This document shows positions 1-64,000 of a stretch of DNA of 64,000 nucleotides, piece after piece. Each line of letters starts with the position of its first letter. Position 1 is the first letter of the stretch. Position numbers and translations under genes: made by a program. The notes under the pieces were generated by a model. It saw only the letters and a list, made by a program, of their open reading frames with translations. It was not told the DNA's origin and ran no database searches. This stretch comes from Maricaulaceae bacterium EIL42A08 (GTDB lineage Bacteria > Pseudomonadota > Alphaproteobacteria > Caulobacterales > Maricaulaceae): assembly GCA_024178355.1 (NCBI GenBank), contig JAMZNZ010000006.1, forward strand, positions 186,001-250,000, given 5' to 3'.

Positions 1-945
1 GCCGGGCACCAGATTTTCAATCTCCGGCAGCAGCTTTTCGATCAGGCGTTCAGCGGTGCCTTCGCCCACCGGAACCGCCACGGGCAGTGCCATGCAGCGT
101 TCGCCGGCCGAGCCATAGGCGGACCCGACCAGATCCTTCACGACTTGATCCATGTCGGCGTCTGGCATGATCACGCCGTGGTTTTTCGCTCCGCCCATGG
201 CTTGCACGCGCTTGGCGTTCGCCGTGCCGCGTGAGTAGACATAGTGGGCAATGTCGGACGACCCGACGAAGCTGACAGCCTTGATGTCGTCATTGTCCAG
301 TATGGCGTCGACAGCTTCCTTGTCGCCGTGGACGACATTCAGAACGCCTTCAGGCAGACCGGCTTCCAGCATCAGCTCAGCCAGGCGCACCGGCACGCTC
401 GGGTCCTTCTCGGACGGCTTCAGGATGACCGCATTGCCGCAGGCCAGCGCCACGCCGAACATCCACATCGGGATCATGGCCGGGAAGTTGAACGGGGTGA
501 TGGCGGCCACAACGCCGAGCGGCTGGCGCATGGAGTAGACGTCAATGCCCGGGCCGGCCCCTTCCGTGAACTCACCCTTGAGCAGGTGCGGGATGCCACA
601 GGCAAACTCGATCACTTCCATGCCGCGCTGGATGTCGCCTTTGGCGTCAGCGACGACCTTGCCGTGCTCGATGGAGAGCAGGCGGGCCAGCTCGTCCATG
701 TTTTCCTCAAGCAGCTGCTTGAACTTGAACATGACGCGGGCGCGGCGTTGAGGGTTCACCTGGGCCCAGGCGACCTGCGCATTTTTGGCGATTTCAATCG
801 CCTGATCCATCTCTGACTTGCTGGCCAGCGATACCTTGGCCTGAACCTCACCGGTGTTGGGGTCGTAGATGTCACCGAAGCGACCAGACGTGCCAGGAGC
901 GGCCTTGCCATTGATAAAGTGGTGGACGTCACGCTGTGCGGTCAT
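1..945 (-). CDS. mmsA: Methylmalonate-semialdehyde dehydrogenase, CoA-acylating (5' part)
   Basis: Oxidises methylmalonate or malonate semialdehyde to propionyl- or acetyl-CoA with NAD+, a cytosolic step in valine, beta-alanine and inositol breakdown. The window holds the first 315 codons; the rest lies beyond the left edge. The ATG at 943-945 follows a GGAGGAT ribosome site. Aldehyde dehydrogenase landmarks are visible: ITPFNFP at residues 149-155, KPSEKDP just after it, and GERCMALPVAV with the presumed catalytic Cys284. The GERCMA context separates this CoA-acylating subfamily from ordinary aldehyde dehydrogenases. The next gene to the right is on the same strand about 120 bases away and looks unrelated. 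Confidence 0.93.
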   Translation of the reverse strand, partial: MTAQRDVHHFINGKAAPGTSGRFGDIYDPNTGEVQAKVSLASKSEMDQAIEIAKNAQVAWAQVNPQRRARVMFKFKQLLEENMDELARLLSIEHGKVVADAKGDIQRGMEVIEFACGIPHLLKGEFTEGAGPGIDVYSMRQPLGVVAAITPFNFPAMIPMWMFGVALACGNAVILKPSEKDPSVPVRLAELMLEAGLPEGVLNVVHGDKEAVDAILDNDDIKAVSFVGSSDIAHYVYSRGTANAKRVQAMGGAKNHGVIMPDADMDQVVKDLVGSAYGSAGERCMALPVAVPVGEGTAERLIEKLLPEIENLVPG

Positions 946-1063
946 GGGGATCCTCCGCAAGAACTTATAGGGCGCACCAACGGCGCGTTTTTCATTTGTC
1001 GAGGGGTGTAGCGGGCTGGACACTCAGTGTCGAGATGCCCGGCCTGTGCCGCTCAGTCGACGC

Positions 1064-1405
1064 TCAGTTCCGGGTCAGCTGGACGACGTCCCCACCGGGC
1101 GTCTGGCCCTGCCAGACACGATCTTCGAGCGTTGCGGTGACAAGCGTCTCGCCAGCGCCATCAACCAGCGTCAGCGTTTGTGTCTCATACGCAAAGTTCC
1201 ACAAGGCCAGGGCGTCCAGGCCCGCCGGGCAGCCCGGGCTTGCGAACGCAAAGCCGGACACCGCATCGCCCTCGACATTGGCTTCAGGAAGGCTGGGCAG
1301 GCTGTCCTGCAGGCGGACCGTGCAGCTGGAGACCCCCTCAATCTGATAGCGGCCAGCCGGATCAGCGTCCTGAACAAGGATGAGGGCGGCAAGAAGGCTG
1401 ATCAT
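1064..1405 (-). CDS. Small secreted protein resembling AprI/Inh protease inhibitors
   Basis: 113 residues. After a short hydrophobic leader (MISLLAALILVQ) the protein has the pattern AGRYQIEG, a CTVRLQ strand, a second cysteine in SPGCPAG, and LALWNF followed by LTLVDGAGETL. This resembles the small beta-barrel Inh family (periplasmic inhibitors of metalloproteases), with the two cysteines as a likely disulfide. The leader has no basic residue, which is unusual for a signal peptide. GGAGC lies upstream of the ATG. No metalloprotease gene of the matching kind is next to it, so the inhibitor role is an inference from fold pattern only; it could be another small lipocalin-like envelope protein. 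Confidence 0.5.
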   Translation of the reverse strand: MISLLAALILVQDADPAGRYQIEGVSSCTVRLQDSLPSLPEANVEGDAVSGFAFASPGCPAGLDALALWNFAYETQTLTLVDGAGETLVTATLEDRVWQGQTPGGDVVQLTRN

Positions 1406-1472
1406 TGAAGCGGCTCCAAGTGAGACCCTTCCTGCCTAGGCGGTCTGTTACCGCTTGTCGAGGCGCGCGGGC

Positions 1473-2792
1473 TTAAAAGCCGTACGCGATCTGGGCGTAG
1501 CCGAACAGCGTCGTGCCATCAGATGGCGCGTCGGGCACGTCGCGGGCAAAGCCATCCATGAACAGGGCCGACGCGCCGAATTCAAATTCCAACCCGTCAG
1601 GGCCAGGCCGCCAGCGCAGGCGTCCGTCAATCATGGTGCCAAGGAACTGACCCGACTGGCCGCTCGGATCCCGCCGCCGGGCGATGACCCAGCTATCGGT
1701 TGCGCTGGCCAGGCTGGGGGCCGACAGCTTCAGCCAGAAATCTGTGTTCGCGGTTGGCTCGCCGGAAAAGCGAACACCGGGGACCGACAGGTTGGCGGGC
1801 GTCAGTGGCCCGTGCAGGCTGGTATTGTTCAGGTCTGTACGCCGACCGCCAAAAAGGCGCTCATACTGATCAAAGCGGCCATCATTGGGGTCTTCATCAC
1901 CGCTTGCATAGTAGTATTCAGCCCCGACGCGCAGCCGCCAGGGCGTGTCGAACGTATAGCCCAGCTTTGCGAGCAGCATGCCGGCGGCAACATCCAGATC
2001 GGTGGTGTCTGTTGCCGCGCTGCTTGCGCGTCGCGACCCGAAGCGCAGCGCAGCCTCCACATCCAAATCCCAATCACCAACCGATGGTGCGCGAAAGACC
2101 CGGATCCCTGGCGTGACATAGCGCCGGTTCGGTGTCGGGAAGGTGTCACTATCGGATTCGTTTAGACCGTAGACGAAGCCCTCCAGCCACAGCTCGTCCA
2201 GCTGATGGCGATAGTGTGCGCCCCAGATTAGGCGATTCCACTGCTCGGCATCGGCAACGATTTCATTATCTCCGACCGAAGCCTGGTCGCCGGGTCGACG
2301 GTCAATAGGCACCACCGCAATAACATGCAGCCCCCGAGTCTCGCTGGCCGCTGCATAGTGAAACCCGGTATAGGCTTTGATCACATTGGCGTAGCTAACC
2401 CGCTCTATCTGGCGCTTGGACCCAATGGAGACGGTTTGACGGCCAAGGGTGACAGACGCGTTTCCGGCCTCAAAGGGGCTGGGTACGTCGACTTCCGCAT
2501 AGGCCTGCAGGATATCGATCGCATTGACATAGCTGGACGACAGCGGTGTGCCAGCGTCATCGAGATATGTCCGGCTGTCCTGGAGTTCCATACCAAGGCT
2601 GAGGCCGTCAAAGGTCGCGCGACCATGGACAAGTGTGCGCAGGGCCAGCAGCTGATCGGACCCGTCTCGCCCGGCGCGGAACTGACCGCTTAGCGATTCA
2701 TAGCGGGCCCGGACTTCCCCCTCGATTTCAAAGCGGGGCGCCGGCTCACCGGCTTGCAGGCTGACCAGAGCGGCAAGGGTCGCGATCAACAA
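1473..2792 (-). CDS. Alginate-export family outer-membrane porin
   Basis: 439 residues. A short leader (MLIATLAALVSLQA) precedes alternating amphipathic strands typical of a beta barrel, with motifs known in the alginate export (AlgE-like) family: EVRARYE near the start, GMELQDSR, the LQAYAEVDV strand and a C-terminal strand ending YAQIAYGF with a terminal aromatic residue. It should sit in the outer membrane and pass anionic sugars or other small solutes; the true substrate cannot be read here, because no polysaccharide genes adjoin it. The leader lacks a basic n-region. It is co-directional with the downstream Inh-like gene, 67 bases away. Confidence 0.75.
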   Translation of the reverse strand: MLIATLAALVSLQAGEPAPRFEIEGEVRARYESLSGQFRAGRDGSDQLLALRTLVHGRATFDGLSLGMELQDSRTYLDDAGTPLSSSYVNAIDILQAYAEVDVPSPFEAGNASVTLGRQTVSIGSKRQIERVSYANVIKAYTGFHYAAASETRGLHVIAVVPIDRRPGDQASVGDNEIVADAEQWNRLIWGAHYRHQLDELWLEGFVYGLNESDSDTFPTPNRRYVTPGIRVFRAPSVGDWDLDVEAALRFGSRRASSAATDTTDLDVAAGMLLAKLGYTFDTPWRLRVGAEYYYASGDEDPNDGRFDQYERLFGGRRTDLNNTSLHGPLTPANLSVPGVRFSGEPTANTDFWLKLSAPSLASATDSWVIARRRDPSGQSGQFLGTMIDGRLRWRPGPDGLEFEFGASALFMDGFARDVPDAPSDGTTLFGYAQIAYGF

Positions 2793-2829
2793 GGGCTGAG
2801 CTCCTTAAACTGCAAGTGCGCCGTCCTGT

Positions 2830-3510
2830 TTAGGCTTTTGGGGAGGCAGGGCTGACCCCGAAGCGGTCAAAGGCCACAGCCACACCGGTCGCCAGGACCG
2901 CGCCAACAAGCTGGGCCAGGATGAAGCCGGGCGCGTCGGCGGGCTGGATGCCGGAAAAGCTGGTGGTTAGCGACCGGGCAATCGTCACGGCCGGATTGGC
3001 AAAGCTTGTGGAGGCGGTGAACCAGTAGGCCGCGGTGATGTAAAGCGCGACGACGGTCGCGACGCTGTCTGGCTTGCGCGCAACGGCCATGAAGATGAAG
3101 AAGACGAGACCAAAGGTGGCCACCCCTTCGGCCAGCCATTGTGGTGCGCCAGTGCGGATCTGATCGCCGAGCTCCAGCGGAGGTAAATCAAACATCAGGT
3201 GCGCGCAGGCAACGCCCAGGATGCCGCCGATGATCTGTGCTGCCACAAAGGCTGCCCCTTCACTCCGGCCAATGCGCCGTCGCAGCGCCATCGCCAGGGT
3301 GACAGCCGGGTTGAAGTGCGCCCCTGAGACCGGGCCGAAGGCAGTAATCAGGACGTAAAGTGCTGCGCCCGTAGCAATCGTATTGGCCAGCAGCGCCAGA
3401 CCTGTGTCAGCTGTTAGCCGCTCTGCCATGATGCCGGAGCCCACAACCGCCGCCAGCAGGAAGAAGGTACCCAGCGCTTCGGCACCCAGACGCAGTAGCC
3501 GATCTCTCAT
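2830..3510 (-). CDS. aqpS: Aquaglyceroporin of the arsenic cassette (AqpS-like)
   Basis: 226-residue MIP-family channel with six predicted membrane helices and the two canonical half-helix motifs, NPA at 67-69 (AHFNPAV) and NPA at 172-174 (ANPAVTIARS). Its start overlaps the end of arsC by four bases (ATGA), so the two are translationally coupled. In Sinorhizobium meliloti an AqpS channel encoded with arsC lets arsenite made by arsenate reductase leave down its gradient; the same gene pairing here supports that role. No ArsB or Acr3 pump gene is present in the cassette. A general glycerol or water facilitator is the alternative, but the position argues against it. Confidence 0.85.
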   Translation of the reverse strand: MRDRLLRLGAEALGTFFLLAAVVGSGIMAERLTADTGLALLANTIATGAALYVLITAFGPVSGAHFNPAVTLAMALRRRIGRSEGAAFVAAQIIGGILGVACAHLMFDLPPLELGDQIRTGAPQWLAEGVATFGLVFFIFMAVARKPDSVATVVALYITAAYWFTASTSFANPAVTIARSLTTSFSGIQPADAPGFILAQLVGAVLATGVAVAFDRFGVSPASPKA

Positions 3511-3986
3511 GCTGCAGGCCTCGCCCTGTCGAGGGCAGCTTTCAGCGCACCGCCGCCGCTTGCCCAGTCGGGTGAGGACAGAACGGCGTCGACCGCGGCG
3601 GCGAGCTTCTGGTAGGTTTCTTCAAAGGCTGCGCGCGCCGCGTCTGGCTGTGTAATGGCCGCAGGATCGGGCAAGCCCCAGTGGGCGCGAACCGGTGCAC
3701 CGGGCCAGACCGGACAGGTCTCTGACGCCGCGCTGTCACAAACCGTAATGACCGCGTCCATGACCGGCGCGTCGGCGGCATCGAACTCGTCCCAGGATTT
3801 GGAGCGGGCAAACCCGGTATCGATTCCGTGGCGTTGAAGCGTTTCAATGGCGTAGGGGTTGGGCGTTCCGGTGGGGTTTGATCCAGCTGAGTACCCCTGA
3901 ATCTGTCCGTTGGAACGCGCGGTAAAAAGCGCCTCCCCCATTATGGATCGCGCGCTATTTCCGGTACACAGAATGAGGATGTTCAT
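3507..3986 (-). CDS. arsC: Arsenate reductase, low-molecular-weight phosphatase type
   Basis: 159 residues. Reduces arsenate to arsenite using thiols. The N-terminal P-loop CX5R is plain: Cys7-Thr-Gly-Asn-Ser-Ala-Arg13-Ser, directly after the first beta strand (MNILIL). Further cysteines lie in AVITVCD and ETCPVWPG, as expected for the thioredoxin- or glutaredoxin-coupled thiol relay, and the WGLPDPA motif supplies the catalytic Asp. It heads a leftward pair with the aquaporin gene and is divergent from arsR. The 157-base gap to arsR holds a TTTCAA/TTGAAA inverted repeat that probably serves as operator for both directions. Confidence 0.92.
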   Translation of the reverse strand: MNILILCTGNSARSIMGEALFTARSNGQIQGYSAGSNPTGTPNPYAIETLQRHGIDTGFARSKSWDEFDAADAPVMDAVITVCDSAASETCPVWPGAPVRAHWGLPDPAAITQPDAARAAFEETYQKLAAAVDAVLSSPDWASGGGALKAALDRARPAA

Positions 3987-4042
3987 GTCTCAGGCCCCGC
4001 CACCAATCCATGTTGGAGCCCGATACTGTACCGGCACTGCTA

Positions 4043-4060
4043 TTTCAAGGTTTTTTGAAA
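4043..4060. promoter_or_regulatory. Probable ArsR operator
   Basis: A perfect inverted repeat, TTTCAA (4043-4048) and TTGAAA (4055-4060), separated by six bases, lies in the arsC-arsR intergenic gap. The core TCAA-N6-TTGA matches the general form of operators bound by proteobacterial ArsR repressors. Binding by the product of the adjacent arsR is an inference. Confidence 0.65.
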
Positions 4061-4143
4061 CGGATCAGGTCAGCTGCGACTTTTTAAGCAATTTGCGAAA
4101 ATTCTACCGGTAAACACTGTTCAGCGCGACAAAGCGCTTTATC

Positions 4144-4506
4144 GTGAACGCATCTAGTGAAGCGGGGGCAAGCTTGGAGCAAGCAGCGCTTGGGTTTGGA
4201 GCCCTATCCCACGAAACCCGGCTGACCGTGTTTCGCAAAATCATGCGGGCCGGGACCGAGGGGGTCACGGCCGGTGAGCTCGCGGAGCATGCAGGGGTAA
4301 CGCCCAGCAATCTGTCGGCGCATCTGACGGTTTTGACCCATTCGGGCCTCATCAAGGTCCGGCGTGATGGGAGGCGGCGAATTTATACGCCAATCGTGGA
4401 TGCCGTGGCTGATCTGGTGACCTTCCTGGTCGAAGATTGCTGCAATGGCCATCCTGATGTGTGCGCGCAACTGCCATCCTTCCAGCAGCGGCGCCAGGCC
4501 AGCTGA
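4144..4506 (+). CDS. arsR: ArsR-family arsenite-responsive repressor
   Basis: 120-residue winged-helix repressor. The helix-turn-helix TAGELAEHAGVTPSNLSAHL is complete, followed by the wing VRRDGRRRIYTP. A C-terminal Cys99-Cys100 pair and Cys107 (EDCCNGHPDVC) form the likely trivalent-arsenic site of the subgroup whose metal ligands lie near the C terminus rather than in the recognition helix. GTG at 4144 is the assigned start; a TTG a few codons later (4171) cannot be excluded. It is divergent from arsC-aqpS and should repress both them and itself until arsenite binds. The next gene begins 49 bases downstream. Confidence 0.88.
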   Translation: MNASSEAGASLEQAALGFGALSHETRLTVFRKIMRAGTEGVTAGELAEHAGVTPSNLSAHLTVLTHSGLIKVRRDGRRRIYTPIVDAVADLVTFLVEDCCNGHPDVCAQLPSFQQRRQAS

Positions 4507-4555
4507 TGATATCGGCCTTGCGCGGAGCCAGCGCATTGGTCTTCATTCATCGGCG

Positions 4556-5386
4556 ATGTCAGAGTCCACGCGCCATATCGTCGATCAGCTTATTGAAGAG
4601 CGCGCCATTCGCCTGCGCCAGAACCGGATATTATGGCTGTGGGTGAAGCGCGTCTTCTATCCGCTGCTAGGCTATGACAAGGCGACCCACATCGCTGATC
4701 AGATCGCTCCGCTGACCGGCGCTGAGGCGATGGACTGGTCAGAAGACTTCCTGTCCATGCGCGTCCAGGCGCAAGGCCTTGATACCGTACCCGACTCCGG
4801 CCCCTGCGTGATTGTCGCCAATCACCCCGGGGGGATCGCCGACGGGATCGCGCTGTGGTCGGTCCTCAAGCAACGCCGCCCGGACATGGTCTTCTTTGCC
4901 AACCGCGACGCCATCCGGGTGTGCGAAGGCCTGGCCGATCAGGTCATTCCGGTGGAATGGCGCGCTGGGTCGAAGTCCCGCGACAAGACGCGTGAAACCC
5001 TGCGCATGGCGATTGACGCCTTCCGCACTGAACGCTGCATCGTGATTTTCCCGGCGGGGCGCATGGCCGCCTGGGACTGGCGCAAGTTCAGACTGGTGGA
5101 GCAGGCCTGGGCCCCGACTGCGGTTTCTCTGGCCCGCAAATTCAACGCTCCGGTCATCCCGCTGGGGCTGAAGCAACGCATGTCGCTGATGTTTTATGGG
5201 CTTGGACAGATCCATGAAGAGCTGAAGCACATGACGGTGTTTCATGAGCTGCTCGCCAAGAAGGGTGCGCTCTATCAGATGAAATTCGCCGAGGCCGTGG
5301 ATCCGGCGGACCTGCCCGAAGATGAAGCCGGGGCCAGCGAAGCGCTGCGCCAGATGACCGAGACCCTGGCGCGGGAGGCGTCATGA
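4556..5386 (+). CDS. PlsC-type lysophospholipid acyltransferase, copy 1
   Basis: 276 residues. Transfers an acyl chain from acyl-ACP or acyl-CoA to a lysophospholipid or related lipid at the inner membrane. Motif I is an HX5D form, NHPGGIADG with His90 and Asp96, as in the hemolysin-like/OlsA-like branch of the PlsC superfamily; motif III is FPAGR from residue 165, and PVIPLGL supplies motif IV. The start is set at ATG 4556; the frame is open further upstream, but that part overlaps arsR and looks non-protein. It overlaps the next, paralogous gene by four bases. Substrate is unknown: phosphatidic acid and aminolipid synthesis are both possible. Confidence 0.8.
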   Translation: MSESTRHIVDQLIEERAIRLRQNRILWLWVKRVFYPLLGYDKATHIADQIAPLTGAEAMDWSEDFLSMRVQAQGLDTVPDSGPCVIVANHPGGIADGIALWSVLKQRRPDMVFFANRDAIRVCEGLADQVIPVEWRAGSKSRDKTRETLRMAIDAFRTERCIVIFPAGRMAAWDWRKFRLVEQAWAPTAVSLARKFNAPVIPLGLKQRMSLMFYGLGQIHEELKHMTVFHELLAKKGALYQMKFAEAVDPADLPEDEAGASEALRQMTETLAREAS

Positions 5387-6246
5387 GCCTGTCGGTCATG
5401 GAAGAGCCCGTACGTGCCGATGACGCCGCTGCGCTGGTCGACGCGATGATCGAGGAGCGCGCGCCAAAGCTGAGCCGTAACCCGTGGCTCTGGCCAGTGC
5501 TGTGCCACACCGTTCTGCCGCTTCTGGGCTATCGCGAGGCTATCCGCCTGGTTGAGGCGGTACGCGATCTGGATGCTGACGGCTGCTTTGACTGGGGTGA
5601 CGCATTCCTGAACCTTTCCGTGAAGGCTGAGGGCCTGGAGCATGTGCCAGCCACCGGTCCGGCGCTGATTATCGCGAACCATCCCGGCGGCATCCCTGAT
5701 GGTAATGCGCTCTACAACGCCATCAAGCCGGTTCGCGATGATGTGGTCTTCTTTGCCAACCGGGATGCCTTGCGCATCTGTCCGGGCCTGAAAGATCGGA
5801 TCATTCCGGTGGAATGGCGCAAGCACGCCCTTTCGCGCCAGCGCGCCCGCGAAACCCTGAAAAGCGCCATGGAAGCGTTTAACGCCGGGCGCTGCGTGGT
5901 GATTTTCCCCGCAGGTCGCATGGCCGACTGGAGCTGGAAAACCCGCACAATCGTGGAACCGGAGTGGTCTCCGGCTGGCGTTTCTATGGCCCGACGGTTT
6001 GACGCGCCGATCATCCCGATGGGGGTTACTCAGCGTATGCCGCTTGCCTATTACATCCTCTCCCACATCCACGAAGAGCTGCGCGACATCACCCTGTTCC
6101 ACGGCCTCTTGAATCAGCGCGGCAAGCATTACCGCCTCGCGTTCGGTGGGCCCGTGAAGGCTCGGGAGTTGGCCGGTGATGACGCAAGCGCGACTGACGC
6201 CTTGAAGGCGGTCTGCGAAGGGTTGGCGTGGGCGCGCCAAGATTAG
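5383..6246 (+). CDS. PlsC-type acyltransferase, copy 2
   Basis: 287 residues, clearly a paralogue of the preceding gene. Both share NHPGGI(A/P)DG (here His100 and Asp106), VFFANRDA, IIPVEWR, VVIFPAGRMA and a C-terminal HIHEEL segment. The ATG overlaps the previous stop (ATGA), implying coupled translation. Two coupled members could act on different positions or substrates in one lipid pathway, or as a heteromer; neither is shown by sequence. The gene ends 18 bases from the convergent creD-like gene, with no obvious terminator hairpin between them. Confidence 0.78.
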   Translation: MSLSVMEEPVRADDAAALVDAMIEERAPKLSRNPWLWPVLCHTVLPLLGYREAIRLVEAVRDLDADGCFDWGDAFLNLSVKAEGLEHVPATGPALIIANHPGGIPDGNALYNAIKPVRDDVVFFANRDALRICPGLKDRIIPVEWRKHALSRQRARETLKSAMEAFNAGRCVVIFPAGRMADWSWKTRTIVEPEWSPAGVSMARRFDAPIIPMGVTQRMPLAYYILSHIHEELRDITLFHGLLNQRGKHYRLAFGGPVKARELAGDDASATDALKAVCEGLAWARQD

Positions 6247-6264
6247 CGCGCCCAGGCCGGTGGA

Positions 6265-7608
6265 TCAGCTTTCCTGGATGCCATACCAGTCGATATTGCG
6301 CGTTACCCACATAGTGACGCCAAGGGCCGCAAAAGCGAGCCAGGCTCCAATCAGGAGCGCGTAATTCTCCATGATCAGCAGCACGTACTGCAGGCCGTAC
6401 ACCAGCGTCATCAGCGCGAAGATGATCAGGCCCTTTCGCCGATCATTCAGGGCCGTTGCGCTGTATGCCGCGGTCATGATGACCGTGGCAGTCGCGGCAA
6501 TCACGTAAGCAAGGCCCGCGGACTGATGCTCTGATTGCGCGAGAAGAAGGACATAGAAGCTGATCTGGGCCAGGCCGATTAGGATATATTGAGCCGCGTG
6601 AATGCGGGTCCCGCTTATCGCTTCGAGCAGGAAGACCGAAAGCACGGTAAAGCCGAGAAAGAAGAAAGCATATTTCAGCGAGCGGCTGACTTGCGCATAG
6701 CCATCGGCCGGGTTGGTCAGGTTGACGGTAAAGCTGGCGCGGTCCGCACGCTGGAAGACACCGGCTTGGCCATCCACCCAGGCCTCCGGCACGCCGCGCG
6801 CCAGATAGGGGACCTGCCAGCGGGCTGTAAAGCCGTCATCACTCACCTCGCGGACCTGCGGCAGGAAGCTTCCCGAAAAGCCGGGATGAGGCCAGTCACC
6901 TGCCATCTCTGCGATGGTGTCGCGGCCTGAGGCGACTAAAGTCAGGGATTCAACACCACCTACGACGACCGTCGCTGCGAACGAAAAGCCCTCGTCAGGG
7001 TCGAGCGGAAGGTTGGTCGTGACCCCACGCCAGTCGCTGGCGTGGGGGTCCAGGCTTGATCCTGGCTCAAACACCAACGGAGTTTCGCCCTGCCCGATGA
7101 CCATGTCTACGGGCGCTTTGAAGGCGCGCAGGTCGCTGATGGCGAGGACAAGCTGCGCCTGACTCCATTGGACCTCGCCGTCATCGGGCAGGAAGTCATT
7201 TATGACGGACGGTTCAAATCGGCCCTCCATCGCGACGGTCGCCGTATAGCTTGGAATGTCGTAAATCGCGCGGGTCAGCAGCTCCGCATCGAGCTGTGTT
7301 GAGATTTCAAGTGACTGCGGCGCGATGACGAGGTCCTGCCTGGTGGTCCGCGTGATGGCCTCCTCACCCCGTTCGGTTTCCCGCATGAATGTCTGAGGAA
7401 ATTCGATCGGTACGATAAGAAGGGGACCACGAACCGTTTGTGGTCCTCCAAGCGAGGCTCCAACTTCCTCGATAATCTCTGCGGCGCGCCCTGACCGCTC
7501 CCAGGTCAGCACATTGACGAAAAGCAGCGGTACTCCGAGAACCAGAATAAGTCCGCCAATAAGGATGAGTTTCAGCCCGAGCGATCGCCCGCTTAGTCCC
7601 TTGATCAT
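6265..7608 (-). CDS. creD: CreD-like inner-membrane protein
   Basis: 447 residues. An N-terminal membrane helix (about residues 12-34) is followed by a large extracytoplasmic domain with GPLLIVP and FRLNLTNP-like patterns and then five or so hydrophobic helices to the C terminus, the layout of CreD/cell-envelope integrity proteins. In enterobacteria creD belongs to the CreBC regulon and affects beta-lactam and colicin tolerance. No creB or creC is next to it here, so its control is unknown. The ATG follows an AGGAG eleven bases upstream. The gene is downstream of sdhB but separated from it by a strong terminator. Confidence 0.8.
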   Translation of the reverse strand: MIKGLSGRSLGLKLILIGGLILVLGVPLLFVNVLTWERSGRAAEIIEEVGASLGGPQTVRGPLLIVPIEFPQTFMRETERGEEAITRTTRQDLVIAPQSLEISTQLDAELLTRAIYDIPSYTATVAMEGRFEPSVINDFLPDDGEVQWSQAQLVLAISDLRAFKAPVDMVIGQGETPLVFEPGSSLDPHASDWRGVTTNLPLDPDEGFSFAATVVVGGVESLTLVASGRDTIAEMAGDWPHPGFSGSFLPQVREVSDDGFTARWQVPYLARGVPEAWVDGQAGVFQRADRASFTVNLTNPADGYAQVSRSLKYAFFFLGFTVLSVFLLEAISGTRIHAAQYILIGLAQISFYVLLLAQSEHQSAGLAYVIAATATVIMTAAYSATALNDRRKGLIIFALMTLVYGLQYVLLIMENYALLIGAWLAFAALGVTMWVTRNIDWYGIQES

Positions 7609-7721
7609 GAAATTTGAGTCTCCTGTCAGTCCCAGCGGCGCGGATCCTGATCAGGGTTTGTGGATAAATCGCGGCAGACGCGAGGCGGTTTGGAGAGAAT
7701 TGGAAAAGGCCGCGTCCAAAC

Positions 7722-7752
7722 AAAAAACGCCCCGGCCATTGACCGGGGCGTT
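7722..7752 (-). terminator. Rho-independent terminator of the sdh operon
   Basis: A ten-base stem (AACGCCCCGG at 7726-7735 pairing with 7743-7752) with a seven-base loop, followed on the minus strand by six T residues (A run at 7722-7727). It lies 26 bases past the sdhB stop. Confidence 0.9.
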
Positions 7753-7777
7753 TCTCGTTCGGATGCAAGCGCTAACC

Positions 7778-8563
7778 CTACACCTGGCGTTCGACGATCA
7801 ATTCCTTGATCTTGCCGATGGCCTTGGCCGGGTTCAGACCCTTCGGGCAGACATTCGCGCAGTTCATGATGGTGTGGCAGCGATAGAGCTTGAAGGGGTC
7901 TTCCAGCTCATCGAGGCGCTCACCGGTGGCTTCGTCGCGGCTGTCAGCGATCCAGCGATAGGCCTGCAGCAGCGCCGCCGGGCCCAGATATTTGTCTGAA
8001 TTCCACCAGTAGGACGGGCAGCTGGTCGAACAGCTGGCGCACAGGATGCACTCGTAAAGGCCATCCAGCTCTGCGCGATCTTCCGGGCTTTGGCGCCATT
8101 CCTTTTCCGGCTGAGGCGTCTCGGTCTGGAGGAAGGGTTTGATGCTGGCCAGCTGGGCGTAGAAATTGGTCAGGTCCGGGATCAGGTCCTTGACCACCGG
8201 CTGGTGCGGCAGGGGCGAAATGGTGATAGCGCCCTTGTGGTCCTCAATGCCATTGGTGCAGGCAATCGTGTTGCGGCCACCAATATTCATCGCGCAGGAC
8301 CCGCAAATGCCTTCGCGGCAGGAGCGGCGGAAGGCCAGCGTGGTGTCGATCTCGTTCTTGATGAAGAAGAGCGCGTCCAAAATCATCGGCCCGCACTTGG
8401 CGGTGTCCACATAATAGGTGTCCCAGCGCGGGTTGGACCCCGTGTCCGGGTCATAACGATAGACCTTGAACTCGCGCAGGTCCTTTTCATCCGAGCCTTC
8501 CGGCTTCGGCCAGACCTTACCCTTTTGAACCTGCGAGCCTTTCGGCAGTGTCAGTGCGACCAT
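7778..8563 (-). CDS. sdhB: Succinate dehydrogenase iron-sulfur subunit
   Basis: 261 residues. Carries electrons from the flavoprotein to ubiquinone in complex II. All three cluster sites are visible: the [2Fe-2S] ligands in [16 protein letters not shown] and the later Cys of TIACTNG, the [4Fe-4S] motif [12 protein letters not shown], and the [3Fe-4S] motif [17 protein letters not shown]. The start is placed at ATG 8563 (MVALTLPKG), about 40 codons inside the maximal open frame, because the upstream part runs towards sdhA and does not resemble the family. Last gene of sdhCDAB, followed by a terminator. Confidence 0.96.
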
Positions 8564-8606
8564 GTCAGTCGTTCCGTTCTTTTTGTGTCTGTACCGGGCG
8601 GCGGGC

Positions 8607-10388
8607 TTAGTAAACCCGCGCCTTCGGCTCGATGTAGGCGATGTCGTTGGACAGGGTGTATTCGTGGACCGGGCGGTCATCGAGTTTCACCTTGCCATCA
8701 AACCAGGCGAGCGTGTGCTTCATCCACTTCTCGTCATCACGATCGGGGAAGTCCTCACGGGCGTGGGCGCCGCGGCTTTCGGTACGCGCAGCGGCCGAGC
8801 CCACCGTGACCGCGGCTTGCGCGATCAGGTTGTCGAACTCCAGCGTTTCAAGAAGGTCGGTATTCCAGATCATGGAGCGATCCGACACCGAGATGTCGTC
8901 CGCGCCCTCATAGACCTTGGCGACACGCTCCACGCCCTCGTCCAGGATCTCCTGGGTACGGAATACCGCGCAGTTCTCCTGCATGGCGCGTTGCATATCA
9001 AGGCGCAGCTGGGCGGTTTTGGTGCCGCCCGACGCATGGCGACGGCTGTCGAGCCACTCCAGCGTCTGCTTGCCAGCGCTTTCCGGCAATTCCGGCTGGC
9101 TGGCACCGGCTTCGGTGGTTTCAGCAGCACGCAGGCCAGCGGCCCGGCCAAACACCACCAGGTCAATGAGCGAGTTGGAGCCCAGACGGTTGGCACCGTG
9201 CACGGACACGCAAGCGGCTTCACCCACAGCCATCAGGCCAGGCACCACGGTGTCGGCATCGCCGTTCACCTTAGTCAGGACTTCGCCGTGATAATTGGTC
9301 GGGATGCCGCCCATATTGTAGTGGACCGTGGGCAGAACCGGGATCGGCGCTTTCGTGACGTCCACACCGGCGAAGACCTTGGCGCTTTCGGAGATACCGG
9401 GCAGGCGTTGAGCCAGAATGTCAGGGTCCAGGTGATCGAGGTGCAGGAAGATGTGGTCGCCGTTTTCACCCACGCCGCGGCCGTCACGGATCTCCATGGT
9501 CATGGAGCGTGAGACCACGTCGCGGGAGGCCAGATCCTTGGCGTTCGGGGCATAGCGCTCCATGAAGCGCTCGCCTTCAGAGTTGGTCAGATAGCCCCCC
9601 TCACCGCGCGCGCCTTCGGTAATCAGGCAGCCCGCGCCGTAAATGCCGGTCGGGTGGAATTGCACAAACTCCATGTCCTGCAGCGGCAGGCCGGCTCGCA
9701 GCACCATGGCGTTACCGTCACCGGTGCAGGTGTGAGCCGACGTGGCGGAGAAGTAGGCGCGGCCATAGCCGCCGGTGGCCAGAATGACCTTTTGGGCGCG
9801 GAAGCGGTGCAGCGTTCCGTCATCAAGCTTCCACGCGGTGACACCACGGCAGACGCCTTCTTCGTCCATGATCAGATCAAGGGCGAAATACTCAATAAAG
9901 AACTCGGTCGCGTTCTTCAGCGACTGGCCATAGAGCGTGTGCAGGATGGCGTGACCGGTCCGGTCCGCGGCCGCACAGGTGCGCTGCACCGGGCCCTCGC
10001 CGAAATTCTTCGTCATGCCGCCAAAGGCGCGCTGGTAGATCTTGCCGTCCTCGGTGCGCGAGAAGGGCACGCCCCAGTGCTCTAGCTCGTACACGGCCGC
10101 AGGCGCTTCCTTGCACAGATACTCGATGGCGTCCTGGTCACCCAGCCAGTCTGACCCCTTCACGGTGTCATACATGTGCCAGCGCCAGTCATCTTCGCCC
10201 ATATTGCCCAGCGACGCGGAAATGCCGCCCTGCGCCGCCACGGTGTGCGAGCGGGTGGGGAAAACCTTGGAGATACAGGCCGTCTTCAGGCCAGCCTGTG
10301 CCGCCCCCAGGGCTGCGCGAAGGCCGGAGCCGCCTGCGCCCACAACGACGACATCAAAGGTGTGATCGATAAACTCGTAAGACGCCAT
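8607..10388 (-). CDS. sdhA: Succinate dehydrogenase flavoprotein subunit
   Basis: 593 residues, the normal size. Catalyses succinate oxidation to fumarate. An N-terminal dinucleotide-binding motif [16 protein letters not shown] is followed by [10 protein letters not shown], which contains the histidine that binds FAD covalently, then the active-site region [13 protein letters not shown] and the capping-domain [11 protein letters not shown] motif. It lies between sdhD (16 bases upstream) and sdhB (43 bases downstream) on the same strand in the standard order. Confidence 0.97.
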
Positions 10389-10404
10389 TTAAACGACTGC
10401 CTCT

Positions 10405-10788
10405 TTATTGCTGCGCCGCGACTGACAGGACCGCCCAGAGGGTGGCCAGCCAGAGACCTGCTGCGATGAAAGTGTTCACGAGCAGGAGCGCGATTTTCGT
10501 TCCTGGCTTATGGATGTAGTCCTCAATGACCGTCTGTAGACCCAGACGCATGTGATAGAATGCCGCAGTCAGGGTCAGAAGCGTCACGATCGCGCCCAGA
10601 GGCGAGCCAATCCAGGCGATGGCCGCGTCGTAGTCGCCAAAGCCATGCTTGGCGAGTGACCAGGTAAACAGCGGCACCAGGATGATCAGGGCAATGGCAC
10701 TGACGCGCTGGGCGATGAAGTGGCCGGCTCCGCTTTTGGCAGCACCAAGGCCGCGAGCGCGAGCAAGAGGGGTGCGAAAATCACTCAT
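10405..10788 (-). CDS. sdhD: Succinate dehydrogenase membrane anchor subunit
   Basis: 127 residues with three predicted membrane helices. The early sequence GAGHFIAQRVSAIALI and the later FYHMRLGLQTVIEDYIH segment match SdhD, the latter carrying the histidine region near the haem. With SdhC it forms the haem b and quinone site of complex II. Its ATG overlaps the sdhC stop by four bases, so the two membrane subunits are translationally coupled. Confidence 0.93.
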   Translation of the reverse strand: MSDFRTPLARARGLGAAKSGAGHFIAQRVSAIALIILVPLFTWSLAKHGFGDYDAAIAWIGSPLGAIVTLLTLTAAFYHMRLGLQTVIEDYIHKPGTKIALLLVNTFIAAGLWLATLWAVLSVAAQQ

Positions 10789-11192
10789 CCGACGACTCCT
10801 AGAGCCAGAACCCAGATGATCACGGTCAGGATGACCGAACCGATCATGATGAAAACCGAACGCTGGTTGGAGGCGGCCGGGTCAAACCCCTTGCCGGCAT
10901 CCCACACCAGATGACGAATGCCGTTGAGCATGTGGTAGATCAGCGACAGCGTGAAACCCACCAGCGCCAGGATCACCAGGATCTTGATCGGGCCGTTCAG
11001 CGCATTCATCAGGCCGGTATAGACGCTTTCACCGGACGCCAGCGCGATCAGCCAGATGGCGACCAGAACAGCGCCGACATAATTCACCACACCGGAGGCC
11101 CGGTGCAGGATGGATGACAGCATGGTCGGGTGGAACTTCCACACCTGAAGGTGAGGAGATAATGGACGGGACGGTCCGGAAGAATTGGCCAT
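10785..11192 (-). CDS. sdhC: Succinate dehydrogenase cytochrome b556 subunit
   Basis: 135 residues, three membrane helices. The family signature RPLSPHLQVWKFHPTMLSS and SILHRASG are present near the N terminus, and IYHMLNGIRHLVWDAG provides the haem-ligand histidine. First gene of sdhCDAB. The ATG follows a G-rich ribosome site (AAGGGGGG). The 230-base gap to the divergent SDR gene must carry the operon promoter; it also contains a small palindrome at 11224-11239. Confidence 0.94.
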   Translation of the reverse strand: MANSSGPSRPLSPHLQVWKFHPTMLSSILHRASGVVNYVGAVLVAIWLIALASGESVYTGLMNALNGPIKILVILALVGFTLSLIYHMLNGIRHLVWDAGKGFDPAASNQRSVFIMIGSVILTVIIWVLALGVVG

Positions 11193-11422
11193 TCGGCCCC
11201 CCTTCGATCAACAAGTTACCCCATTGGCTGAACAGCCAACAGCGAGTTTGGGGCGGACAATAATCTGGGCACCCCCAAGGTCAACGGGCACACCGCCGCA
11301 CCTGACGACGATGTTTGCAGATGTAAATCATTCCTAACTGTTAATCGCGAGCCGTTGACCGCAGCTGCGCAGCTCGTCACCGTAAAATGACAGTTGCGTG
11401 TTTTGTTGAGGGGGCTCCTGCC
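11193..11422. other. Intergenic region between sdhC and the SDR gene, with a palindrome
   Basis: A 230-base divergent promoter region. It contains the perfect inverted repeat TTGGCTG-AA-CAGCCAA at 11224-11239, 32 bases ahead of the sdhC start, a possible operator or leader hairpin. The stretch around 11325-11345 is AT-rich. I could not assign a specific promoter or a known regulator. Confidence 0.4.
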
Positions 11423-12289
11423 ATGTCTGTTTCACCCAGCGCCATGATCACCGGGGCATCGACCGGGATCGGGTATGCGACGAGCAAGTTTCTGGTCGAG
11501 AAGGGCTGGAATGTCTTCGCCGGAGTTCGCAAGACCGAAGATGGCGAGCGCTTAAAATCAGAGCTGGGTGAGGCGGTCACGCCTGTGATCTGTGACGTCA
11601 CCGACGGTGCACAGGTGAAAGCCGCTGGCGATCTGGTCCGGGAAATGCTGGGCGAGGAAAACCTGGCAGGCCTTGTCAATAATGCAGGCGTTGCTGTGGC
11701 CGGGCCGCTGCTGCACCTGCCGATTGAGGACATGCAGCGCCAGCTGGAGATCAATGTGACTGGCCAGCTGCGCGTGACGCAAGCCTTTGCGCCCTTGCTG
11801 GGGGCTGAAGTCGGGCGTGGCGGCAAGCCGGGGCGGATCGTGAATATTTCCTCGGTTGCAGGCCTGAGCGCGACACCGCTGGTAACGCCCTACGCCTGTT
11901 CCAAGCACGCGCTGGAAGCCTTCACCCAGGGCCTTCGCCGCGAACTGATCATGTATGGCATCGATGTGGTGGCGATTAACCCAGGGCCCATCGCCACGCC
12001 GATCTGGGACAAGGCCGAGGAGATGGACCCCGAGCAGTACGCGGGCACTGATTATGAGGCTGCGATCCGAAAAATCCTTGGCTATATGCTGGACCGGGGT
12101 CGCAGCGGCCTGCCGCCGATCAAGGTGGCCGAAGCGATCTATGCCGGGCTGACCGATGAAAAGCCGAAACTCAACACCATCCTGTCGCCCGAACCCTTCC
12201 AGCAATGGCTTATGTCGGTCCTGCCAAGCCGCATGGTGGATCGCCTGATCGCCAAGCGGTTGGGGCTGACGCCGGACGCGCGACGTTAA
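11423..12289 (+). CDS. SDR-family oxidoreductase
   Basis: 288 residues. A classical short-chain dehydrogenase: cofactor motif TGASTGIGYATS at the N terminus, NNAGVAVAG, catalytic Ser in ISSVAGL and the YxxxK pair in YACSKHA, then NPGPIATPIWDK. Size and motifs fit cytosolic NAD(P)(H)-dependent reductases, but the substrate cannot be told. The start at ATG 11423 is chosen over one 36 bases upstream because GAGGGGG lies just ahead of it. It stands alone, divergent from sdhC. Confidence 0.85.
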   Translation: MSVSPSAMITGASTGIGYATSKFLVEKGWNVFAGVRKTEDGERLKSELGEAVTPVICDVTDGAQVKAAGDLVREMLGEENLAGLVNNAGVAVAGPLLHLPIEDMQRQLEINVTGQLRVTQAFAPLLGAEVGRGGKPGRIVNISSVAGLSATPLVTPYACSKHALEAFTQGLRRELIMYGIDVVAINPGPIATPIWDKAEEMDPEQYAGTDYEAAIRKILGYMLDRGRSGLPPIKVAEAIYAGLTDEKPKLNTILSPEPFQQWLMSVLPSRMVDRLIAKRLGLTPDARR

Positions 12290-12368
12290 GTCCTTTCAAA
12301 GCGTTAGCGCGTCTGCTCGCCTTCGCCTAGACTGACCCTCTAATTGGTTTGAAGTCTGAGGGGTTTCC

Positions 12369-14051
12369 ATGATCATCACATCCTTGCTCGCGCTGGCACA
12401 GGCCAGTGCGCCTGCTGGCGACTATCATGTGGAAATCCGGCCTCAGGACGGTGCCAGCGCCGAGGTCTTCATCACCTTGCACATCGAAGGCGACAGCGAC
12501 GGTGAGACGATGCTGCAGCTGCCGTCCAGCTGGGGCGGTGAGGACGAGCTGTGGCGCGGCTTTACCGGGATCAGCGTCCAGGGCGGCACGCTTCAGCCAG
12601 CCGACCCCGAAACGCCCACTGAGCGCGTGGTCACCCATGACGCTGGCGCAGACCTGACCATTCGCTGGCAGATCATCCAGGACAGGGAGGGCACCCCCTC
12701 CGCCGCGGCGCGTGACAACTACCGGCCCTGGCTGCAGCCCAGCTATGTTCACCTGCTGGGGCAGACGATTTTCCTACGCGCCGAACGGGACAACAATCCA
12801 CTGTCCGGTGATATGCCGGTGAGCGTCAACTTTGATGTTGGGGGCGACTGGGCCCTGGCTTCCGATCTGGAGATTGGCAGCCTGCCCTATGACCGGCTTG
12901 GCGCATCGGTGATCGTCGTCGGAGATTTTCGCGTGAGTGAGCAGATTATCGACGGCGCGCCGGTGCGTGTGGCGGTGCGCGGTGAGATGAGTGATGCCCA
13001 GATCATGTCGGTCACCCGATCCGCTGTGGAGGGCAATCTGGCCTATTGGGGGGATGCGGGCGAGCCTTATCTGGTAACCGCCCTTCCCATCGAGGTGGAG
13101 CCGGGACGCTCAAGCTTTGGCGGTACCAATCTGAGAGATGCGTTCGCGATCTTCGGCACCAATAATGTGCCTGACGAGATCATTGCCCGGGTGCTGGTCC
13201 ATGAACATTCCCACAGCTGGGTTCCCGGTCGGATGGGCACACTGACACAAGGCCCTGAACAGCCGCAGGATTACTGGTTCTCTGAAGGGTTTACCGATTT
13301 TGTGACCACACGGGCAGGCCTCATGTCCGGAGCCTGGGACGCAGAGGCAGCCATCGGCCAGCTCAATGAATTCCTGGCCGAATACATGGCAAGTCCGGCC
13401 AGAGAAGATCCCAATACGGCGATCCGCGATGGCTTCTGGTCCAGTGCTGAGCACCAGCGCCTGCCCTATCTGCGGGGCAATCTGTTCGCGCTTCTGGTCG
13501 ACCAGCATATTCATACCGAGACCAATGGCGCTCACAGTCTGGACGATGTGCTGTTTGCCATGCGCGATGCGCCGGAGCAGGGGCTCGTGGCCCATACCTT
13601 TGTCGACTTTGTTTTCGAGGTGACGGGACTGGATATCACCGAGCTGCACCAGCGCCATATCATCGAGGGTGAAACCATCATCCTGCCTGCCAACACGTTT
13701 GGAAGCTGCGGCGTGGTGGAAAGCGGCCTGCAGCCGGTTTTTGTCTATGGCATGGAGCTTGGGGCCAACCCCGATGGTGAGGGCTCTTTGGTGACCGCTG
13801 TTGACCCTGATGGTCCGGCCGCGGCAGGCGGGTTTGCGCCTGGCATGGTGCTTCTGGAGCGAGTTGCCGGTGCGGTCGGCGATGCGACGCAGGACAGCGC
13901 TTTTCGGTTGCTCGACCTAGAGGGCAATGAACGCGTCATGAGCTATCGCCCGACCAATGGCCGAATGGAAATGAGCCAGCGCATCGTGCCTGCAGACGCC
14001 GACCTGATGACCAATGGTTGCCTGGAACGGTTGGCTGGCCGGGCCCTATAA
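12369..14051 (+). CDS. M61-like metallopeptidase with C-terminal PDZ-like domain
   Basis: 560 residues. A zinc HEXXH site is present as His278-Glu279-His280-Ser281-His282 (VHEHSHSW), with Glu306 in SEGFTDF as the probable third ligand, the gluzincin arrangement of the M1/M61 families. The last ~100 residues contain a PDZ-like segment (GSLVTAVDPDGPAAAGGFAPGM), as in M61 glycyl aminopeptidases. A short non-basic leader (MIITSLLALAQASA) suggests export. The ATG follows a GAGGGG site. Together with the following secreted proteins it may belong to an extracytoplasmic peptide-handling set, which is an inference from proximity. Confidence 0.75.
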   Translation: MIITSLLALAQASAPAGDYHVEIRPQDGASAEVFITLHIEGDSDGETMLQLPSSWGGEDELWRGFTGISVQGGTLQPADPETPTERVVTHDAGADLTIRWQIIQDREGTPSAAARDNYRPWLQPSYVHLLGQTIFLRAERDNNPLSGDMPVSVNFDVGGDWALASDLEIGSLPYDRLGASVIVVGDFRVSEQIIDGAPVRVAVRGEMSDAQIMSVTRSAVEGNLAYWGDAGEPYLVTALPIEVEPGRSSFGGTNLRDAFAIFGTNNVPDEIIARVLVHEHSHSWVPGRMGTLTQGPEQPQDYWFSEGFTDFVTTRAGLMSGAWDAEAAIGQLNEFLAEYMASPAREDPNTAIRDGFWSSAEHQRLPYLRGNLFALLVDQHIHTETNGAHSLDDVLFAMRDAPEQGLVAHTFVDFVFEVTGLDITELHQRHIIEGETIILPANTFGSCGVVESGLQPVFVYGMELGANPDGEGSLVTAVDPDGPAAAGGFAPGMVLLERVAGAVGDATQDSAFRLLDLEGNERVMSYRPTNGRMEMSQRIVPADADLMTNGCLERLAGRAL

Positions 14052-14134
14052 GGGCTGCGACCACATCGCGAGGCTGACGCGGCGGATGCCACGGTCTAAG
14101 CTCTGAGACAAACATGATCTCAGGGGAGACTTCC

Positions 14135-15904
14135 ATGCGCCGTATCACGACTTTGCTCTCTGGCAGCCTTGCGCTTGTCCTGTCCGCGCCCGCTTTCGCC
14201 GATCCGGTGGAGGATTTTGAAGCGCTGATTGCCGACTACGAAGCCTTCGTTGAAGAGCGCAATGTCAACGCGCGCGCCCGCCGAGGCGATCTGGAGGCCG
14301 CCGCCCAGTGGCCGGACGCCAGCTATGAGGCGGCCCAAAGCTGGGATGCGGCGATGGTGGCGTTTGATGAGCGTGTGGACGCCATTGATCCCGATGACCT
14401 GCCTGAGGCCCATCGCGCCAGCTATGCGGTGATGGCCTATAATCTGGATACCGCCGTTGAAGTCCCACGCGTCCAGACCGCGATGATGCCCTTCACCAAC
14501 GACAGTGGCTTTCATACCGGGCCGAGCTTTGCTGCGCTGACGGTCCGGGCGCGCACAGTGGAAGAGGCCGAGGCCTGGATTGCGCGCCTTAATGGGTTGC
14601 CGGATTACTTCGCCCAGCATACCGCCTGGCTACAGCGCGGGATTGATGAAGGCTGGACCCAGCCGCGCGATATCCTGCATGGTGTCGCCGATCAGATTGA
14701 AGCCCAGATCGTTGAGGACGCTGAAGACAGCCAGCTTTTAACCCCGATCAACAATCTGCCAGCATCCATGCCGGAGGCAGAGCGGGTGCGCCTGCGTGCC
14801 GAAGCGATTGAGGCGATTGAAACCGCAGCCCTGCCAGCGCTTCGCGAGCTGCATGACTTCTTCACTGGCACCTATATCCCGGCGTCTCGTGAGAGCCTTG
14901 GTGCGCGCTCCATGCCCGGCGGTGAGGACTTCTATCGCGCGCTGGTTCGCCAGCACACGACGCTGGATATGACCCCTGAAGACGTGCACGAGCGCGGACA
15001 GGCCGAAGTCGCCCGCATCCGCGCCGACATGGAAGAGGTCATCGCTGAATCTGGCTTTGAAGGCAGTTTTGCTGAATTCCTAAACTTCCTGCGCACCGAC
15101 CCGCAGTTCTACGCCGAAACCGAGCTCGAGCTAATGATGGTCGCGTCCTACCTGTCGAAGAAGGCTGATGATGCGATGCCGGCCTTCTTTAATAATTTGC
15201 CACGCCTGCCCTATGGGGTGCGTGAGGTGCCAGCCGCCATTGCGCCAAATTATACTACGGCCCGTTACTGGCCGGGTGATGCCGAAAGCGGCACGGCCGG
15301 TGGATACATGGTCAACACCTACCGGCTTGATCAGCGCCCGCTTTATGAGATGCCCGCGCTGACGGTGCACGAGGCTGTGCCGGGCCACCATCACCAGATC
15401 GCCATCGCTCAGGAGTTGGAGGACGTGCCGGAGTTCCGCCGCAACACCTATATCACCGCCTTTGGTGAGGGCTGGGCGCTCTATACCGAATTCCTGGGCC
15501 AGGACATGGGCATGTATTCAACGCCCTATGAGGAGTTCGGTCGCCTGACCTATGAGATGTGGCGCGCCTGCCGCCTTGTCGCGGATACCGGCATCCACTG
15601 GTATGGCTGGGACCGGGATGAGGCCGAGGCCTGCTTTTTGGAAAACTCCGCGCTCGCACCGCTCAACATCACCAATGAAGTGAGCCGCTATATCAGCTGG
15701 CCGGGCCAGGCGTTGGCCTACAAGACCGGCGAGCTGTTGATCCGCGAGCTGCGCGCCGACGGTGAGGAAGAGCTGGGTGAGGCCTTTGATCTGGCTGACT
15801 TCCACGACACCATTCTGGAAGAAGGCGGCGTACCGCTGGAGTATCTGGAAGACAAGATGCGTGGCTGGATCGAAGAGCAGGCCGAAGGCGAGGGCGCAGA
15901 ATGA
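14135..15904 (+). CDS. DUF885-family secreted protein, putative metallopeptidase
   Basis: 589 residues with a clear signal peptide (MRRITTLLSGSLALVLSAPAFA). The DUF885 hallmark HEAVPGHHHQ, a HEXXXXH-like zinc site, is present at about residue 412, followed by FGEGWALYTE, the pattern seen across this family of presumed carboxypeptidase-like zinc enzymes. ATG 14135 is preferred over 14114 because AGGGGAG sits at the right distance. It overlaps the next gene by four bases (ATGA). The combination of EGWALY and HEAVPGH makes the family assignment firm; enzyme activity is not proven for most members. Confidence 0.85.
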   Translation: MRRITTLLSGSLALVLSAPAFADPVEDFEALIADYEAFVEERNVNARARRGDLEAAAQWPDASYEAAQSWDAAMVAFDERVDAIDPDDLPEAHRASYAVMAYNLDTAVEVPRVQTAMMPFTNDSGFHTGPSFAALTVRARTVEEAEAWIARLNGLPDYFAQHTAWLQRGIDEGWTQPRDILHGVADQIEAQIVEDAEDSQLLTPINNLPASMPEAERVRLRAEAIEAIETAALPALRELHDFFTGTYIPASRESLGARSMPGGEDFYRALVRQHTTLDMTPEDVHERGQAEVARIRADMEEVIAESGFEGSFAEFLNFLRTDPQFYAETELELMMVASYLSKKADDAMPAFFNNLPRLPYGVREVPAAIAPNYTTARYWPGDAESGTAGGYMVNTYRLDQRPLYEMPALTVHEAVPGHHHQIAIAQELEDVPEFRRNTYITAFGEGWALYTEFLGQDMGMYSTPYEEFGRLTYEMWRACRLVADTGIHWYGWDRDEAEACFLENSALAPLNITNEVSRYISWPGQALAYKTGELLIRELRADGEEELGEAFDLADFHDTILEEGGVPLEYLEDKMRGWIEEQAEGEGAE

Positions 15905-16419
15905 TCGCGCTGGCCGCTGTCGCACTGCTCACAGCTCAGGCCGATGACGTGCGGGACTGGTCGCACCTGTCGCCGCCGGAGGCTGCGTTGCTGATCCAGA
16001 ACTATCTCGCCTATGGCATGATGGAGACCTACGCTGAAGGCGGAGCGATTGAGGGGCGCTATATCAGTGTTCTGGAGAACAGCCTGACGGTGTACCGCCG
16101 CGGCGTTCGCGAGCCTTTGAATGAAGAGGCCTCTGGATGGTTTGCGCACTCAAGGCACACTCATCGGTTCGACATTGCGCCGGTGGACGTCGAGCTTAAT
16201 GCCGAGCGCTCCAGCCTCATTCTCAATATCAGCTGTCTGGAGCCGGATTACCCCTGTATCGGGGCAAGCTCATCGACACCGGTGCGCCGCGGTCCAACCG
16301 AAGAACGTGGTTCGAACGTGTGGTCGATCGAGTTTACCGTGATCGAACCCTACCCAGCCTATGCGGCTGAGCTGGAGCAGTTGTTCGAGATCTGGCGTAC
16401 GGCACCGACTCCAGATTAG
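15901..16419 (+). CDS. Hypothetical secreted protein
   Basis: 172 residues, not recognised. It starts with a short hydrophobic leader (MIALAAVALLTAQA) without basic residues, followed by a soluble domain with two cysteines in ISCLEPDYPCIG that could form a disulfide. It is translationally coupled to the DUF885 gene (ATGA overlap), so it is probably co-expressed with it and may act in the same compartment. It ends ten bases from the convergent transporter gene. Confidence 0.6.
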   Translation: MIALAAVALLTAQADDVRDWSHLSPPEAALLIQNYLAYGMMETYAEGGAIEGRYISVLENSLTVYRRGVREPLNEEASGWFAHSRHTHRFDIAPVDVELNAERSSLILNISCLEPDYPCIGASSSTPVRRGPTEERGSNVWSIEFTVIEPYPAYAAELEQLFEIWRTAPTPD

Positions 16420-16428
16420 GGACCTGAC

Positions 16429-16890
16429 CTAGCCCCGCACGATCAGCCAGGCACCCAGCAGCAGGATCGGAACCCCCGCCATACGCATCAGCGTGGCGGA
16501 TTTTTGCTCAAGGCCCAGCAGGCCGAAATGATCCAGCACCAGCGCCATGATCAGCTGTCCGGCATAAAGCGCGGCGAAGAAGGCGCCTGCGCCAATCTTC
16601 GGCGTCGCCCAGGTGGCGGTTGAAACAAAAATCGCGCCCAGCGTACCGCCGATCACCCATAGATGCAGCGGCACAGAGCTGAGCCGCTCCACGCTCGGCA
16701 CGCCCTGACGCATCGTGAAAAGCGTCACCACCGACAACAGGACCAGAGCCCCGGCGCTGAAGTTGATCAATGCCGCGCGCAGCGGTGTGCCCAGATAGCC
16801 TGAAACCTGCCCGTTAAACGCAGGCTGCATCGAAGACAGAGCCCCGGCCAGCAGCGTCATGAGGAGCGGGATAAGCAGTGACCAGTTCAT
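16429..16890 (-). CDS. DMT-superfamily membrane protein (DUF606/YdcZ type)
   Basis: 153 residues with five predicted membrane helices. Features of the short five-helix DMT proteins are visible: MQPAFNGQVSGYLGTPLRAALINFSAGA early on, and ATPKIGAGAFFAALYAGQLIMALVLDHFG later. The family is thought to work as dimers or pairs in small-molecule transport; no substrate can be assigned. ATG 16890 is preferred to the TTG two codons upstream because AAGGA is correctly spaced from the ATG. Confidence 0.75.
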   Translation of the reverse strand: MNWSLLIPLLMTLLAGALSSMQPAFNGQVSGYLGTPLRAALINFSAGALVLLSVVTLFTMRQGVPSVERLSSVPLHLWVIGGTLGAIFVSTATWATPKIGAGAFFAALYAGQLIMALVLDHFGLLGLEQKSATLMRMAGVPILLLGAWLIVRG

Positions 16891-16949
16891 GGGCAAACGT
16901 CCTTGAGCAATGGATTAATCAAGGACCTGAGAGGTATGGCGGCGGGCCC

Positions 16950-16985
16950 CAAAAGCAAAACGGGCGGCCCGATGGACCGCCCGTC
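16950..16985 (-). terminator. Terminator downstream of infB
   Basis: A GC stem, CGGGCGG at 16961-16967 pairing with 16977-16983, followed on the minus strand by CCGTTTTGCTTTT. It lies just past the infB stop. Confidence 0.75.
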
Positions 16986-17010
16986 TGCATGTCTGGATGA
17001 GAACGAAGCC

Positions 17011-19590
17011 TTACAGCTTGCGCTCGATTTCCTGGACTTCGAAGCACTCGATCTGATCGCCGACCTGAAGGTCGTGATAGCCGACAAAGCCCATGCCGCA
17101 CTCGGTGCCGGCACGCACTTCTGGCACCTCGTCCTTGAAGCGCTTGAGCGTTGAAAGCTCGCCCTCGTGGATGACGGTGTCGTCGCGCAGCAGGCGTACG
17201 CCGCAGCCGCGCTTCACGACGCCGTCGGTCACGCGGCAACCGGCAACCTTGCCGATCTTGGAGATGTTGAACACTTCCAGGATTTCCGCGTAGCCGATGA
17301 AGTTCTCGCGCTTTTCAGGAGCGAGCATGCCCTGGAGCGTGTCCTTCACATCGTCGATGAGGTCGTAGATCACCGAATAGTAGCGGATCTCCACGCCTTC
17401 CTTCTCAGCCAGCTCACGGGCCTGCTTGTTGGCACGTACGTTGAACGCAAAGATCGGAGCACCCGAGGATTGGGCCAGCAATACGTCGCTTTCAGACACA
17501 CCGCCTGCGGCGTGGTGGATGACGCGGGCCTGGACTTCCTCGTTGCCGATTTTCTCAAGCGCGCCAACGATGGCTTCGCCTGAACCCTGCACGTCGGATT
17601 TGACGAGCAGCGGCATTTCTTCGATTTCGCTCTGCTTCAGCTTGGCCATCATCTGCTCAAGCGAAGCACCACCGCCTGAACGGGCCGCCGCTGACTTGTC
17701 GCGCTTCAGGCGCTGGCGGTAGTCCACCAGCTCGCGGGCGCGCGCCTCGGTTTCCACCACAGCGAAGAGTTCGCCCGGCTCCGGAGCACCATCAAGGCCG
17801 AGGATCTCGGCAGGAAGCGACGGACCGGCTTCTTTCATCTGCTGGCCACGCTCGTTGACCAGCGCACGGACCTTGCCCCATTGGGCACCAGCAACAACGA
17901 TATCGCCGCGCTTCAGGGTGCCGCGCTTGACCAGAACCGTCGCGACCGGGCCGCGGCCCTTGTCCACCTGGGCCTCAATCACAACACCGTCGGCCGAGCG
18001 CTTTGGGTTGGCTTTCAGCTCAAGCAGTTCAGCCTGCAGCGAGATAGCTTCGGTCAGCTCATCAAGGCCGGTCTTTTTGGTGGCCGACACATTGATGGAC
18101 TGCGTGTCGCCGCCCATGGATTCCACGAACACTTCGTGTTGCAGCAGTTCCTGCAGCACCTTGTCAGGGTTGGAGTCCGGCTTGTCACACTTGTTGACCG
18201 CCACGATCATCGGAGCTTCAGCCGCTTTGGCGTGGTTGATGGCCTCAATGGTCTGCGGCATCACACCGTCATCTGCGGCCACAACCAGGATTACGATATC
18301 GGTGGCCTGGGCCCCGCGCGAACGCATGGACGAGAAGGCCGCGTGGCCTGGCGTGTCCAGGAAGGTGATCTTCGCGCCAGTCTTAAGCTGCACCTGATAG
18401 GCACCAATGTGCTGGGTAATGCCACCGGCTTCGCCTGCAGCCACGTCAGTGGAACGCAGGGCGTCCAGAAGCGAAGTCTTGCCGTGGTCAACGTGACCCA
18501 TAACGGTCACGACCGGCGGACGACCCACTTTGGTATCTTCAGGGTCATCAGCTTCGATGAAGCCTTCTTCCACGTCCGCTTCGGACACACGTTTGATGGT
18601 ATGGCCAAATTCTTCGACGATCAGCTCGGCGGTGTCGGCGTCCAGCATGTCGGTGGCGCGCATCATCTGACCCTGGGTCATCAGATACTTCACCACGTCC
18701 GCGGCACGCTCAGTCATACGCTGGGCCAGATCCTGAACGGAGATCGCCTCTGGCACGACCACTTCACGTGAGACTTTCTCACGCGACGCACCGCCAGCAC
18801 GGCGCTGCTTTTCACGTTCGCGCGCCCGGCGCATGGACGCCAGCGAGCGCTGACGATCGGAATCGTCTTCCACCAGGTTCTGGATGGTCAGCTTGCCCTG
18901 GCGTCGCTTGGGTTCCTTGGTGCGTGACGGCTGTTGCTTCTCAGCGGCCGGGTTGGAGCGCTTCTGCTTGACGCGCCCGCCCATGGCTTCAAGCATGTTG
19001 ACGTTGTCCACAGGTGGTTCTTCAACCGGAGCGGACTTGCCACGCGGCTTGTCGGCCTTGCGGTTCGGCTTTTCAGCCTTGGCTTCCTTGGCTGCAGCAG
19101 CTTCGGCTTCCGCTGCCCGCTGGGCGGCTTCGGCCTCTTCCTTGGCGCGACGTACGGCTTCTTCTGCGGCCTTGCGTTCGGCTTCCTCGCGCTCTTTCTG
19201 CTCCCGCAGACGGCGCTGGTCTTCTTCTTCGCGCTGCTTCAGCGCCTCAGCTTCAGCCTTCTTCTTGGCCTCGCGTGCATCGGCTTCCGACTTGGCGCGC
19301 TGAATGGCGGCCTGGCGTCGCAGCAGCTCCTCTTCAGACAGGCCGAGCTGCTTGGCTTTGGCTGCCAGAAGGGCGCGCGCCTTGTCCTTATCGGAGATCG
19401 GAGCCTTGGCGGCACCTGCATCCTTTGCGCCAGCCGCTGGGGCGGCACCGGGGCGCTTGCGCTTCTTCTCGACCACGACAGCCTTCTGCCGTCCGCGCGC
19501 AAAGCTTTGCTGCACGGTGCCGGACGAGGAGCGTCCGCTTAAGGAAAGGGGCTTGCGGCCCGAGGTGTTGCGTTCGTCAGAGTCGCTCAT
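17011..19590 (-). CDS. infB: Translation initiation factor IF-2
   Basis: 859 residues. GTPase that brings initiator tRNA to the 30S subunit. The N-terminal ~300 residues are a charged, alanine-, lysine- and glutamate-rich extension typical of alphaproteobacterial IF-2; the G domain follows with [15 protein letters not shown] (from Gly365), DTPGHAAF and NKCDKPD, and domains II-IV end in [12 protein letters not shown]. The start is ATG 19590 (MSDSDERN), which has AAGGACG upstream; the open frame extends further but without family resemblance. Last gene of rimP-nusA-ylxR-infB. Confidence 0.96.
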
Positions 19591-19743
19591 GAGCGTCCTT
19601 GTTGCGGCAGATCGTTCATCCATTTCACCGCCGCCGCGCGCTGTGAAATGTATCTCATCTCTGGCCCCATCGCGTTGCGCTTGTGGTCTTGTCCACAACC
19701 GCCCTGCCAGAGGGCCGCTAAACTACTCGCCTTGAATGGCGAT

Positions 19744-20397
19744 TCAACCGTCCTGTGCGCCTTTGTCGGCCTGTGTGTCAAACGGGTTGATGACACGAAA
19801 GCCAGCCAGCTTGCTGACAACCGCCCCAAACCCGTCTGCCTCAGGCCCGACGGTTAAAAGCGCATGCACCACACCAGACCGCCCCAGCGCCTGACCGATG
19901 GCCTCGGCGCTGAAACATCCCACTGTGGCCAGATGGGGCCATGCGGCGGCGCTGATACGGTCGAGCTTGCCTCGCCCATCCGCGGCACCGTCACTGGCTT
20001 CGATCCGCCAGGCTGGTGTGTCACCCTTTGACAGCGCCAGCTTGACTGTATCGTAACCCATCGCGAGCCGTCCTGCACGTCGCGCCAGACCAAGCATGGA
20101 AAGCGCCCGCGCTTCCAGCAGGGTCTCAAACTGATCGGCAAGGCCTTTGGGCGCTTCAACCGGCTTTTCAAAAGCGCGGTTGAAGAGCCGCTTGTTGACG
20201 GCCTTGTCGATCAATGCTCGGTCGGCTGTGACCCAGGCACCGCGCCCTGGAAGGCGCGCGGCAATGTCTGGTGTCACCACCCCGTCTGGCGAAAGCGCCA
20301 CGCGCAAAAGCCGGTCTGGCCCTGCCGTCTCGCCGGTCACCACGCACCGGCGCTCACGCACCGGTTTGTCGCGGGATGTACGTGCGCCTCGGCCCAC
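19744..20397 (-). CDS. YlxR/L7Ae-like fusion, RNA-binding protein
   Basis: 217 residues in two parts. The N-terminal ~90 residues are a YlxR (DUF448) domain with RERRCVVTGE and GRGAWVTAD; the second part (ALSMLGLARRAGRLAMGYDTVKLAL) is an L7Ae/L30e-like RNA-binding fold. This fusion is usual next to nusA in alphaproteobacteria, where other bacteria have two separate small genes. GTG at 20397 overlaps the nusA TAG by one base (TAGTG), implying coupling. The role is probably in ribosome assembly or transcription with NusA; this is inferred from position. Confidence 0.88.
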   Translation of the reverse strand: MGRGARTSRDKPVRERRCVVTGETAGPDRLLRVALSPDGVVTPDIAARLPGRGAWVTADRALIDKAVNKRLFNRAFEKPVEAPKGLADQFETLLEARALSMLGLARRAGRLAMGYDTVKLALSKGDTPAWRIEASDGAADGRGKLDRISAAAWPHLATVGCFSAEAIGQALGRSGVVHALLTVGPEADGFGAVVSKLAGFRVINPFDTQADKGAQDG

Positions 20398-22151
20398 TAC
20401 TCCTTGTCGCCCTCCTGAGAGTCATCACCGGCTTCCAGAAGTTCACTCAGCGAAACGCCTAGGCGCTCGGCTTCAGCTTCCAGAGCCGACAGATCCAGAT
20501 CGCCAAGATCGGCATCATCACCAATTTCGGCGTCAGCCTCAGCACCGGCATCGGCCTCTTCAGCGCTTTCGCCACCTTCCGTTTCCGGCTCAAGGTCGGA
20601 GGCCTCAATCCAGCCCGCCTGCACACGCGCCTTCATGATCAGGTCCTCAGCGATTTGCGGATCAACGTTGAGGCCATCCAGGATGCCCTCTTCGCGGATA
20701 CGCTCACCGTCGCGAGTCTCATACCAGCCACGCAGATCGTCTGGAGTCAGGCCGGCGACGTCCTCAACGGTGAAGACGTCGTTTTCGCCAAAGCGAACCG
20801 CCATCGGCAGGTCTACACCTTCAAGCTCTAGAACCTCGTCCTCAACGCCCAGCTCCTTGCGCTTGGCGTCCTGTTCGGCCGCCTGCTTTTCAAGGAATTC
20901 GCGCGCGCGGGTCTGGATCTCAGATGCGGTGTCATCGTCAAAGCCTTCGATGACCGCAATCTCATCCAGCTCGACAAAGGCCAGATCTTCCATGTCCGCG
21001 AAGCCTTCAGTGGCCAGCAGCTGAGCAATAACCTCGTCCACGTCCAGCGCTTCCATGAAGAGCGAGGTGCGCTGGGCAAACTCTTTCTGGCGACGCTCGG
21101 ATTCTTCTTCCTCGGTCAGGATGTCGATGGCCCAGCCGGTCAGCTGGCTGGCCAGGCGTACATTCTGGCCGCGGCGGCCAATGGCGAGCGAAAGCTGCTC
21201 GTCAGGCACCACAACCTCGATGCGCTCGGCTTCATCGTCGAGCACGACCTTGGCCACCTCAGCAGGCTGCAGGGCGTTCACGATGAAGGTCGCAGGATCC
21301 GGGTTCCACGGAATGATGTCGATCTTCTCGCCGGCAAGCTCGTTCACGACGGCCTGCACGCGGCTACCGCGCATACCCACGCAGGCACCGACCGGGTCGA
21401 TGGAGCTGTCGTTGGAGATAACAGCGATTTTCGCCCGGCTGCCCGGGTCGCGAGCAACGCGCGGGATTTCGATAATGCCTTCGTAGACTTCCGGCACTTC
21501 CTGAGAGAACAGGGCGGCCATGAAGTCCGGATGCGCGCGCGACAGGAAGATTTGCGGGCCACGCACTTCCTCACGTACATCATAGATATAGGCGCGAACA
21601 CGATCGTTCAGCTGCAGGCTCTCGCGCGGGATACCGTCAGAGCGGCGGATAATGCCTTCGGCCTTGCCCAGGTCGACGATGACATTGCCATATTCAACGC
21701 GCTTGACGATGCCGTTGACGATCTCGCCCACGCGATCCTTGTACTCTTCGTACTGGCGAGCGCGTTCAGCTTCGCGAACCTTCTGGGTGATCACCTGCTT
21801 GGCGGTCTGAGACGCAACGCGACCGAACTCGATCGGCGGCAGCTCTTCTTCGTAATAGGTGCCAATCTCAGCATCCGGATCGGTCTTGCGCGCCTGCTCG
21901 AGGGTCAGCTGGTGGGTGTCGTTCTCCACCTCTTCGACCACGGTGATGCGGCTTGTCAGGCGCATTTCACCGGTTTTGGGGTCGATATTGCAGTGGATGT
22001 CCAGCTCAGCGCCATAGCGCGAGCGAGCTGCCTTCTGGATGGCCTCTTCAATGGCTTCCAGAACAATCGACTCGTCGATCAGTTTTTCCTGAGCAACCGC
22101 GCGTGCGATTTGCAGGATTTCCAGCTTGTTGGCGCTGACCCCGATGGCCAT
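20397..22151 (-). CDS. nusA: Transcription termination/antitermination factor NusA
   Basis: 584 residues. Binds RNA polymerase and nascent RNA. The N-terminal domain ([20 protein letters not shown]), the S1 domain, the KH pair ([21 protein letters not shown] and [19 protein letters not shown]) and the acidic C-terminal repeats are all visible. The last ~45 residues are strongly acidic and alanine-rich. It lies 21 bases downstream of rimP and overlaps the YlxR-L7Ae gene by one base, forming the conserved operon. Confidence 0.97.
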
Positions 22152-22172
22152 GAGACGCGCTCCTTCTTGCTT

Positions 22173-22703
22173 TTAGTCGTTCGTTTCGCCGTTCTGTTCG
22201 CCGCGGGCCTTCAGGCTCGCATCGACCAGCTCGTCGGTCATCACCAGTTTGGCGTCGATAATCCACTCAAACGGGATGAGGGCTGTGTCCTCTTCGCCTT
22301 TGAGATTGATCGCCACGTTTTCATCTTCAATTCCGGCCAGAATGCCACGGAAGCGCTTGCGCCCTTCCACCAGACGATCAAGCTCCAGCTTGGCTTCAAA
22401 CCCTTCCCAGCGCTCAAAGTGAGGCAGGGCGGTCAGCGGCCGGTCGATCCCAGGCGAGGAGACTTCAAGATTATACTCGCCAGAGACCGGGTCTTCTTCT
22501 TCAAAAACGGCTGATACAGCGCGGGACAACCTGGCGCAGTCTTCCACCACCATGGTGCCGTCGGACTTGCGCTCGGCCATGATCTGGACCGTTGTCTTCT
22601 TGCCGCCCATGACCCGGATGCGCACCACCTCAAGCCCCATCGCATCGGCGACGGGCTCCACGAGCGCAAGAATGCGCTCGTCCTGGGGTGAGCTGGTCTT
22701 CAA
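22173..22703 (-). CDS. rimP: Ribosome maturation factor RimP
   Basis: 176 residues. Needed for 30S subunit maturation. The family signature GLEVVRIRV, the acidic DCARLSRAVSAVFEEEDPVSGEYNLEVSSPGIDRPLT segment and the C-terminal SH3-like domain are present. The start is set at TTG 22703 (KTSSPQDER follows), which has GGAG seven bases upstream; the open frame continues further back but that part contains a terminator hairpin and a promoter, so it is non-coding. First gene of rimP-nusA-ylxR-infB. Confidence 0.9.
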   Translation of the reverse strand: MKTSSPQDERILALVEPVADAMGLEVVRIRVMGGKKTTVQIMAERKSDGTMVVEDCARLSRAVSAVFEEEDPVSGEYNLEVSSPGIDRPLTALPHFERWEGFEAKLELDRLVEGRKRFRGILAGIEDENVAINLKGEEDTALIPFEWIIDAKLVMTDELVDASLKARGEQNGETND

Positions 22704-22736
22704 GGGCGTCTCCAAATCTGCCCGGATGAAGCTACG

Positions 22737-22764
22737 AAAAAAGCGGCTCGGGGACCCGAGCCGC
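22737..22764 (-). terminator. Leader terminator/attenuator ahead of rimP
   Basis: A nine-base perfect GC stem (arms 22743-22751 and 22756-22764) with a GGAC-type tetraloop, followed on the minus strand by six T residues (22737-22742). It lies between the predicted promoter and rimP, so it would stop transcripts after about 60 nucleotides unless antitermination occurs. Confidence 0.75.
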
Positions 22765-22803
22765 TCGATTGCGTCATCCGACGTATCGAACTTGATGAAG
22801 CGG

Positions 22804-22832
22804 GGTATACGCGCCTGGCCGGTATAAAGCAA
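22804..22832 (-). promoter_or_regulatory. Probable sigma-70-type promoter for rimP-nusA-infB
   Basis: On the minus strand TTGCTT (plus 22827-22832) and TATACC (plus 22804-22809) are separated by exactly 17 bases. Transcription would start near 22797, about 95 bases ahead of the rimP TTG and directly before a terminator-like hairpin. Confidence 0.6.
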
Positions 22833-22919
22833 GGCTGGTGCGCGGCTTTGAACGCTTGGCCCGTGCAGCACACCTCTTTAACGTCTCGCGTCGGCAGGTA
22901 TTATTTAAACAGGATGATC

Positions 22920-24197
22920 ATGCTGCGTACACTCTTTGCGACCACTGCGCTGGCGCTGTGTTTCTCAAGCGCGCAGGCGCAAGTTCAAACAGGCGCGGAC
23001 CTGGGTGAGGGCATTGATGAAAACGCCGCAGCGCGCATGGCCGCGTGCGGGATTGATGCGCCGGAACTGGAGCGGCTGATCAATCTGCCGCAGCAGGATT
23101 TTGATCAGGATTTTAATGGCGGCTGGCGTCCCTATGGCAATATGGATGGCTGTCAGATCGCGACCGCAGAGCTGATCCTGACCTATCTCACTCACTCTGC
23201 CCAGGTGGAGCCCGATGACCTTGGCATCTTGCGCTGGCACGCCGCGCAAATGTTTGCTTCGGGTGGTGACTACGACGCGGCGATCCCGCTTTTTGTTGCA
23301 GCCAAAAGCGCTGAAGCCTCGGCGTGGAATGCATACGCGGATGCGACCATCGCGTTCCTGCGTGGCGACTATGACGCGATTATTGCGGCCCGTGAGGCGT
23401 TGATGGACTTCGCCCCCAGTCCTGACGAGCAGGCGGCCAATCAGCGTTTCCTCGACGAAAACCCGAATATCCGGATGCCTGATGGTTTTGTCACCGATCC
23501 ACCGAACCTGCCGGTGGTCGACCGGCTGATCGCGTGCTGGGGCATGGATTACTGGACTGCCTATACCGGGTGTGAAGACCCACGAGACCCCGCGCCAAAT
23601 CCCGATGCCGCAACCGCCTCACCTTTGGCGTGCGCCTTCCTGGCCGATCGCGTCGGCGACTTCGTCGGTCCGTCGGAGCAGAACGGACACCGCATGGCGG
23701 TGGGCGCGAACTGGCTTGCAACCCCTGGCGAGCGCGATCAGCTTGCTGCGGTGCTGCGTCAGGAGGGGCGCCAGAGCGGGCCCGATGCGCCGTTTGGTAT
23801 GGCCTATAATGAAGATTTTGCGGCCGCGATCGGCGCTATGACCGAAGCGGATATCGATGCGTTTCACGCTGCGCTGACCACCGAGGGGACCATTGCCTGT
23901 GATCGACTGGATACCTCCGAGTCACCTTTTGAGGCCGATATTGCTGGTGTTCAGCGGTGGGCCGAAGCGCAGATGAGCAATCCGGACCCCGATGCGCCGC
24001 CAGCCGTGGAAACGCTGAGCCTTTCTCGGCCCATCTTCTTTGATGGCAATAACCGGGTGCTGGTGGCTGAAGCGTATAGTTTCACGCCGATCCCGATTTC
24101 CCGTCCGCCCTCAGGCCTGATTGGTTTTACGGTCTATGTGCGTGACGGCGCAGAGTGGACGCGCGAGGCCGGCATCTTGCTCAACCGGATGGGCTAG
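22920..24197 (+). CDS. Hypothetical secreted protein
   Basis: 425 residues with a signal peptide ([20 protein letters not shown]). Not recognised. Residues ~90-190 are alpha-helical with a TPR-like run ([30 protein letters not shown]). Several cysteines (AACGID, DGCQIA, LIACWG, YTGCEDP, PLACAF, TIACDR) suggest disulfides outside the cytoplasm. ATG 22920 is chosen because AGGA is five bases upstream; ATG 22914 is a possible alternative. It is divergent from rimP, and its stop shares CTAG with the trmB stop. Confidence 0.6.
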
Positions 24198-24871
24198 GCT
24201 TTTACAAAATCCATAAAAACCGGTGCGATGTCGCCGAGCTGCTTGGTCTGGTAGCGGGTCACAATGTGATCAGCCGGGTTATCGCGCCAATCGCTCGCCT
24301 GCTTGCCAGTCCAGGTCAGCTCTCGATGAGCTTCAAGAAGCGGGAAGGCGTGATCGGCGTAAGAGCGTACATCGGTCGCCACCCGCAATCGCCCGCCTGG
24401 CTTCAGCAATCGGGCCAGCTCGTGTACCGTCTCGGTTTGCACAAAGCGCCGCTTGGCGTGGCGAGACTTGGGCCACGGGTCTGGGAAGAGCAGGTAAATC
24501 TGATCAAAGGCCGCGTCAGGCATGCGCACCATTTCATCGCGCGCATCCTCGCGCTTGACCCGCACGTTGGTGAGGCCGTGGTCTTCGATGCCCGTGAGTG
24601 CCTTGGCCACGCCGTTCAGGAAGGGTTCGATGCCGATAAACCCGGTCTCACGCGCTCTTGCGGCCTGACCAATCAGGTGCTCCGCGCCTCCAAAGCCGAT
24701 CTCCAGCACATGGTGATCGTAGTCTGGCAGCAGCGCCTTTGGGTCAACCGGACCCTCATCCGGCCAGCTCAAGTGCGGCAGACTTTCGTCCACCGCACGT
24801 TGCTGGCGACCTGACAGAGCCTTACCCTGCGACCGCCCGAACAGGCGTTTGCCTTTGGGGTGATCGCTCAC
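24194..24871 (-). CDS. trmB: tRNA (guanine-N7-)-methyltransferase
   Basis: 225 residues. Methylates G46 of tRNAs with S-adenosylmethionine. The SAM-binding motif [15 protein letters not shown] and the family motif [19 protein letters not shown] are clear. GTG 24871 is the start. It lies 28 bases downstream of metK, the gene that makes its cofactor, in an order seen in related genomes. The stop overlaps that of the convergent gene by four bases on CTAG. Confidence 0.94.
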
Positions 24872-24899
24872 GGTTATAAGTTCTCCGCTCGTCGCGAAA

Positions 24900-26072
24900 T
24901 CAAGCGAGGCTTTTCAGCTGATCAACGAGATCGGTCTTCTCCCAAGAGAAGCCGCCATCATCGGACGCGGTGCGCCCAAAGTGGCCGTAGGCTGCCGTGC
25001 GCGCATAGATCGGACGGTTCAGCTGCAGATGGGTGCGGATGCCGCGCGGAGAAAGATCGACCATCTCCGGCAGTTTCTTTTCCAGGACCGCTTCGTCGAT
25101 CTCGCCCGTGCCGTGGGTGTCGACATAGACCGACAGCGGCTTGGCCACACCAATGGCGTAGGACAGCTGGATAGTGCATTTGCGCGCCAGGCCGGAGGCC
25201 ACGACATTCTTCGCCAGATAGCGAGAGATGTAGGCGGCCGAGCGGTCCACCTTGGTCGGGTCCTTGCCTGAGAAAGCGCCGCCACCGTGAGGCGCAGCAC
25301 CGCCATAGGTGTCCACGATGATTTTGCGGCCGGTCAGGCCGGCATCGCCGTCAGGGCCGCCAATGACGAACTTGCCCGTCGGGTTCACGTAAAACTCGTC
25401 TTCGGGCGGGAACCAACCGTTTGGCAGCACATCGGCAACAATCGGGCGAACCAGCTCGCGAATGTCGTCGAGCGATACGCCATCCTTGTGCTGGGTGGAG
25501 ACCACAACGCTGGTCACTTCAGCCGGCCGACCGTTTTCGTAGCGCAGGCTGACCTGGGACTTGGCGTCAGGTTCAAACTCTGGACGCTCGCCGCTTTTGC
25601 GCAGGCGAGCCATCTCTTTGAGGATCTGGTGGGAGTAGATGATCGGCGCAGGCATCAGCTCCGGCGTTTCATCGCAGGCATAGCCGAACATGATGCCCTG
25701 GTCGCCAGCGCCCTCTTCGGTGAAGGAGCCGGTGCCTTCGTCCACGCCTTGGGCGATATCAACCGACTGCTCGTGCAGATAGTTGTGGAACTCAGCCGTC
25801 TCCCAGTGGAAGCCGTCCTGCTCGTAGCCGATATCGCGAACCGCCTCACGGGCTGCCGCCTCGATTTCAGCGTCATCAATATCGCCAGCGCAGCGCACTT
25901 CGCCCGCCAAGACAATGCGATTGGTCGTCGTTAGCGTTTCACAGGCCACCCGAGCGACCGGGTCCTTGGACAAAAACAAGTCAACAACCGCGTCAGAGAC
26001 ACGGTCGCAAACCTTGTCAGGGTGGCCTTCAGAAACGCTTTCGCTGGTGAAATGATAGGACTTGCGGGCCAC
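24900..26072 (-). CDS. metK: S-adenosylmethionine synthetase
   Basis: 390 residues, the standard size. Makes SAM from ATP and methionine. Diagnostic segments include [13 protein letters not shown] at the N terminus, [15 protein letters not shown] and [19 protein letters not shown]. The start is GTG 26072. A perfect 10+10 bp inverted repeat ends just ten bases ahead of it and its last bases form the ribosome site, so expression is probably controlled there. Confidence 0.97.
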
Positions 26073-26082
26073 GATCGGTGCT

Positions 26083-26106
26083 CCATATAAAGACAGCTTT
26101 ATATGG
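26083..26106. promoter_or_regulatory. Palindrome at the metK start, probable operator or RNA hairpin
   Basis: CCATATAAAG (26083-26092) and CTTTATATGG (26097-26106) are perfect complements around a four-base centre. Read on the minus strand the second arm ends in GG of the GGAG ribosome site for metK. A promoter-like pair, TTGCCA and TTTAAG with 17 bases between, lies immediately upstream on the minus strand, which would put the palindrome at the transcription start. It may bind an ArsR-type SAM/SAH regulator, or act as an RNA hairpin masking the ribosome site. Confidence 0.6.
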
Positions 26107-26148
26107 CGGCTTAAACCTCATTCGCGCGCCTATGGCAAGTCTGTATGT

Positions 26149-26586
26149 CTAGACTTCACCAGATGCAGCAGCTTCTGCCTCTTCAGCAGCGAGCGTGCGC
26201 ACGAGCTCAAGAATGCGACGACGCACCTTGGGATCGCTGATCCGGGCGAAGGCCTGAGCCAATGCAACGCCATCGGCTGACTGGATGAAGTCGTCCACAA
26301 TCGGGGTTTGGTCGCCTTCAGAGAAACCCGGTGCGGCCATGCTTTCGGACACACCATCATAAAAGAAGGATACCGGGACATCGAGAACGCGTGCGAGAAT
26401 GAACAGGCGACCCGCACCGACGCGGTTTGTGCCGCGCTCGTATTTTTGAACCTGCTGGAAGGTCACGCCGAGCTCTTCACCAAGCTTTTCCTGGCTCATG
26501 TTCAGAAGCTGACGGCGCAGCCGGATACGAGATCCGACATGGCGGTCAACAGCGTTAGGGCCGCGTGGATTGGGTTGGCTGGTCAT
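26149..26586 (-). CDS. XRE-family regulator, PhrR/PraR-like
   Basis: 145 residues. An N-terminal helix-turn-helix (SRIRLRRQLLNMSQEKLGEELG, then FQQVQKYERGTNRVGAGRL) is followed by a ~70-residue alpha-helical C-terminal part ending in an acidic, alanine-rich tail. Position between lnt and metK matches the conserved alphaproteobacterial regulator described in rhizobia as PhrR or PraR, next to the lnt-like actA. An 88-base AT-rich gap separates it from lnt, so it probably has its own promoter. Target genes are unknown here; metK is an obvious candidate. Confidence 0.8.
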   Translation of the reverse strand: MTSQPNPRGPNAVDRHVGSRIRLRRQLLNMSQEKLGEELGVTFQQVQKYERGTNRVGAGRLFILARVLDVPVSFFYDGVSESMAAPGFSEGDQTPIVDDFIQSADGVALAQAFARISDPKVRRRILELVRTLAAEEAEAAASGEV

Positions 26587-26674
26587 CTCACTTCACCTTT
26601 TTATTTTACCCTTGAGCGACGCACCCGCACTAAAGAGTAAATCAATTTTTGGACTCACTGAACTAAAATTATCT

Positions 26675-28285
26675 TCAAGCCAGTCCGCGAGCCGCCCTCG
26701 GCAATAAATGGGCCAACCCAATAAAGATCAAACAGATGATCAGCGCGGGAACATGCCCAATTCGTGCGTAGAGGGGTTTGTCCACGCTTGCAAGTAAAAC
26801 AAGATCAAGGACTTGGCTCTCTTCAACGTTGGCAATGTGCACTACTCGACCGTAGGGGTCAATAAGGCCCGACATACCCGCTGTGGCTGCGCGCACCAAT
26901 GGAAGACCCTGCTCAATACTGCGAAACCCTGCCTGATTAAGCAGCTGCGCTGGGCCAGCTGAGTGACCAAACCAGCTGTCATTTGAGGCATTAAGTATCC
27001 ACTGAGACTCGGAGCTCGCCTCAGACGCGTATTCGGGGTAAATTACCTCATAGCAGATCAGCGGCGCGAACGGCGGAACGCGCTCCAAGTGTATCATTTC
27101 AGCACCAGAGCCCGGATCAAATCCAATGCCGTACTGAGACAGTGTTTCAAGACCTAGCGGACGAGTGAGCGCGGCCAGCGTGTTGGCTTCCCCGAAGGGA
27201 ACCAGCCTTGCCTTATCATAGCGACCTTCCACAAGAAGGCTCTCTGTCTGGACTTTCAAAAAGTGCAGTGAATTAAAATAAGCGCGCGGCCTGTCTTCAG
27301 GCCCCCACTCCACATGGGGGGCACCGGCTGCAAGGCGGGTCCCCACTGGAAGGCTTGTGCGGATGCGCTCCAATAGCTCGGGCTCATTGAGAAGGTAAGC
27401 GGGAATAGAACCCTCCGGCCAGATCACCAGATCCGCCTCTTCAATGCCAGGCTGGGCGGTCAGGAGGAGATACTCTTCCAGTATCTCGTCCTTTGCCTCA
27501 GGGCGAAGCTCGCTTTGCGCTCTGTTGAGTTGCACAACGCGAACACGGGCATCGGTTTCCTCCAGGTCTGCGTTGGCCAGCCGCAGTGAACCCCAGGTCC
27601 ATAGCCCGACCACAAGCAACGCTGAAAGACCTGCCGGATAGGCGCGATTAAGGAGCGGACCTCGGCCCAGCAGCGCTGCTGGCGCGCTGAACACGTAAAG
27701 CGTGACCGCCGTAAGGCCTAAAGCACCGACAAGACTGGCAGTCTGGCTGATGGCTCCGCCCGCTTCAAACACGTGTCCGGCCAGGTTCCAGGGGAAACCG
27801 GAGAGGATATGAGAGCGCAGTGCCTCAACGGTGAAGAATAGTCCTGCAAATGCGAGAACCCGCGCATCAGCCCTTGGCCTGAGAGCTGTGTAAGCCATGC
27901 CTGCGGCACCCCAGAACAGGGCGAGGCCGCCCGGCAACAGGCTCAAAGGAGCCCAGATCAGCCAAGCGTGATCCTGCGCACTGACGAGGAAAGCGTTGGC
28001 GACCCAGAAGGTTCCTGCCAGAAAGTGGCCAAAGCCAAAAGCCCAGGCGCGAAAGAAGGCTGCGAGCACTGGATTTGGCTTTGATCTCGCGTCATCCAGC
28101 GCCAGCAAGAGAACACTCAGGCCCACAGCGAGCGCGATCGAGACATGATAGGGCGCATGGGCAAGGGCGCTAATCGCTCCAAGCAGCGCCAGCACGATCA
28201 AGACTGACCTTGGCCCCAGATTTCGCAGCCAGGCACGAGCGCGGCGCAAACCCGCCTGGGCAGCCTTCATGCGCGCAGTCATCAC
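26675..28285 (-). CDS. lnt: Apolipoprotein N-acyltransferase
   Basis: 536 residues. Adds the third acyl chain to lipoproteins at the inner membrane. About seven N-terminal membrane helices are followed by a nitrilase-like domain whose Glu-Lys-Cys triad can be placed: Glu291 (WPEGSIPAY), Lys358 (YDKARLVPFGE) and Cys411 (APLICYEVIYPE). Its ATG overlaps the stop of the upstream CorC-like gene by four bases. Gene order corC-lnt is widespread. Confidence 0.95.
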   Translation of the reverse strand: MMTARMKAAQAGLRRARAWLRNLGPRSVLIVLALLGAISALAHAPYHVSIALAVGLSVLLLALDDARSKPNPVLAAFFRAWAFGFGHFLAGTFWVANAFLVSAQDHAWLIWAPLSLLPGGLALFWGAAGMAYTALRPRADARVLAFAGLFFTVEALRSHILSGFPWNLAGHVFEAGGAISQTASLVGALGLTAVTLYVFSAPAALLGRGPLLNRAYPAGLSALLVVGLWTWGSLRLANADLEETDARVRVVQLNRAQSELRPEAKDEILEEYLLLTAQPGIEEADLVIWPEGSIPAYLLNEPELLERIRTSLPVGTRLAAGAPHVEWGPEDRPRAYFNSLHFLKVQTESLLVEGRYDKARLVPFGEANTLAALTRPLGLETLSQYGIGFDPGSGAEMIHLERVPPFAPLICYEVIYPEYASEASSESQWILNASNDSWFGHSAGPAQLLNQAGFRSIEQGLPLVRAATAGMSGLIDPYGRVVHIANVEESQVLDLVLLASVDKPLYARIGHVPALIICLIFIGLAHLLPRAARGLA

Positions 28286-29181
28286 GACGGGTCGCCGGTC
28301 GTGCTTTCGTTTTCACCTGCTGGCGTGGTGGTCGGTCTGGTTGCCTTGACCCGGACCCGCTTGATGCGCCGTGGATCTGAATCGAGAACTTCAAACTCGA
28401 AGCCGGACGAGTGCTCGAGAACTTCACCGCGCTCCGGCACTCGGCCTGCAAGGCGGAAGATCAGGCCGCCGAGTGTATCGACATCAGCCTCTTCTTCATC
28501 CGTTGCGATCTCTCTGCCGATGACCTCTTCAAGGCTGACAATCTCGGCACGCGCATCGGCCTCCCAGCAGCCGGCCTGTTTGGCGCGGATCATGGGCGCG
28601 TCGGTTTCGTCATGCTCGTCCTCGATATCACCGACGATCGGCTCGAGCAGGTCTTCAAGCGTCACAAGACCATCGGTCCCGCCAAATTCATCGACAACTA
28701 GCGCCATGTGCTGACGGCGGGACTGCATCTTTAACAGAAGGTCCATCGCGCGCATGGAGGCTGGCACGTAAAGAAGGGGCCGCTTGATCGCATCGAGTAT
28801 GCGCGCCTCGCCCCAGTCCGCATCACCGGCCTGTTCGGCATAGCGCGACAGGTGTCCGACCATGTCCTTGATGTGAGCGACCCCCACCGGGTCATCCAGC
28901 GTCTCGCGATAGACCGGTAGTCGCGAATGACCCGCCTCGCTGAAGATACCAGCAAGCTCGTTGAGGGGCGTCTCGATGTCCACTGCGACGATATCGGCGC
29001 GTGGGACCATGACGTCCTCAACCTTCTTGGTCTGGAACTCCTGTACATTCAGGATGAAGGCACCGCCTACGGCTTCGTGTGGCGAAGGGGCGGGGGGCGG
29101 TGTGGCCGAACCGTTTTCCGGTCCGGAGAATGCGCGCTTGATCTGTGAAAACAGACTTCGCGACGAAGGGTCTTCGCTCAT
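28282..29181 (-). CDS. corC: CorC/HlyC-type CBS-domain protein
   Basis: 299 residues. Two CBS domains (KVEDVMVPRADIVAVD and RAMDLLLKMQSRRQHMALVVDEFGG) are followed by a CorC/HlyC transporter-associated domain. It lacks the N-terminal membrane DUF21 domain, like CorC/YbeX. Such proteins are linked to magnesium and cobalt efflux; in this operon it sits between ybeY and lnt with four-base overlaps on both sides, the usual ybeY-ybeX-lnt arrangement. Confidence 0.9.
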   Translation of the reverse strand: MSEDPSSRSLFSQIKRAFSGPENGSATPPPAPSPHEAVGGAFILNVQEFQTKKVEDVMVPRADIVAVDIETPLNELAGIFSEAGHSRLPVYRETLDDPVGVAHIKDMVGHLSRYAEQAGDADWGEARILDAIKRPLLYVPASMRAMDLLLKMQSRRQHMALVVDEFGGTDGLVTLEDLLEPIVGDIEDEHDETDAPMIRAKQAGCWEADARAEIVSLEEVIGREIATDEEEADVDTLGGLIFRLAGRVPERGEVLEHSSGFEFEVLDSDPRRIKRVRVKATRPTTTPAGENESTTGDPS

Positions 29182-29651
29182 GGCTCCATTCTGACGTTAT
29201 AGGGATCTGAAATCCCGACCGATTTGAGGGCATCGCGTTCCAGCGCTTCCATCTCCTCGGCCTCGTCCTCCTCAATGTGGTCAAATCCATTCAAATGCAG
29301 AACGCCGTGCAACACCAGATGTGTTGCGTGATCTAGCAGTCTTTTTCCATCGCGCTCAGCCTCGGCCGCGCAGGTTTCAAAGGCCAGCGCCACATCACCG
29401 GGATAGCCTTCGATCTCTGGCGCGGGGAAGGACAACACATTGGTTGGCTTGTCCTTGCCGCGAAACTTGCCGTTCAACGATTGCACACTTTTATCATCTG
29501 TCAGCAGCACCGCGGTTGTGCCGGGGCGTGCATGCTCCAGCTGCGATAGCGCGTTTTCGATGACCACCTCGCAGCGCGCCTGCAGTCCATCGATGGCTGC
29601 CCAGCCGTCATGCTCAATGATGAAATCAAGCCGGGGCCCGGTTTCACTCAT
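29178..29651 (-). CDS. ybeY: Endoribonuclease YbeY
   Basis: 157 residues. A zinc-dependent enzyme of 16S rRNA 3' maturation and ribosome quality control. The metal motif HGVLHLNGFDH is complete, preceded by the typical LTDDKSVQSLNGKFRGKDKPTNVLSFP region. The start is ATG 29651 (MSETGPRLD); the longer open frame reads into phoH and is not family-like. It overlaps phoH by eight bases and the corC-like gene by four. Confidence 0.95.
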   Translation of the reverse strand: MSETGPRLDFIIEHDGWAAIDGLQARCEVVIENALSQLEHARPGTTAVLLTDDKSVQSLNGKFRGKDKPTNVLSFPAPEIEGYPGDVALAFETCAAEAERDGKRLLDHATHLVLHGVLHLNGFDHIEEDEAEEMEALERDALKSVGISDPYNVRMEP

Positions 29652-30654
29652 CGGATTTGCCTTCCCGGCGCGCATCGTCGCGCTCGTAGGCGTCCACGAT
29701 GCGGGCCACCAGGCCATGGCGCACCACGTCTGCCCGACCAAAGCGATGCACGGCGATGCGCGGCTCATCAGACAGGATGGACAGCGCATGGGGCAGGCCG
29801 GATGGCTCACCACGCCTGAGGTCGGTCTGTGTCGGGTCGCCGGTCACAGCCATGCGAGAGCCTTCGCCCAGACGCGTCAGCACCATGCGCATTTGCGGCA
29901 CGGTGGCATTCTGGGCTTCGTCCACGATGACAAAGGCGCGGTTCAGCGTCCGACCGCGCATGAAGGCAAGTGGCGCGACCTCGATCCGGCCTTCTTCGCG
30001 CATCTTTTCTGAAACGCGCTGGCCCAGACTGTCGCGCAAAGCATCCCAGATCGGCAGCAGATAAGGGTCGATCTTCTCAGTCAGGTCGCCTGGAAGAAAG
30101 CCGAGGCGCTCGCCCGCTTCCACCGCGGGACGGGTGATCACCAGACGCTCCACCTGACCCAGCGCAAGCTGGGACGCACCATAGGCCACGGCAAGCAGCG
30201 TCTTGCCGGTGCCGGCAGGCCCGACGCCAAACACCATGTCATAGGACTTGTCGTCCTTAAGAGCGCGGACATACGTCTTTTGACCATCGGTCCGGGCTGA
30301 AAAGCTGGTGCCCCGAGGCACACGAATGACGCTGTCGATGGTTTCACCGGCATCGTCTTCGGCCATCAGGCAAGCCGCGCGGGCATCCGTAGGTTCAATG
30401 GGCAGGCCTTCTACAGCGCGTCCATAAAGCGCGTTGATGACGCGGCGTGCTTCGCGGCGGGCGGTTCCATCAGCGGCAGTCACGACGACGGTGCCGCCAC
30501 CGGGGGCTTCCAGTTGGATGTCCAACTCGGCTTCGATGAGCGCGAAATTCTCGTGATTGGCACCGGCGACCAGGCGCACCAGATCACCATCATCAAAATG
30601 AAGTGTCTCAGACGGTTCCCGGCGGGTGCGGCGCGGTTTGGCTGAACGGCTCAC
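29644..30654 (-). CDS. phoH: PhoH-family ATPase
   Basis: 336 residues. The P-loop [16 protein letters not shown] and the Walker B region [23 protein letters not shown], then [14 protein letters not shown], are typical of PhoH-like (PhoL/YbeZ) proteins that work with YbeY in RNA metabolism. It overlaps both miaB (ATGA) and ybeY, so the genes form one coupled run. Confidence 0.95.
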
Positions 30655-32123
30655 GCGGCGCGCGTCTCCTCAGGGACAAGTCGGCCAGCGAGCGCGTTCT
30701 TGCTGGCACCAGTGATTTCCACGTTCACAATCTGCCCGATCAGCTCCAGCGGTGCGTCGCAGTGAACCGCCTGAAGATAGGGGCTGCGGCCATTGAGTTG
30801 GCCCTCATTGCGGCCTTCACGCTCAAACAGCACTGGCAGCGTCTTGCCAATCATGGACTGGTTGAAGGCTTCCTGCTGCTCAGCCAGGAGGGCCTGCAGG
30901 CGGGCGAGGCGCTCTGAACTCACCTTTTCGTCCACCTGACCGGCCATGGCTGCCCCCGGCGTGCCAGGCCGGCGGGAGTATTTGAACGAGAAACAGGAGG
31001 CGTAATTGACCCGGCGCACCAGTTCCATGGTTGCCTCGAAATCCTCGTCGCTTTCGCCGGGGAAGCCGACAATCATGTCGCCGGAGATCGCAATATCGGG
31101 CCGCACCTCGCGCAGCCGATCGATAATGGCGATGTATTCTTCAGCCGTGTGCTTGCGGTTCATGGATTTCAGGATGCGATCCGATCCCGCCTGAACCGGT
31201 AGGTGGAAGTACGGCATCAGCTTGGGCTCATCAGCGAAAGTCTGAATAAGCTCTTCGTCCATGTCCCGCGGATGCGAGGTGGTAAAGCGAATGCGATCGA
31301 TTCCGCCGATCAGGGCCAGATGGCGCACCAGACGCCCAAGGCCCCAGGTGCCGCTCGCCTCATCACCCGACGGGGCGTCGCCGTGATAGGCGTTGACGTT
31401 CTGACCCAGTAGCGTAATCTCGCGAATGCCTTTTGCTGCCAGCGCGCGCACCTCAGCCACGATCTGATCAACAGGACGCGACCACTCCGCGCCACGCGTG
31501 TAGGGCACGACGCAGAAGGTGCAGAACTTGTCACAGCCTTCCTGCACGGTGACAAAGGCCGAATAGCCGTCAATCTGGCGCTCTGGCGTGGCAAGCACGT
31601 CGAACTTGTCCTCAACCTCAAACTCGGTGTCGAGGGACTGGCCGGTGCCGCGATGCACTTCTGCGATGAGTTCAGGCAGCTTGTGATAGGTCTGCGGACC
31701 CACAACCAGATCCACCACCGGCGCGCGGCGTTTGATTTCAGCGCCTTCAGCTTGCGCGACGCAGCCCGCCACCGTGATGGTCATGGAGGAGCCTTCAGCC
31801 TCTTTCGCCTCTTTCAAGGGGCGCAGGCGGCCGAGCTCTGAATAGACTTTTTCGGCTGCTTTTTCGCGAATGTGGCAGGTATTCAGGATAACCAGATCTG
31901 AACCTTCAGGCGTGTCAGACGGCGCATAGCCCAGCGGGCCCAGCAGATCACGCATACGCTCTGAATCGTACACATTCATCTGGCAGCCATAGGTCTTGAT
32001 GAAGACGCGCTTCTTGTCGCCGTCGCTCACCGGCGCGGCGTCCATTTCAGCAGCTTCAGCGCCCTGTGGCGCAGTCGTGTCAGAGCCGCCAGACTTCGAC
32101 GGCCGATGATTGATGAGTTCCAT
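30651..32123 (-). CDS. miaB: tRNA-2-methylthio-N6-dimethylallyladenosine synthase
   Basis: 490 residues. Radical-SAM methylthiotransferase that modifies A37 of tRNAs. The N-terminal UPF0004 domain ([14 protein letters not shown]), the radical-SAM CX3CX2C motif in [17 protein letters not shown], and a C-terminal TRAM domain ([19 protein letters not shown]) are present. The N-terminal ~35 residues before RVFIKTYG are a variable extension. First gene of the coupled miaB-phoH-ybeY-corC-lnt run. Confidence 0.96.
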
Positions 32124-32187
32124 GGCCCGCTATATGCGTCCACCAGCCATATATGACAAGCGTTGTGGGGAGTCGAAGGAGTGGAAC

Positions 32188-32607
32188 TTACCCCTCGCCA
32201 TCCTTGATCTTCACGCCGTAGAGCTCGAGCCGGTGGTCGACGAGCTTGTAGCCGAGGCGTTTGGCGATCTTTTCCTGAAGCTCTTCGATCTCTTCGTCGA
32301 AGAATTCGATGACGTCGCCGGAATTCATGTCGATCAGGTGATCGTGGTGATCGTCCTGGGCTTCTTCATAGCGCGAGCGGCCGTCGCGGAAGTCATGGCG
32401 TTCGATAATCCCGGCATCTTCAAACAGGCGCACGGTGCGATACACCGTCGCCAGCGAGATGCGGCTGTCCACGCTGGACGCACGGCGGTGCAGCTCTTCG
32501 GCATCGGGATGGTCTTCGGCTTGCGACAGCACGCGGGCAATCACCCGGCGCTGTTCGGTCATGCGCAGGCCCTTGTCGACACAGAGCTGTTCAATACGGT
32601 CGGGCAT
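32188..32607 (-). CDS. fur: Fur-family ferric uptake regulator
   Basis: 139 residues. Winged-helix regulator with RMTEQRRVIARVL, recognition helix ISLATVYRTVRLFEDAG and the metal-binding HHDHLID stretch. It has a single cysteine and lacks the CXXC structural zinc sites, as is usual in alphaproteobacterial Fur/Mur proteins. Whether it senses iron or manganese cannot be decided. ATG 32607 is chosen over the one 30 bases upstream because GGGA lies at the right distance. Position between miaB and rimI is conserved. Confidence 0.88.
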   Translation of the reverse strand: MPDRIEQLCVDKGLRMTEQRRVIARVLSQAEDHPDAEELHRRASSVDSRISLATVYRTVRLFEDAGIIERHDFRDGRSRYEEAQDDHHDHLIDMNSGDVIEFFDEEIEELQEKIAKRLGYKLVDHRLELYGVKIKDGEG

Positions 32608-32689
32608 GAGGGGGTCCCTTCGTGCGAAGCCGTTCAAGGCCCCTGTGATAGCCGCGCCTGCGACCGGATGTCCATACTAGGGTAAACTG

Positions 32690-33178
32690 CTAAAGCGGTC
32701 GGGCAAGCACGCGTGCATCGCTGCCGTCCCGGTAATAGGCCTTGCGGCGGCCAATCTCTATATATCCGGCGCGGTCATAAAGCGCGATGGCGGGTGTGTT
32801 GGTGTGCGACACTTCAAGGATCATCCGCCGAGCCCCGCCAAGCCGGGCCTCGGTTTCGCTTGCGGTCAGGAGCTGGCGTCCCAGGCCCTTCTCCCTTGCA
32901 GCTCTCGCCACACCAATCGTCAGGATTTCACACTCCCCTGCGATAGTGCGAATGAGCGACAGCCCAGCGGGCTCGCCATCGGCTTCCAGCACCAGCCCGA
33001 CAACGCCGGATGAGGCCAGCAGGCGGTCAAAGTCCTCCTCCGGCCAGGGCGCCCCGAAGCATCGCGCATGCAGGTCGGCAAACAGCGCAGCCGCCTCTTG
33101 CCCCAAACGCGTGATCTGCGTCTGATGGCCGGGCTTGGTTGGTTGGCCAGGTTCTTCAGGAGGCGTGTCTTGGCCCAT
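32690..33178 (-). CDS. rimI: Ribosomal-protein-alanine N-acetyltransferase RimI-like
   Basis: 162 residues. GNAT fold: acetyl-CoA-binding motif VARAAREKGLGRQLLTASE, then MILEVSHTNTPAIALYDRAGYIEIGRRKAYY, both diagnostic for RimI. The neighbours fur and tsaB support this. ATG 33178 is the assigned start; it has no strong ribosome site and lies inside the start region of the divergent HAD gene, so a start slightly further in is possible. Normally rimI follows tsaB directly; here a gene on the other strand separates them. Confidence 0.85.
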   Translation of the reverse strand: MGQDTPPEEPGQPTKPGHQTQITRLGQEAAALFADLHARCFGAPWPEEDFDRLLASSGVVGLVLEADGEPAGLSLIRTIAGECEILTIGVARAAREKGLGRQLLTASETEARLGGARRMILEVSHTNTPAIALYDRAGYIEIGRRKAYYRDGSDARVLARPL

Positions 33179-33859
33179 GGCGTGATTTTCGACTGTGACG
33201 GTGTTCTGGTGAATACCGAGGCCATTGTGACAGAAATCGAGATGGCCGCCATGGCAAGTCTCGGCGTGGTGTATGAAAAGGCTAACTTCATCAGCCGATT
33301 TGTTGGCATGAGCGTGCCTGACTTCAAGGTGGGCCTGAACGCTGACCATCGCGCTGTGCATGGCTGCGATCTGCCCGACGGATTTTTCGAAACGCTCAAA
33401 GCCAACGCCTATGCTGCGCTGGAAACCCGCATCGAAGCCCACTCAGGCGTGCACGCCTTTGTGTCCGGCCTGACCGTGCCGCGCGCGGTGGCGTCCTCGT
33501 CCGAGCGGCGCGTTTTAGGCATGAAGCTACAGCGCACGGGATTGGCCGATCTGTTTGGCGAGCATGTGCATTCGGCAGATGATGTCGATAACGCCAAGCC
33601 TGCGCCGGATCTTTATTTGCGCGCAGCTCGCGGTCTGGGCGTCGAACCGGCCAAAAGCCTTGCGATAGAGGACAGCGCGTCGGGCGTGCGGTCTGCGGTT
33701 GCTGCGGGCATGACATGCTGGGGCTATACCGGGGGTGAGCATTGCCCGCCTGGCCATGCAGCGCGCCTGCGCGCGGCGGGTGCCGCGGCGGTGTATGATC
33801 ATTTTGACGGGATCGCCGCTGCTTATGCGGCGGGCTTCGCGTCCGGCGGCCGCGCGTAG
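33170..33859 (+). CDS. HAD-superfamily phosphatase
   Basis: 229 residues. Motif I DCDGVLVNTE, motif II in ASSSERR, motif III Lys in AKPAPDLY and motif IV in IEDSASG mark a subfamily IA HAD hydrolase, like phosphoglycolate phosphatase or beta-phosphoglucomutase. The start is TTG 33170, which has a perfect AGGAGG six bases upstream (33158-33163) and gives MAHGVIFDCDG. The gene overlaps the divergent rimI start by nine bases and the convergent tsaB end by 37. It is the only rightward gene in this long leftward cluster. Substrate unknown. Confidence 0.85.
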   Translation: MAHGVIFDCDGVLVNTEAIVTEIEMAAMASLGVVYEKANFISRFVGMSVPDFKVGLNADHRAVHGCDLPDGFFETLKANAYAALETRIEAHSGVHAFVSGLTVPRAVASSSERRVLGMKLQRTGLADLFGEHVHSADDVDNAKPAPDLYLRAARGLGVEPAKSLAIEDSASGVRSAVAAGMTCWGYTGGEHCPPGHAARLRAAGAAAVYDHFDGIAAAYAAGFASGGRA

Positions 33860-34446
33860 ATCGGCGCAGGGGGCGGGCTGTCCGCTGGTGCGGCCTTGGT
33901 CAAGGCAAGCAGCGCGGAAAGCGGCGGGCGAGCATCGAATTGCGGCCCGCCAACAGCTTCAGCGCCGGATCCGGTAATCAGTGGATGGGGGAGCTCTGCG
34001 ACCGCAGCCTGCGCTGCCATCAACATGCCACGCTCCAGCGATGCTTCTCGCTCACCCGGACGGAACACGCTCCACAGATACTCGCCGCGTTTTGCGTCAT
34101 GGATGGCGAAAACTGTTCGCTGCGATCCGCCACCATCGCGCTCTGCCAGGGCTGGCAGTAGCCCGACGCCCACCGCTTGCGCCCCGCTTGCGAGCGCGAG
34201 GCCCCGCGCAAAGGCGATGCCCACGCGCGCCCCGGCAAAGCTGCCGGGACCGGTGTTGACGCCAATGCGGACAAGGTCCGTTGCGGCGATGCCCGCTTCG
34301 ACAAGCAAAGCCTCGACCATCGGGGCCAGCCGTTCAGCATGGCCGCGGCCAATGTCTTCAGCGTGTTCTAACACCTGATCTTGGACACGCAGCGCAACCG
34401 CGCACCACGGACCGACCGTGTCGATAACAAGGATGGGCTGGGTCAT
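33823..34446 (-). CDS. tsaB: tRNA threonylcarbamoyladenosine biosynthesis protein TsaB
   Basis: 207 residues. Partner of TsaD in making t6A37 of tRNA. ASKHA-fold signature visible: ILVIDTVGPWCAVAL at the N terminus, RGHAERLAPMVEALL, and GPGSFAGARVGIAFARGLALA. Its 3' end overlaps the HAD gene by 37 bases. It follows the nitroreductase gene by three bases on the same strand. Confidence 0.92.
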   Translation of the reverse strand: MTQPILVIDTVGPWCAVALRVQDQVLEHAEDIGRGHAERLAPMVEALLVEAGIAATDLVRIGVNTGPGSFAGARVGIAFARGLALASGAQAVGVGLLPALAERDGGGSQRTVFAIHDAKRGEYLWSVFRPGEREASLERGMLMAAQAAVAELPHPLITGSGAEAVGGPQFDARPPLSALLALTKAAPADSPPPAPIYARPPDAKPAA

Positions 34447-34449
34447 GGC

Positions 34450-35097
34450 CTAGTCGAGAATGCGCGCGCCTTCGTCAAAGCCAAGCTTTGGCAGGCGCGG
34501 GAAGAGCTTCTCGGTGGTGCCATAGCCTAGGTTGATCAGGAAGTTGGAGCGCCAGGCCCCCATTTCCGGATCGTTTTTAAAGAAGGTCTCGTCGACACCG
34601 TCCTTGTCGAAACCGCTCATCGCGCCGCAATCAAGGCCAAGTGCGCGAGCGGCCATGATCAGATAGGCCCCCTGCAGCGAGCTGTTGCAGAAGCCGTTCT
34701 CAAAGCGGGCATCGTCAGCCGCAAACCACTCTTTGGCTTCCGGATTGTGCGGGAAGAGCTGGGGGATTTTCTCATGGAAATTCCAGTCCCAGGCCAGCAC
34801 CACCGTAACCGGTGCGGTCACGGTCTTCTCCACGTTGGGCTCAATCAGGTGCGGCACCAGCTTTTTCTGGCTCTCGCCTTTCAGGAAGAGGAAGCGCGCC
34901 GGGCTCTGATTGGCGCTGGTCGGGCCATACTGCAGCAGCTCATAAAGCGCGCGCAGCGTGGTGTTGGAGACGTCCCGGTCTTCCCAGGAGTAGAAGGTCC
35001 GCGCACCGCGAAACAGCTGGTCCAGCGCCTGATCGGACAGGATGGAATGGCGGTCTTCAAGCGCCAGCGGGATATCTGAATTAGCAGCGTCGGACAT
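34450..35097 (-). CDS. RutE/HadB-like nitroreductase
   Basis: 215 residues. FMN-dependent nitroreductase-fold protein with the segments of the malonic semialdehyde reductase RutE group: RTFYSWEDRDVSNTTLRALYELL, GPTSANQSPARFLFL, and GLDCGAMSGFDKDGVDETFF. In E. coli RutE reduces malonic semialdehyde from uracil breakdown. No other rut genes are nearby, so a detoxification role or other substrate is possible. GAGGAG precedes the ATG. It sits between nfuA and tsaB, which are neighbours in related genomes. Confidence 0.82.
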   Translation of the reverse strand: MSDAANSDIPLALEDRHSILSDQALDQLFRGARTFYSWEDRDVSNTTLRALYELLQYGPTSANQSPARFLFLKGESQKKLVPHLIEPNVEKTVTAPVTVVLAWDWNFHEKIPQLFPHNPEAKEWFAADDARFENGFCNSSLQGAYLIMAARALGLDCGAMSGFDKDGVDETFFKNDPEMGAWRSNFLINLGYGTTEKLFPRLPKLGFDEGARILD

Positions 35098-35186
35098 GGG
35101 GGAGAACTCCTCTAAACGGGAATGAATAAGTCGATTATTCGATAACTAGGGCGAGCCAGCATCTTCAGCCAGCGTTGAAGGCCGCG

Positions 35187-35747
35187 CTACAGCACCGCCT
35201 CAACAGCCGTCACTTCCGGCACATAATGCTTCAGCAAATTCTCGATGCCGTGTTTCAGCGTCATCGTGGAGGCGGGGCAGCCGGCACAGGCTCCACGCAT
35301 GTGCAGGTGAACGACGCCGGATTGCTCGTCATAGGACTGGAAGGTGATGTCACCGCCATCGTTCGCCACCGCTGGGCGCACCCGGGTGTCGATCACATCG
35401 ATAATCTCTTTGACGATACCCTGGGCTTCGCCTTCATAAACGGCGTGACCGTCGCTGGTGGCTTCTTCAAACAGCGGAACATCAGCTTCAAGAGCGTCAG
35501 CGATCGCGCCCAGAACTGCCGGGCGGATATGGATCCATTCAACGCCTTCAGCCTTGGTCACGGACACGAAATCAGCTCCGGCAAAGACGCGGATCACGCC
35601 TTCCACCTTGAACAGGTCGCGCGCCAGCTTTGAGTTTTCTGCCTCTTCCGGCGTTGCAAATTCGCGAGGCGTGTCCGGCGCGATATCGCGGCCAGGCAGA
35701 AATTTCAGGGTTTCCGGGTTCGGAGTGGGTTCGGTTTGGATGAACAT
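35187..35747 (-). CDS. nfuA: NifU-like Fe-S scaffold/carrier (NfuA type)
   Basis: 186 residues. An N-terminal Nfu_N domain (FIQTEPTPNPETLKFLPG) precedes a NifU C-terminal domain with the cluster-binding CXXC in GACAGCPASTMTL. It delivers [4Fe-4S] clusters to client proteins; MiaB, encoded close by, is a plausible client because it carries two such clusters. The start at ATG 35747 begins the conserved domain. Confidence 0.92.
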   Translation of the reverse strand: MFIQTEPTPNPETLKFLPGRDIAPDTPREFATPEEAENSKLARDLFKVEGVIRVFAGADFVSVTKAEGVEWIHIRPAVLGAIADALEADVPLFEEATSDGHAVYEGEAQGIVKEIIDVIDTRVRPAVANDGGDITFQSYDEQSGVVHLHMRGACAGCPASTMTLKHGIENLLKHYVPEVTAVEAVL

Positions 35748-35846
35748 GGCAAAACCTGAGCGTTGAGGTTGGATATCGCCCAACAGGTGGACCGCTCACG
35801 CCGCTTGCGCAAGCCCTTGTCGCGTAAATGTATGAGCCGGGCGGCC

Positions 35847-36323
35847 TCAGGCTAGGGCCTTGATGGTCTCTTTTGACAGGTCGCCTGGCACGACCGTCAC
35901 CGGTATCTGTCGGCCTTCAAACAGGCCTTTACCGGTGGCAAGCGCACTGACCAGGGCACCAGGCTCCTCGCCATGGGGCGCGGCACCGATCACCAGAATG
36001 GCAATATCAGGATCGGATTCCAGGAGCTGCCCGAGCGCCCTGATGAGGTTGTCCTCTTTCAGGTGGAGCTCCGGGCGGACTTCCATCACGCCCTCTACAT
36101 CTTCGGCCAGACTCTCCAGCGCCGCCTCGGCCGCCTCCATGGCTTCAGCGCGCATGGTATCGCCAACGCCCAGCCAGTGCTCGAACCCGGCCTCCATCGA
36201 CGCTGTTGCCAGGATGGCCACACTGCCGCCAGTCTTGCGTGCACGGCGGGCGGCGAAGTATGCCGCTGTCCGGCTTTCATCACTGCCGTCGGCGATCACC
36301 AGAAATTTACGTGCGGTCGTCAT
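35847..36323 (-). CDS. Universal stress protein family
   Basis: 158 residues. UspA-like fold: FLVIADGSDESRTAAYFAARRARKTGG at the start and ILVIGAAPHGEEPGALVSAL near the end. The usual ATP-binding G-2X-G-9X-G(S/T) motif is degenerate, so it may not bind ATP. The start at ATG 36323 begins the fold; the open frame further upstream overlaps the divergent gene and is not family-like. Confidence 0.82.
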   Translation of the reverse strand: MTTARKFLVIADGSDESRTAAYFAARRARKTGGSVAILATASMEAGFEHWLGVGDTMRAEAMEAAEAALESLAEDVEGVMEVRPELHLKEDNLIRALGQLLESDPDIAILVIGAAPHGEEPGALVSALATGKGLFEGRQIPVTVVPGDLSKETIKALA

Positions 36324-36386
36324 GGGGTAAAGCTGACCTGTTTCAGCCCGTTCGGGCAAGCGCTTTGTTATCAAGGAGGCCCTGTC

Positions 36387-36962
36387 ATGGGCGAAGAGGC
36401 TCTGGCTCGCATGTCTGACCGGCGCAATCCGCTCAGTCCAGAACAGGCGCTGGTCCTGCATCCAGACCGGCTTGAGTGCTGGACCGATAACAGCCTGACC
36501 CGGCGCATTGATCTGGGTGCTGTAACGCAGGTGCGCCTGGCGGTGGAGATGGCCGGACAGGACAAGCAGGTGGTCTGTCGGGTCACGGGCCCTCAAGGTG
36601 AGATCGTGTTCGGTAGCCGCCGCGCCAACAAGGGCGCGTTTGATGACAATGTGGTTGAGTTTCAGGCCCTCATGGTCGCCCTGCACACGGCGCTCAAGCC
36701 TCGCTTTGAAGAGGTCGCCTTTGTTGAGGGTCAATCGCTGGGCTTCCGCCTGATCATGGCCGGGCTTGGTGTGATCATGGCCGCTGCCGCACTTTTTGTG
36801 ATTGGCTGGTTCGCGATTGTGGAGGAAAGCGCGCTGCTGGCCTTTGCAGGATTTCCGTTTCTGCTCATCGGCGGGTCGCTGGCATGGGTGTTCAGGCCCA
36901 TGCGTCCGTTGCCCTATGATCCAGACAAGCTGATCGAGCGGTTTTCGGGCGCTTCGTCCTAG
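36387..36962 (+). CDS. Hypothetical membrane protein
   Basis: 191 residues, not recognised. A soluble N-terminal ~115 residues (with LHPDRLECWTD and RRIDLGAVTQVRLAVEM, reminiscent of a PH-like fold) is followed by two membrane helices (LIMAGLGVIMAAAALFVIGW and LLAFAGFPFLLIGGSLAWV) and a short tail. ATG 36387 has a strong AAGGAGG (36373-36379). It is divergent from the universal stress gene and convergent with the ATP-grasp gene, sharing CTAG at the stops. Confidence 0.65.
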   Translation: MGEEALARMSDRRNPLSPEQALVLHPDRLECWTDNSLTRRIDLGAVTQVRLAVEMAGQDKQVVCRVTGPQGEIVFGSRRANKGAFDDNVVEFQALMVALHTALKPRFEEVAFVEGQSLGFRLIMAGLGVIMAAAALFVIGWFAIVEESALLAFAGFPFLLIGGSLAWVFRPMRPLPYDPDKLIERFSGASS

Positions 36963-37861
36963 AGCTTCTTCTTCAGCGCCCTGACGAAGACCTCACCCAT
37001 ATCCGGGCCCTGTTCGGGATAGAAGTAAGGCTCGATCAGCTCCAGCTCCATGACGGCCAGCTTGCCATCAAGGCCGCGTGCCATGTCGATGCGCGCGTAG
37101 AGCAGGTCCTTTTCGCCGGTGATCTCTTCAGCCGCATGGAGGACCTGCATCGCCGTGGCGCGTTCTTCGTCTGACGGTGTCCAGACCGCCTCAGTCGCCC
37201 CGTACATGGACTGTACGCGGTAGTCGCCGGACTTGGGCTTTTTGACCAGGGCGTGGGACAGCTCACCACCAAAGACCATCAAGGAGTACTCGCCCTCTTC
37301 CGGGATGGCGGGCAAGAAGGGCTGCAGCATCGCTGAAGCCGGTGGCAACATGTCCGCAGCTGGCAACGGGTCGCCCTTTTTGATGCGCGCCTGGCGCCAT
37401 GCGCCCGCCCCGACCTGCGGCTTCACAACGATTTCCTCGGCCCCAAAGGTTTCAAATGCCTCTGTGATGGCTTCTGGTGAGGCTGCATCGCGCCACAGCG
37501 TGGGAACAGATGGTGCGCCTACCTCATCAAGGGCGCGCAGATAGGTCTTCTCGATGTTCCAGCGCACAATGTCTGGCGAATTCAAAACCGGTGCGGTTGT
37601 GTTCAGGCGATCAATCGTGTCCAGAAAAAGCTTCTGCTTGGGTGGATAATCCCACACGGTTCCGATCATGAAGGCATCGAAGCCTTCAGGGTCAAACGGC
37701 TGGTCCCAGATGGTGCTGACCAGCTCAATTCCGGCCGCGTCACAGGCTCTGCTTAGGGCGCCGAATTCCAGATCGTATTCAAACCAGTCCTCCCGCGCGC
37801 CGGGACGGCCCTTCATCATGTCAGCTGAGGTGAGGAAAGAGACGCGTGGCCTGGACGTCAT
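36959..37861 (-). CDS. ATP-grasp protein, RimK/glutathione-synthetase-like
   Basis: 300 residues. An N-terminal pre-ATP-grasp region with DAFMIGTVWDY is followed by SPDIVRWNIEKTYLRAL, the Lys of EIVVKPQVGAGAW, and ARIDMARGLDGKLAVMELELIEP, which holds the Mg2+-ligand Glu residues. This pattern fits the RimK/prokaryotic glutathione synthetase group, which makes amide bonds to amino acids or peptides. It is larger and more divergent than gshB proper, and no gshA is present, so the product is unknown. Confidence 0.75.
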   Translation of the reverse strand: MTSRPRVSFLTSADMMKGRPGAREDWFEYDLEFGALSRACDAAGIELVSTIWDQPFDPEGFDAFMIGTVWDYPPKQKLFLDTIDRLNTTAPVLNSPDIVRWNIEKTYLRALDEVGAPSVPTLWRDAASPEAITEAFETFGAEEIVVKPQVGAGAWRQARIKKGDPLPAADMLPPASAMLQPFLPAIPEEGEYSLMVFGGELSHALVKKPKSGDYRVQSMYGATEAVWTPSDEERATAMQVLHAAEEITGEKDLLYARIDMARGLDGKLAVMELELIEPYFYPEQGPDMGEVFVRALKKKL

Positions 37862-37983
37862 GGTGAGGGCTCCTTGATGTGCTGGCGCGCGAGATAGCGT
37901 GAAGCTGTGCGCTTGTGAATGGGGGCTGGCCGCGCTAGGTCACCGGCGAACAGTTTTTCTTTCCCAGATCCGGAAGATATTTC

Positions 37984-38991
37984 ATGACCGAAAATCGCTA
38001 CGACGTTCTAGGTGTAGGCAACGCCATTGTTGACGTGCTCGCCCGTGTTGATGATGCCTTTGTTGAAGCGCACGGCCTGGCCAAGGATGCCATGCTGCTG
38101 ATTGATGAGGAGCGTGCTGAAGCCCTTTACGCTGCCTTCCCGCCAGGGGAGGAAATTTCAGGCGGCTCAGCGGCGAATACGCTGGCGGGTATTGCCAGCC
38201 TCGGCGCTCGCGGTGCCTATATCGGCAAGGTTGCCAAGGATCAGCTGGGTGATGTCTTTGCCCATGACCTGCGGGCTGCGGGCGTGCATTACGACACCGC
38301 GCCACTTGAAGGCGGTCCGGCAACCGCCCGGTGCCTGATTGCCGTGCCGCCAGATGCGCGTCGGGCCATGAATACCTTCTTGGGCGCTTCGGCACTGATC
38401 GCTGACACTGACATTGATGAAGAGCTGGTCAAGGCGTCCACGGTGACCTTCCTTGAGGGGTACCTCTTTGACCGCCCCGAAGCCAAGACCGCTTTCGTGC
38501 GCGCGGCTGAAATCGCCCAGGCCAATGATCGCCGTGTGGCGCTGACGCTGTCTGACATCTTCTGCGTGGAGCGTCACCGCGACAGCTTCCGCCAGCTCGT
38601 GAAGAACCATATCGACGTTTTGTTCGCGAATGAGGCGGAGCTGAAATCGCTCTATGAAGTCGACAGCTTTGAAGAAGCGCTCGCCGCTGTACGCGCCGAA
38701 ACGCGCGTTGCCGCTGTGACCCGCTCCGAAAAGGGTGCTGTTGTTGTATCCGGTGACTTTGAAGTCGCTGTTCCAGCTGGCGATGTGACCAGCGTTGAAG
38801 ACACCACAGGTGCAGGCGATCTGTTCGCAGCTGGCTTCCTTGCAGCCTATGCCCGTAACATGGATCTGGAGACCTGTGGGAAGCTTGGCGTTATCGCGGC
38901 CAGCGAGATCATTTCCCACATCGGGGCGCGCCCACAGGTGGAGCTAAAGGCCCTTGCTGCCAGCCACGGTATCGAGCTGGCGGCCGTCTAA
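37984..38991 (+). CDS. PfkB-family kinase, probable adenosine kinase
   Basis: 335 residues. Ribokinase fold: ISGGSAANTLAGIASLG (substrate side) and the anion-hole/catalytic motif DTTGAGDLFAAGFLAAYA near the C terminus. The N terminus YDVLGVGNAIVDVLARVDD and overall length match the proteins annotated as adenosine kinase in alphaproteobacteria, which would return adenosine from the SAM cycle to AMP. Other PfkB sugars cannot be excluded by sequence alone. It is monocistronic. Confidence 0.82.
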   Translation: MTENRYDVLGVGNAIVDVLARVDDAFVEAHGLAKDAMLLIDEERAEALYAAFPPGEEISGGSAANTLAGIASLGARGAYIGKVAKDQLGDVFAHDLRAAGVHYDTAPLEGGPATARCLIAVPPDARRAMNTFLGASALIADTDIDEELVKASTVTFLEGYLFDRPEAKTAFVRAAEIAQANDRRVALTLSDIFCVERHRDSFRQLVKNHIDVLFANEAELKSLYEVDSFEEALAAVRAETRVAAVTRSEKGAVVVSGDFEVAVPAGDVTSVEDTTGAGDLFAAGFLAAYARNMDLETCGKLGVIAASEIISHIGARPQVELKALAASHGIELAAV

Positions 38992-39129
38992 AGCGGCGAT
39001 CAAGCTGTGGAAATCTGGTAAAAAGCCTGACCGCGGTCTGCTTTAACGAGATTTTCAGTCTGTTGCTTTTAGGGTCCCCTCTTGAACGTGTGCGCACAAC
39101 CGGTGCGCGCCAGCTTTCTTGGGGGCCCT

Positions 39130-41217
39130 ATGGCGCCGATACGGCACGCATTTGCGCGGGTCATGCGCTCACTGGTGATGAAGTTCACCCTGCTCTGCGG
39201 CGTCATTCTTGTGGCGGCGACCGCGTCCCTTATGGCTGTTGAATTCCAGCTCAAGCGCTCAGAAAACAATGCTTCCGGTCTTCGTCACGCGACGCTGATT
39301 ACTGAATTGTTCGCGTCAAATTCCGCAAGCTTCATACGCTCTGGCGAGACAAGCCGCCTGAATAGTGTGGTCAATGAATTTGGTGCGCGTGAAGAGGTCA
39401 CCGGCGTCTATGCGGCAGATGTGAACCGCCGTGTCCTGTCAGCTGCCGGCGATGTCAATTACGCGGTTGGCGATCGCGCTTCTGATCATTTGATCCAGTC
39501 AGCTATCGGTGCGGTCGACACGCGCATGGAGGTCGTTTCGGGCAATATTCGCGTCGCAGAGCCAGTCTTTAGCGATGGACGCCTCGTTGGGGCGGTCGTT
39601 GCGAATATCCCCCTGGCGGCGGTCGCGCGTCCGGCAAGTGCACTCATTGTCCGTCAGGTCCTGATCGCGATTATCGCGCTGGTGATTTTCCTGCCGCTGG
39701 TGGCGTATCTGATCAACCGCGCGCTGGCACCTGTTGCCAAACTGACTGAAGCAGCGCGCCTGGCCAGTTCTCGCAAGCTGGACCTGCGCATTGATGTCCA
39801 GACCGGTGATGAGCTGGAAGTGCTGGCGAACGCCTTTAACCGTATGTTTGCGCGCTTGGATGCCAGTGTGAAACGGGTCCATCGCCTGGCTTATGTGGAC
39901 ATGATCACGGAGCTTCCGAACCGCGAGCGCTTTCGTAAAGAGCTTGAACAGGTCGCGAGGGACGCAATCGAGAAGGATCAGGAGGGGGCGGTCCTCTTCC
40001 TCGATCTTGATCGCTTCAAGCGCGTCAATGACTCCCTGGGCATTGGTGAGGGCGACCGGCTTTTAGAAGCGGTTGGGCGGCGTCTGCGCGAAGCAGCGCG
40101 CGCCTGGGATCTGGCAGATGGCGATGCCAGTGCCGGCCCGTCCATGGTCGCGCGTCTGGGCGGCGACGAGTTCACGATCCTTATGCCGCGCCTGCGCGAT
40201 GCAACCGATGCAGCGCGACTGGCGCGCCGCGTGATTGATGCAGTGCGCCGCCCGTTTGAAATCTCTGGCCATCAGGTCTTCCTTGGCCTGTCCGTCGGTG
40301 CGGCTGTATTCCCCCGCGATGGTGCTGATCCTGAAACCCTTCTGCGTCATGCAGATCTGGCGATGGATGCGGCCAAGCGTGCGGGAGGCAATGCCTGTGA
40401 GTTCTTCGAAAGTGCCATGAACCAAAGCGCTTTTGAGCGCCTCGTCCTTGAGAACGAACTGCGCGAGGCCGTGCGTGAAGACCAGCTGGTTGTCTATTAC
40501 CAGCCCAAGGTTGGCATGAATGACGGTGCGCTGTCCGGTGCGGAGGCGTTGGTGCGCTGGCAGCATCCCACGGCTGGCTTGTTGTCGCCGGGGGCCTTTA
40601 TTCAGGCGGCTGAAGAGTGCGGCCTGATTGGCGAGATCGGGGACTGGGTTCTGCGCCGCGCGTGCCATGAGGCAGCAGGATTAATGGCCAAAGGCCATAG
40701 TGTGCCGGTCGCCGTGAATGTGTCGGCCATGCAGTTTGAAAGCGATACCTTCGCCGATACGGTGATTGATGCGCTCAACGAGTCCGGTCTGCCGCCTGAG
40801 ATGCTTGAGCTTGAGCTGACCGAATCTACCGCTATGCGTGATCCCGAGCGTGTTCTCAAGCAGATCGCTCCCCTGCGGGAAATGGGCGTGACGTTTGCGA
40901 TCGACGATTTTGGCACCGGCCATTCCAGCCTGTCCTACCTGACGCGTATGCCATTTGACGTCTTCAAGATCGATCAGACATTTGTGCGCGACATGTCTGA
41001 AGACGAGCACGCCCGCGTCGTGGTCGAAACCATTCTGGCTCTGGCCAAGTCGTTGAATCTGAAAACGGTCGCCGAAGGTGTTGAAACGGCTGAGCAATAT
41101 GCCCAGCTGCGCGGGCTGGGTGCGACTCTGGCCCAGGGCTATCTGTTCGGGCGTCCGATGCCGCTTGAGGACCTGGAGCGGTTTGCCGAGCCTGAAGCCG
41201 GCAGCAACGTCGGTTAG
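39130..41217 (+). CDS. Membrane GGDEF-EAL cyclic-di-GMP enzyme
   Basis: 695 residues. Domain order: membrane helix (~20-40), ~140-residue periplasmic sensor region, second helix (IAIIALVIFLPLVAYLI), HAMP-like linker, GGDEF domain (GGDEF from Gly344) and EAL domain (Glu472 in AEALVRWQHP, then IDDFGTGHSSL, FKIDQTFV and AEGVET). Both active-site motifs are intact, so synthesis and breakdown of c-di-GMP are both possible. The inhibitory RXXD motif five residues before GGDEF is absent. ATG 39130 with GGGGG upstream is preferred to a TTG at 39082. Confidence 0.92.
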   Translation: MAPIRHAFARVMRSLVMKFTLLCGVILVAATASLMAVEFQLKRSENNASGLRHATLITELFASNSASFIRSGETSRLNSVVNEFGAREEVTGVYAADVNRRVLSAAGDVNYAVGDRASDHLIQSAIGAVDTRMEVVSGNIRVAEPVFSDGRLVGAVVANIPLAAVARPASALIVRQVLIAIIALVIFLPLVAYLINRALAPVAKLTEAARLASSRKLDLRIDVQTGDELEVLANAFNRMFARLDASVKRVHRLAYVDMITELPNRERFRKELEQVARDAIEKDQEGAVLFLDLDRFKRVNDSLGIGEGDRLLEAVGRRLREAARAWDLADGDASAGPSMVARLGGDEFTILMPRLRDATDAARLARRVIDAVRRPFEISGHQVFLGLSVGAAVFPRDGADPETLLRHADLAMDAAKRAGGNACEFFESAMNQSAFERLVLENELREAVREDQLVVYYQPKVGMNDGALSGAEALVRWQHPTAGLLSPGAFIQAAEECGLIGEIGDWVLRRACHEAAGLMAKGHSVPVAVNVSAMQFESDTFADTVIDALNESGLPPEMLELELTESTAMRDPERVLKQIAPLREMGVTFAIDDFGTGHSSLSYLTRMPFDVFKIDQTFVRDMSEDEHARVVVETILALAKSLNLKTVAEGVETAEQYAQLRGLGATLAQGYLFGRPMPLEDLERFAEPEAGSNVG

Positions 41218-41579
41218 TCGTTACGCCCGTGACCAGAATGCCGCAGGCGCAGCATTTAGCGGCATAAATATCACACGCAAATTCTTTCACGAATTTAATT
41301 GAACAAACCCGTCTGGATGTGGCACAAATACACCTGCGGCCCACGGGCTGCTCCTGAGCTTCAAATGCCGTCCCCCCGCGGCGGCTCGGGATCGCAACGC
41401 ACCGGGTTACCCCCATTATTCGGTGCGACGCGCGTGCTCTCCCCCCGGAGCTCGCGTTATAAGAGCGGCGCCCGGCGAAACGCACCCCTCCTCGCCGGGC
41501 GCCAGTTCTCCGCTTCGTTAACTGAACTCGATACAGTTTGCCGCGTGCGAAATGCGCCAAGGCAAGCTAAGTAGGCGGT
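41218..41579. other. 362-base non-coding region with strong inverted repeats
   Basis: No gene is visible. It holds a perfect 12-base inverted repeat (41467-41478 with 41492-41503, 13-base loop) with no T run, a CGCACCG/CGGTGCG hairpin around 41397-41427 enclosed by a possible longer GC stem, and a smaller ATGCCGC/GCGGCAT repeat near 41238-41265. It may encode a structured RNA or hold leader and operator elements. I could not match it to 6S, SRP, RNase P or tmRNA. Confidence 0.4.
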
Positions 41580-42212
41580 ATGACGTTTTATCAAAATCCC
41601 GAGGCCTCAGGCGGTCTGGACGGCTCTGAAGACGAGATTGCCCGACTGCTGGAAGAAATCCCTTTGCTTTACAAAGCGAAGGCGTTTGCCGAGTCGATTA
41701 ACGACCCGGCCTACTTCTCGCGACTGGGCGAGCCACTGGATGAGCGCGAGCTGAAATTGGCGCGTGCCTATCTCGACGGGTTAGGTTTCCCCGAAGCTGA
41801 TCCAGCTTCACTGGCAGACTGGTCGGATGCCGTTGCCGCTGCGGAGACGCTCGACCGCGATCCCATCGCCTGGGAGGCTGAGGAGATGCTCCGTACGGGT
41901 CTGGTGGACCAAGTGCTGGAACGCCTCGATCAGCAGGCGCTCGAGGCTGCACTTGCGCTCATTGCCTCCAAGATTGGCGACGCGGCCCGCGATGGTGCCG
42001 AAGCCAGTGCGGCGCTTGATGATGTCTACGATGAGACAGTGATCAATGCGGCTGCGGGCGGACTGGTACAGGCAGCCAATGGGGCGGCGCTGGTGATCCT
42101 GGCTGAAGCGGAAGATGATCAGCCGACGCATCCCTTTCTGGCGCGTTGGCGGCTTTATGTGCGCGGGCGCTGGCCGGTGGGTGTTGCCGGGTCGACCTAC
42201 AATATTCTTTAA
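41580..42212 (+). CDS. Hypothetical protein
   Basis: 210 residues, not recognised. No signal peptide or membrane helix. The N-terminal half is acidic and helical (EDEIARLLEEIPLLYKAKAF, LDERELKLARAYLDGLGFP); the middle is alanine-rich and helical (QALEAALALIASKIGDAARDGAEASAALDDVYDETVINAAAGG); the end (HPFLARWRLYVRGRWPVGVAGSTYNIL) is basic and aromatic. It lies 18 bases upstream of xthA on the same strand, so it is probably co-transcribed. Confidence 0.65.
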   Translation: MTFYQNPEASGGLDGSEDEIARLLEEIPLLYKAKAFAESINDPAYFSRLGEPLDERELKLARAYLDGLGFPEADPASLADWSDAVAAAETLDRDPIAWEAEEMLRTGLVDQVLERLDQQALEAALALIASKIGDAARDGAEASAALDDVYDETVINAAAGGLVQAANGAALVILAEAEDDQPTHPFLARWRLYVRGRWPVGVAGSTYNIL

Positions 42213-42230
42213 CACAGAGGGCGGTTTGCC

Positions 42231-43043
42231 ATGGGCGGTCTGACGATTGCGACGTGGAATATCAACTCCATCCGTATGCGCCATCCGCTGGTGGCCAAAT
42301 GGGCCGCTGATGCGCGCCCGGATGTGATCTGCCTGCAGGAAATCAAATGCCTGCCGGACCAGTTCCCGACCGCCGCCTTTGACGAGATGGGCTATCCTTA
42401 CGTCGCCATTGTCGGGCAGAAGGGGATGCACGGTGTGGCGATCGCCTCAAAGCTGCCTATTGAAGAGCTGGACAATGACGCGCTGTGCCCGCGCGGCGAA
42501 GCGCGCTTCCAACGCGTCAAAATCGACGGTGTTGAGATCCAGAATTTCTACATCCCTGCGGGCGGGGATGAGCCGGATCCTGAAACCAACCCCCGCTTTA
42601 AACACAAGCTGGACTTCCTTGATAATCTGGAAGGCTATGCCACTGACCGTGCCAGGGAAAACTCCGACATTGTGCTGGTGGGTGATCTCAATATTGCCCC
42701 GCGTGAGCATGATGTCTGGTCGCACAAGCAGCTTCTGAAAGTGGTTTCCCACACTCCGGTGGAGACCGAAGCGCTGGACCGGGTGCGCGATGCGGGCCAG
42801 TTCATCGACGTGGCCCGGGCCCTGATTGAAGAGCCGGAAAAGATCTTCACCTGGTGGAGCTATCGCAACCGAGACTGGGCCAAGTCCAACCGCGGTCGCC
42901 GCCTCGACCATATCTGGGTCAGCCCGTCACTGGAAAGCGCCGCCATGACCGGCGGCCGCGCCACATTCCGCGTCTGGGACTACACCCGCAGCTGGGAAAA
43001 GCCATCAGATCACGCCCCGGTCACGCTGGAGCTGCGGGGCTAG
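42231..43043 (+). CDS. xthA: Exodeoxyribonuclease III
   Basis: 270 residues. AP endonuclease and 3'-5' exonuclease of base-excision repair. Family signatures: IATWNINSIRMR, DVICLQEIKC (metal-binding Glu), DLNIAPREHDVW, RRLDHIWVS and SDHAPVTLEL with the catalytic Asp-His. GAGGGCGG precedes the ATG. The stop shares CTAG with the convergent hydrolase gene. Confidence 0.96.
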   Translation: MGGLTIATWNINSIRMRHPLVAKWAADARPDVICLQEIKCLPDQFPTAAFDEMGYPYVAIVGQKGMHGVAIASKLPIEELDNDALCPRGEARFQRVKIDGVEIQNFYIPAGGDEPDPETNPRFKHKLDFLDNLEGYATDRARENSDIVLVGDLNIAPREHDVWSHKQLLKVVSHTPVETEALDRVRDAGQFIDVARALIEEPEKIFTWWSYRNRDWAKSNRGRRLDHIWVSPSLESAAMTGGRATFRVWDYTRSWEKPSDHAPVTLELRG

Positions 43044-43786
43044 GCGGAGAGGGCCGTAATCGCTCCCACCAAACGCTCCAAATCCGCCTCGCCCGAAAGC
43101 CGGTGATCGCCTGCCTTGGTGAGCGTCACCGTTACGTCTTTGCTCGCCAGCGCCTCAACGGTGCGCATGGCATGGGTCCAGGGCACGTCGGGGTCGGCAT
43201 AGCCTTGCAGGATATGAACGGGGCAGGTGACGGGGATGGTGTCGTTCAGGATCGACCATTTGCGGCCATACTCGATGAGCCTGCGGGTGATCGGATAGGG
43301 ATCGCCATACGCGCTGGGGGCCATCCACTGGCCGTCTTCTTCTATGACCTGGCGCACATGGAGCGGAAATTGCTCCCACATCAGGGCTTCGGTGAAGTCG
43401 GCGGCCGGTGCGATCAGGACCAGGGCCTTCACGCGCTCAGGCCTTGCCATCGCCGCCAGCAGCGCCATCCATCCGCCCATGGAAGAACCAACCAGCACCT
43501 GCGGGCCTTCGGTCAGCTGGTCGATGACCGCAAGGCTGTCGTCGCGCCAGCGGGTAATTGTGGCATCGGCCCAGTCGCCGCTCGACTGGCCATGGCCGAA
43601 ATAGTCAAAGCGCACAAAGCTGCGACCGGCCCGACGCGCCCAGTGGTCCAGATGGGTCGCCTTGGTGCCGGTCATGTCGGAGCGAAATCCGCCGAGAAAC
43701 ACGACGCCGGGCCCATTGCCCTCATGCTTTGCGTAGGCAACTTTCTGGCCCTCGTTTCGGTCAAGAAACCGGGTCTCATTACTCAT
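43040..43786 (-). CDS. Alpha/beta hydrolase
   Basis: 248 residues. Nucleophile elbow GSSMGGWMAL with catalytic Ser, oxyanion region FLGGFRSDM, RFDYFGHGQSSG, and acid/base candidates in HILQGYADPDVPW and AGDHRLS. This is close to palmitoyl-protein/abhydrolase-10-like serine hydrolases; the substrate is unknown. The start is ATG 43786 (MSNETRFLD); the longer open frame reads into the divergent region and is not family-like. Confidence 0.82.
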   Translation of the reverse strand: MSNETRFLDRNEGQKVAYAKHEGNGPGVVFLGGFRSDMTGTKATHLDHWARRAGRSFVRFDYFGHGQSSGDWADATITRWRDDSLAVIDQLTEGPQVLVGSSMGGWMALLAAMARPERVKALVLIAPAADFTEALMWEQFPLHVRQVIEEDGQWMAPSAYGDPYPITRRLIEYGRKWSILNDTIPVTCPVHILQGYADPDVPWTHAMRTVEALASKDVTVTLTKAGDHRLSGEADLERLVGAITALSA

Positions 43787-43879
43787 GGCAGTCCTTTCGC
43801 ATTGGCGCAGCGCCTTTAGGGCGGTATGTGACGGGGCTTCATGCTCGCGGCAAGGCCCGGGCGCGACAGGTGACAGGCT

Positions 43880-44998
43880 TTGAACATTCTTCAGGTCATA
43901 CCCGAGCTGGACGCCGGGGGCGCAGAACGCACCACGATTGAAGTGGCTGAAGCCATCGTGGCGGCGGGCGGGCGCGCGCTTGTCGCCAGTCTGGGCGGAC
44001 GTCTGGAAGCGGATCTGAAAGCGGTCGGTGGGGAGCTCGTCCGTCTGGATATGAAGACCAAGAACCCGGTTTCGATCTGGCTTAACGCCGGGCGGCTGGC
44101 AAAGATCGCTAAGGCTGAAGGTGTCGACATTATCCATGCCCGGTCCCGCGCCCCGGCATGGAGCGCCAATTGGGCGGCGCGACGTTTAGGTGTGTACTAC
44201 GTCACGACCTATCACGGAACGTATAACGCCCGCTCGGCGCTGAAGCGGGGTTATAACGCGGTCATGGCCGCCGGTGAGCGCGTGATCGCGAATTCTGAGT
44301 TCATCGCCGACCACGTGCGCGCCGAGCACGGCGTGGGGGATGACCGTCTGCGGGTGATTCCGCGCGGCGTTGATCTGGCGACGCTCGATCCGTCGAAAGT
44401 TGATGCCGATGCGGTCGCCGACCTGCGCAAAAGCTGGGGCGCGAGCGAAGACGACAGGGTGATCCTTCTGCCCGCGCGCCTGACCCGCTGGAAGGGTCAG
44501 GTCTTTTTCATCGAGGCGCTGGCGGGTCTTGCGGTGAAAGACCGCTGCCAGCTGGTGTGCCTGGGCGATGCCCAAGGGCGCACCGAATACGTAAGTGAGC
44601 TGACGTCCGCAGCTGAGGCTGGCGGCGTACGCCTGAGCCTTCCAGGTCACGCCCGTGACATGGCAACGGCCTACGCGGCAGCAGATGTGGTGGTCTGCCC
44701 GTCACTGGAACCAGAGGCGTTTGGTCGAACGGCAGCCGAAGCCCAGGCCATGGGCAAGCCTGTCATTGCCAGCAATCACGGCGGCGCGTGCGAAGTCGTT
44801 GTGCCCGGTGAAACGGGCTGGCTGGCTGCACCCGGCGAGGCGCGCCTTTGGGGCCTTGCGCTGATCGAGGCCCTCGGGCTCGACGAAAAAGCAGCCGATG
44901 CCATGGCAAAAGCGTCGCGCGAACGCATCACAGAGAAGTTTTCTACTGCCGCTCTGCAACACGCGACCTTGCAGGTTTATCGCGAGTTAATAGAGTAG
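43880..44998 (+). CDS. Family 4 glycosyltransferase
   Basis: 372 residues. GT-B fold: N-terminal IPELDAGGAERTTIEVA, HARSRAPAW, YHGTYNARSALKRGYN, and the nucleotide-sugar site PSLEPEAFGRTAAEAQAMGKPVIASNHGG. TTG at 43880 is the assigned start (NILQVIPEL follows). Four bases separate it from the GT9 gene downstream, so the two are probably one operon for lipopolysaccharide core or similar surface sugar assembly. Donor and acceptor are not determinable. Confidence 0.87.
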   Translation: MNILQVIPELDAGGAERTTIEVAEAIVAAGGRALVASLGGRLEADLKAVGGELVRLDMKTKNPVSIWLNAGRLAKIAKAEGVDIIHARSRAPAWSANWAARRLGVYYVTTYHGTYNARSALKRGYNAVMAAGERVIANSEFIADHVRAEHGVGDDRLRVIPRGVDLATLDPSKVDADAVADLRKSWGASEDDRVILLPARLTRWKGQVFFIEALAGLAVKDRCQLVCLGDAQGRTEYVSELTSAAEAGGVRLSLPGHARDMATAYAAADVVVCPSLEPEAFGRTAAEAQAMGKPVIASNHGGACEVVVPGETGWLAAPGEARLWGLALIEALGLDEKAADAMAKASRERITEKFSTAALQHATLQVYRELIE

Positions 44999-45002
44999 CG
45001 CG

Positions 45003-45995
45003 ATGGCTTTGAGCGAACCGCAAAAAGAACAGATCCTGATCCTGCATGATGGCGGGCTGGCCGACGTCGTGCGGATGCTGGCCGGTGCGCGCGCCATTCG
45101 CGAGCATCATCGCAAGGCCCGGATCACGCTTCTATGCGGCGAAGAGTTTGAAAAGCTCCTGAAACACTGCCCCTATTTCGACGCCGTCGAGCCTGAGCTT
45201 GAAGCCACGGCAAAGCAGGGCTTTTTTGATCGTCTGAAAGCGGCGCGCAACTCCCATGTCGACGTGATTTATGATCTGGGTGGTGGTGTGGCTGCTAAAA
45301 AGATCAAAAGCGCGGCGCGCTTTGCAAAGGGGGGCTGGATCGACGCAACGCCCGGCAAGCTTGAAGACGGGCACCCGCTCGATCAGATGGCAGCCAAGCT
45401 GGCCGCTGCAGGTCTGAGTGGTCCGCAGATTGTCCGTCTGGGTGAGGCTGAACCGCCAGATCTTGACTGGGTGGATTTCGTCGCCAAGCGCTCGCGCACC
45501 TTGGATCCGGCCTATTTTGGTCTGCATGGAAAATTTGCCCTGTTCGCACCTGTTGGCGACGACAGCCTGCCCGCCCTGCGCTGGCCGAAAGAGCGGTGGG
45601 CCTCGCTTGCCCATGCTCTCATTGAAGAAGGTGTTGAACCGGTCGTGATTGGCGGGCCAACAACGCGCGAGATCGGCCGCTATGTGGCGCACATGGTGCC
45701 TGGCGCTCGTGATCTGACAGGCCGCGCTGATCTGGTGCAGCTGGCCGGGCTTGGTCGCAAGGCGAGCTTTGCCTTTGGCGAGGACGTGCCCCTTCTGCAC
45801 CTGTTGGTCGCTGCTGGAGCCCCCGCCGTTCAGTTCAACGCCGGCGATCGGGCGCCGGTTGAAACCGCGCCGCGGGGCCGGGCACCAACCGTCATGATGT
45901 TCGCGCCAACCCTCGCTCAGATCAGCGCGCCGGAGGCCGTTCAGGCCATGCGCTGCGCCGGTGGCTTCAGCGTCAATGACGCTGACGCGGCGTGA
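45003..45995 (+). CDS. Family 9 glycosyltransferase (heptosyltransferase-like)
   Basis: 330 residues. The N terminus ILILHDGGLADVVRMLAGARAIREHHRKARITLL and the domain-2 motifs FALFAPVGDDSLPALRWPKERWASLAHAL and APAVQFNAGD resemble ADP-heptose:LPS heptosyltransferases (GT9). It is more divergent than WaaC or WaaF: the usual GGD segment is partly lost. Next to the GT4 gene it probably works in lipopolysaccharide core assembly in the cytosol. Confidence 0.8.
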   Translation: MALSEPQKEQILILHDGGLADVVRMLAGARAIREHHRKARITLLCGEEFEKLLKHCPYFDAVEPELEATAKQGFFDRLKAARNSHVDVIYDLGGGVAAKKIKSAARFAKGGWIDATPGKLEDGHPLDQMAAKLAAAGLSGPQIVRLGEAEPPDLDWVDFVAKRSRTLDPAYFGLHGKFALFAPVGDDSLPALRWPKERWASLAHALIEEGVEPVVIGGPTTREIGRYVAHMVPGARDLTGRADLVQLAGLGRKASFAFGEDVPLLHLLVAAGAPAVQFNAGDRAPVETAPRGRAPTVMMFAPTLAQISAPEAVQAMRCAGGFSVNDADAA

Positions 45996-46043
45996 GATGC
46001 TTGATCTTGCAACTATGATTGCGATATTCGCTGTTTCCCGAGC

Positions 46044-46062
46044 CAAGGATGAGGTATCCTTG
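46044..46062 (+). promoter_or_regulatory. Short hairpin in the infC leader
   Basis: CAAGGAT (46044-46050) and ATCCTTG (46056-46062) pair perfectly around a five-base loop, 39 bases ahead of the proposed infC start. It may affect infC translation; no known element matches. Confidence 0.35.
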
Positions 46063-46100
46063 CGCTTTATTTCGACCTGCAGTCACCATGGAGAAGACGC

Positions 46101-46640
46101 ATAGCTCGACGTCCGCACGCCGCGCCGCCGCCCAAGAAGGAAGGCCCGCGAATTAACAGAGAGATCCGGTCCGCCCGGGTCCTGCTGATCGATGAAGAGG
46201 GTGAAAAACAGGGCATCATGCCCGTTGAAGCCGCGCTTGAAGCCGCTCAAGAGGCTGGGCTGGACCTTGTTGAAGTGTCCCCCAACGCTGATCCGCCTGT
46301 CTGTAAGATTATCGATTACGGCAAGCTGAAGTATCAGGAACAAAAGAAAAAAGCCGAAGCGCGCAAGAAGCAGAAAACTCAGGACGTCAAAGAAATCAAA
46401 ATGCGTCCGAACATCGATGTGCATGACTATCAGGTGAAAACCAAAGCCATGACGCGCTTCTTCGAAGAGGGCGACAAGGTGAAGGTGACCCTGCGCTTCC
46501 GCGGTCGCGAAATGGCTCACCAAAGCCGGGGCATGGATGTCATGAACCGCGTCAAGGAAGACTTCGGTGAACTCGCCAAGGTGGAACTTGAGCCCAAGCT
46601 CGAAGGCCGCCAGATGATCATGGTGATGGCTCCGCGCTAA
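46101..46640 (+). CDS. infC: Translation initiation factor IF-3, probable AUA start
   Basis: 179 residues. Binds the 30S subunit and checks start-codon and initiator-tRNA pairing. The reading frame is family-like from ATA 46101 (then [22 protein letters not shown]), with GGAG seven bases upstream; the rest has [37 protein letters not shown] and the C-terminal [10 protein letters not shown]. No in-frame ATG occurs before 46218, which would cut off the first 39 residues, half of the N domain. A second candidate is ATT 46152, also with a good AAGGAAGG ahead. Non-AUG starts are the classical means of IF-3 autoregulation. A terminator follows the stop. Confidence 0.93.
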
Positions 46641-46668
46641 GTCGCGAGGGGCTTTCTGATCCATTAAA

Positions 46669-46703
46669 ACCCCGTCGCATGCGCTATGCGGCGGGGTTTT
46701 TTC
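46669..46703 (+). terminator. Terminator downstream of infC
   Basis: An ACCCCGTCGCAT arm (46669-46680) pairs with ATGCGGCGGGGT (46686-46697) apart from one G-T position, followed by a T run to 46702. It separates infC from the secreted-repeat genes. Confidence 0.85.
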
Positions 46704-46897
46704 GTGTTCGGGGCGGTGTTGAAACGCTCTTTCTCCTTAAAGCTTGCGTCATTGCGCCCCAGTTTCGCCTTACATCCACGTAACGTTGGATTTTGGGAGA
46801 TGAAGGTCGTAAGGTCTTCAAAGGGATTGATTTTATTTTGCGGGCTTCTGAAGCGCTTGCGCGATCGGGGGCTCGGCCAGGTCAATGGGGACATATT

Positions 46898-48292
46898 ATG
46901 AAGACCATGATTGGACTGGTAGCGAGCCTTGGGCTGGCTGCACTTTCAGCAAACGCGAGCGCACAGGACTATAGCGCCGACCCATCCTTTGGTTCGGTGA
47001 CCTTGTCGGCGGGTTTCACGCCAGACCCTCACTCTCGCAACCTGACGGCAGGGGGTTCAATCCGGGCCCAAGACCGGTTTTCCAGTTGCCGAGGCTATAT
47101 CGCCAATGCGCCGGATTACTCGGTTTATTACACGGCCGGATCGACCTTTCCGCTGATTTTTACGGTCGATTCCGATCGCGACACGACGCTGGTTATCAAT
47201 GGCCCGGATACGCGCTGGTACTGCGATGATGATGGGGCCGAAGAGCCGCTGAACCCGATGGTTCGTTTCAACAGCCCGCAGTCTGGCCGTTATGATATCT
47301 GGGTCGGGACCTATTCGCGCGGCTCCAATGTGCCGGCAACGCTGTTCGTTTCTGAAGTTGGCGAGCATACCCGCGATGGCTCCTCCTCCTGGAGTGGGTC
47401 GAGCCAGTCGTCTTCCAGTGCGAGCATCTCGCTTCCGGCTCGCTACGGTAACCGCACGATCAGCGGCGGCTTCCTTCCCGATCCCTGGACGATGGATGTC
47501 ACCGCAGGCGGCCCGCTCCGCGCCAACGATGCGATTAATTCCAATACGTTCTGCTCTGGCTATATCACTGCCGAACCCACCGTTGAGGTTCGCTATGATG
47601 GGTCCAGTGACTTTCACATCTACACGTCTGGCTCTGCTGACGTGACGCTGGCCGTCAATGGTCCAGACGGGACCTGGTACTGCAACGATGACGGGGCTTC
47701 CGGGGCGAATGCGGGCGTCAGCCTGACCTCGGGCACCACGGGCACCTATGACATTTATGTTGGCACTTTCTCTCAGGGTGAGCGCCAGACCCGGCTCAAT
47801 ATCTCTGAGATCGCCATGGATTATGGCACGGGTTCCGGTTCGAGTGGTGGCAGCTCATCGTCGTCCAGTGCGAATATTTCGCTTCCGGCCCGCTACGGTA
47901 ATCGTACGATCAGCGGCGGCTTCCTGCCTGATCCCTGGACGATGGATGTCACCGCGGGTGGCCCGCTGCGTGCCAATGACGCGATCAACGCCAATACCTT
48001 CTGCTCGGGTTACATCACTGCCGAGCCCACCGTTGAAGTCCGCTATGATGGCTCTAGTGACTTTCACATCTACACGTCTGGCTCTGCTGACGTGACGCTG
48101 GCCGTCAATGGGCCTGATGGGACCTGGTATTGCAACGATGACGGAGCCTCCGGGGCCAATGCCGGTGTGAGCCTGACCTCGGGCACCACAGGCACCTACG
48201 ACATCTATGTCGGCACCTTCTCTCAGGGATCGCAGTCGACACGGCTGAACATTTCTGAGATCGCCATGGACTATGGCGTTAACAGCAAATAG
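46898..48292 (+). CDS. Secreted protein with three PPC-like repeat domains
   Basis: 464 residues. A signal peptide (MKTMIGLVASLGLAALSANASA) is followed by three ~130-residue domains joined by serine-rich linkers. Each domain shows the order GFxPDPxxxxxxAGG, CxGYI, a DTTL- or DVTL-type strand, NGPDGTWYCxDDG, SGxYDIYVGT and LxISE. The two cysteines per domain would form a disulfide. The fold resembles pre-peptidase C-terminal (PPC) beta-sandwich domains, but no catalytic domain is present. Repeats 2 and 3 are almost identical at DNA level. ATG 46898 has GGGGA seven bases upstream; earlier in-frame starts lack a signal peptide. Function unknown, probably surface or extracellular binding. Confidence 0.8.
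   Translation: MKTMIGLVASLGLAALSANASAQDYSADPSFGSVTLSAGFTPDPHSRNLTAGGSIRAQDRFSSCRGYIANAPDYSVYYTAGSTFPLIFTVDSDRDTTLVINGPDTRWYCDDDGAEEPLNPMVRFNSPQSGRYDIWVGTYSRGSNVPATLFVSEVGEHTRDGSSSWSGSSQSSSSASISLPARYGNRTISGGFLPDPWTMDVTAGGPLRANDAINSNTFCSGYITAEPTVEVRYDGSSDFHIYTSGSADVTLAVNGPDGTWYCNDDGASGANAGVSLTSGTTGTYDIYVGTFSQGERQTRLNISEIAMDYGTGSGSSGGSSSSSSANISLPARYGNRTISGGFLPDPWTMDVTAGGPLRANDAINANTFCSGYITAEPTVEVRYDGSSDFHIYTSGSADVTLAVNGPDGTWYCNDDGASGANAGVSLTSGTTGTYDIYVGTFSQGSQSTRLNISEIAMDYGVNSK
47429..48289 (+). repeat. Tandem 450-bp intragenic duplication
   Basis: Unit 1 (47429-47878) and unit 2 (47879-48289, without the final linker) are in register at exactly 450 bases, 150 codons. One block of more than 50 bases, starting near 47608 and 48058, is identical. 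Differences are mostly synonymous, so the duplication is recent or kept alike by recombination. Confidence 0.9.
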
Positions 48293-48301
48293 CGCGAACC
48301 G

Positions 48302-48337
48302 GCCCCGTTTGATCTCCAGACGGGGCAATTCGTTTTT
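48302..48337 (+). terminator. Weak terminator after the three-domain gene
   Basis: GCCCCGT (48302-48308) pairs with ACGGGGC (48320-48326) over an 11-base loop, followed six bases later by TTTTT (48333-48337). The gap between stem and T run makes it a weak candidate. Confidence 0.5.
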
Positions 48338-48373
48338 CAATTGGGACTGAAAACCTAGGGGAAGGAGACCCTC

Positions 48374-48844
48374 ATGCTTAAAACAATCGCAACTGTCGGC
48401 CTTGTGGCTGGCCTTTTTACTGGCGTCGCCGCGGCACAGGATTACAGCCTGTCGCCAAACTACACGACGATGAATCTGAGCTCCGGCTTTTCTGATGATC
48501 CGCGCACGGTTCGCTTGAGCTCTGGTGGCAGCAATGATGCCTCGCAGACAATTGGCGGCAGCTGCCGCGGTTTCGTCTCGAGCGCGCCAGACGTTCGCGT
48601 GAACTATTCAGCCGGCTCGACCTTCCCGCTGATCTTCTCGGTGAATTCTGATTCCGACACCACGCTTGTGATCAACGGCCCTGACGGTCGCTGGTATTGT
48701 GATGATGACGGTGGCAACGGTCTGAACCCGTCCTACCGCTTCTCAAACCCGCAGTCGGGTCAGTATGACGTGTGGGTTGGCACCTATGGTGGCTCAAGCC
48801 TTGAGACGGCGACCCTTTATGTGTCCGAGATCAGCAGCCAGTAA
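48374..48844 (+). CDS. Secreted single-domain member of the PPC-like family
   Basis: 156 residues: a signal peptide (MLKTIATVGLVAGLFTGVAAA) plus one copy of the domain found in its two neighbours. It shows GFSDDPRTVRLSSGG, CRGFVSSAPDV, SDTTLVINGPDGRWYCDDDGG, NPQSGQYDVWVGTY and ATLYVSEI. This single copy is most like the first domain of the upstream gene. AAGGAG precedes the ATG. It may be the minimal unit of the family. Confidence 0.8.
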   Translation: MLKTIATVGLVAGLFTGVAAAQDYSLSPNYTTMNLSSGFSDDPRTVRLSSGGSNDASQTIGGSCRGFVSSAPDVRVNYSAGSTFPLIFSVNSDSDTTLVINGPDGRWYCDDDGGNGLNPSYRFSNPQSGQYDVWVGTYGGSSLETATLYVSEISSQ

Positions 48845-48866
48845 GGCGTCTCGCACGCAATAACTT

Positions 48867-48905
48867 CAGGGGTGCACTCGCCATCATATGGTGAATGAGC
48901 CCCTG
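48867..48905 (+). other. Three-tier hairpin between two repeat-protein genes
   Basis: CAGGGG/CCCCTG (48867-48872, 48900-48905), CTC/GAG (48877-48879, 48897-48899) and CCAT/ATGG (48881-48884, 48888-48891) nest in one structure. No T run follows closely, so it is not a clear terminator; it could be an mRNA stabilising or processing element. Confidence 0.4.
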
Positions 48906-48937
48906 CAGGCCCTTTAAAGTCACCACAGGAGCGCCCC

Positions 48938-50698
48938 ATGCGGATTCTGCTCGCCGCCAGCCTGCTGGCCACGACCTCTTCTCTTGCTTACGCACAAAGT
49001 TTCGAAGGCCCGCCGGCCTATGGTGACGTTAACTGGGCACCGGGTGATGACCCGGCCAGCGTTGTCGTTTTGGCTGCCGGTGCGATGCCTGCCGAATGGC
49101 TGGACAGCAGCTGCTACGGCTATATCAGTCCCGCCCCGAGCGCCCGTGTCATTCTGGGCGAACGCGGTGATGTATCGATCGCCGCTGGAGCTGATGAAGA
49201 CCTGGTCATGGTGGTTCGCGGCCCGGATGGCAGGGTGACCTGTAATGACGATGGAGCTGGTAATTTAAATCCTGGAATCTCCCTGACAGATGCTGAAGCG
49301 GGAGCCTATGAGGTCTGGATCGGCAGCTATAGTGCGGGCGTGGGTCACCCCACAACTGTCCTTCACGTGTCAGATGAGTTCATCACCGATAACCCGTTTG
49401 TGGTTTCGCCAGATCCAATGCTGGCGGCGAACCACTCGGTTCGCCTGCGGGCCGGATTTGCTGATGATCCGCGCCGCGTCGCTGTCCGCGCTGGCGGCGA
49501 AGCGTCGCTCGATGGCCTGGATGGCAGCTGCTACGGTTATGCCGGTGCGGCTCCAAATGTGTCCGTCGACTATCGGGCTGGAGATTATGACCTCTATTTC
49601 CTGATGGAGTCCGATGCCGATGGCGTCATCGCCGTTCGCACTCCATCGGGTCAGATGCTGTGCAATGACGACCAGGTCGGGCTTAATCCGGGCGTTCATG
49701 TGGAGAGCCCTGAAAGCGGGCAATATCAGGTCTGGACGGGACTGCTGGGCGAGCGTCGCCGTGTGGTTGATGGCGAGCTGACGATTTCCGAGATCGGGTT
49801 TTCCGGCTTCGATAACCGTGTCGACCTGTCCGCTGAGGCTCGCTTCGAAACCCTGACAGTTGAAAGCGGCTTCACGCCGGACCCAATCGTGATCAATGTT
49901 GACGCGGGCGGTCGTGTTGACGCTGACGTGGCCACGGCTGGCGGTATGACCGACGGGTATTGCTCTGGCTATGTTTCGCGCGAGCCGAGCGTTGAGCTTA
50001 CCTATGAGGCCGGAGCCTTGCCGCTTTATCTGGCGGCCCGCGGTGAAGCGGACCTGACCTTGGCGGTCAACGGGCCGGACGGCACCTGGTATTGTGATGA
50101 CGACGGCGGTGGGGACCTGAACCCGGAGATCATGTTCGAAAGCCCGCAGAGCGGTGTTTACGACATCTATGTGGGCACTTTCAGTGACGAGCCGTACGGC
50201 TCAACCCGCGCAGAGCTGTTCATCTCGGAGCTGGAAGGTATTCCGGCCGGACCGCAGGTCGACCTCTCCCTGCCAGCTCTGTTCGAGACGCTATCGCTGA
50301 GTGCCGGCTTCCTGCCCGACCCTTACGTTATTGAGCTTGAAGCGGGCGGCCCGCTGGATGCCGATGAGTCCGGTGCCGGTGGTGGCGACGACTGGAGCTG
50401 GTGTGCTGGCAACATCACGCAGGCCCCGAGCGTGGAGCTCAACTGGGATGGCAATGGGGACCCGCTTTCCATCTTTGTAAACTCGGAGCGTGACACCACG
50501 CTGGCCATTAATCTGCCCGACGGCAGCTGGGTCTGCGATGATGACGGCGGTGTTGGCGTTGACGCGTCGGTAACGCTGGAGAACGCGCCTTCGGGTGTCT
50601 ACGACATCTATGTCGGGCTCTATTCTGGGAGCGGGACTGCGCCTGCGCAGCTCAATATCTCCGAGTTTGAAGCGCCGACCGATAACTGGGAAGAGTAG
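48938..50698 (+). CDS. Secreted protein with four PPC-like repeat domains
   Basis: 586 residues: a signal peptide (MRILLAASLLATTSSLAYA) and four copies of the domain family. Copies 3 and 4 keep all motifs (CSGYVSREPSVEL, NGPDGTWYCDDDGG; WCAGNITQAPSVEL, PDGSWVCDDDGG). Copies 1 and 2 are more divergent (CYGYISPAP, RVTCNDDGAG; CYGYAGAAPNV, MLCNDDQVG) but keep both cysteines and the SGxYxVWxG strand. The whole protein is acidic. AGGAG lies upstream of the ATG. With its two upstream neighbours it makes eight domain copies in 3.8 kb. Confidence 0.8.
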   Translation: MRILLAASLLATTSSLAYAQSFEGPPAYGDVNWAPGDDPASVVVLAAGAMPAEWLDSSCYGYISPAPSARVILGERGDVSIAAGADEDLVMVVRGPDGRVTCNDDGAGNLNPGISLTDAEAGAYEVWIGSYSAGVGHPTTVLHVSDEFITDNPFVVSPDPMLAANHSVRLRAGFADDPRRVAVRAGGEASLDGLDGSCYGYAGAAPNVSVDYRAGDYDLYFLMESDADGVIAVRTPSGQMLCNDDQVGLNPGVHVESPESGQYQVWTGLLGERRRVVDGELTISEIGFSGFDNRVDLSAEARFETLTVESGFTPDPIVINVDAGGRVDADVATAGGMTDGYCSGYVSREPSVELTYEAGALPLYLAARGEADLTLAVNGPDGTWYCDDDGGGDLNPEIMFESPQSGVYDIYVGTFSDEPYGSTRAELFISELEGIPAGPQVDLSLPALFETLSLSAGFLPDPYVIELEAGGPLDADESGAGGGDDWSWCAGNITQAPSVELNWDGNGDPLSIFVNSERDTTLAINLPDGSWVCDDDGGVGVDASVTLENAPSGVYDIYVGLYSGSGTAPAQLNISEFEAPTDNWEE

Positions 50699-50886
50699 GC
50701 GCGCGCCGCATCTTCCACCTGAAAGTGGGCGGGCGCAGCTTCATCGGCTATGCCCGCTTGCGTTTTGCGACGGGACGCGTATAACCCCCGCTCCCATAAA
50801 ACAGCTCGTCCCGGCCATATTCGACATGCCGGGCGGGTGTGGAACGCCTCGGGACGGCTTGCCGCCCTAAAACGAAGGAGAGCGAA

Positions 50887-51090
50887 ATGTCGAAGCTGAA
50901 GACCAAATCGGGCGCCAAGAAGCGCTTTAAGGTAACGGCGACGGGCAAAGTCCTGGCTGCCGGTGCCGGCAAGCGCCACGGCATGATTAAGCGTACGCCG
51001 AAGCAGATCCGTCAGAAGCGTGGCACCTCTGCCATGGCTGAGCCGGATGCACGTGTCGTCAAGCGCAGCTATATGCCGTACAACCGCTAA
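50887..51090 (+). CDS. rpmI: Large-subunit ribosomal protein L35
   Basis: 67 residues, highly basic. The sequence [38 protein letters not shown] is diagnostic for bL35. ATG 50887 follows AAGGAGAG; an earlier in-frame ATG is not part of the protein. It is 38 bases upstream of rplT. In most bacteria it follows infC directly; here four kilobases of secreted-protein genes intervene. Confidence 0.97.
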
Positions 51091-51127
51091 GCGGTTGGCT
51101 TTTCAAAGAATTTAAGGAGAGCGACCC

Positions 51128-51484
51128 ATGGCACGAGTGTCTTCCGGACCCGCCCATCACGCCCGTAAAAAGAAAATCATCGACAACGCCAAAGGTTATT
51201 ATGGCCGCCGGAAAAATACCTTCCGCGCTGCCAACCAGGCAGTCGAAAAAGCCGGCCAGTACGCTTACCGCGACCGCCGCAACAAGAAGCGCGTCTTCCG
51301 CGCTCTGTGGATTCAGCGCATCAACGCCGCCGCGCGTCTTAATGAGCTGACCTACTCCACCTTCATGAACGGCCTGAAGCAGGCTGGCATCGAGCTTGAC
51401 CGCAAGGTCCTCGCCGACATCGCCGTGCGCGAGCCGGAAGCTTTTGCTGAGCTGGCCAAGCAAGCCAAGGCTGCGCTGGGTTAA
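51128..51484 (+). CDS. rplT: Large-subunit ribosomal protein L20
   Basis: 118 residues. [32 protein letters not shown] and [21 protein letters not shown] match bL20, which binds 23S rRNA early in assembly and, in several bacteria, represses its own operon. A clear terminator follows, so pheS is a separate unit. Confidence 0.97.
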
Positions 51485-51513
51485 GAGCAACCGCTCAACA
51501 CCAAACACCAAAG

Positions 51514-51545
51514 CGCCCGCCTGGCCCACGTCAGGCGGGCGTTTT
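51514..51545 (+). terminator. Terminator downstream of rplT
   Basis: CGCCCGCCTG (51514-51523) pairs perfectly with CAGGCGGGCG (51532-51541) over an eight-base loop, followed by TTTT (51542-51545). Confidence 0.9.
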
Positions 51546-51624
51546 CGTATTCAGTCCCCGCTTTCATCTTCAGCCTCGCTCGTCTAAACACGCCCGGTAA
51601 CGCTGACATATTCGGACCAAGCCC

Positions 51625-52713
51625 ATGACCGACACCGCCACCGCCGACCTTGAAGCCCTCGAAGCGCGCTTTGCGAGCGATATCGCTGGTGCGAGCGACC
51701 TTGCCGCGCTGGATGCGGTGCGTGTGGCCGCTGTTGGCAAGAAGGGTGAGGTCAGCCTTCTGATGAAGACGCTGGGCAAGATGACCCCGGAAGAGCGTCA
51801 GGTTATGGGCCCGGCGCTCAACGGCCTGCGCAACCGTCTCAATGAGGCGATTGAAGCGCGCAAGGCGGCGCTGGAAGACGAGGCTCTCAACGCAGCGCTC
51901 GCGAGCGAAACCGTGGATGTCACCCGCCCGGTTGCGCCAACACGTATTGGCAAGCTCCACCCGGTCAATCAGGTGATGGAAGAGCTGGCGGTGATCTTCG
52001 CCGATATGGGCTTTAAAGTCGCTGAAGGCCCGGACGTGGAAGACGACTTCCATAACTTCACCGCGTTGAACTTCCCGCCCGATCACCCGGCGCGCGACAC
52101 CCATGACACCTTTTTCATGGAGGCCGCCGACGGTGAAACGCCGAAAGTGCTGCGCACCCACACCAGCCCGGTTCAGATCCGCACCATGGTCAGCGAAGAG
52201 CCGCCGATCCGCATCATCGCGCCGGGCCGGGTCTATCGCTGTGACTGGGACCAGACCCACACGCCGATGTTCCATCAGGTCGAAGGTCTGGTGATCGACA
52301 AGAACACCCATATGGGCCACCTGAAAGGCTGTCTTGAGCAGTTTGTCGGGGCCTTCTTTGAAACTGACACGGTCGAAGCTCGCTTCCGTCCGCACCACTT
52401 CCCCTTCACCGAGCCGAGCGCGGAGATGGATGTGCGCTATGAGCGCGTGGGCGATGCGGTGAAAGTCGGCTCCGGCGACAAGTGGATGGAAATTCTCGGC
52501 TGCGGCATGGTCCACCCGAACGTCATCAAGTCGTGCGGCCTGGACCCGGAAGAGTATCAGGGCTTCGCCTTCGGCATGGGTGTGGATCGCCTCGCCATGC
52601 TGAAATATGGCATGAGCGACCTGCGCCCCTTCTTTGAACCCGACACCCGCTGGTCAGGCCATTACGGTTTCTCGCCGCTCCTGCAGGCAAATTTGGCAAC
52701 GGGGCTGAGCTGA
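51625..52713 (+). CDS. pheS: Phenylalanyl-tRNA synthetase alpha subunit
   Basis: 362 residues. Catalytic subunit of the class II alpha2-beta2 enzyme. An N-terminal coiled-coil arm is followed by [19 protein letters not shown], the motif 2 region [10 protein letters not shown] and [21 protein letters not shown], and the motif 3 segment [17 protein letters not shown]. The gene has a normal length. pheT does not follow directly as usual; an unknown gene lies between. Confidence 0.97.
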
Positions 52714-52717
52714 ACCC

Positions 52718-53296
52718 GTGACCGAAAAGCGCTCCCTCCTGTCCCGTCTCCGCTTCGAGACAGTTGGCTCCATCACAGCGATTGTGGTGGGGGTGATTGC
52801 CCTGTGGGTCAGCTATGACCAGGCGCAGGTCATGCGCCAGGATATACGCGCCAGCGTCTGGCCGGCGCTCCAGGTTCAGGGCTTTGTGGATACCCAGAAC
52901 GGTCTGGCAATCGGCCTGAATATCGAAAACGCTGGCGTGGGTCCGGCTCTGATCGAACGCATTTCCGTGCGCCAGGGGCAAAGCCTCGTTGCTGACATTG
53001 AAGACTTGCGTTCGCGCATCGATGAAAGCGCGGATATCTCCTTTGATACCGGCACAGGGCGCATTCTGGCCTCCGGTGGCGCGTTCCAGCCCTTTGTGTT
53101 CCGCACCGATGACCCGGCCGGATTTTTGGGTGTCGAAGGCCCTGTTGATCCGCTCCTGGCCAGCCGCGCAATCGGGGGCTGGACCGCAGAGGTCTGCTAC
53201 TGCTCCAGCCTTGGCGATTGCTGGCTTTCCGACACCACCACAAATCCACCCGCTGAAATCGACAGCTGCGATGCCGATGAGGCAAGCGCTCTGTAA
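52718..53296 (+). CDS. Hypothetical membrane-anchored protein between pheS and pheT
   Basis: 192 residues, not recognised. A short basic N terminus and one membrane helix (SITAIVVGVIALWVSY) suggest an N-in anchor, with a ~165-residue domain outside the cytoplasm containing IGLNIENAGVGPALIERISV and a cysteine-rich end (CYCSSLGDCWLSD, DSCDAD). GTG 52718 is four bases after the pheS stop and the gene ends 26 bases before pheT, so it is probably co-transcribed with both. Confidence 0.65.
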   Translation: MTEKRSLLSRLRFETVGSITAIVVGVIALWVSYDQAQVMRQDIRASVWPALQVQGFVDTQNGLAIGLNIENAGVGPALIERISVRQGQSLVADIEDLRSRIDESADISFDTGTGRILASGGAFQPFVFRTDDPAGFLGVEGPVDPLLASRAIGGWTAEVCYCSSLGDCWLSDTTTNPPAEIDSCDADEASAL

Positions 53297-53322
53297 GCCG
53301 CTTCAGATTTGAGACCGATCCG

Positions 53323-55710
53323 ATGAAATTCACCCAATCCTGGCTTTCCGACCATCTCGATACCGACCTGACGCTTGATCAGCTGGATGAGGCCATGACC
53401 ATGGCCGGTCTGGAGATTGAGGATATCGACAACCCGGCTGACAAGTTGGCGGAGTTTTCGGTCGCTCATGTCACCGACGCCAAGCCGCACCCGGACGCTG
53501 ACCGCCTGCGCGTGTGCACGGTGGAGACAAAGGATGGCACCAAGCAGATCGTTTGCGGAGCGCCAAACGCGCGCGCGGGCATGACCGCGATCTATGCGGC
53601 GCTGGGGACCTATATCCCCGGTCTGGACTTTTCGCTGGATAAAAAGCCGCGCAAGATCCGCGGCATCGAAAGCCATGGCATGCTCTGCTCCACCAACGAG
53701 ATTGAGGCGGGTGAGGACCATGACGGCATCGCTGACCTTGAGGGCGATTTTGCTGTCGGCACCCCGGCGGCTGAGGCGTTGGGTCTGGATGATGCAGTCA
53801 TCGACTTTGAGGTGACGCCGAACCGCCCGGACTGGCTGGGTGTCTATGGTATTGCGCGCGATCTGGCCGCCGCCGGCATCGGCAGCCTGAAAACCGGTCC
53901 GGTAGAGCCGGTCAAAGGCGAGGGCGACTGCCCGGTCAGGATTGAACTTGATTGGGATGAGGCCTGCCCCGTCTTCGCCGGCCGCGTGATCAAGGGCGTA
54001 AAGAACGGTCCGTCACCGGCCTGGCTGCAGGCGCGTCTGACCGCGATTGGCCTTCGTCCGATCAATCTGCTGGTCGATATCACCAACTATATCTCATACG
54101 ATCGGGCTCGCCCGCTGCACGTTTATGATCTAGCAAAAATCGGCTCGACCATCCGCGCTCGCAAAGGGGCTGGCGAGGCCGACCGCTTCGAGGCGCTGGA
54201 CGGCAAGGACTACGAGCCTTCCGCCAACCATTGCGTCATCGCTGATGATGAGCGCTGCCTCGGCTTTGGCGGTGTTATGGGCGGCGAGTATTCAGGCTGC
54301 ACTGAAGAGACAACCGACGTCTTCATCGAGAGCGCCTGGTTTGATCCAGGCATCACCCGGGTGACCGCGCGCGAGACCGGTATCGAGTCCGATGCCAAGT
54401 ATCGCTTTGAACGCGGCGTGGACCCTGAGAGCGTGCGCGACGGGATCGAGCTCGCGACCCGGATGATCATGGAGTATGGCGGCGGCACGCCAACTGAGGT
54501 CACGGTTGCAGGTGAGGCTCCGGCGCGCAATGCTGACATCAGCTTTGATCCGGCCCGCGCTGAGCGCTTGCTGGGCATCAAGCTCAGTGATGACCGCATC
54601 GAGGAAATCCTGGTGTCGCTAGGCTTTACCGTGAGCCGTGGTGAAACCTGGACCGTAGGCGTGCCGAGCTGGCGCCGTGATGCCACCATGGCGGCTGACC
54701 TGATCGAGGAAATGGCCCGCATTGCCGGCTATGACAACCTGCCGACGACGCCGTTTGGCCGTGTGGTGGGGGAGCGCTTTGAAGCGCCGGCCACGACGAT
54801 GCAGAACCGGGTGCGCGCGGCGCGCCGGGCTGCGGCGCTGGCAGGTTATGATGAGGCCATCAGCTGGTCTTTCTGCCGCCATGACGAGGCAGATTTGTTC
54901 GGCGGTTATGGCCAGGGCCTGAAGCTCGCCAATCCGATCAGCTCTGAACTGGACGTCATGCGCCCCACCGCGCTGATCCACCTTCTTAAAGCCGTCCAGC
55001 GTAGCGCCGATCGCGGCGTTGAAGATGCGCGCTATTTCGAAGCCGGTCCGATCTATCTCAACGACCATCCGGACGGTCAGCAAACGGTCGTCGCAGGCGT
55101 GCGCCGGGTCGTGACGGGCCGTGACTGGCAGGGTAGTGAGACGCCGGACGTGTTCTCGATCAAGGCTGACCTGCTGGCGATTCTTGACGCTGTCGGCGCG
55201 CCTGCCTCGTTGCAGGTTACGACCGATACCAGTGTCTGGTGCCACCCGGGCCGCTCCGGTGTAATGCGGCTTGGCAAGAATGTGCTGGCCCAGTTCGGAG
55301 AGGTTCATCCAAGCCTGCTCAAATCGCTGGATATTGATGGGCGCGTACTCGCGTTCGAAATCTTCCTCGATAATATCCCCGCACCGAAGAAGAAGGCCTT
55401 GAAGGCACGTCCGGCGCTCAATCTGCCGGAGCTCAATCCGGTTACGCGCGATTTTGCCTTCCTGGCCCCGGTCGATCTTCCAGCTGCGAACCTGATCCGG
55501 GCCGTGCGCGGTGCGGACAAACAGCTTATCACCGATGCCCGCCTGTTTGACGTCTATGACGGCAAGGGCGTGCCAGAAGGGCAGGTCTCGCTGGCCGTTG
55601 AAGCTGTGATCCAGCCGCGCGACAAGACACTGACCGACAAGGAAATCGAACAGATCTCCTCCAAGGTCGTGGCTGCGGCTGAGAAAGCCGGGGCCAGCCT
55701 GCGGGGCTAG
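53323..55710 (+). CDS. pheT: Phenylalanyl-tRNA synthetase beta subunit
   Basis: 795 residues. Contains the tRNA-binding EMAP-like domain (DADRLRVCTV, IVCGAPNARAG), the B3/B4 editing domain, B5 domain, the catalytic-like core and the C-terminal anticodon-binding FDX-ACB domain (LNPVTRDFAFL). Length and order are normal. The adjacent nucleotidyltransferase-like gene starts on the base after its stop. Confidence 0.97.
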   Translation: MKFTQSWLSDHLDTDLTLDQLDEAMTMAGLEIEDIDNPADKLAEFSVAHVTDAKPHPDADRLRVCTVETKDGTKQIVCGAPNARAGMTAIYAALGTYIPGLDFSLDKKPRKIRGIESHGMLCSTNEIEAGEDHDGIADLEGDFAVGTPAAEALGLDDAVIDFEVTPNRPDWLGVYGIARDLAAAGIGSLKTGPVEPVKGEGDCPVRIELDWDEACPVFAGRVIKGVKNGPSPAWLQARLTAIGLRPINLLVDITNYISYDRARPLHVYDLAKIGSTIRARKGAGEADRFEALDGKDYEPSANHCVIADDERCLGFGGVMGGEYSGCTEETTDVFIESAWFDPGITRVTARETGIESDAKYRFERGVDPESVRDGIELATRMIMEYGGGTPTEVTVAGEAPARNADISFDPARAERLLGIKLSDDRIEEILVSLGFTVSRGETWTVGVPSWRRDATMAADLIEEMARIAGYDNLPTTPFGRVVGERFEAPATTMQNRVRAARRAAALAGYDEAISWSFCRHDEADLFGGYGQGLKLANPISSELDVMRPTALIHLLKAVQRSADRGVEDARYFEAGPIYLNDHPDGQQTVVAGVRRVVTGRDWQGSETPDVFSIKADLLAILDAVGAPASLQVTTDTSVWCHPGRSGVMRLGKNVLAQFGEVHPSLLKSLDIDGRVLAFEIFLDNIPAPKKKALKARPALNLPELNPVTRDFAFLAPVDLPAANLIRAVRGADKQLITDARLFDVYDGKGVPEGQVSLAVEAVIQPRDKTLTDKEIEQISSKVVAAAEKAGASLRG

Positions 55711-56328
55711 ATGGCGACACGGCTTGATCCCCATCGCATGGTGGGCGCATCCGTCGAGGCCCAGCGTGAGTTCGTGATCGACGCTACGCTGGCCGACCCG
55801 GTTTGCTGTGCGATCCTGGACCGCGCGCCTGAGCTTGGCCTTCAAAGCTGGATGCTGTGTGCAGGCGCGGTTTACCAGAATGTCTGGAATGCCCTGACCG
55901 GGCGCAAGCCCGGCCACGGTATCACCGACTATGACTTTGCCTATTTCGACCCCGATCTGAGCTATGAGGCCGAGGACCGGGTTATTGCCCGTGCAGCCGA
56001 CCTGTTTTGCGACCTTGAGGCTGAAATCGAAGTGCGTAACCAGGCGCGCGTGCACCTGTGGTTCAATGCCAAATACTCAGCAGACCGCCCGGCGTTTCAA
56101 TCCGTTGAAGACGGTATTAATGCCTATGCCGCTGATGCGCACAAGCTGGGCGTGACCCGGCGGGCCGGTGGTGAGCTGGGCATCTACGCCCCGCTGGGCT
56201 TTGAGCCGGTGATGAGCCTGAGGGTCACGCCCTGCGCGAACGCCTTTGACCTTGCAGGCTTTGCCCGCAAGGCTGAGCGTTGGAAAGCGGCCTGGCCGGA
56301 GCTTGAGGTTGATCTTCGCTCTGGCTAA
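55711..56328 (+). CDS. Nucleotidyltransferase-like protein (DUF925 family)
   Basis: 205 residues. WMLCAGAVYQNVWNALTGRKPGHGITDYDFAYFD matches the DUF925 family of the nucleotidyltransferase fold: a helix with G-x-(V)-x-(N)-x-W and the DYD(F) acid pair. RNQARVHLWFNAKY and FDLAGFARKAERWKAAWPEL are also family-like. Substrate is unknown. ATG 55711 follows the pheT stop without a gap, so translation may be coupled. Its stop overlaps that of the convergent lipoprotein gene by four bases. Confidence 0.8.
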   Translation: MATRLDPHRMVGASVEAQREFVIDATLADPVCCAILDRAPELGLQSWMLCAGAVYQNVWNALTGRKPGHGITDYDFAYFDPDLSYEAEDRVIARAADLFCDLEAEIEVRNQARVHLWFNAKYSADRPAFQSVEDGINAYAADAHKLGVTRRAGGELGIYAPLGFEPVMSLRVTPCANAFDLAGFARKAERWKAAWPELEVDLRSG

Positions 56329-56849
56329 CGCGTTTCGGGGCGCACAATGCGTGGGCCCAGATTTTCAACGACTTCGCGCGCTTCGAAAGCCTCAGGCGTG
56401 TCTGGTGCCGGGCCGCGCCCCATCAATATCTCGGCCTGGGCCTCATAACGGGTAATCTCGCGCATATTTACGTCGTCCCAGAAAGGATCGCGCAGGCCAT
56501 ACCATCCAAAGGTCGGGTGGAAATAGCGATACCGAAAGCCATAGGCTGAATGGAACGGATCGCCGCTGGTCCCGACTGTGCGTCGCTCTGCATCGGTTTC
56601 GCGCTGGGCGATGGAGAAATGGTCATAGCCACGCTCCAGCGTCAGCTCGGCTGCGCGGAATAGCAGATAATTCTCTACCGTTGCCCGGTCGGTCAGTGAG
56701 TTGCCGGAGAAGCTGACGCGGTAGCGGTCGTTCTCGATCGCCATTTCGTCAAAGCCGTAAGCCCCTCCTGCGGCTTGCTGATATGGGGTCGCGGTGGCGC
56801 ATGCGGCCAGGCTCGCAACGGCACCAAGGCAAATCAGTGTTCGAAACAT
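56325..56849 (-). CDS. Putative lipoprotein
   Basis: 174 residues. Signal peptide ending in the lipobox LAAC (cysteine near residue 17), then a domain with EMAIENDRYRVSFSGNSLTDRATVENYLLFRAAELTLERGYDHF, a pattern seen in a family of small alphaproteobacterial lipoproteins of unknown function. It should be anchored in the outer or inner membrane after processing by Lnt. No partner is apparent. Confidence 0.8.
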   Translation of the reverse strand: MFRTLICLGAVASLAACATATPYQQAAGGAYGFDEMAIENDRYRVSFSGNSLTDRATVENYLLFRAAELTLERGYDHFSIAQRETDAERRTVGTSGDPFHSAYGFRYRYFHPTFGWYGLRDPFWDDVNMREITRYEAQAEILMGRGPAPDTPEAFEAREVVENLGPRIVRPETR

Positions 56850-56937
56850 CGCGGGTTTTCCTTGTTACGGCTGTTCCCCATCGCCATTATGCTTAACAGC
56901 GCCCGTCAGGGGAAGGGTGCAGAGGGAGGCGGTGACG

Positions 56938-57570
56938 ATGGACATGATGACGCGAAGCGCTGCGCTGGCGGCTGTCCTCGTCATTGTTGCAGCTGCGGCC
57001 GGTGCCGGTTGGTATTTCCTCGGCGACAGGGTTACCGGCCAGAATGATCTGCCCTCTGACAGCGGAGCTTTCCGCGATTTCGACAACCGTGAGGGATCGT
57101 TGCGCGATGAGTTCGGCCAGTCGGACAACGCTTCGCGATCTGATGACCGCATCACTATCGTGCCAGGAGCGCGTCTGGATATTGCGCCGTCTGCGAACGG
57201 GCCTGTCATTGGCCTGCCCGATGGTCCCCGGTTTGACTGGGATCGTCCACCCAATCAAGGCTCTGTTTTTGGGCCGAGCCCCGCAGAGCCCATGCCCCGT
57301 GGCACGGCGGCTGAACGGGTGGAGGCGGATTGTCGGGCGCGGGGTGGCGGATCCTATGCCTGTCGCTGCCTGGTGCGTCTAGCCCGTACATCGCTTGATT
57401 CGGCTGAGTTTGAGTTTCTGTCACTGGCTGAAGAGCTGGAGCCGCGGGTGGACCGGCTGACGACCTCGGGCCTGGAGCTGACGCAATTGCCTGCACTCAC
57501 CGTTCGGCTTGTGGAGCTGGACGCCAACGCGCAGCGTCGGTGTGGATCTGGATTGAAGCCCGGGCGCTAG
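56938..57570 (+). CDS. Hypothetical membrane-anchored protein
   Basis: 210 residues, not recognised. One N-terminal membrane helix (AALAAVLVIVAAAAGAGWYFLG) followed by a disordered, acidic and proline-rich stretch and a C-terminal helical domain with RVEADCRARGGGSYACRCLVRLARTSLD, whose three or four cysteines may form disulfides. ATG 56938 follows GGGAGG. The CTAG at its end is shared with the convergent TPR gene stop. Confidence 0.6.
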   Translation: MDMMTRSAALAAVLVIVAAAAGAGWYFLGDRVTGQNDLPSDSGAFRDFDNREGSLRDEFGQSDNASRSDDRITIVPGARLDIAPSANGPVIGLPDGPRFDWDRPPNQGSVFGPSPAEPMPRGTAAERVEADCRARGGGSYACRCLVRLARTSLDSAEFEFLSLAEELEPRVDRLTTSGLELTQLPALTVRLVELDANAQRRCGSGLKPGR

Positions 57571-58202
57571 CCAGCCGTCCGGCGTGCTTCGTTGATCTGA
57601 CCGCGCAGCAGCAATAGCCCAATATCCTCAGGGGCGATCTCGCGGGCTGTTTCCATATCGCTCTGGGCTCCGCTCAGGTCGCCAGCCTGAAGGCGTGCCT
57701 GCGCGCGTACCCGCAGAGCCTCAAGGGCTTCAGGGGTGGCCGGGTTACTGGCCAATGCTGCACTGGCCTGCTGCTCCGCCCTTTCAGCATCGCCATCGGC
57801 CAACGCCGCTTGGGCGGCACCGCGATGGAGGCCGGCATCACCCGGCGCGAAATCGAGCCCGCGGGTGAATGCAGCAAACGCCTCGGTGTTGGCTTCAGCC
57901 AGCAGGAAGCCATCACCGGCCTGACCGAACATGATCGCGCGGCTGGCGTCTGTGGCGGACAGCGCTCCTTCTGCGTTGGCGCGCAGGCGGGCAGCACCGT
58001 ATTCGTGCTGATCAAGCGCCATCAGCGCCAGGGAGACACAATGTTCTGCTGGCCAGCCGCCGCCTTGATGGGTCCAGGCGAGCGCATCTTCATAGGCCAT
58101 TTCAGCGTTCTGTGAGATGCTTGCGAGGCACTGCGCGTGGCGGTCGGCTGCGGTGTTGGCCACAACAACTTGAAGGCTGGCAGCAGCGATGAGCGCGAGC
58201 AT
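57567..58202 (-). CDS. Secreted TPR-like protein
   Basis: 211 residues. A short leader (MLALIAAASLQVVVANTAA, no basic residue) precedes two or three helical TPR-like repeats (AFTRGLDFAPGDAGLHRGAAQAALADGDAERAEQQA, then ASNPATPEALEALRVRAQARLQAGDLSGAQSDMETA). Likely a periplasmic scaffold. ATG 58202 has AGGGAA upstream; a start 33 bases earlier is less well supported. Divergent from the SDR-like gene. Confidence 0.65.
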   Translation of the reverse strand: MLALIAAASLQVVVANTAADRHAQCLASISQNAEMAYEDALAWTHQGGGWPAEHCVSLALMALDQHEYGAARLRANAEGALSATDASRAIMFGQAGDGFLLAEANTEAFAAFTRGLDFAPGDAGLHRGAAQAALADGDAERAEQQASAALASNPATPEALEALRVRAQARLQAGDLSGAQSDMETAREIAPEDIGLLLLRGQINEARRTAG

Positions 58203-58264
58203 GGCGACGTTCCCTGTCAGATCGACTAGAACCATGACAGTGACGAAGAGGAAGCGGAGCGTCC

Positions 58265-59110
58265 ATGCCCCAGCCGCAGCGCATGTTAATTATTGGTTTC
58301 GGCTATAGCGCCAAAGCCACGGCCCGGTTGGTCAAAGCAGCGGGCTGGCAGGTGATGGCGACCACTCGCAGCCACGAAACTGCCAGACATATAACCCAAA
58401 GCGGGTACGAGGCTGTGGTCGCGGACCCGGCCACAGATGAGGGCGCGAAAGCGCTGTGCCAGGCGGTGGAGACTGCTGGTGCGGTCCTCAGTACCGTTCC
58501 ACCCGGTGAGGCGGGTGACCCCATTCTGCCTGCACTTGAAGGCGTGGATGTGTCGAGCAAGCGCCTGATTTATCTGTCCACGACCGGCGTCTATGGCGAT
58601 CGTGATGGCGGCTGGGCGTTTGAGTGGGAGCCGGTGTCACCCGAACAGAAACGCTCTCAGCGACGGGCTGATGCCGAAGCGAGCTGGCGGTCACGAGGCG
58701 CGCTTGCGCTGCGCCTCGGTGGAATCTACGGACCCGGTCAAAGCGCGCTGGAGCGTCTGAAATCTGGCCGACCGGTCATCGACAAACCCGGCCAGGTTTT
58801 CAGTCGTATTCATGTGGACGATATCGCCGCGGCGGTCGTTAAGGCGCTGGAGCATCCCGATGTGACCGGCCCGATCAATCTGGTGGACGACTGGCCCTCC
58901 ACCCAGCTGGAACTGATGGCACGAGCCGCTGAGCTGTCCGACCTGCCCATGCCCGAAGTCGTGGCGTTTAAAGACGCGGATCTTAGCCCCATGGCGGCAA
59001 GTTTCTTTGCCGAATGCCGCCGCGTCTCCAACGCCAGAGCCAAGGCAGTACTGGGCTGGCGGCCGCAATTCCGCACCGGCATTGAAGGCGTGAAAGCGAT
59101 GCTGGGCTAG
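58265..59110 (+). CDS. NAD(P)-binding extended-SDR protein (YeeZ-like)
   Basis: 281 residues. The nucleotide-binding GFGYSAKATARLV near the N terminus, a LIYLSTTGVYGDRDGGW segment with the catalytic-type Tyr, and IHVDDIAAAVVKAL point to an extended short-chain dehydrogenase/epimerase-like protein close to YeeZ. It may reduce or epimerise a nucleotide sugar or act as a non-enzymatic sensor. Its stop shares CTAG with the convergent gene. Confidence 0.78.
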   Translation: MPQPQRMLIIGFGYSAKATARLVKAAGWQVMATTRSHETARHITQSGYEAVVADPATDEGAKALCQAVETAGAVLSTVPPGEAGDPILPALEGVDVSSKRLIYLSTTGVYGDRDGGWAFEWEPVSPEQKRSQRRADAEASWRSRGALALRLGGIYGPGQSALERLKSGRPVIDKPGQVFSRIHVDDIAAAVVKALEHPDVTGPINLVDDWPSTQLELMARAAELSDLPMPEVVAFKDADLSPMAASFFAECRRVSNARAKAVLGWRPQFRTGIEGVKAMLG

Positions 59111-59805
59111 CGCGCCTCGCGGCTCATTTCGATCAGCTCAAGAATTTCAACGGCGTCGGCATGGGCGCGGCTGACCGCAAAGCGTAGCGCACCCTGATAG
59201 ATCACTAGCGCTTCCAGCTCTGACTCCGCCAACGGCAAAAGCTCGGCATCAAAGGACAGAACACGCACGTCCGCACGAAGTGAGGTGTACTCAACGGCGT
59301 CCCAAAGGGCTGTGGCCCCGGTCAGATGGCTGGCCGCTTCGGGCCAGAGATACTCATTGCTGGAAATCTGGTGATCAAACCGATAGAGCGCCGAGCGCAG
59401 CGTTTCATCAAGGAGTGACAGCTCGCCTGATGCGACCATCTCTGAAAGCACTGCAGACCGTGTTGGGGGACGTCCCACGTGGCGAACCGCGCCCAGCCAT
59501 TCCATCATCAATGCTGGATCGGTGCTTGTAATCGTTTCGTTGCGAATGGCTGCGATGACATTGATCGAGCCGGCCTAATAGTCGGTAATGATTTCCTCAG
59601 ACCGAGCAAGGGTTGCTTCCAAAGCAAGAAATTCTTCCTCAATGCGGTCAAGCAGCTCAACGGCGCGCTGATCCGAAACGCGCGCTTCATTCCAGGCATT
59701 GACCTGAAAACCAATCACCACGCCCGCCAGAACGATGACGAATTCAACGGCAACGGCGTAGTAGTTCTGTTCCCGCATGGCTTTGGAAATGTTTTGCAAG
59801 ATCAT
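59107..59805 (-). pseudogene. Membrane-anchored protein interrupted by an in-frame TAG
   Basis: One reading frame of 233 codons is broken by a single TAG (59575-59577 on the minus strand). The first part, 76 codons, has a membrane helix (AVAVEFVIVLAGVVIGFQV, then NAWNEAR) and the start of a coiled coil; after the stop the frame continues with AGSINVIAAIRNETITSTD and a helical domain to 59107. The layout matches a family of small membrane proteins with the NxWNE motif after the helix. I cannot tell if this is a true nonsense mutation, a read error, or read-through; the downstream part also has an ATG at 59511 but a poor ribosome site. Confidence 0.75.
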
Positions 59806-59981
59806 AAATGTGCCCCCGTCTCCTGCCGCGTAACGGGAGTAATTAAAACGCTCCGCTACCAGATAAAATACTTGCGCCGTGAAAGTAGCTTAAAGCCAAA
59901 TAGACGCACAGCTTCGTTTATTTTCGACAACCTTGTCATTTGCGGCCTACTGTTCCGATCGGGGACATGGGGACGTCTAAA

Positions 59982-61805
59982 ATGAACAAAGTATCGATAC
60001 TTATTTGCACCGCTATCGGCATGGCTGGCTGCATGCCGCAGGATGGCGTGTCACAGCGCGCTGACGCAGTTCATTATGAGCTGTCAGTCGAGCGCGTGAC
60101 CAGCCAGCTCTATAATCCGTGGACACTGCGCGATGACGCGGTGGAAGTCAGAGCGTTTCGCGATGAGGCAAGCGACGCGCTTGTTGCGCCCACCATGCGG
60201 GTTTGGCCCGGACAGGTGCTTCGACTGGATCTGGAGAATAATCTACCAGCCTGTGACGGATCTGAACGCCTGCCGTTCGCCTGCTTTAATGCAACCAATA
60301 TCCATACGCACGGGCTCTGGGTCTCGCCTTCGGGCAATAGTGACAATGTCATGCTATCGATTGGACCGGGTGAGCGGTTCGAATACGAGTTTGCAATCCC
60401 GGACAACCATCCTGCTGGGACGTTCTGGTACCACCCCCACATCCATGGCGGCACGAGCGTGCATCTGGGCCCGGGTATGGCGGGTGCCCTGATTATTGAC
60501 GGCGACAGACAACCAACATCCACGTCGCCCGGGGACATTGATATCCTCTTTTCCCAGCGGTTTGCTGAGCCCTTTGGTGAGCACATTCTTGTCTTCTCCC
60601 AGATTCAATACGGCTGTTATGACGATCACGGCCAATTGAACGCGCCGCGATCATCCGACCCGGACGCGCGACCGTGGGAGCATCCCGCCTGGGCCTGTGT
60701 GGAAGCCGATCTGGGGACGGTGGATAGCTGGGATCAGTTCAGGCCCCGCAACGAAATGACGTCAGGCCGCTTCATTGGTATTAACGGAGAGATTCAACCG
60801 ACGCTCACCGGATTTGAAACAGGACGGTTCCAGCGGCTGAGGATGATCCACGCGGGGCTTCGGCGGTCCGTCAATGCCAATATCAGGCAACTTGCGCCGG
60901 ACGCACCCGACCTCAGGGACATTCCGGCTGCAGATCACATTAGCTGGATAGAGCAATACTGTACTGGTGAGCCGATTGATCAGTTCCATTTCGCCGATGA
61001 CGGACTAACGCGATCGTCCATGCGACAGGTCGACGAGGCGCGCTTCTATCCTGGATCGCGGTTTGACTCGTTGGTGTATTTCGAGGAGCCGGGGACCTAT
61101 TGCATTGTCAACGACCAAGGATGGCGGATGGTGCCCGATGACAAGCGCATGCTGGGTCTTATCGAGGTCGAAGGTGAGTCAGAGCGCGTTGATAACGTGA
61201 GGGATCATCTCACCGATACACTGGTGATGGCTGCCGAATTGAATATTCGTGATGATGCCATGCGCCGATCGGTCACTCAGGACCTCACCGAAAATCTGAA
61301 CCTTCATGCCTTTGTCTGGCACGAACCGGTCCTTGATGAAGAGCTGACCGGCCGCCAGACGGCTACATTGAGTATTGTTGAGCACGAGATGGGCGGCGCG
61401 ACGCTAAGCGTTGATGGAGTCCCGTTCGAACACGGTCGAGTAGACCGAACACTCATGCTTGGTGACGTGGACGAGTGGGAGATCACGTCAAATCTTGCGA
61501 ACCACCCTTTCCACATTCACGTTAATCCGTTCCAGATCATCTCCATCGTTGATCCTGATGGGAATGACGTCACGATCGAGGGCAGCCCCCACTTTGATCC
61601 CGACTATGCGGGCATGATTGGCGGCTGGCGGGACACCGTCATCGTCAAGCGCGATCACATCCTGACCATGCGTACGCGCTACCGCCGCTTCGTGGGTGAC
61701 TTTGTGCTCCATTGCCACTTCGCCAGCCATGGGGATGAGGGCATGATGCAAACTGTTCGCGTCGCGACCCACGGGGATATGATGAGTATGCCGCTGGGGC
61801 ATTAG
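59982..61805 (+). CDS. Multicopper oxidase (laccase-like), lipoprotein signal
   Basis: 607 residues. Three cupredoxin domains with all copper-site motifs: HTHG (His108, His110), WYHPHIHG (His151, His153, His155), HPFHIHV and HCHFASHGDEGM (His577, Cys578, His579, His583, Met588). The HCH-M set gives type 1 copper and the His pairs give the trinuclear cluster. The N terminus MNKVSILICTAIGMAGC ends in a lipobox-like MAGC, so it may be a periplasmic lipoprotein. ATG 59982 is chosen because GGGGA is upstream. It could oxidise phenols or metals such as Cu(I), Fe(II) or Mn(II); pseudoazurin lies 2 kb downstream. Confidence 0.9.
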   Translation: MNKVSILICTAIGMAGCMPQDGVSQRADAVHYELSVERVTSQLYNPWTLRDDAVEVRAFRDEASDALVAPTMRVWPGQVLRLDLENNLPACDGSERLPFACFNATNIHTHGLWVSPSGNSDNVMLSIGPGERFEYEFAIPDNHPAGTFWYHPHIHGGTSVHLGPGMAGALIIDGDRQPTSTSPGDIDILFSQRFAEPFGEHILVFSQIQYGCYDDHGQLNAPRSSDPDARPWEHPAWACVEADLGTVDSWDQFRPRNEMTSGRFIGINGEIQPTLTGFETGRFQRLRMIHAGLRRSVNANIRQLAPDAPDLRDIPAADHISWIEQYCTGEPIDQFHFADDGLTRSSMRQVDEARFYPGSRFDSLVYFEEPGTYCIVNDQGWRMVPDDKRMLGLIEVEGESERVDNVRDHLTDTLVMAAELNIRDDAMRRSVTQDLTENLNLHAFVWHEPVLDEELTGRQTATLSIVEHEMGGATLSVDGVPFEHGRVDRTLMLGDVDEWEITSNLANHPFHIHVNPFQIISIVDPDGNDVTIEGSPHFDPDYAGMIGGWRDTVIVKRDHILTMRTRYRRFVGDFVLHCHFASHGDEGMMQTVRVATHGDMMSMPLGH

Positions 61806-61818
61806 ACAGGCGAAAGCC

Positions 61819-61855
61819 CGCCCGGAGCCTCATCTCCCGGCGGGTTCGCAACAAA
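61819..61855. terminator. Hairpin between convergent genes
   Basis: CCCGCC near 61819 pairs with GGCGGG near 61838, giving a GC hairpin between the convergent multicopper oxidase and chemotaxis genes. T runs are short, so the terminator call is tentative. Confidence 0.35.
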
Positions 61856-61878
61856 GAGCCTTGCCTCGGATAGCCGGC

Positions 61879-63507
61879 TTAAACCGCCTTCACCGCGCTG
61901 ATAAAGGTAGAGATGCGGCCGGCGAGTTGATTGGAGGTCGTGTCGACCTGGCTTGAGGCTGTCTGCATGGTCTGGGCCTGACGGACCGCATCGCGGATCG
62001 CTTGAGAGATGGTCTCGACGCCAACCGAGGATTCCGACACCGCGTCGGCGGCTTCCTGGGCGTTTGACGAGATCTCGCGCACAGCTGCAGCCTATTGCTC
62101 CGCCGTGCTGCTGGTGGTTTCGGCCTGACCGCGAATACTATCAAGGGCCGTGCCGATGGCACCCGCGCTCGAGGCGACGCGTTCAGAGCGGTCCCGCAGG
62201 GACTGGATTTGTGCCCCGATCTGCTCTGTAAGGGTCTGCGTCTGGCCTGCCAGCGCCTTCACCTCTTCAGCCACAACCGCAAAGCCTTTCCCCGCCTCAC
62301 CGGCGCGTGCCGCCTCGATGGTGGCGTTCAGGGCCAACAGGTTGGTCTGTTCTGCCACACCGCTGATGGACCCAAGCAGGTCGGTCATTCCGCCAACGGC
62401 TTCGACCATGGCATCAAGCTCGCTCTGCGCGGTTTGCGATTGTTCGGTGGCGTCAGCCGCACCGCCAGCGGTCGCCTGGGCAGCTCGCAGAATTTCCGAG
62501 ATGGATGCTGAGAGCTCCTCAGCCGAACTCGCAACGGTTTGCACATTGGCCGAAGATTCCGTCGACGATGACGCCACAGAGCTGGCACGCTCGCCAATGG
62601 ACGTGGTGATGTCGGCCACCGAGCCGGATGCGGCCTTCAGCTGCTCACCAGCCTCGGTCAGCGCTTCCACACTGCGCAGTGCCTCAGCCTCAAAGGTGGC
62701 GATCAGCTCCTCCAGAGCTTTTGCGCGCCGCTCGCGGGCTTCGGCTTCTGATTTGCGTGCCTCAAGCGCGTTCAATTCCTTCAGGCGTGCACGCAGGGTC
62801 TCCTGAGCGGCGGCCATCTGGCCCAGCTCATCGCGCAAATCTGTGTAGGGAGTCTCAGTGTCGTAATCGCCTTCTGCCAGTCCCTCGACCCGATTGATCA
62901 GGGCGCTGATTGGCTTTGAAAGCGATTTGACGATCAGGAAGGCCAGGGCACTGCAAACCACCGCACCAATGGCGCATACGACCAGCACAACAATCATGGT
63001 GAGCGATGACAGCGCGGTGTAGGTGGAGTTCAGCGCTGCAACCTCTTCGCCGACCTGGGCGTGCATGATGTCTGCGCGCTCCAGCATTTGCGGTCCAAGC
63101 TCGCCAATCTGCTCATAGGCAGCTGCATCCCCGCCGACGAGAGCTTCAAAGGCTGTGTTGAACTCTTCAACCAGATCAGTGAATTCAACGATCTGGTCCT
63201 GGGAAAATATACCGGAGCCGGACAGCGCTTCGATCTGGGCGATTGCCGCATTGGCATGGCTAGAGACGTCCTCGCGGCGCTCACTGGCCCCTGTGGCAAG
63301 CCAGGCAAAGGCGGCAAGATTAGCGTTGCTGACGTCTTCCTGAATACTTGAGACCTGAGTATTGACCTCAAACGCAGAATCCAGGGCACCAAAGTCCTGA
63401 CCCAATCGCATCAGCATTACGACGGTCACAGCCGCCATCACCAGAATGCCCGCACAGGCAATGGCAAAGCCCCCGCCGAGGCGCCACCTGATCGATAAAT
63501 TATCCAT
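61879..63507 (-). pseudogene. Methyl-accepting chemotaxis protein broken by an in-frame TAG
   Basis: 543 codons from ATG 63507 with one TAG at 62092-62094. Domains: membrane helix at 10-35, ~150-residue periplasmic region, second helix ([23 protein letters not shown]), HAMP, and a long signalling coiled coil with hairpin tip ([20 protein letters not shown]). After the TAG the frame continues directly with AAAVREISSNAQEAADAV and runs to the TAA at 61879. In related MCPs the block just before AAA reads EEQ, so the interrupted position is a probable Gln codon (CAG to TAG). Without read-through the last ~71 residues, the second half of the coiled coil, would be lost and signalling would fail. Confidence 0.88.
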
Positions 63508-63807
63508 GGTATTTCATCCCTGTACCCGATCAGGCACTAGTGCGGTTCAGGTGATTAATGAAACTTGAACAGTTATTCCATTATGAAATATCACATTAAT
63601 AATACGGATATAAAACCTGATTTCTATTATGGAGATTTAGGCATCTTTTTATTTCAATAAAAATCTCACTCTATACAATACAGGCTATCTTCGCTTTTTT
63701 TGAAATTAATGTGCGATTAAGAGTTTGCATCGCTTCGTCATGCGGCGCGGCACCTGATGATCAGTCGTGCCTTTACTTGCATTCTCAAAAGAGCCGGAGA
63801 CTCTGAC
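63508..63807. other. AT-rich divergent promoter region
   Basis: A 300-base gap between the MCP and pseudoazurin genes. The part at ~63540-63740 is strikingly AT-rich against the surrounding GC-rich DNA (runs such as TTTTTATTTCAATAAAAAT). No gene or clear FNR-type box is visible; TTGAAATTAATG-type stretches could form promoter elements. Confidence 0.5.
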
Positions 63808-64000
63808 ATGAAGACGACTTTTCTTTGCGGGGCGCTTGCTGCGCTGGCCCTCGCGCCTGCCGCACTGGCTGAAGAACATCGCATCGAGATGCGCAATATC
63901 GGCTCAGACGCCCAGCCCATGGTGTTTCAGCCCGCCTTTGTGCAGGCCGAGGTTGGCGACACCATCGTGATCGTCAACGCTATGGGTGCCCATAATGTTC
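63808..64000 (+). CDS. Pseudoazurin-like blue copper protein (5' part)
   Basis: The first 64 codons before the right edge. A signal peptide (MKTTFLCGALAALALAPAALA) is followed by EHRIEMRNIGSDAQPMVFQPAFVQAEVGDTIVIVN and GAHNV, closely patterned on pseudoazurin; the His of AHNV is the first type 1 copper ligand. The Cys, His and Met ligands lie beyond the window. Pseudoazurin carries electrons in the periplasm, often to nitrite or nitrous oxide reductases; here the nearest copper enzyme is the multicopper oxidase. GGAG precedes the ATG. Confidence 0.88.
   Translation, partial: MKTTFLCGALAALALAPAALAEEHRIEMRNIGSDAQPMVFQPAFVQAEVGDTIVIVNAMGAHNV

Follow-up and report, generated by a model that had tools for sequence, protein, structure and literature searches.

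In the 64,000-nucleotide stretch of Maricaulaceae DNA analysed here (the window), three adjacent genes code for apparently exported proteins built from copies of a single domain, and the question is what such proteins do. The genes, like the neighbouring genes and hairpins named below, lie on the forward strand. Gene 1 (46898–48292; 464 amino acids), delimited by the ORF list and a profile search, combines a signal peptide with three domains (46979–47365, 47435–47818 and 47885–48268) joined by Ser/Gly-rich linkers; gene 2 (48374–48844; 156 amino acids) combines a signal peptide with one domain (48452–48838); and gene 3 (48938–50698; 586 amino acids) combines a signal peptide with four (49010–49384, 49421–49801, 49835–50239 and 50273–50674). 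By eye, all three N-termini resemble Sec signal peptides with an A-x-A site at the end and no lipobox. The neighbours are genes that we take, by recognising their sequences rather than by family search, to be infC (translation initiation factor IF3; 46101–46640) upstream and rpmI (ribosomal protein L35; 50887–51090), rplT (51128–51484), pheS (51625–52713) and pheT (from 53323) downstream. The start of infC is probably not ATG, with an in-frame ATA at 46101 and the first ATG only at 46218. Orthologues of infC, rpmI and rplT stand beside the cassette in relatives, and its position between infC and rpmI–rplT is also kept in several related genera; these housekeeping neighbours give no clue to the function of the three genes. 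Terminator-like hairpins lie between infC and the cassette (46666–46703; 16 pairs and a T tail) and after gene 1 (48302–48334), each a weak match on its own, as the scan of the region found 5 sites where 3.6 ± 1.8 were expected. Upstream of the cassette, the interval 43880–45995 holds one glycosyltransferase-like and one heptosyltransferase-like ORF.

The domain that makes up the three proteins is about 125 residues long, and its 3, 1 and 4 copies behind signal-like starts, as given in the preliminary description, were confirmed by the ORFs and the genome search. When the gene-2 protein was compared with the whole genome, all seven other window domains were recovered, each at an E-value of 1.6e-21 or better, a similarity far above chance; a profile made from the eight domains scores each of them at 140–186 bits, values that are not independent of its construction. 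The module follows the pattern G-F-x-P-D-P ... W-Y-C-x-D-D-G ... S-G-x-Y-D-I-W-V-G and carries two cysteines. The core motif quoted in the preliminary description holds for most copies and is altered in gene-3 domains 1 and 2, which read GPDGRVTCNDDG and TPSGQMLCNDDQ. Each of the 195 domains examined has two cysteines and 194 have the conserved pair, although C87 belongs to one of the six search patterns and its conservation in directly matched domains is thus partly selected for; G107 and Y109 of the S-G-x-Y stretch occur in all 195. In none of the three proteins does a Pfam model besides PPC (pre-peptidase C-terminal) score above its cut-off. Searched against the PDB by sequence, the single protein gave no significant match, and by profile the lowest E-values (0.014–0.07) fell on channel chains, with KP-43 at 0.23; the one NCBIfam match was at chance level.

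The predicted fold points to the PPC family, as had been proposed. The model of the mature gene-2 protein is confident (pLDDT 92.6, pTM 0.88) and resembles PPC-type beta-sandwiches: Foldseek matched it with a probability of 1.00 to PliG (4dzg), the subtilases SubHal and KP-43, the Bacillus anthracis collagenase PPC domain (5sv5) and, with a TM of 0.71 by target length, the ColG collagen-binding domain (1nqj_A); 2o8o, 1wmd and 5fax are among the entries at this probability. The best solved structure by E-value was PliG (1.9e-4). The match is to a broad class of folds, since other beta-sandwiches (the Clostridium perfringens enterotoxin C-terminal domain, CUB and GOLD) share the top of the list and TM by query length is low: 0.45–0.54 for 5sv5, 1nqj, 2o8o, 1wmd and 5fax, and 0.39–0.54 with an rmsd of 3.5–9.2 Å across the PliG, subtilase and PPC entries. 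Against PF04151, whose gathering cut-off is 25.9 bits, gene 3 scores above it at 30.6, with gene 1 at 21.7 and gene 2 at 10.6. This score and the Foldseek matches make homology with PF04151 domains probable, and the domain is probably a divergent branch of the PPC superfamily marked by a cysteine pair. The peptidase domain that is usual in, but does not define, the PPC family is absent from all three proteins, as it is from PliG. The gene-3 model shows four domains that are well predicted (pLDDT 87.2) and whose mutual placing is poorly defined (pTM 0.43), as a flexible string would give.

The stand-alone state is shared by close relatives. The close set comprises 109 ORFs from the 80 nearest loci (the best 80 of 107 relatives), of which 61, 31, 4 and 13 have one, two, three and four domains, respectively. 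None of these 109 carries an extra C-terminal domain, and the lone tail of more than 40 amino acids belongs to an ORF clipped by a contig end; six ORFs of the set have long upstream frames, and these six show no Pfam domain besides PPC. The claim that the proteins stand alone is thereby upheld across this set of the best 80 of 107 relatives. The companion claim that no enzyme domain is fused applies to the window proteins and the close ORFs and breaks down farther away: among distant relatives the module occurs on trypsin-like peptidases (three loci) and on a caspase-like peptidase (one of the same loci), and a weaker-scoring related branch carries it on Ser/Thr kinases (two loci) or behind a pilin-like start with a stalk. 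Altogether the fusion partners include Trypsin, Trypsin_2, caspase C14, Pkinase, OmpA plus Sel1, DUF945 and GYF_2, and such partners suit a module that binds or senses outside the cytoplasm. Within the order of the window, 59 of 150 genomes have domain matches (49 of them strong) and the other 91 have none; within the class, 21 of 385 do (17 strong). The domain also occurs well outside the order, in records named as Sphingomonadales, in Tistrella and in one record named as Balneolales.

The sequences show selection acting on the proteins. Between homologues, dN/dS runs from 0.06 (gene-1 domain 1) to 0.28, against 0.04 for infC and 0.07 for rplT, ratios that are rough because most dS values exceed 1; dN is 0.11–0.42 for the cassette and 0.02–0.04 for infC and rplT. 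The three genes are under purifying selection, and the constraint on gene-1 domain 1 is close to that on a ribosomal protein, which tells that the role matters and not what it is. Unusually strong constraint between copies in one genome, as between gene-1 domains 2 and 3 (dN/dS 0.034), is not general: for pairs of at least 70% identity with dS of 0.2–1.2, the medians are 0.236 within loci (20 pairs) and 0.239 between loci (220 pairs). The idea of an expanding family survives in part. The third domain of gene 1 came from a lineage-specific duplication: at four kin loci the corresponding protein has only two domains, and domains 2 and 3 of the window protein are sisters. The four-domain layout of gene 3 is old, as most of the grouping places its domains with those at the same position in other species; this grouping is imperfect, with Hyphobacterium-type domains 2–4 clustering together. 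A mobile or phage origin of the cassette was rejected: phage records gave no match at E 0.001, and plasmid matches at E 1e-5 came from just two records, both typed as non-mobilizable.

We favour, at roughly even odds, a reading in which the three proteins are exported, non-enzymatic, multivalent binders, arranged as beads on a string, of a cysteine-bearing PPC subfamily. The two cysteines of each domain would form a disulphide after export, and the proteins would either stay in the periplasm or leave through a type II secretion system, for which two GspD matches over the cut-off provide candidate secretins in this genome. Each domain would be a binding module whose putative face consists of the strands with W85, Y109 and W112 and the acidic loop D88–D90; the three aromatic residues are conserved, possibly for structural reasons. 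Such a face may resemble the one, aromatic and acidic, with which the PPC domain of a Vibrio collagenase is proposed to bind collagen. Other PPC domains bind collagen (PMC8799719; PMC6168687), and of the residues whose mutation is reported to lower binding, all except one map to a single face of a homology model (PMC8799719). The three- and four-domain forms would act as flexible strings that gain avidity for a polymer of repeating units, on the cell surface or beyond it; polymers of the cell wall, the matrix or the environment are candidates. The gene-2 protein would be monovalent. On the peptidases of related lineages the module may serve for targeting, and in kinases and pilin-like stems the related branch may make up the outer portion.

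The same build could instead serve an architectural purpose, with the proteins as components of an extracellular matrix, a holdfast, a stalk or a surface layer; the matrix role named in the preliminary description is a guess. Many of these bacteria are stalked, and the string of domains, the Ser/Gly-rich linkers of gene 1, the frequency of the domain in the order and the pilin-like stems of the related branch all suit such a role; we nevertheless consider it unlikely, given the 91 order genomes that lack a match, the occurrences well outside the order, and an ORF list in which no matrix, stalk or holdfast gene was recognised by eye beside the cassette. That the proteins descend from a detached peptidase PPC domain and act as decoys, chaperones or targeting factors for the cell's own peptidases seems quite improbable. 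The peptidase fusions of distant relatives and the Tistrella stand-alone protein recorded as 'peptidase S1' speak for such partners; against them, the stand-alone form is the sole one in the 109 close ORFs (best 80 of 107 relatives), the two subtilase-like genes recognised by eye in the genome have PPC matches of their own, and no peptidase gene was recognised by eye beside the cassette. The proteins are in any case not fragments of peptidase genes, a possibility raised in the preliminary description: the ORFs are complete, have their own signal-like starts and take the same form in close relatives.

Inhibition is a further reading, in which the proteins would act in the periplasm to inhibit lysozymes or other enzymes that cleave peptidoglycan, the S-G-x-Y loop plugging the active site as in PliG and the multi-domain forms being multi-headed inhibitors. 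PliG is the best solved-structure match by E-value, and since E. coli PliG scores 42.6 bits against PF04151, a stand-alone exported PPC protein with an inhibitor role exists. The invariant G107 and Y109 recall the S-x-S-G-A-x-Y motif given as common to MliC/PliC, PliI and PliG (PMC5507604). Yet G-x-Y is also seen in the KP-43 alignment and does not discriminate. It is typical of ordinary PPC domains, and we know of no three- or four-domain inhibitors of the PliG kind. A profile comparison with PliG (hhalign, one PliG sequence) gave a probability of 1.7% and an E-value of 0.029. One Tistrella relative lies inside a type VI secretion cluster, a placing that is not general: TssC has no match in the window's genome, and it occurs in 6 of the 21 genomes that have a domain match (5 of 17 where that match is strong) and in 64 of 364 others, so a type VI link was rejected as a rule. 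Tsi3, called PliG-type in PMC5507604, was set aside as a comparison; its structure paper (PMC3792639) names other structural neighbours and nowhere uses the word 'PPC'. A lysozyme-inhibitor role is possible with weak sequence support, and as the explanation of the cassette it appears doubtful. We consider rather far-fetched a wider version, in which a widespread and so far unrecognised family of the Alphaproteobacteria, with multi-headed proteins in the envelope, would block or sense peptidoglycan-cleaving enzymes or fragments; single heads would be PliG-like, strings would add avidity and, in related lineages, kinase-fused heads would report the same ligand to the cell.

What the cassette offers is a compact module that can be recognised by two cysteines and a string of motifs, and most of whose copies the Pfam PPC model misses (20 of 70 members recovered at E 0.001). 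The peptidase fusions, together with the kinase and pilin-like fusions of the related branch, make its ligand a testable question, and one ligand could account for several extracytoplasmic systems. No description of the stand-alone family was found in the titles and abstract openings searched, which come mostly from journals outside subscription. The preliminary description called the role of such a family undescribed to its author's knowledge; PliG is a stand-alone PPC-family protein with a known role.

Among known systems, the nearest by domain are the PPC domains of PF04151 found at the C-termini of subtilases and collagenases such as ColG; clostridial members bind calcium and/or collagen. 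The PPC domains share with the window domain an exported beta-sandwich of similar predicted topology and, in the KP-43 alignment, similar D-x-x-L, P-D/N-G and S-G-x-Y stretches; the window domain differs in its length (about 125 residues against 70 model positions), in an added conserved N-terminal part (G-F-x-P-D-P, A-G-G), in its two near-invariant cysteines and in forming proteins that consist of nothing else. The Tistrella mobilis protein WP_145978280.1 has the same domain, stand-alone, and is 37% identical to gene 2 across 82% of gene 2. Unlike the window genes, it is encoded within a cluster of type VI secretion genes; the recorded name 'peptidase S1' is unsupported, as only a sub-threshold PPC match was found, and no Pfam match to a trypsin-like catalytic domain was obtained for it or the window proteins. 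PliG (E. coli b1178, pliG), a periplasmic inhibitor of g-type lysozyme, is likewise a stand-alone exported single PPC-type domain with an S-G-x-Y loop, but it has little sequence similarity to the window family, which, unlike PliG, also makes three- and four-domain proteins.

Three neighbouring genes on the + strand encode proteins built from eight copies of a domain of about 125 residues. Gene 1 (46898-48292, 464 residues) carries three copies, gene 2 (48374-48844, 156 residues) one and gene 3 (48938-50698, 586 residues) four, the copy limits coming from a profile built from the eight window domains. With the gene 2 protein as sole query, the seven remaining window domains were all recovered at E 1.6e-21 or better. 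Judged by eye, all three N-termini are typical signal sequences ending in A-x-A; the interdomain linkers of the gene 1 protein are rich in Ser and Gly. A hairpin scan found terminator-like hairpins 3' of infC and 3' of gene 1, which only suggest separate transcription in this region, since 5 sites were observed versus 3.6 ± 1.8 expected.

The family is real and conserved. It is probably a divergent branch of the pre-peptidase C-terminal (PPC; Pfam PF04151) superfamily, with cysteines in the domain and members that mostly stand alone. In 195 domains from the closest relatives, G30, D73, C87, G107 and Y109 are invariant, the conservation of C87 being partly selected for in directly matched domains because it lies inside one of six search patterns (other domains of the same proteins are free of this selection). 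C42 is present in 194 of the 195, and every domain has exactly two cysteines. An AlphaFold2 model of mature gene 2 (pLDDT 92.6, pTM 0.88) gave six Foldseek hits in the PDB at E 0.001 or better: PliG, a periplasmic inhibitor of g-type lysozyme, at the top, then two subtilases, a collagenase PPC domain, an entry for the C. perfringens enterotoxin C-terminal domain and a CUB domain. Modest TM-scores of 0.39-0.54 (by query length) were obtained with the PliG, subtilase and PPC entries; the greater length of the query domain relative to the matched entries accounts for part of this. The gene 3 model shows four good domains whose mutual placing is undefined (pLDDT 87.2, pTM 0.43). The Pfam PPC model scores gene 3 above and genes 1 and 2 below its cut-off, and at E 0.001 catches 20/70 family members. 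Weak profile matches (E 0.014-0.07) over the D-D-D-G-G ... G-x-Y stretch were also seen to PDB 6v4b, 9ftg and 6v4a, whose chains carry names of the Neur_chan_LBD or neurotransmitter-gated ion channel type.

Among the best 80 of 107 relatives, 109 close ORFs carry one (61), two (31), three (4) or four (13) domains, and a crude rule assigns 101 of them a signal-like start. In more distant genomes the module occurs on a Trypsin_2 peptidase (L125), with DUF945 (L124), with Sel1 and OmpA (L126), with GYF_2 (L130), and as five copies within a single ORF (L129). L187 and L189 carry it on trypsins, and L187 also on a caspase-like peptidase, all at 84-142 bits. A low-scoring branch (36-54 bits) is counted as related, not the same, because by eye its cysteines sit at other places than in the window domains. 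Here belong Ser/Thr kinases (L181 14717-17005, L182 4464-6929) with a related cysteine-bearing PPC-like C-terminus, possibly a sensor; additional genes of the same kind lie nearby. Proteins that start with a hydrophobic pilin-like stretch, continue as a long stalk rich in Asp/Pro or Asp/Thr and end in a PPC-like domain (L181 4015-4947, L182 15850-16788, L186 9895-10968) look like surface display proteins, the pilin assignment being our reading, with Flp1_like in L182, below cut-off, as sole Pfam support.

A 70-domain profile (threshold E 0.001) matched 59/150 genomes sampled from the order, 21/385 from the class and 31/398 from the phylum; 49, 17 and 22 remain once genomes whose best match is weaker than about 1e-8, and may be to an ordinary PPC domain, are set aside. 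Because only about 10-28 candidates were scored in each genome, the copy numbers are minimum values. The domain is present in 18 of the 30 genomes listed for the window's own family, and one genome (G861) gave the sole strong match outside the class in the phylum sample. The best 80 of the 107 confirmed relatives are, judging by record titles, nearly all alphaproteobacterial, plus one Balneolales-named record. Two plasmid records match, and phages gave no match at E 0.001. On Tistrella mobilis pTM1 (L206 3908-4399), a stand-alone relative is encoded within a type VI secretion cluster, flanked by hcp and tssA, and in both sampled Tistrella genomes (G033:C13, G260:C2) the domain is some 2 kb away from TssC. 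The name 'peptidase S1' given to this relative is unsupported by its domain content. A general type VI link was rejected: TssC occurs in 6/21 domain-bearing genomes versus 64/364 others, with no TssC match in the window's genome.

The usual gene order is infC-rpmI-rplT; here the cassette is flanked by infC on one side and rpmI-rplT on the other. The two lie about 4.2 kb apart (46640-50887) with the secreted-protein genes between, and the same split is seen in several related genera. At the expected IF3 start, infC (46101-46640) has no ATG; its start is likely the in-frame ATA at 46101, downstream of GGAG, consistent with infC being known for unusual start codons. With gene 2 as query, infC and/or rpmI-rplT share the stretch with domain genes in 12/80 loci (best 80 of 107 relatives). 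Domain genes lie 3' of infC in 5/14 order genomes inspected: 2+1+4 domains in G503, 2+1+5 profile hits in G414, four domains in G419 and four about 3 kb beyond infC in G424, each followed by rpmI, and 1+4 in G390, where the search of the stretch revealed no rpmI. The other nine have no domain gene there, five with rpmI after infC and four in whose stretch no rpmI was found.

In a tree of 80 domains, grouping is mostly by position (21 label changes versus 54 in shuffles, minimum possible 9), with few forks resolved, Hyphobacterium-type copies partly mixed and near-copies favouring positional clustering. Gene 1 domains 2 and 3 are sisters; at that place, just one domain is present in each of four kin loci. 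Homologues are under purifying selection: dN/dS runs from 0.06 (gene 1 domain 1) through 0.14-0.18 (gene 2 versus L014, L015 and L017) to 0.28 (gene 3 versus L046), against 0.04 for infC and 0.07 for rplT, ratios that are rough because most dS exceed 1. The 2.99-Mb genome, placed in Maricaulaceae with Oceanicaulis records as closest named relatives among search matches, holds ten domains in five genes, eight of them in the window. Contig C2 bears a near-identical second gene 2 (L004 1501-1971; 97% protein identity, dN 0.018, dS 0.55) among other small ORFs; judged by eye, the start of at least one of these ORFs is signal-like. Contig C1 bears one further domain. In contrast to the cassette domains, two subtilase-like genes (by eye) each have an ordinary PPC match. 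These two are adjacent, and a TAG lies within the PPC stretch of one (L001, G000:C1:78450-78665).

Most copies of the family escape the general Pfam PPC model, and in this, as in the question of their ligand, lies their interest. There is good support for the window proteins being exported and non-enzymatic, and they may be secreted by a type II system, since the genome has two GspD matches above cut-off. They are unlikely to be lysozyme inhibitors of the PliG kind: their sequences compare only weakly with that of PliG, and S-G-x-Y is not a specific motif. We favour a binding role, in which gene 2 would encode a monovalent and genes 1 and 3 multivalent putative binding proteins, several domains per protein perhaps giving avidity for a polymer. 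PPC domains of Vibrio-group collagenases bind insoluble collagen (PMC8799719, PMC6168687). Binding was reduced by mutating aromatic and acidic residues that, in a homology model, lie almost all on a single face (PMC8799719). PliG, which scores 42.6 bits against PF04151, consists of a PPC-type domain alone and binds g-type lysozyme; it is reported to aid E. coli survival in mussel haemolymph, the deletion effect being absent in cell-free plasma (PMC10609593). The property common to collagenase PPC domains and PliG is specific extracytoplasmic binding, and for this reason the window proteins are read as binders.
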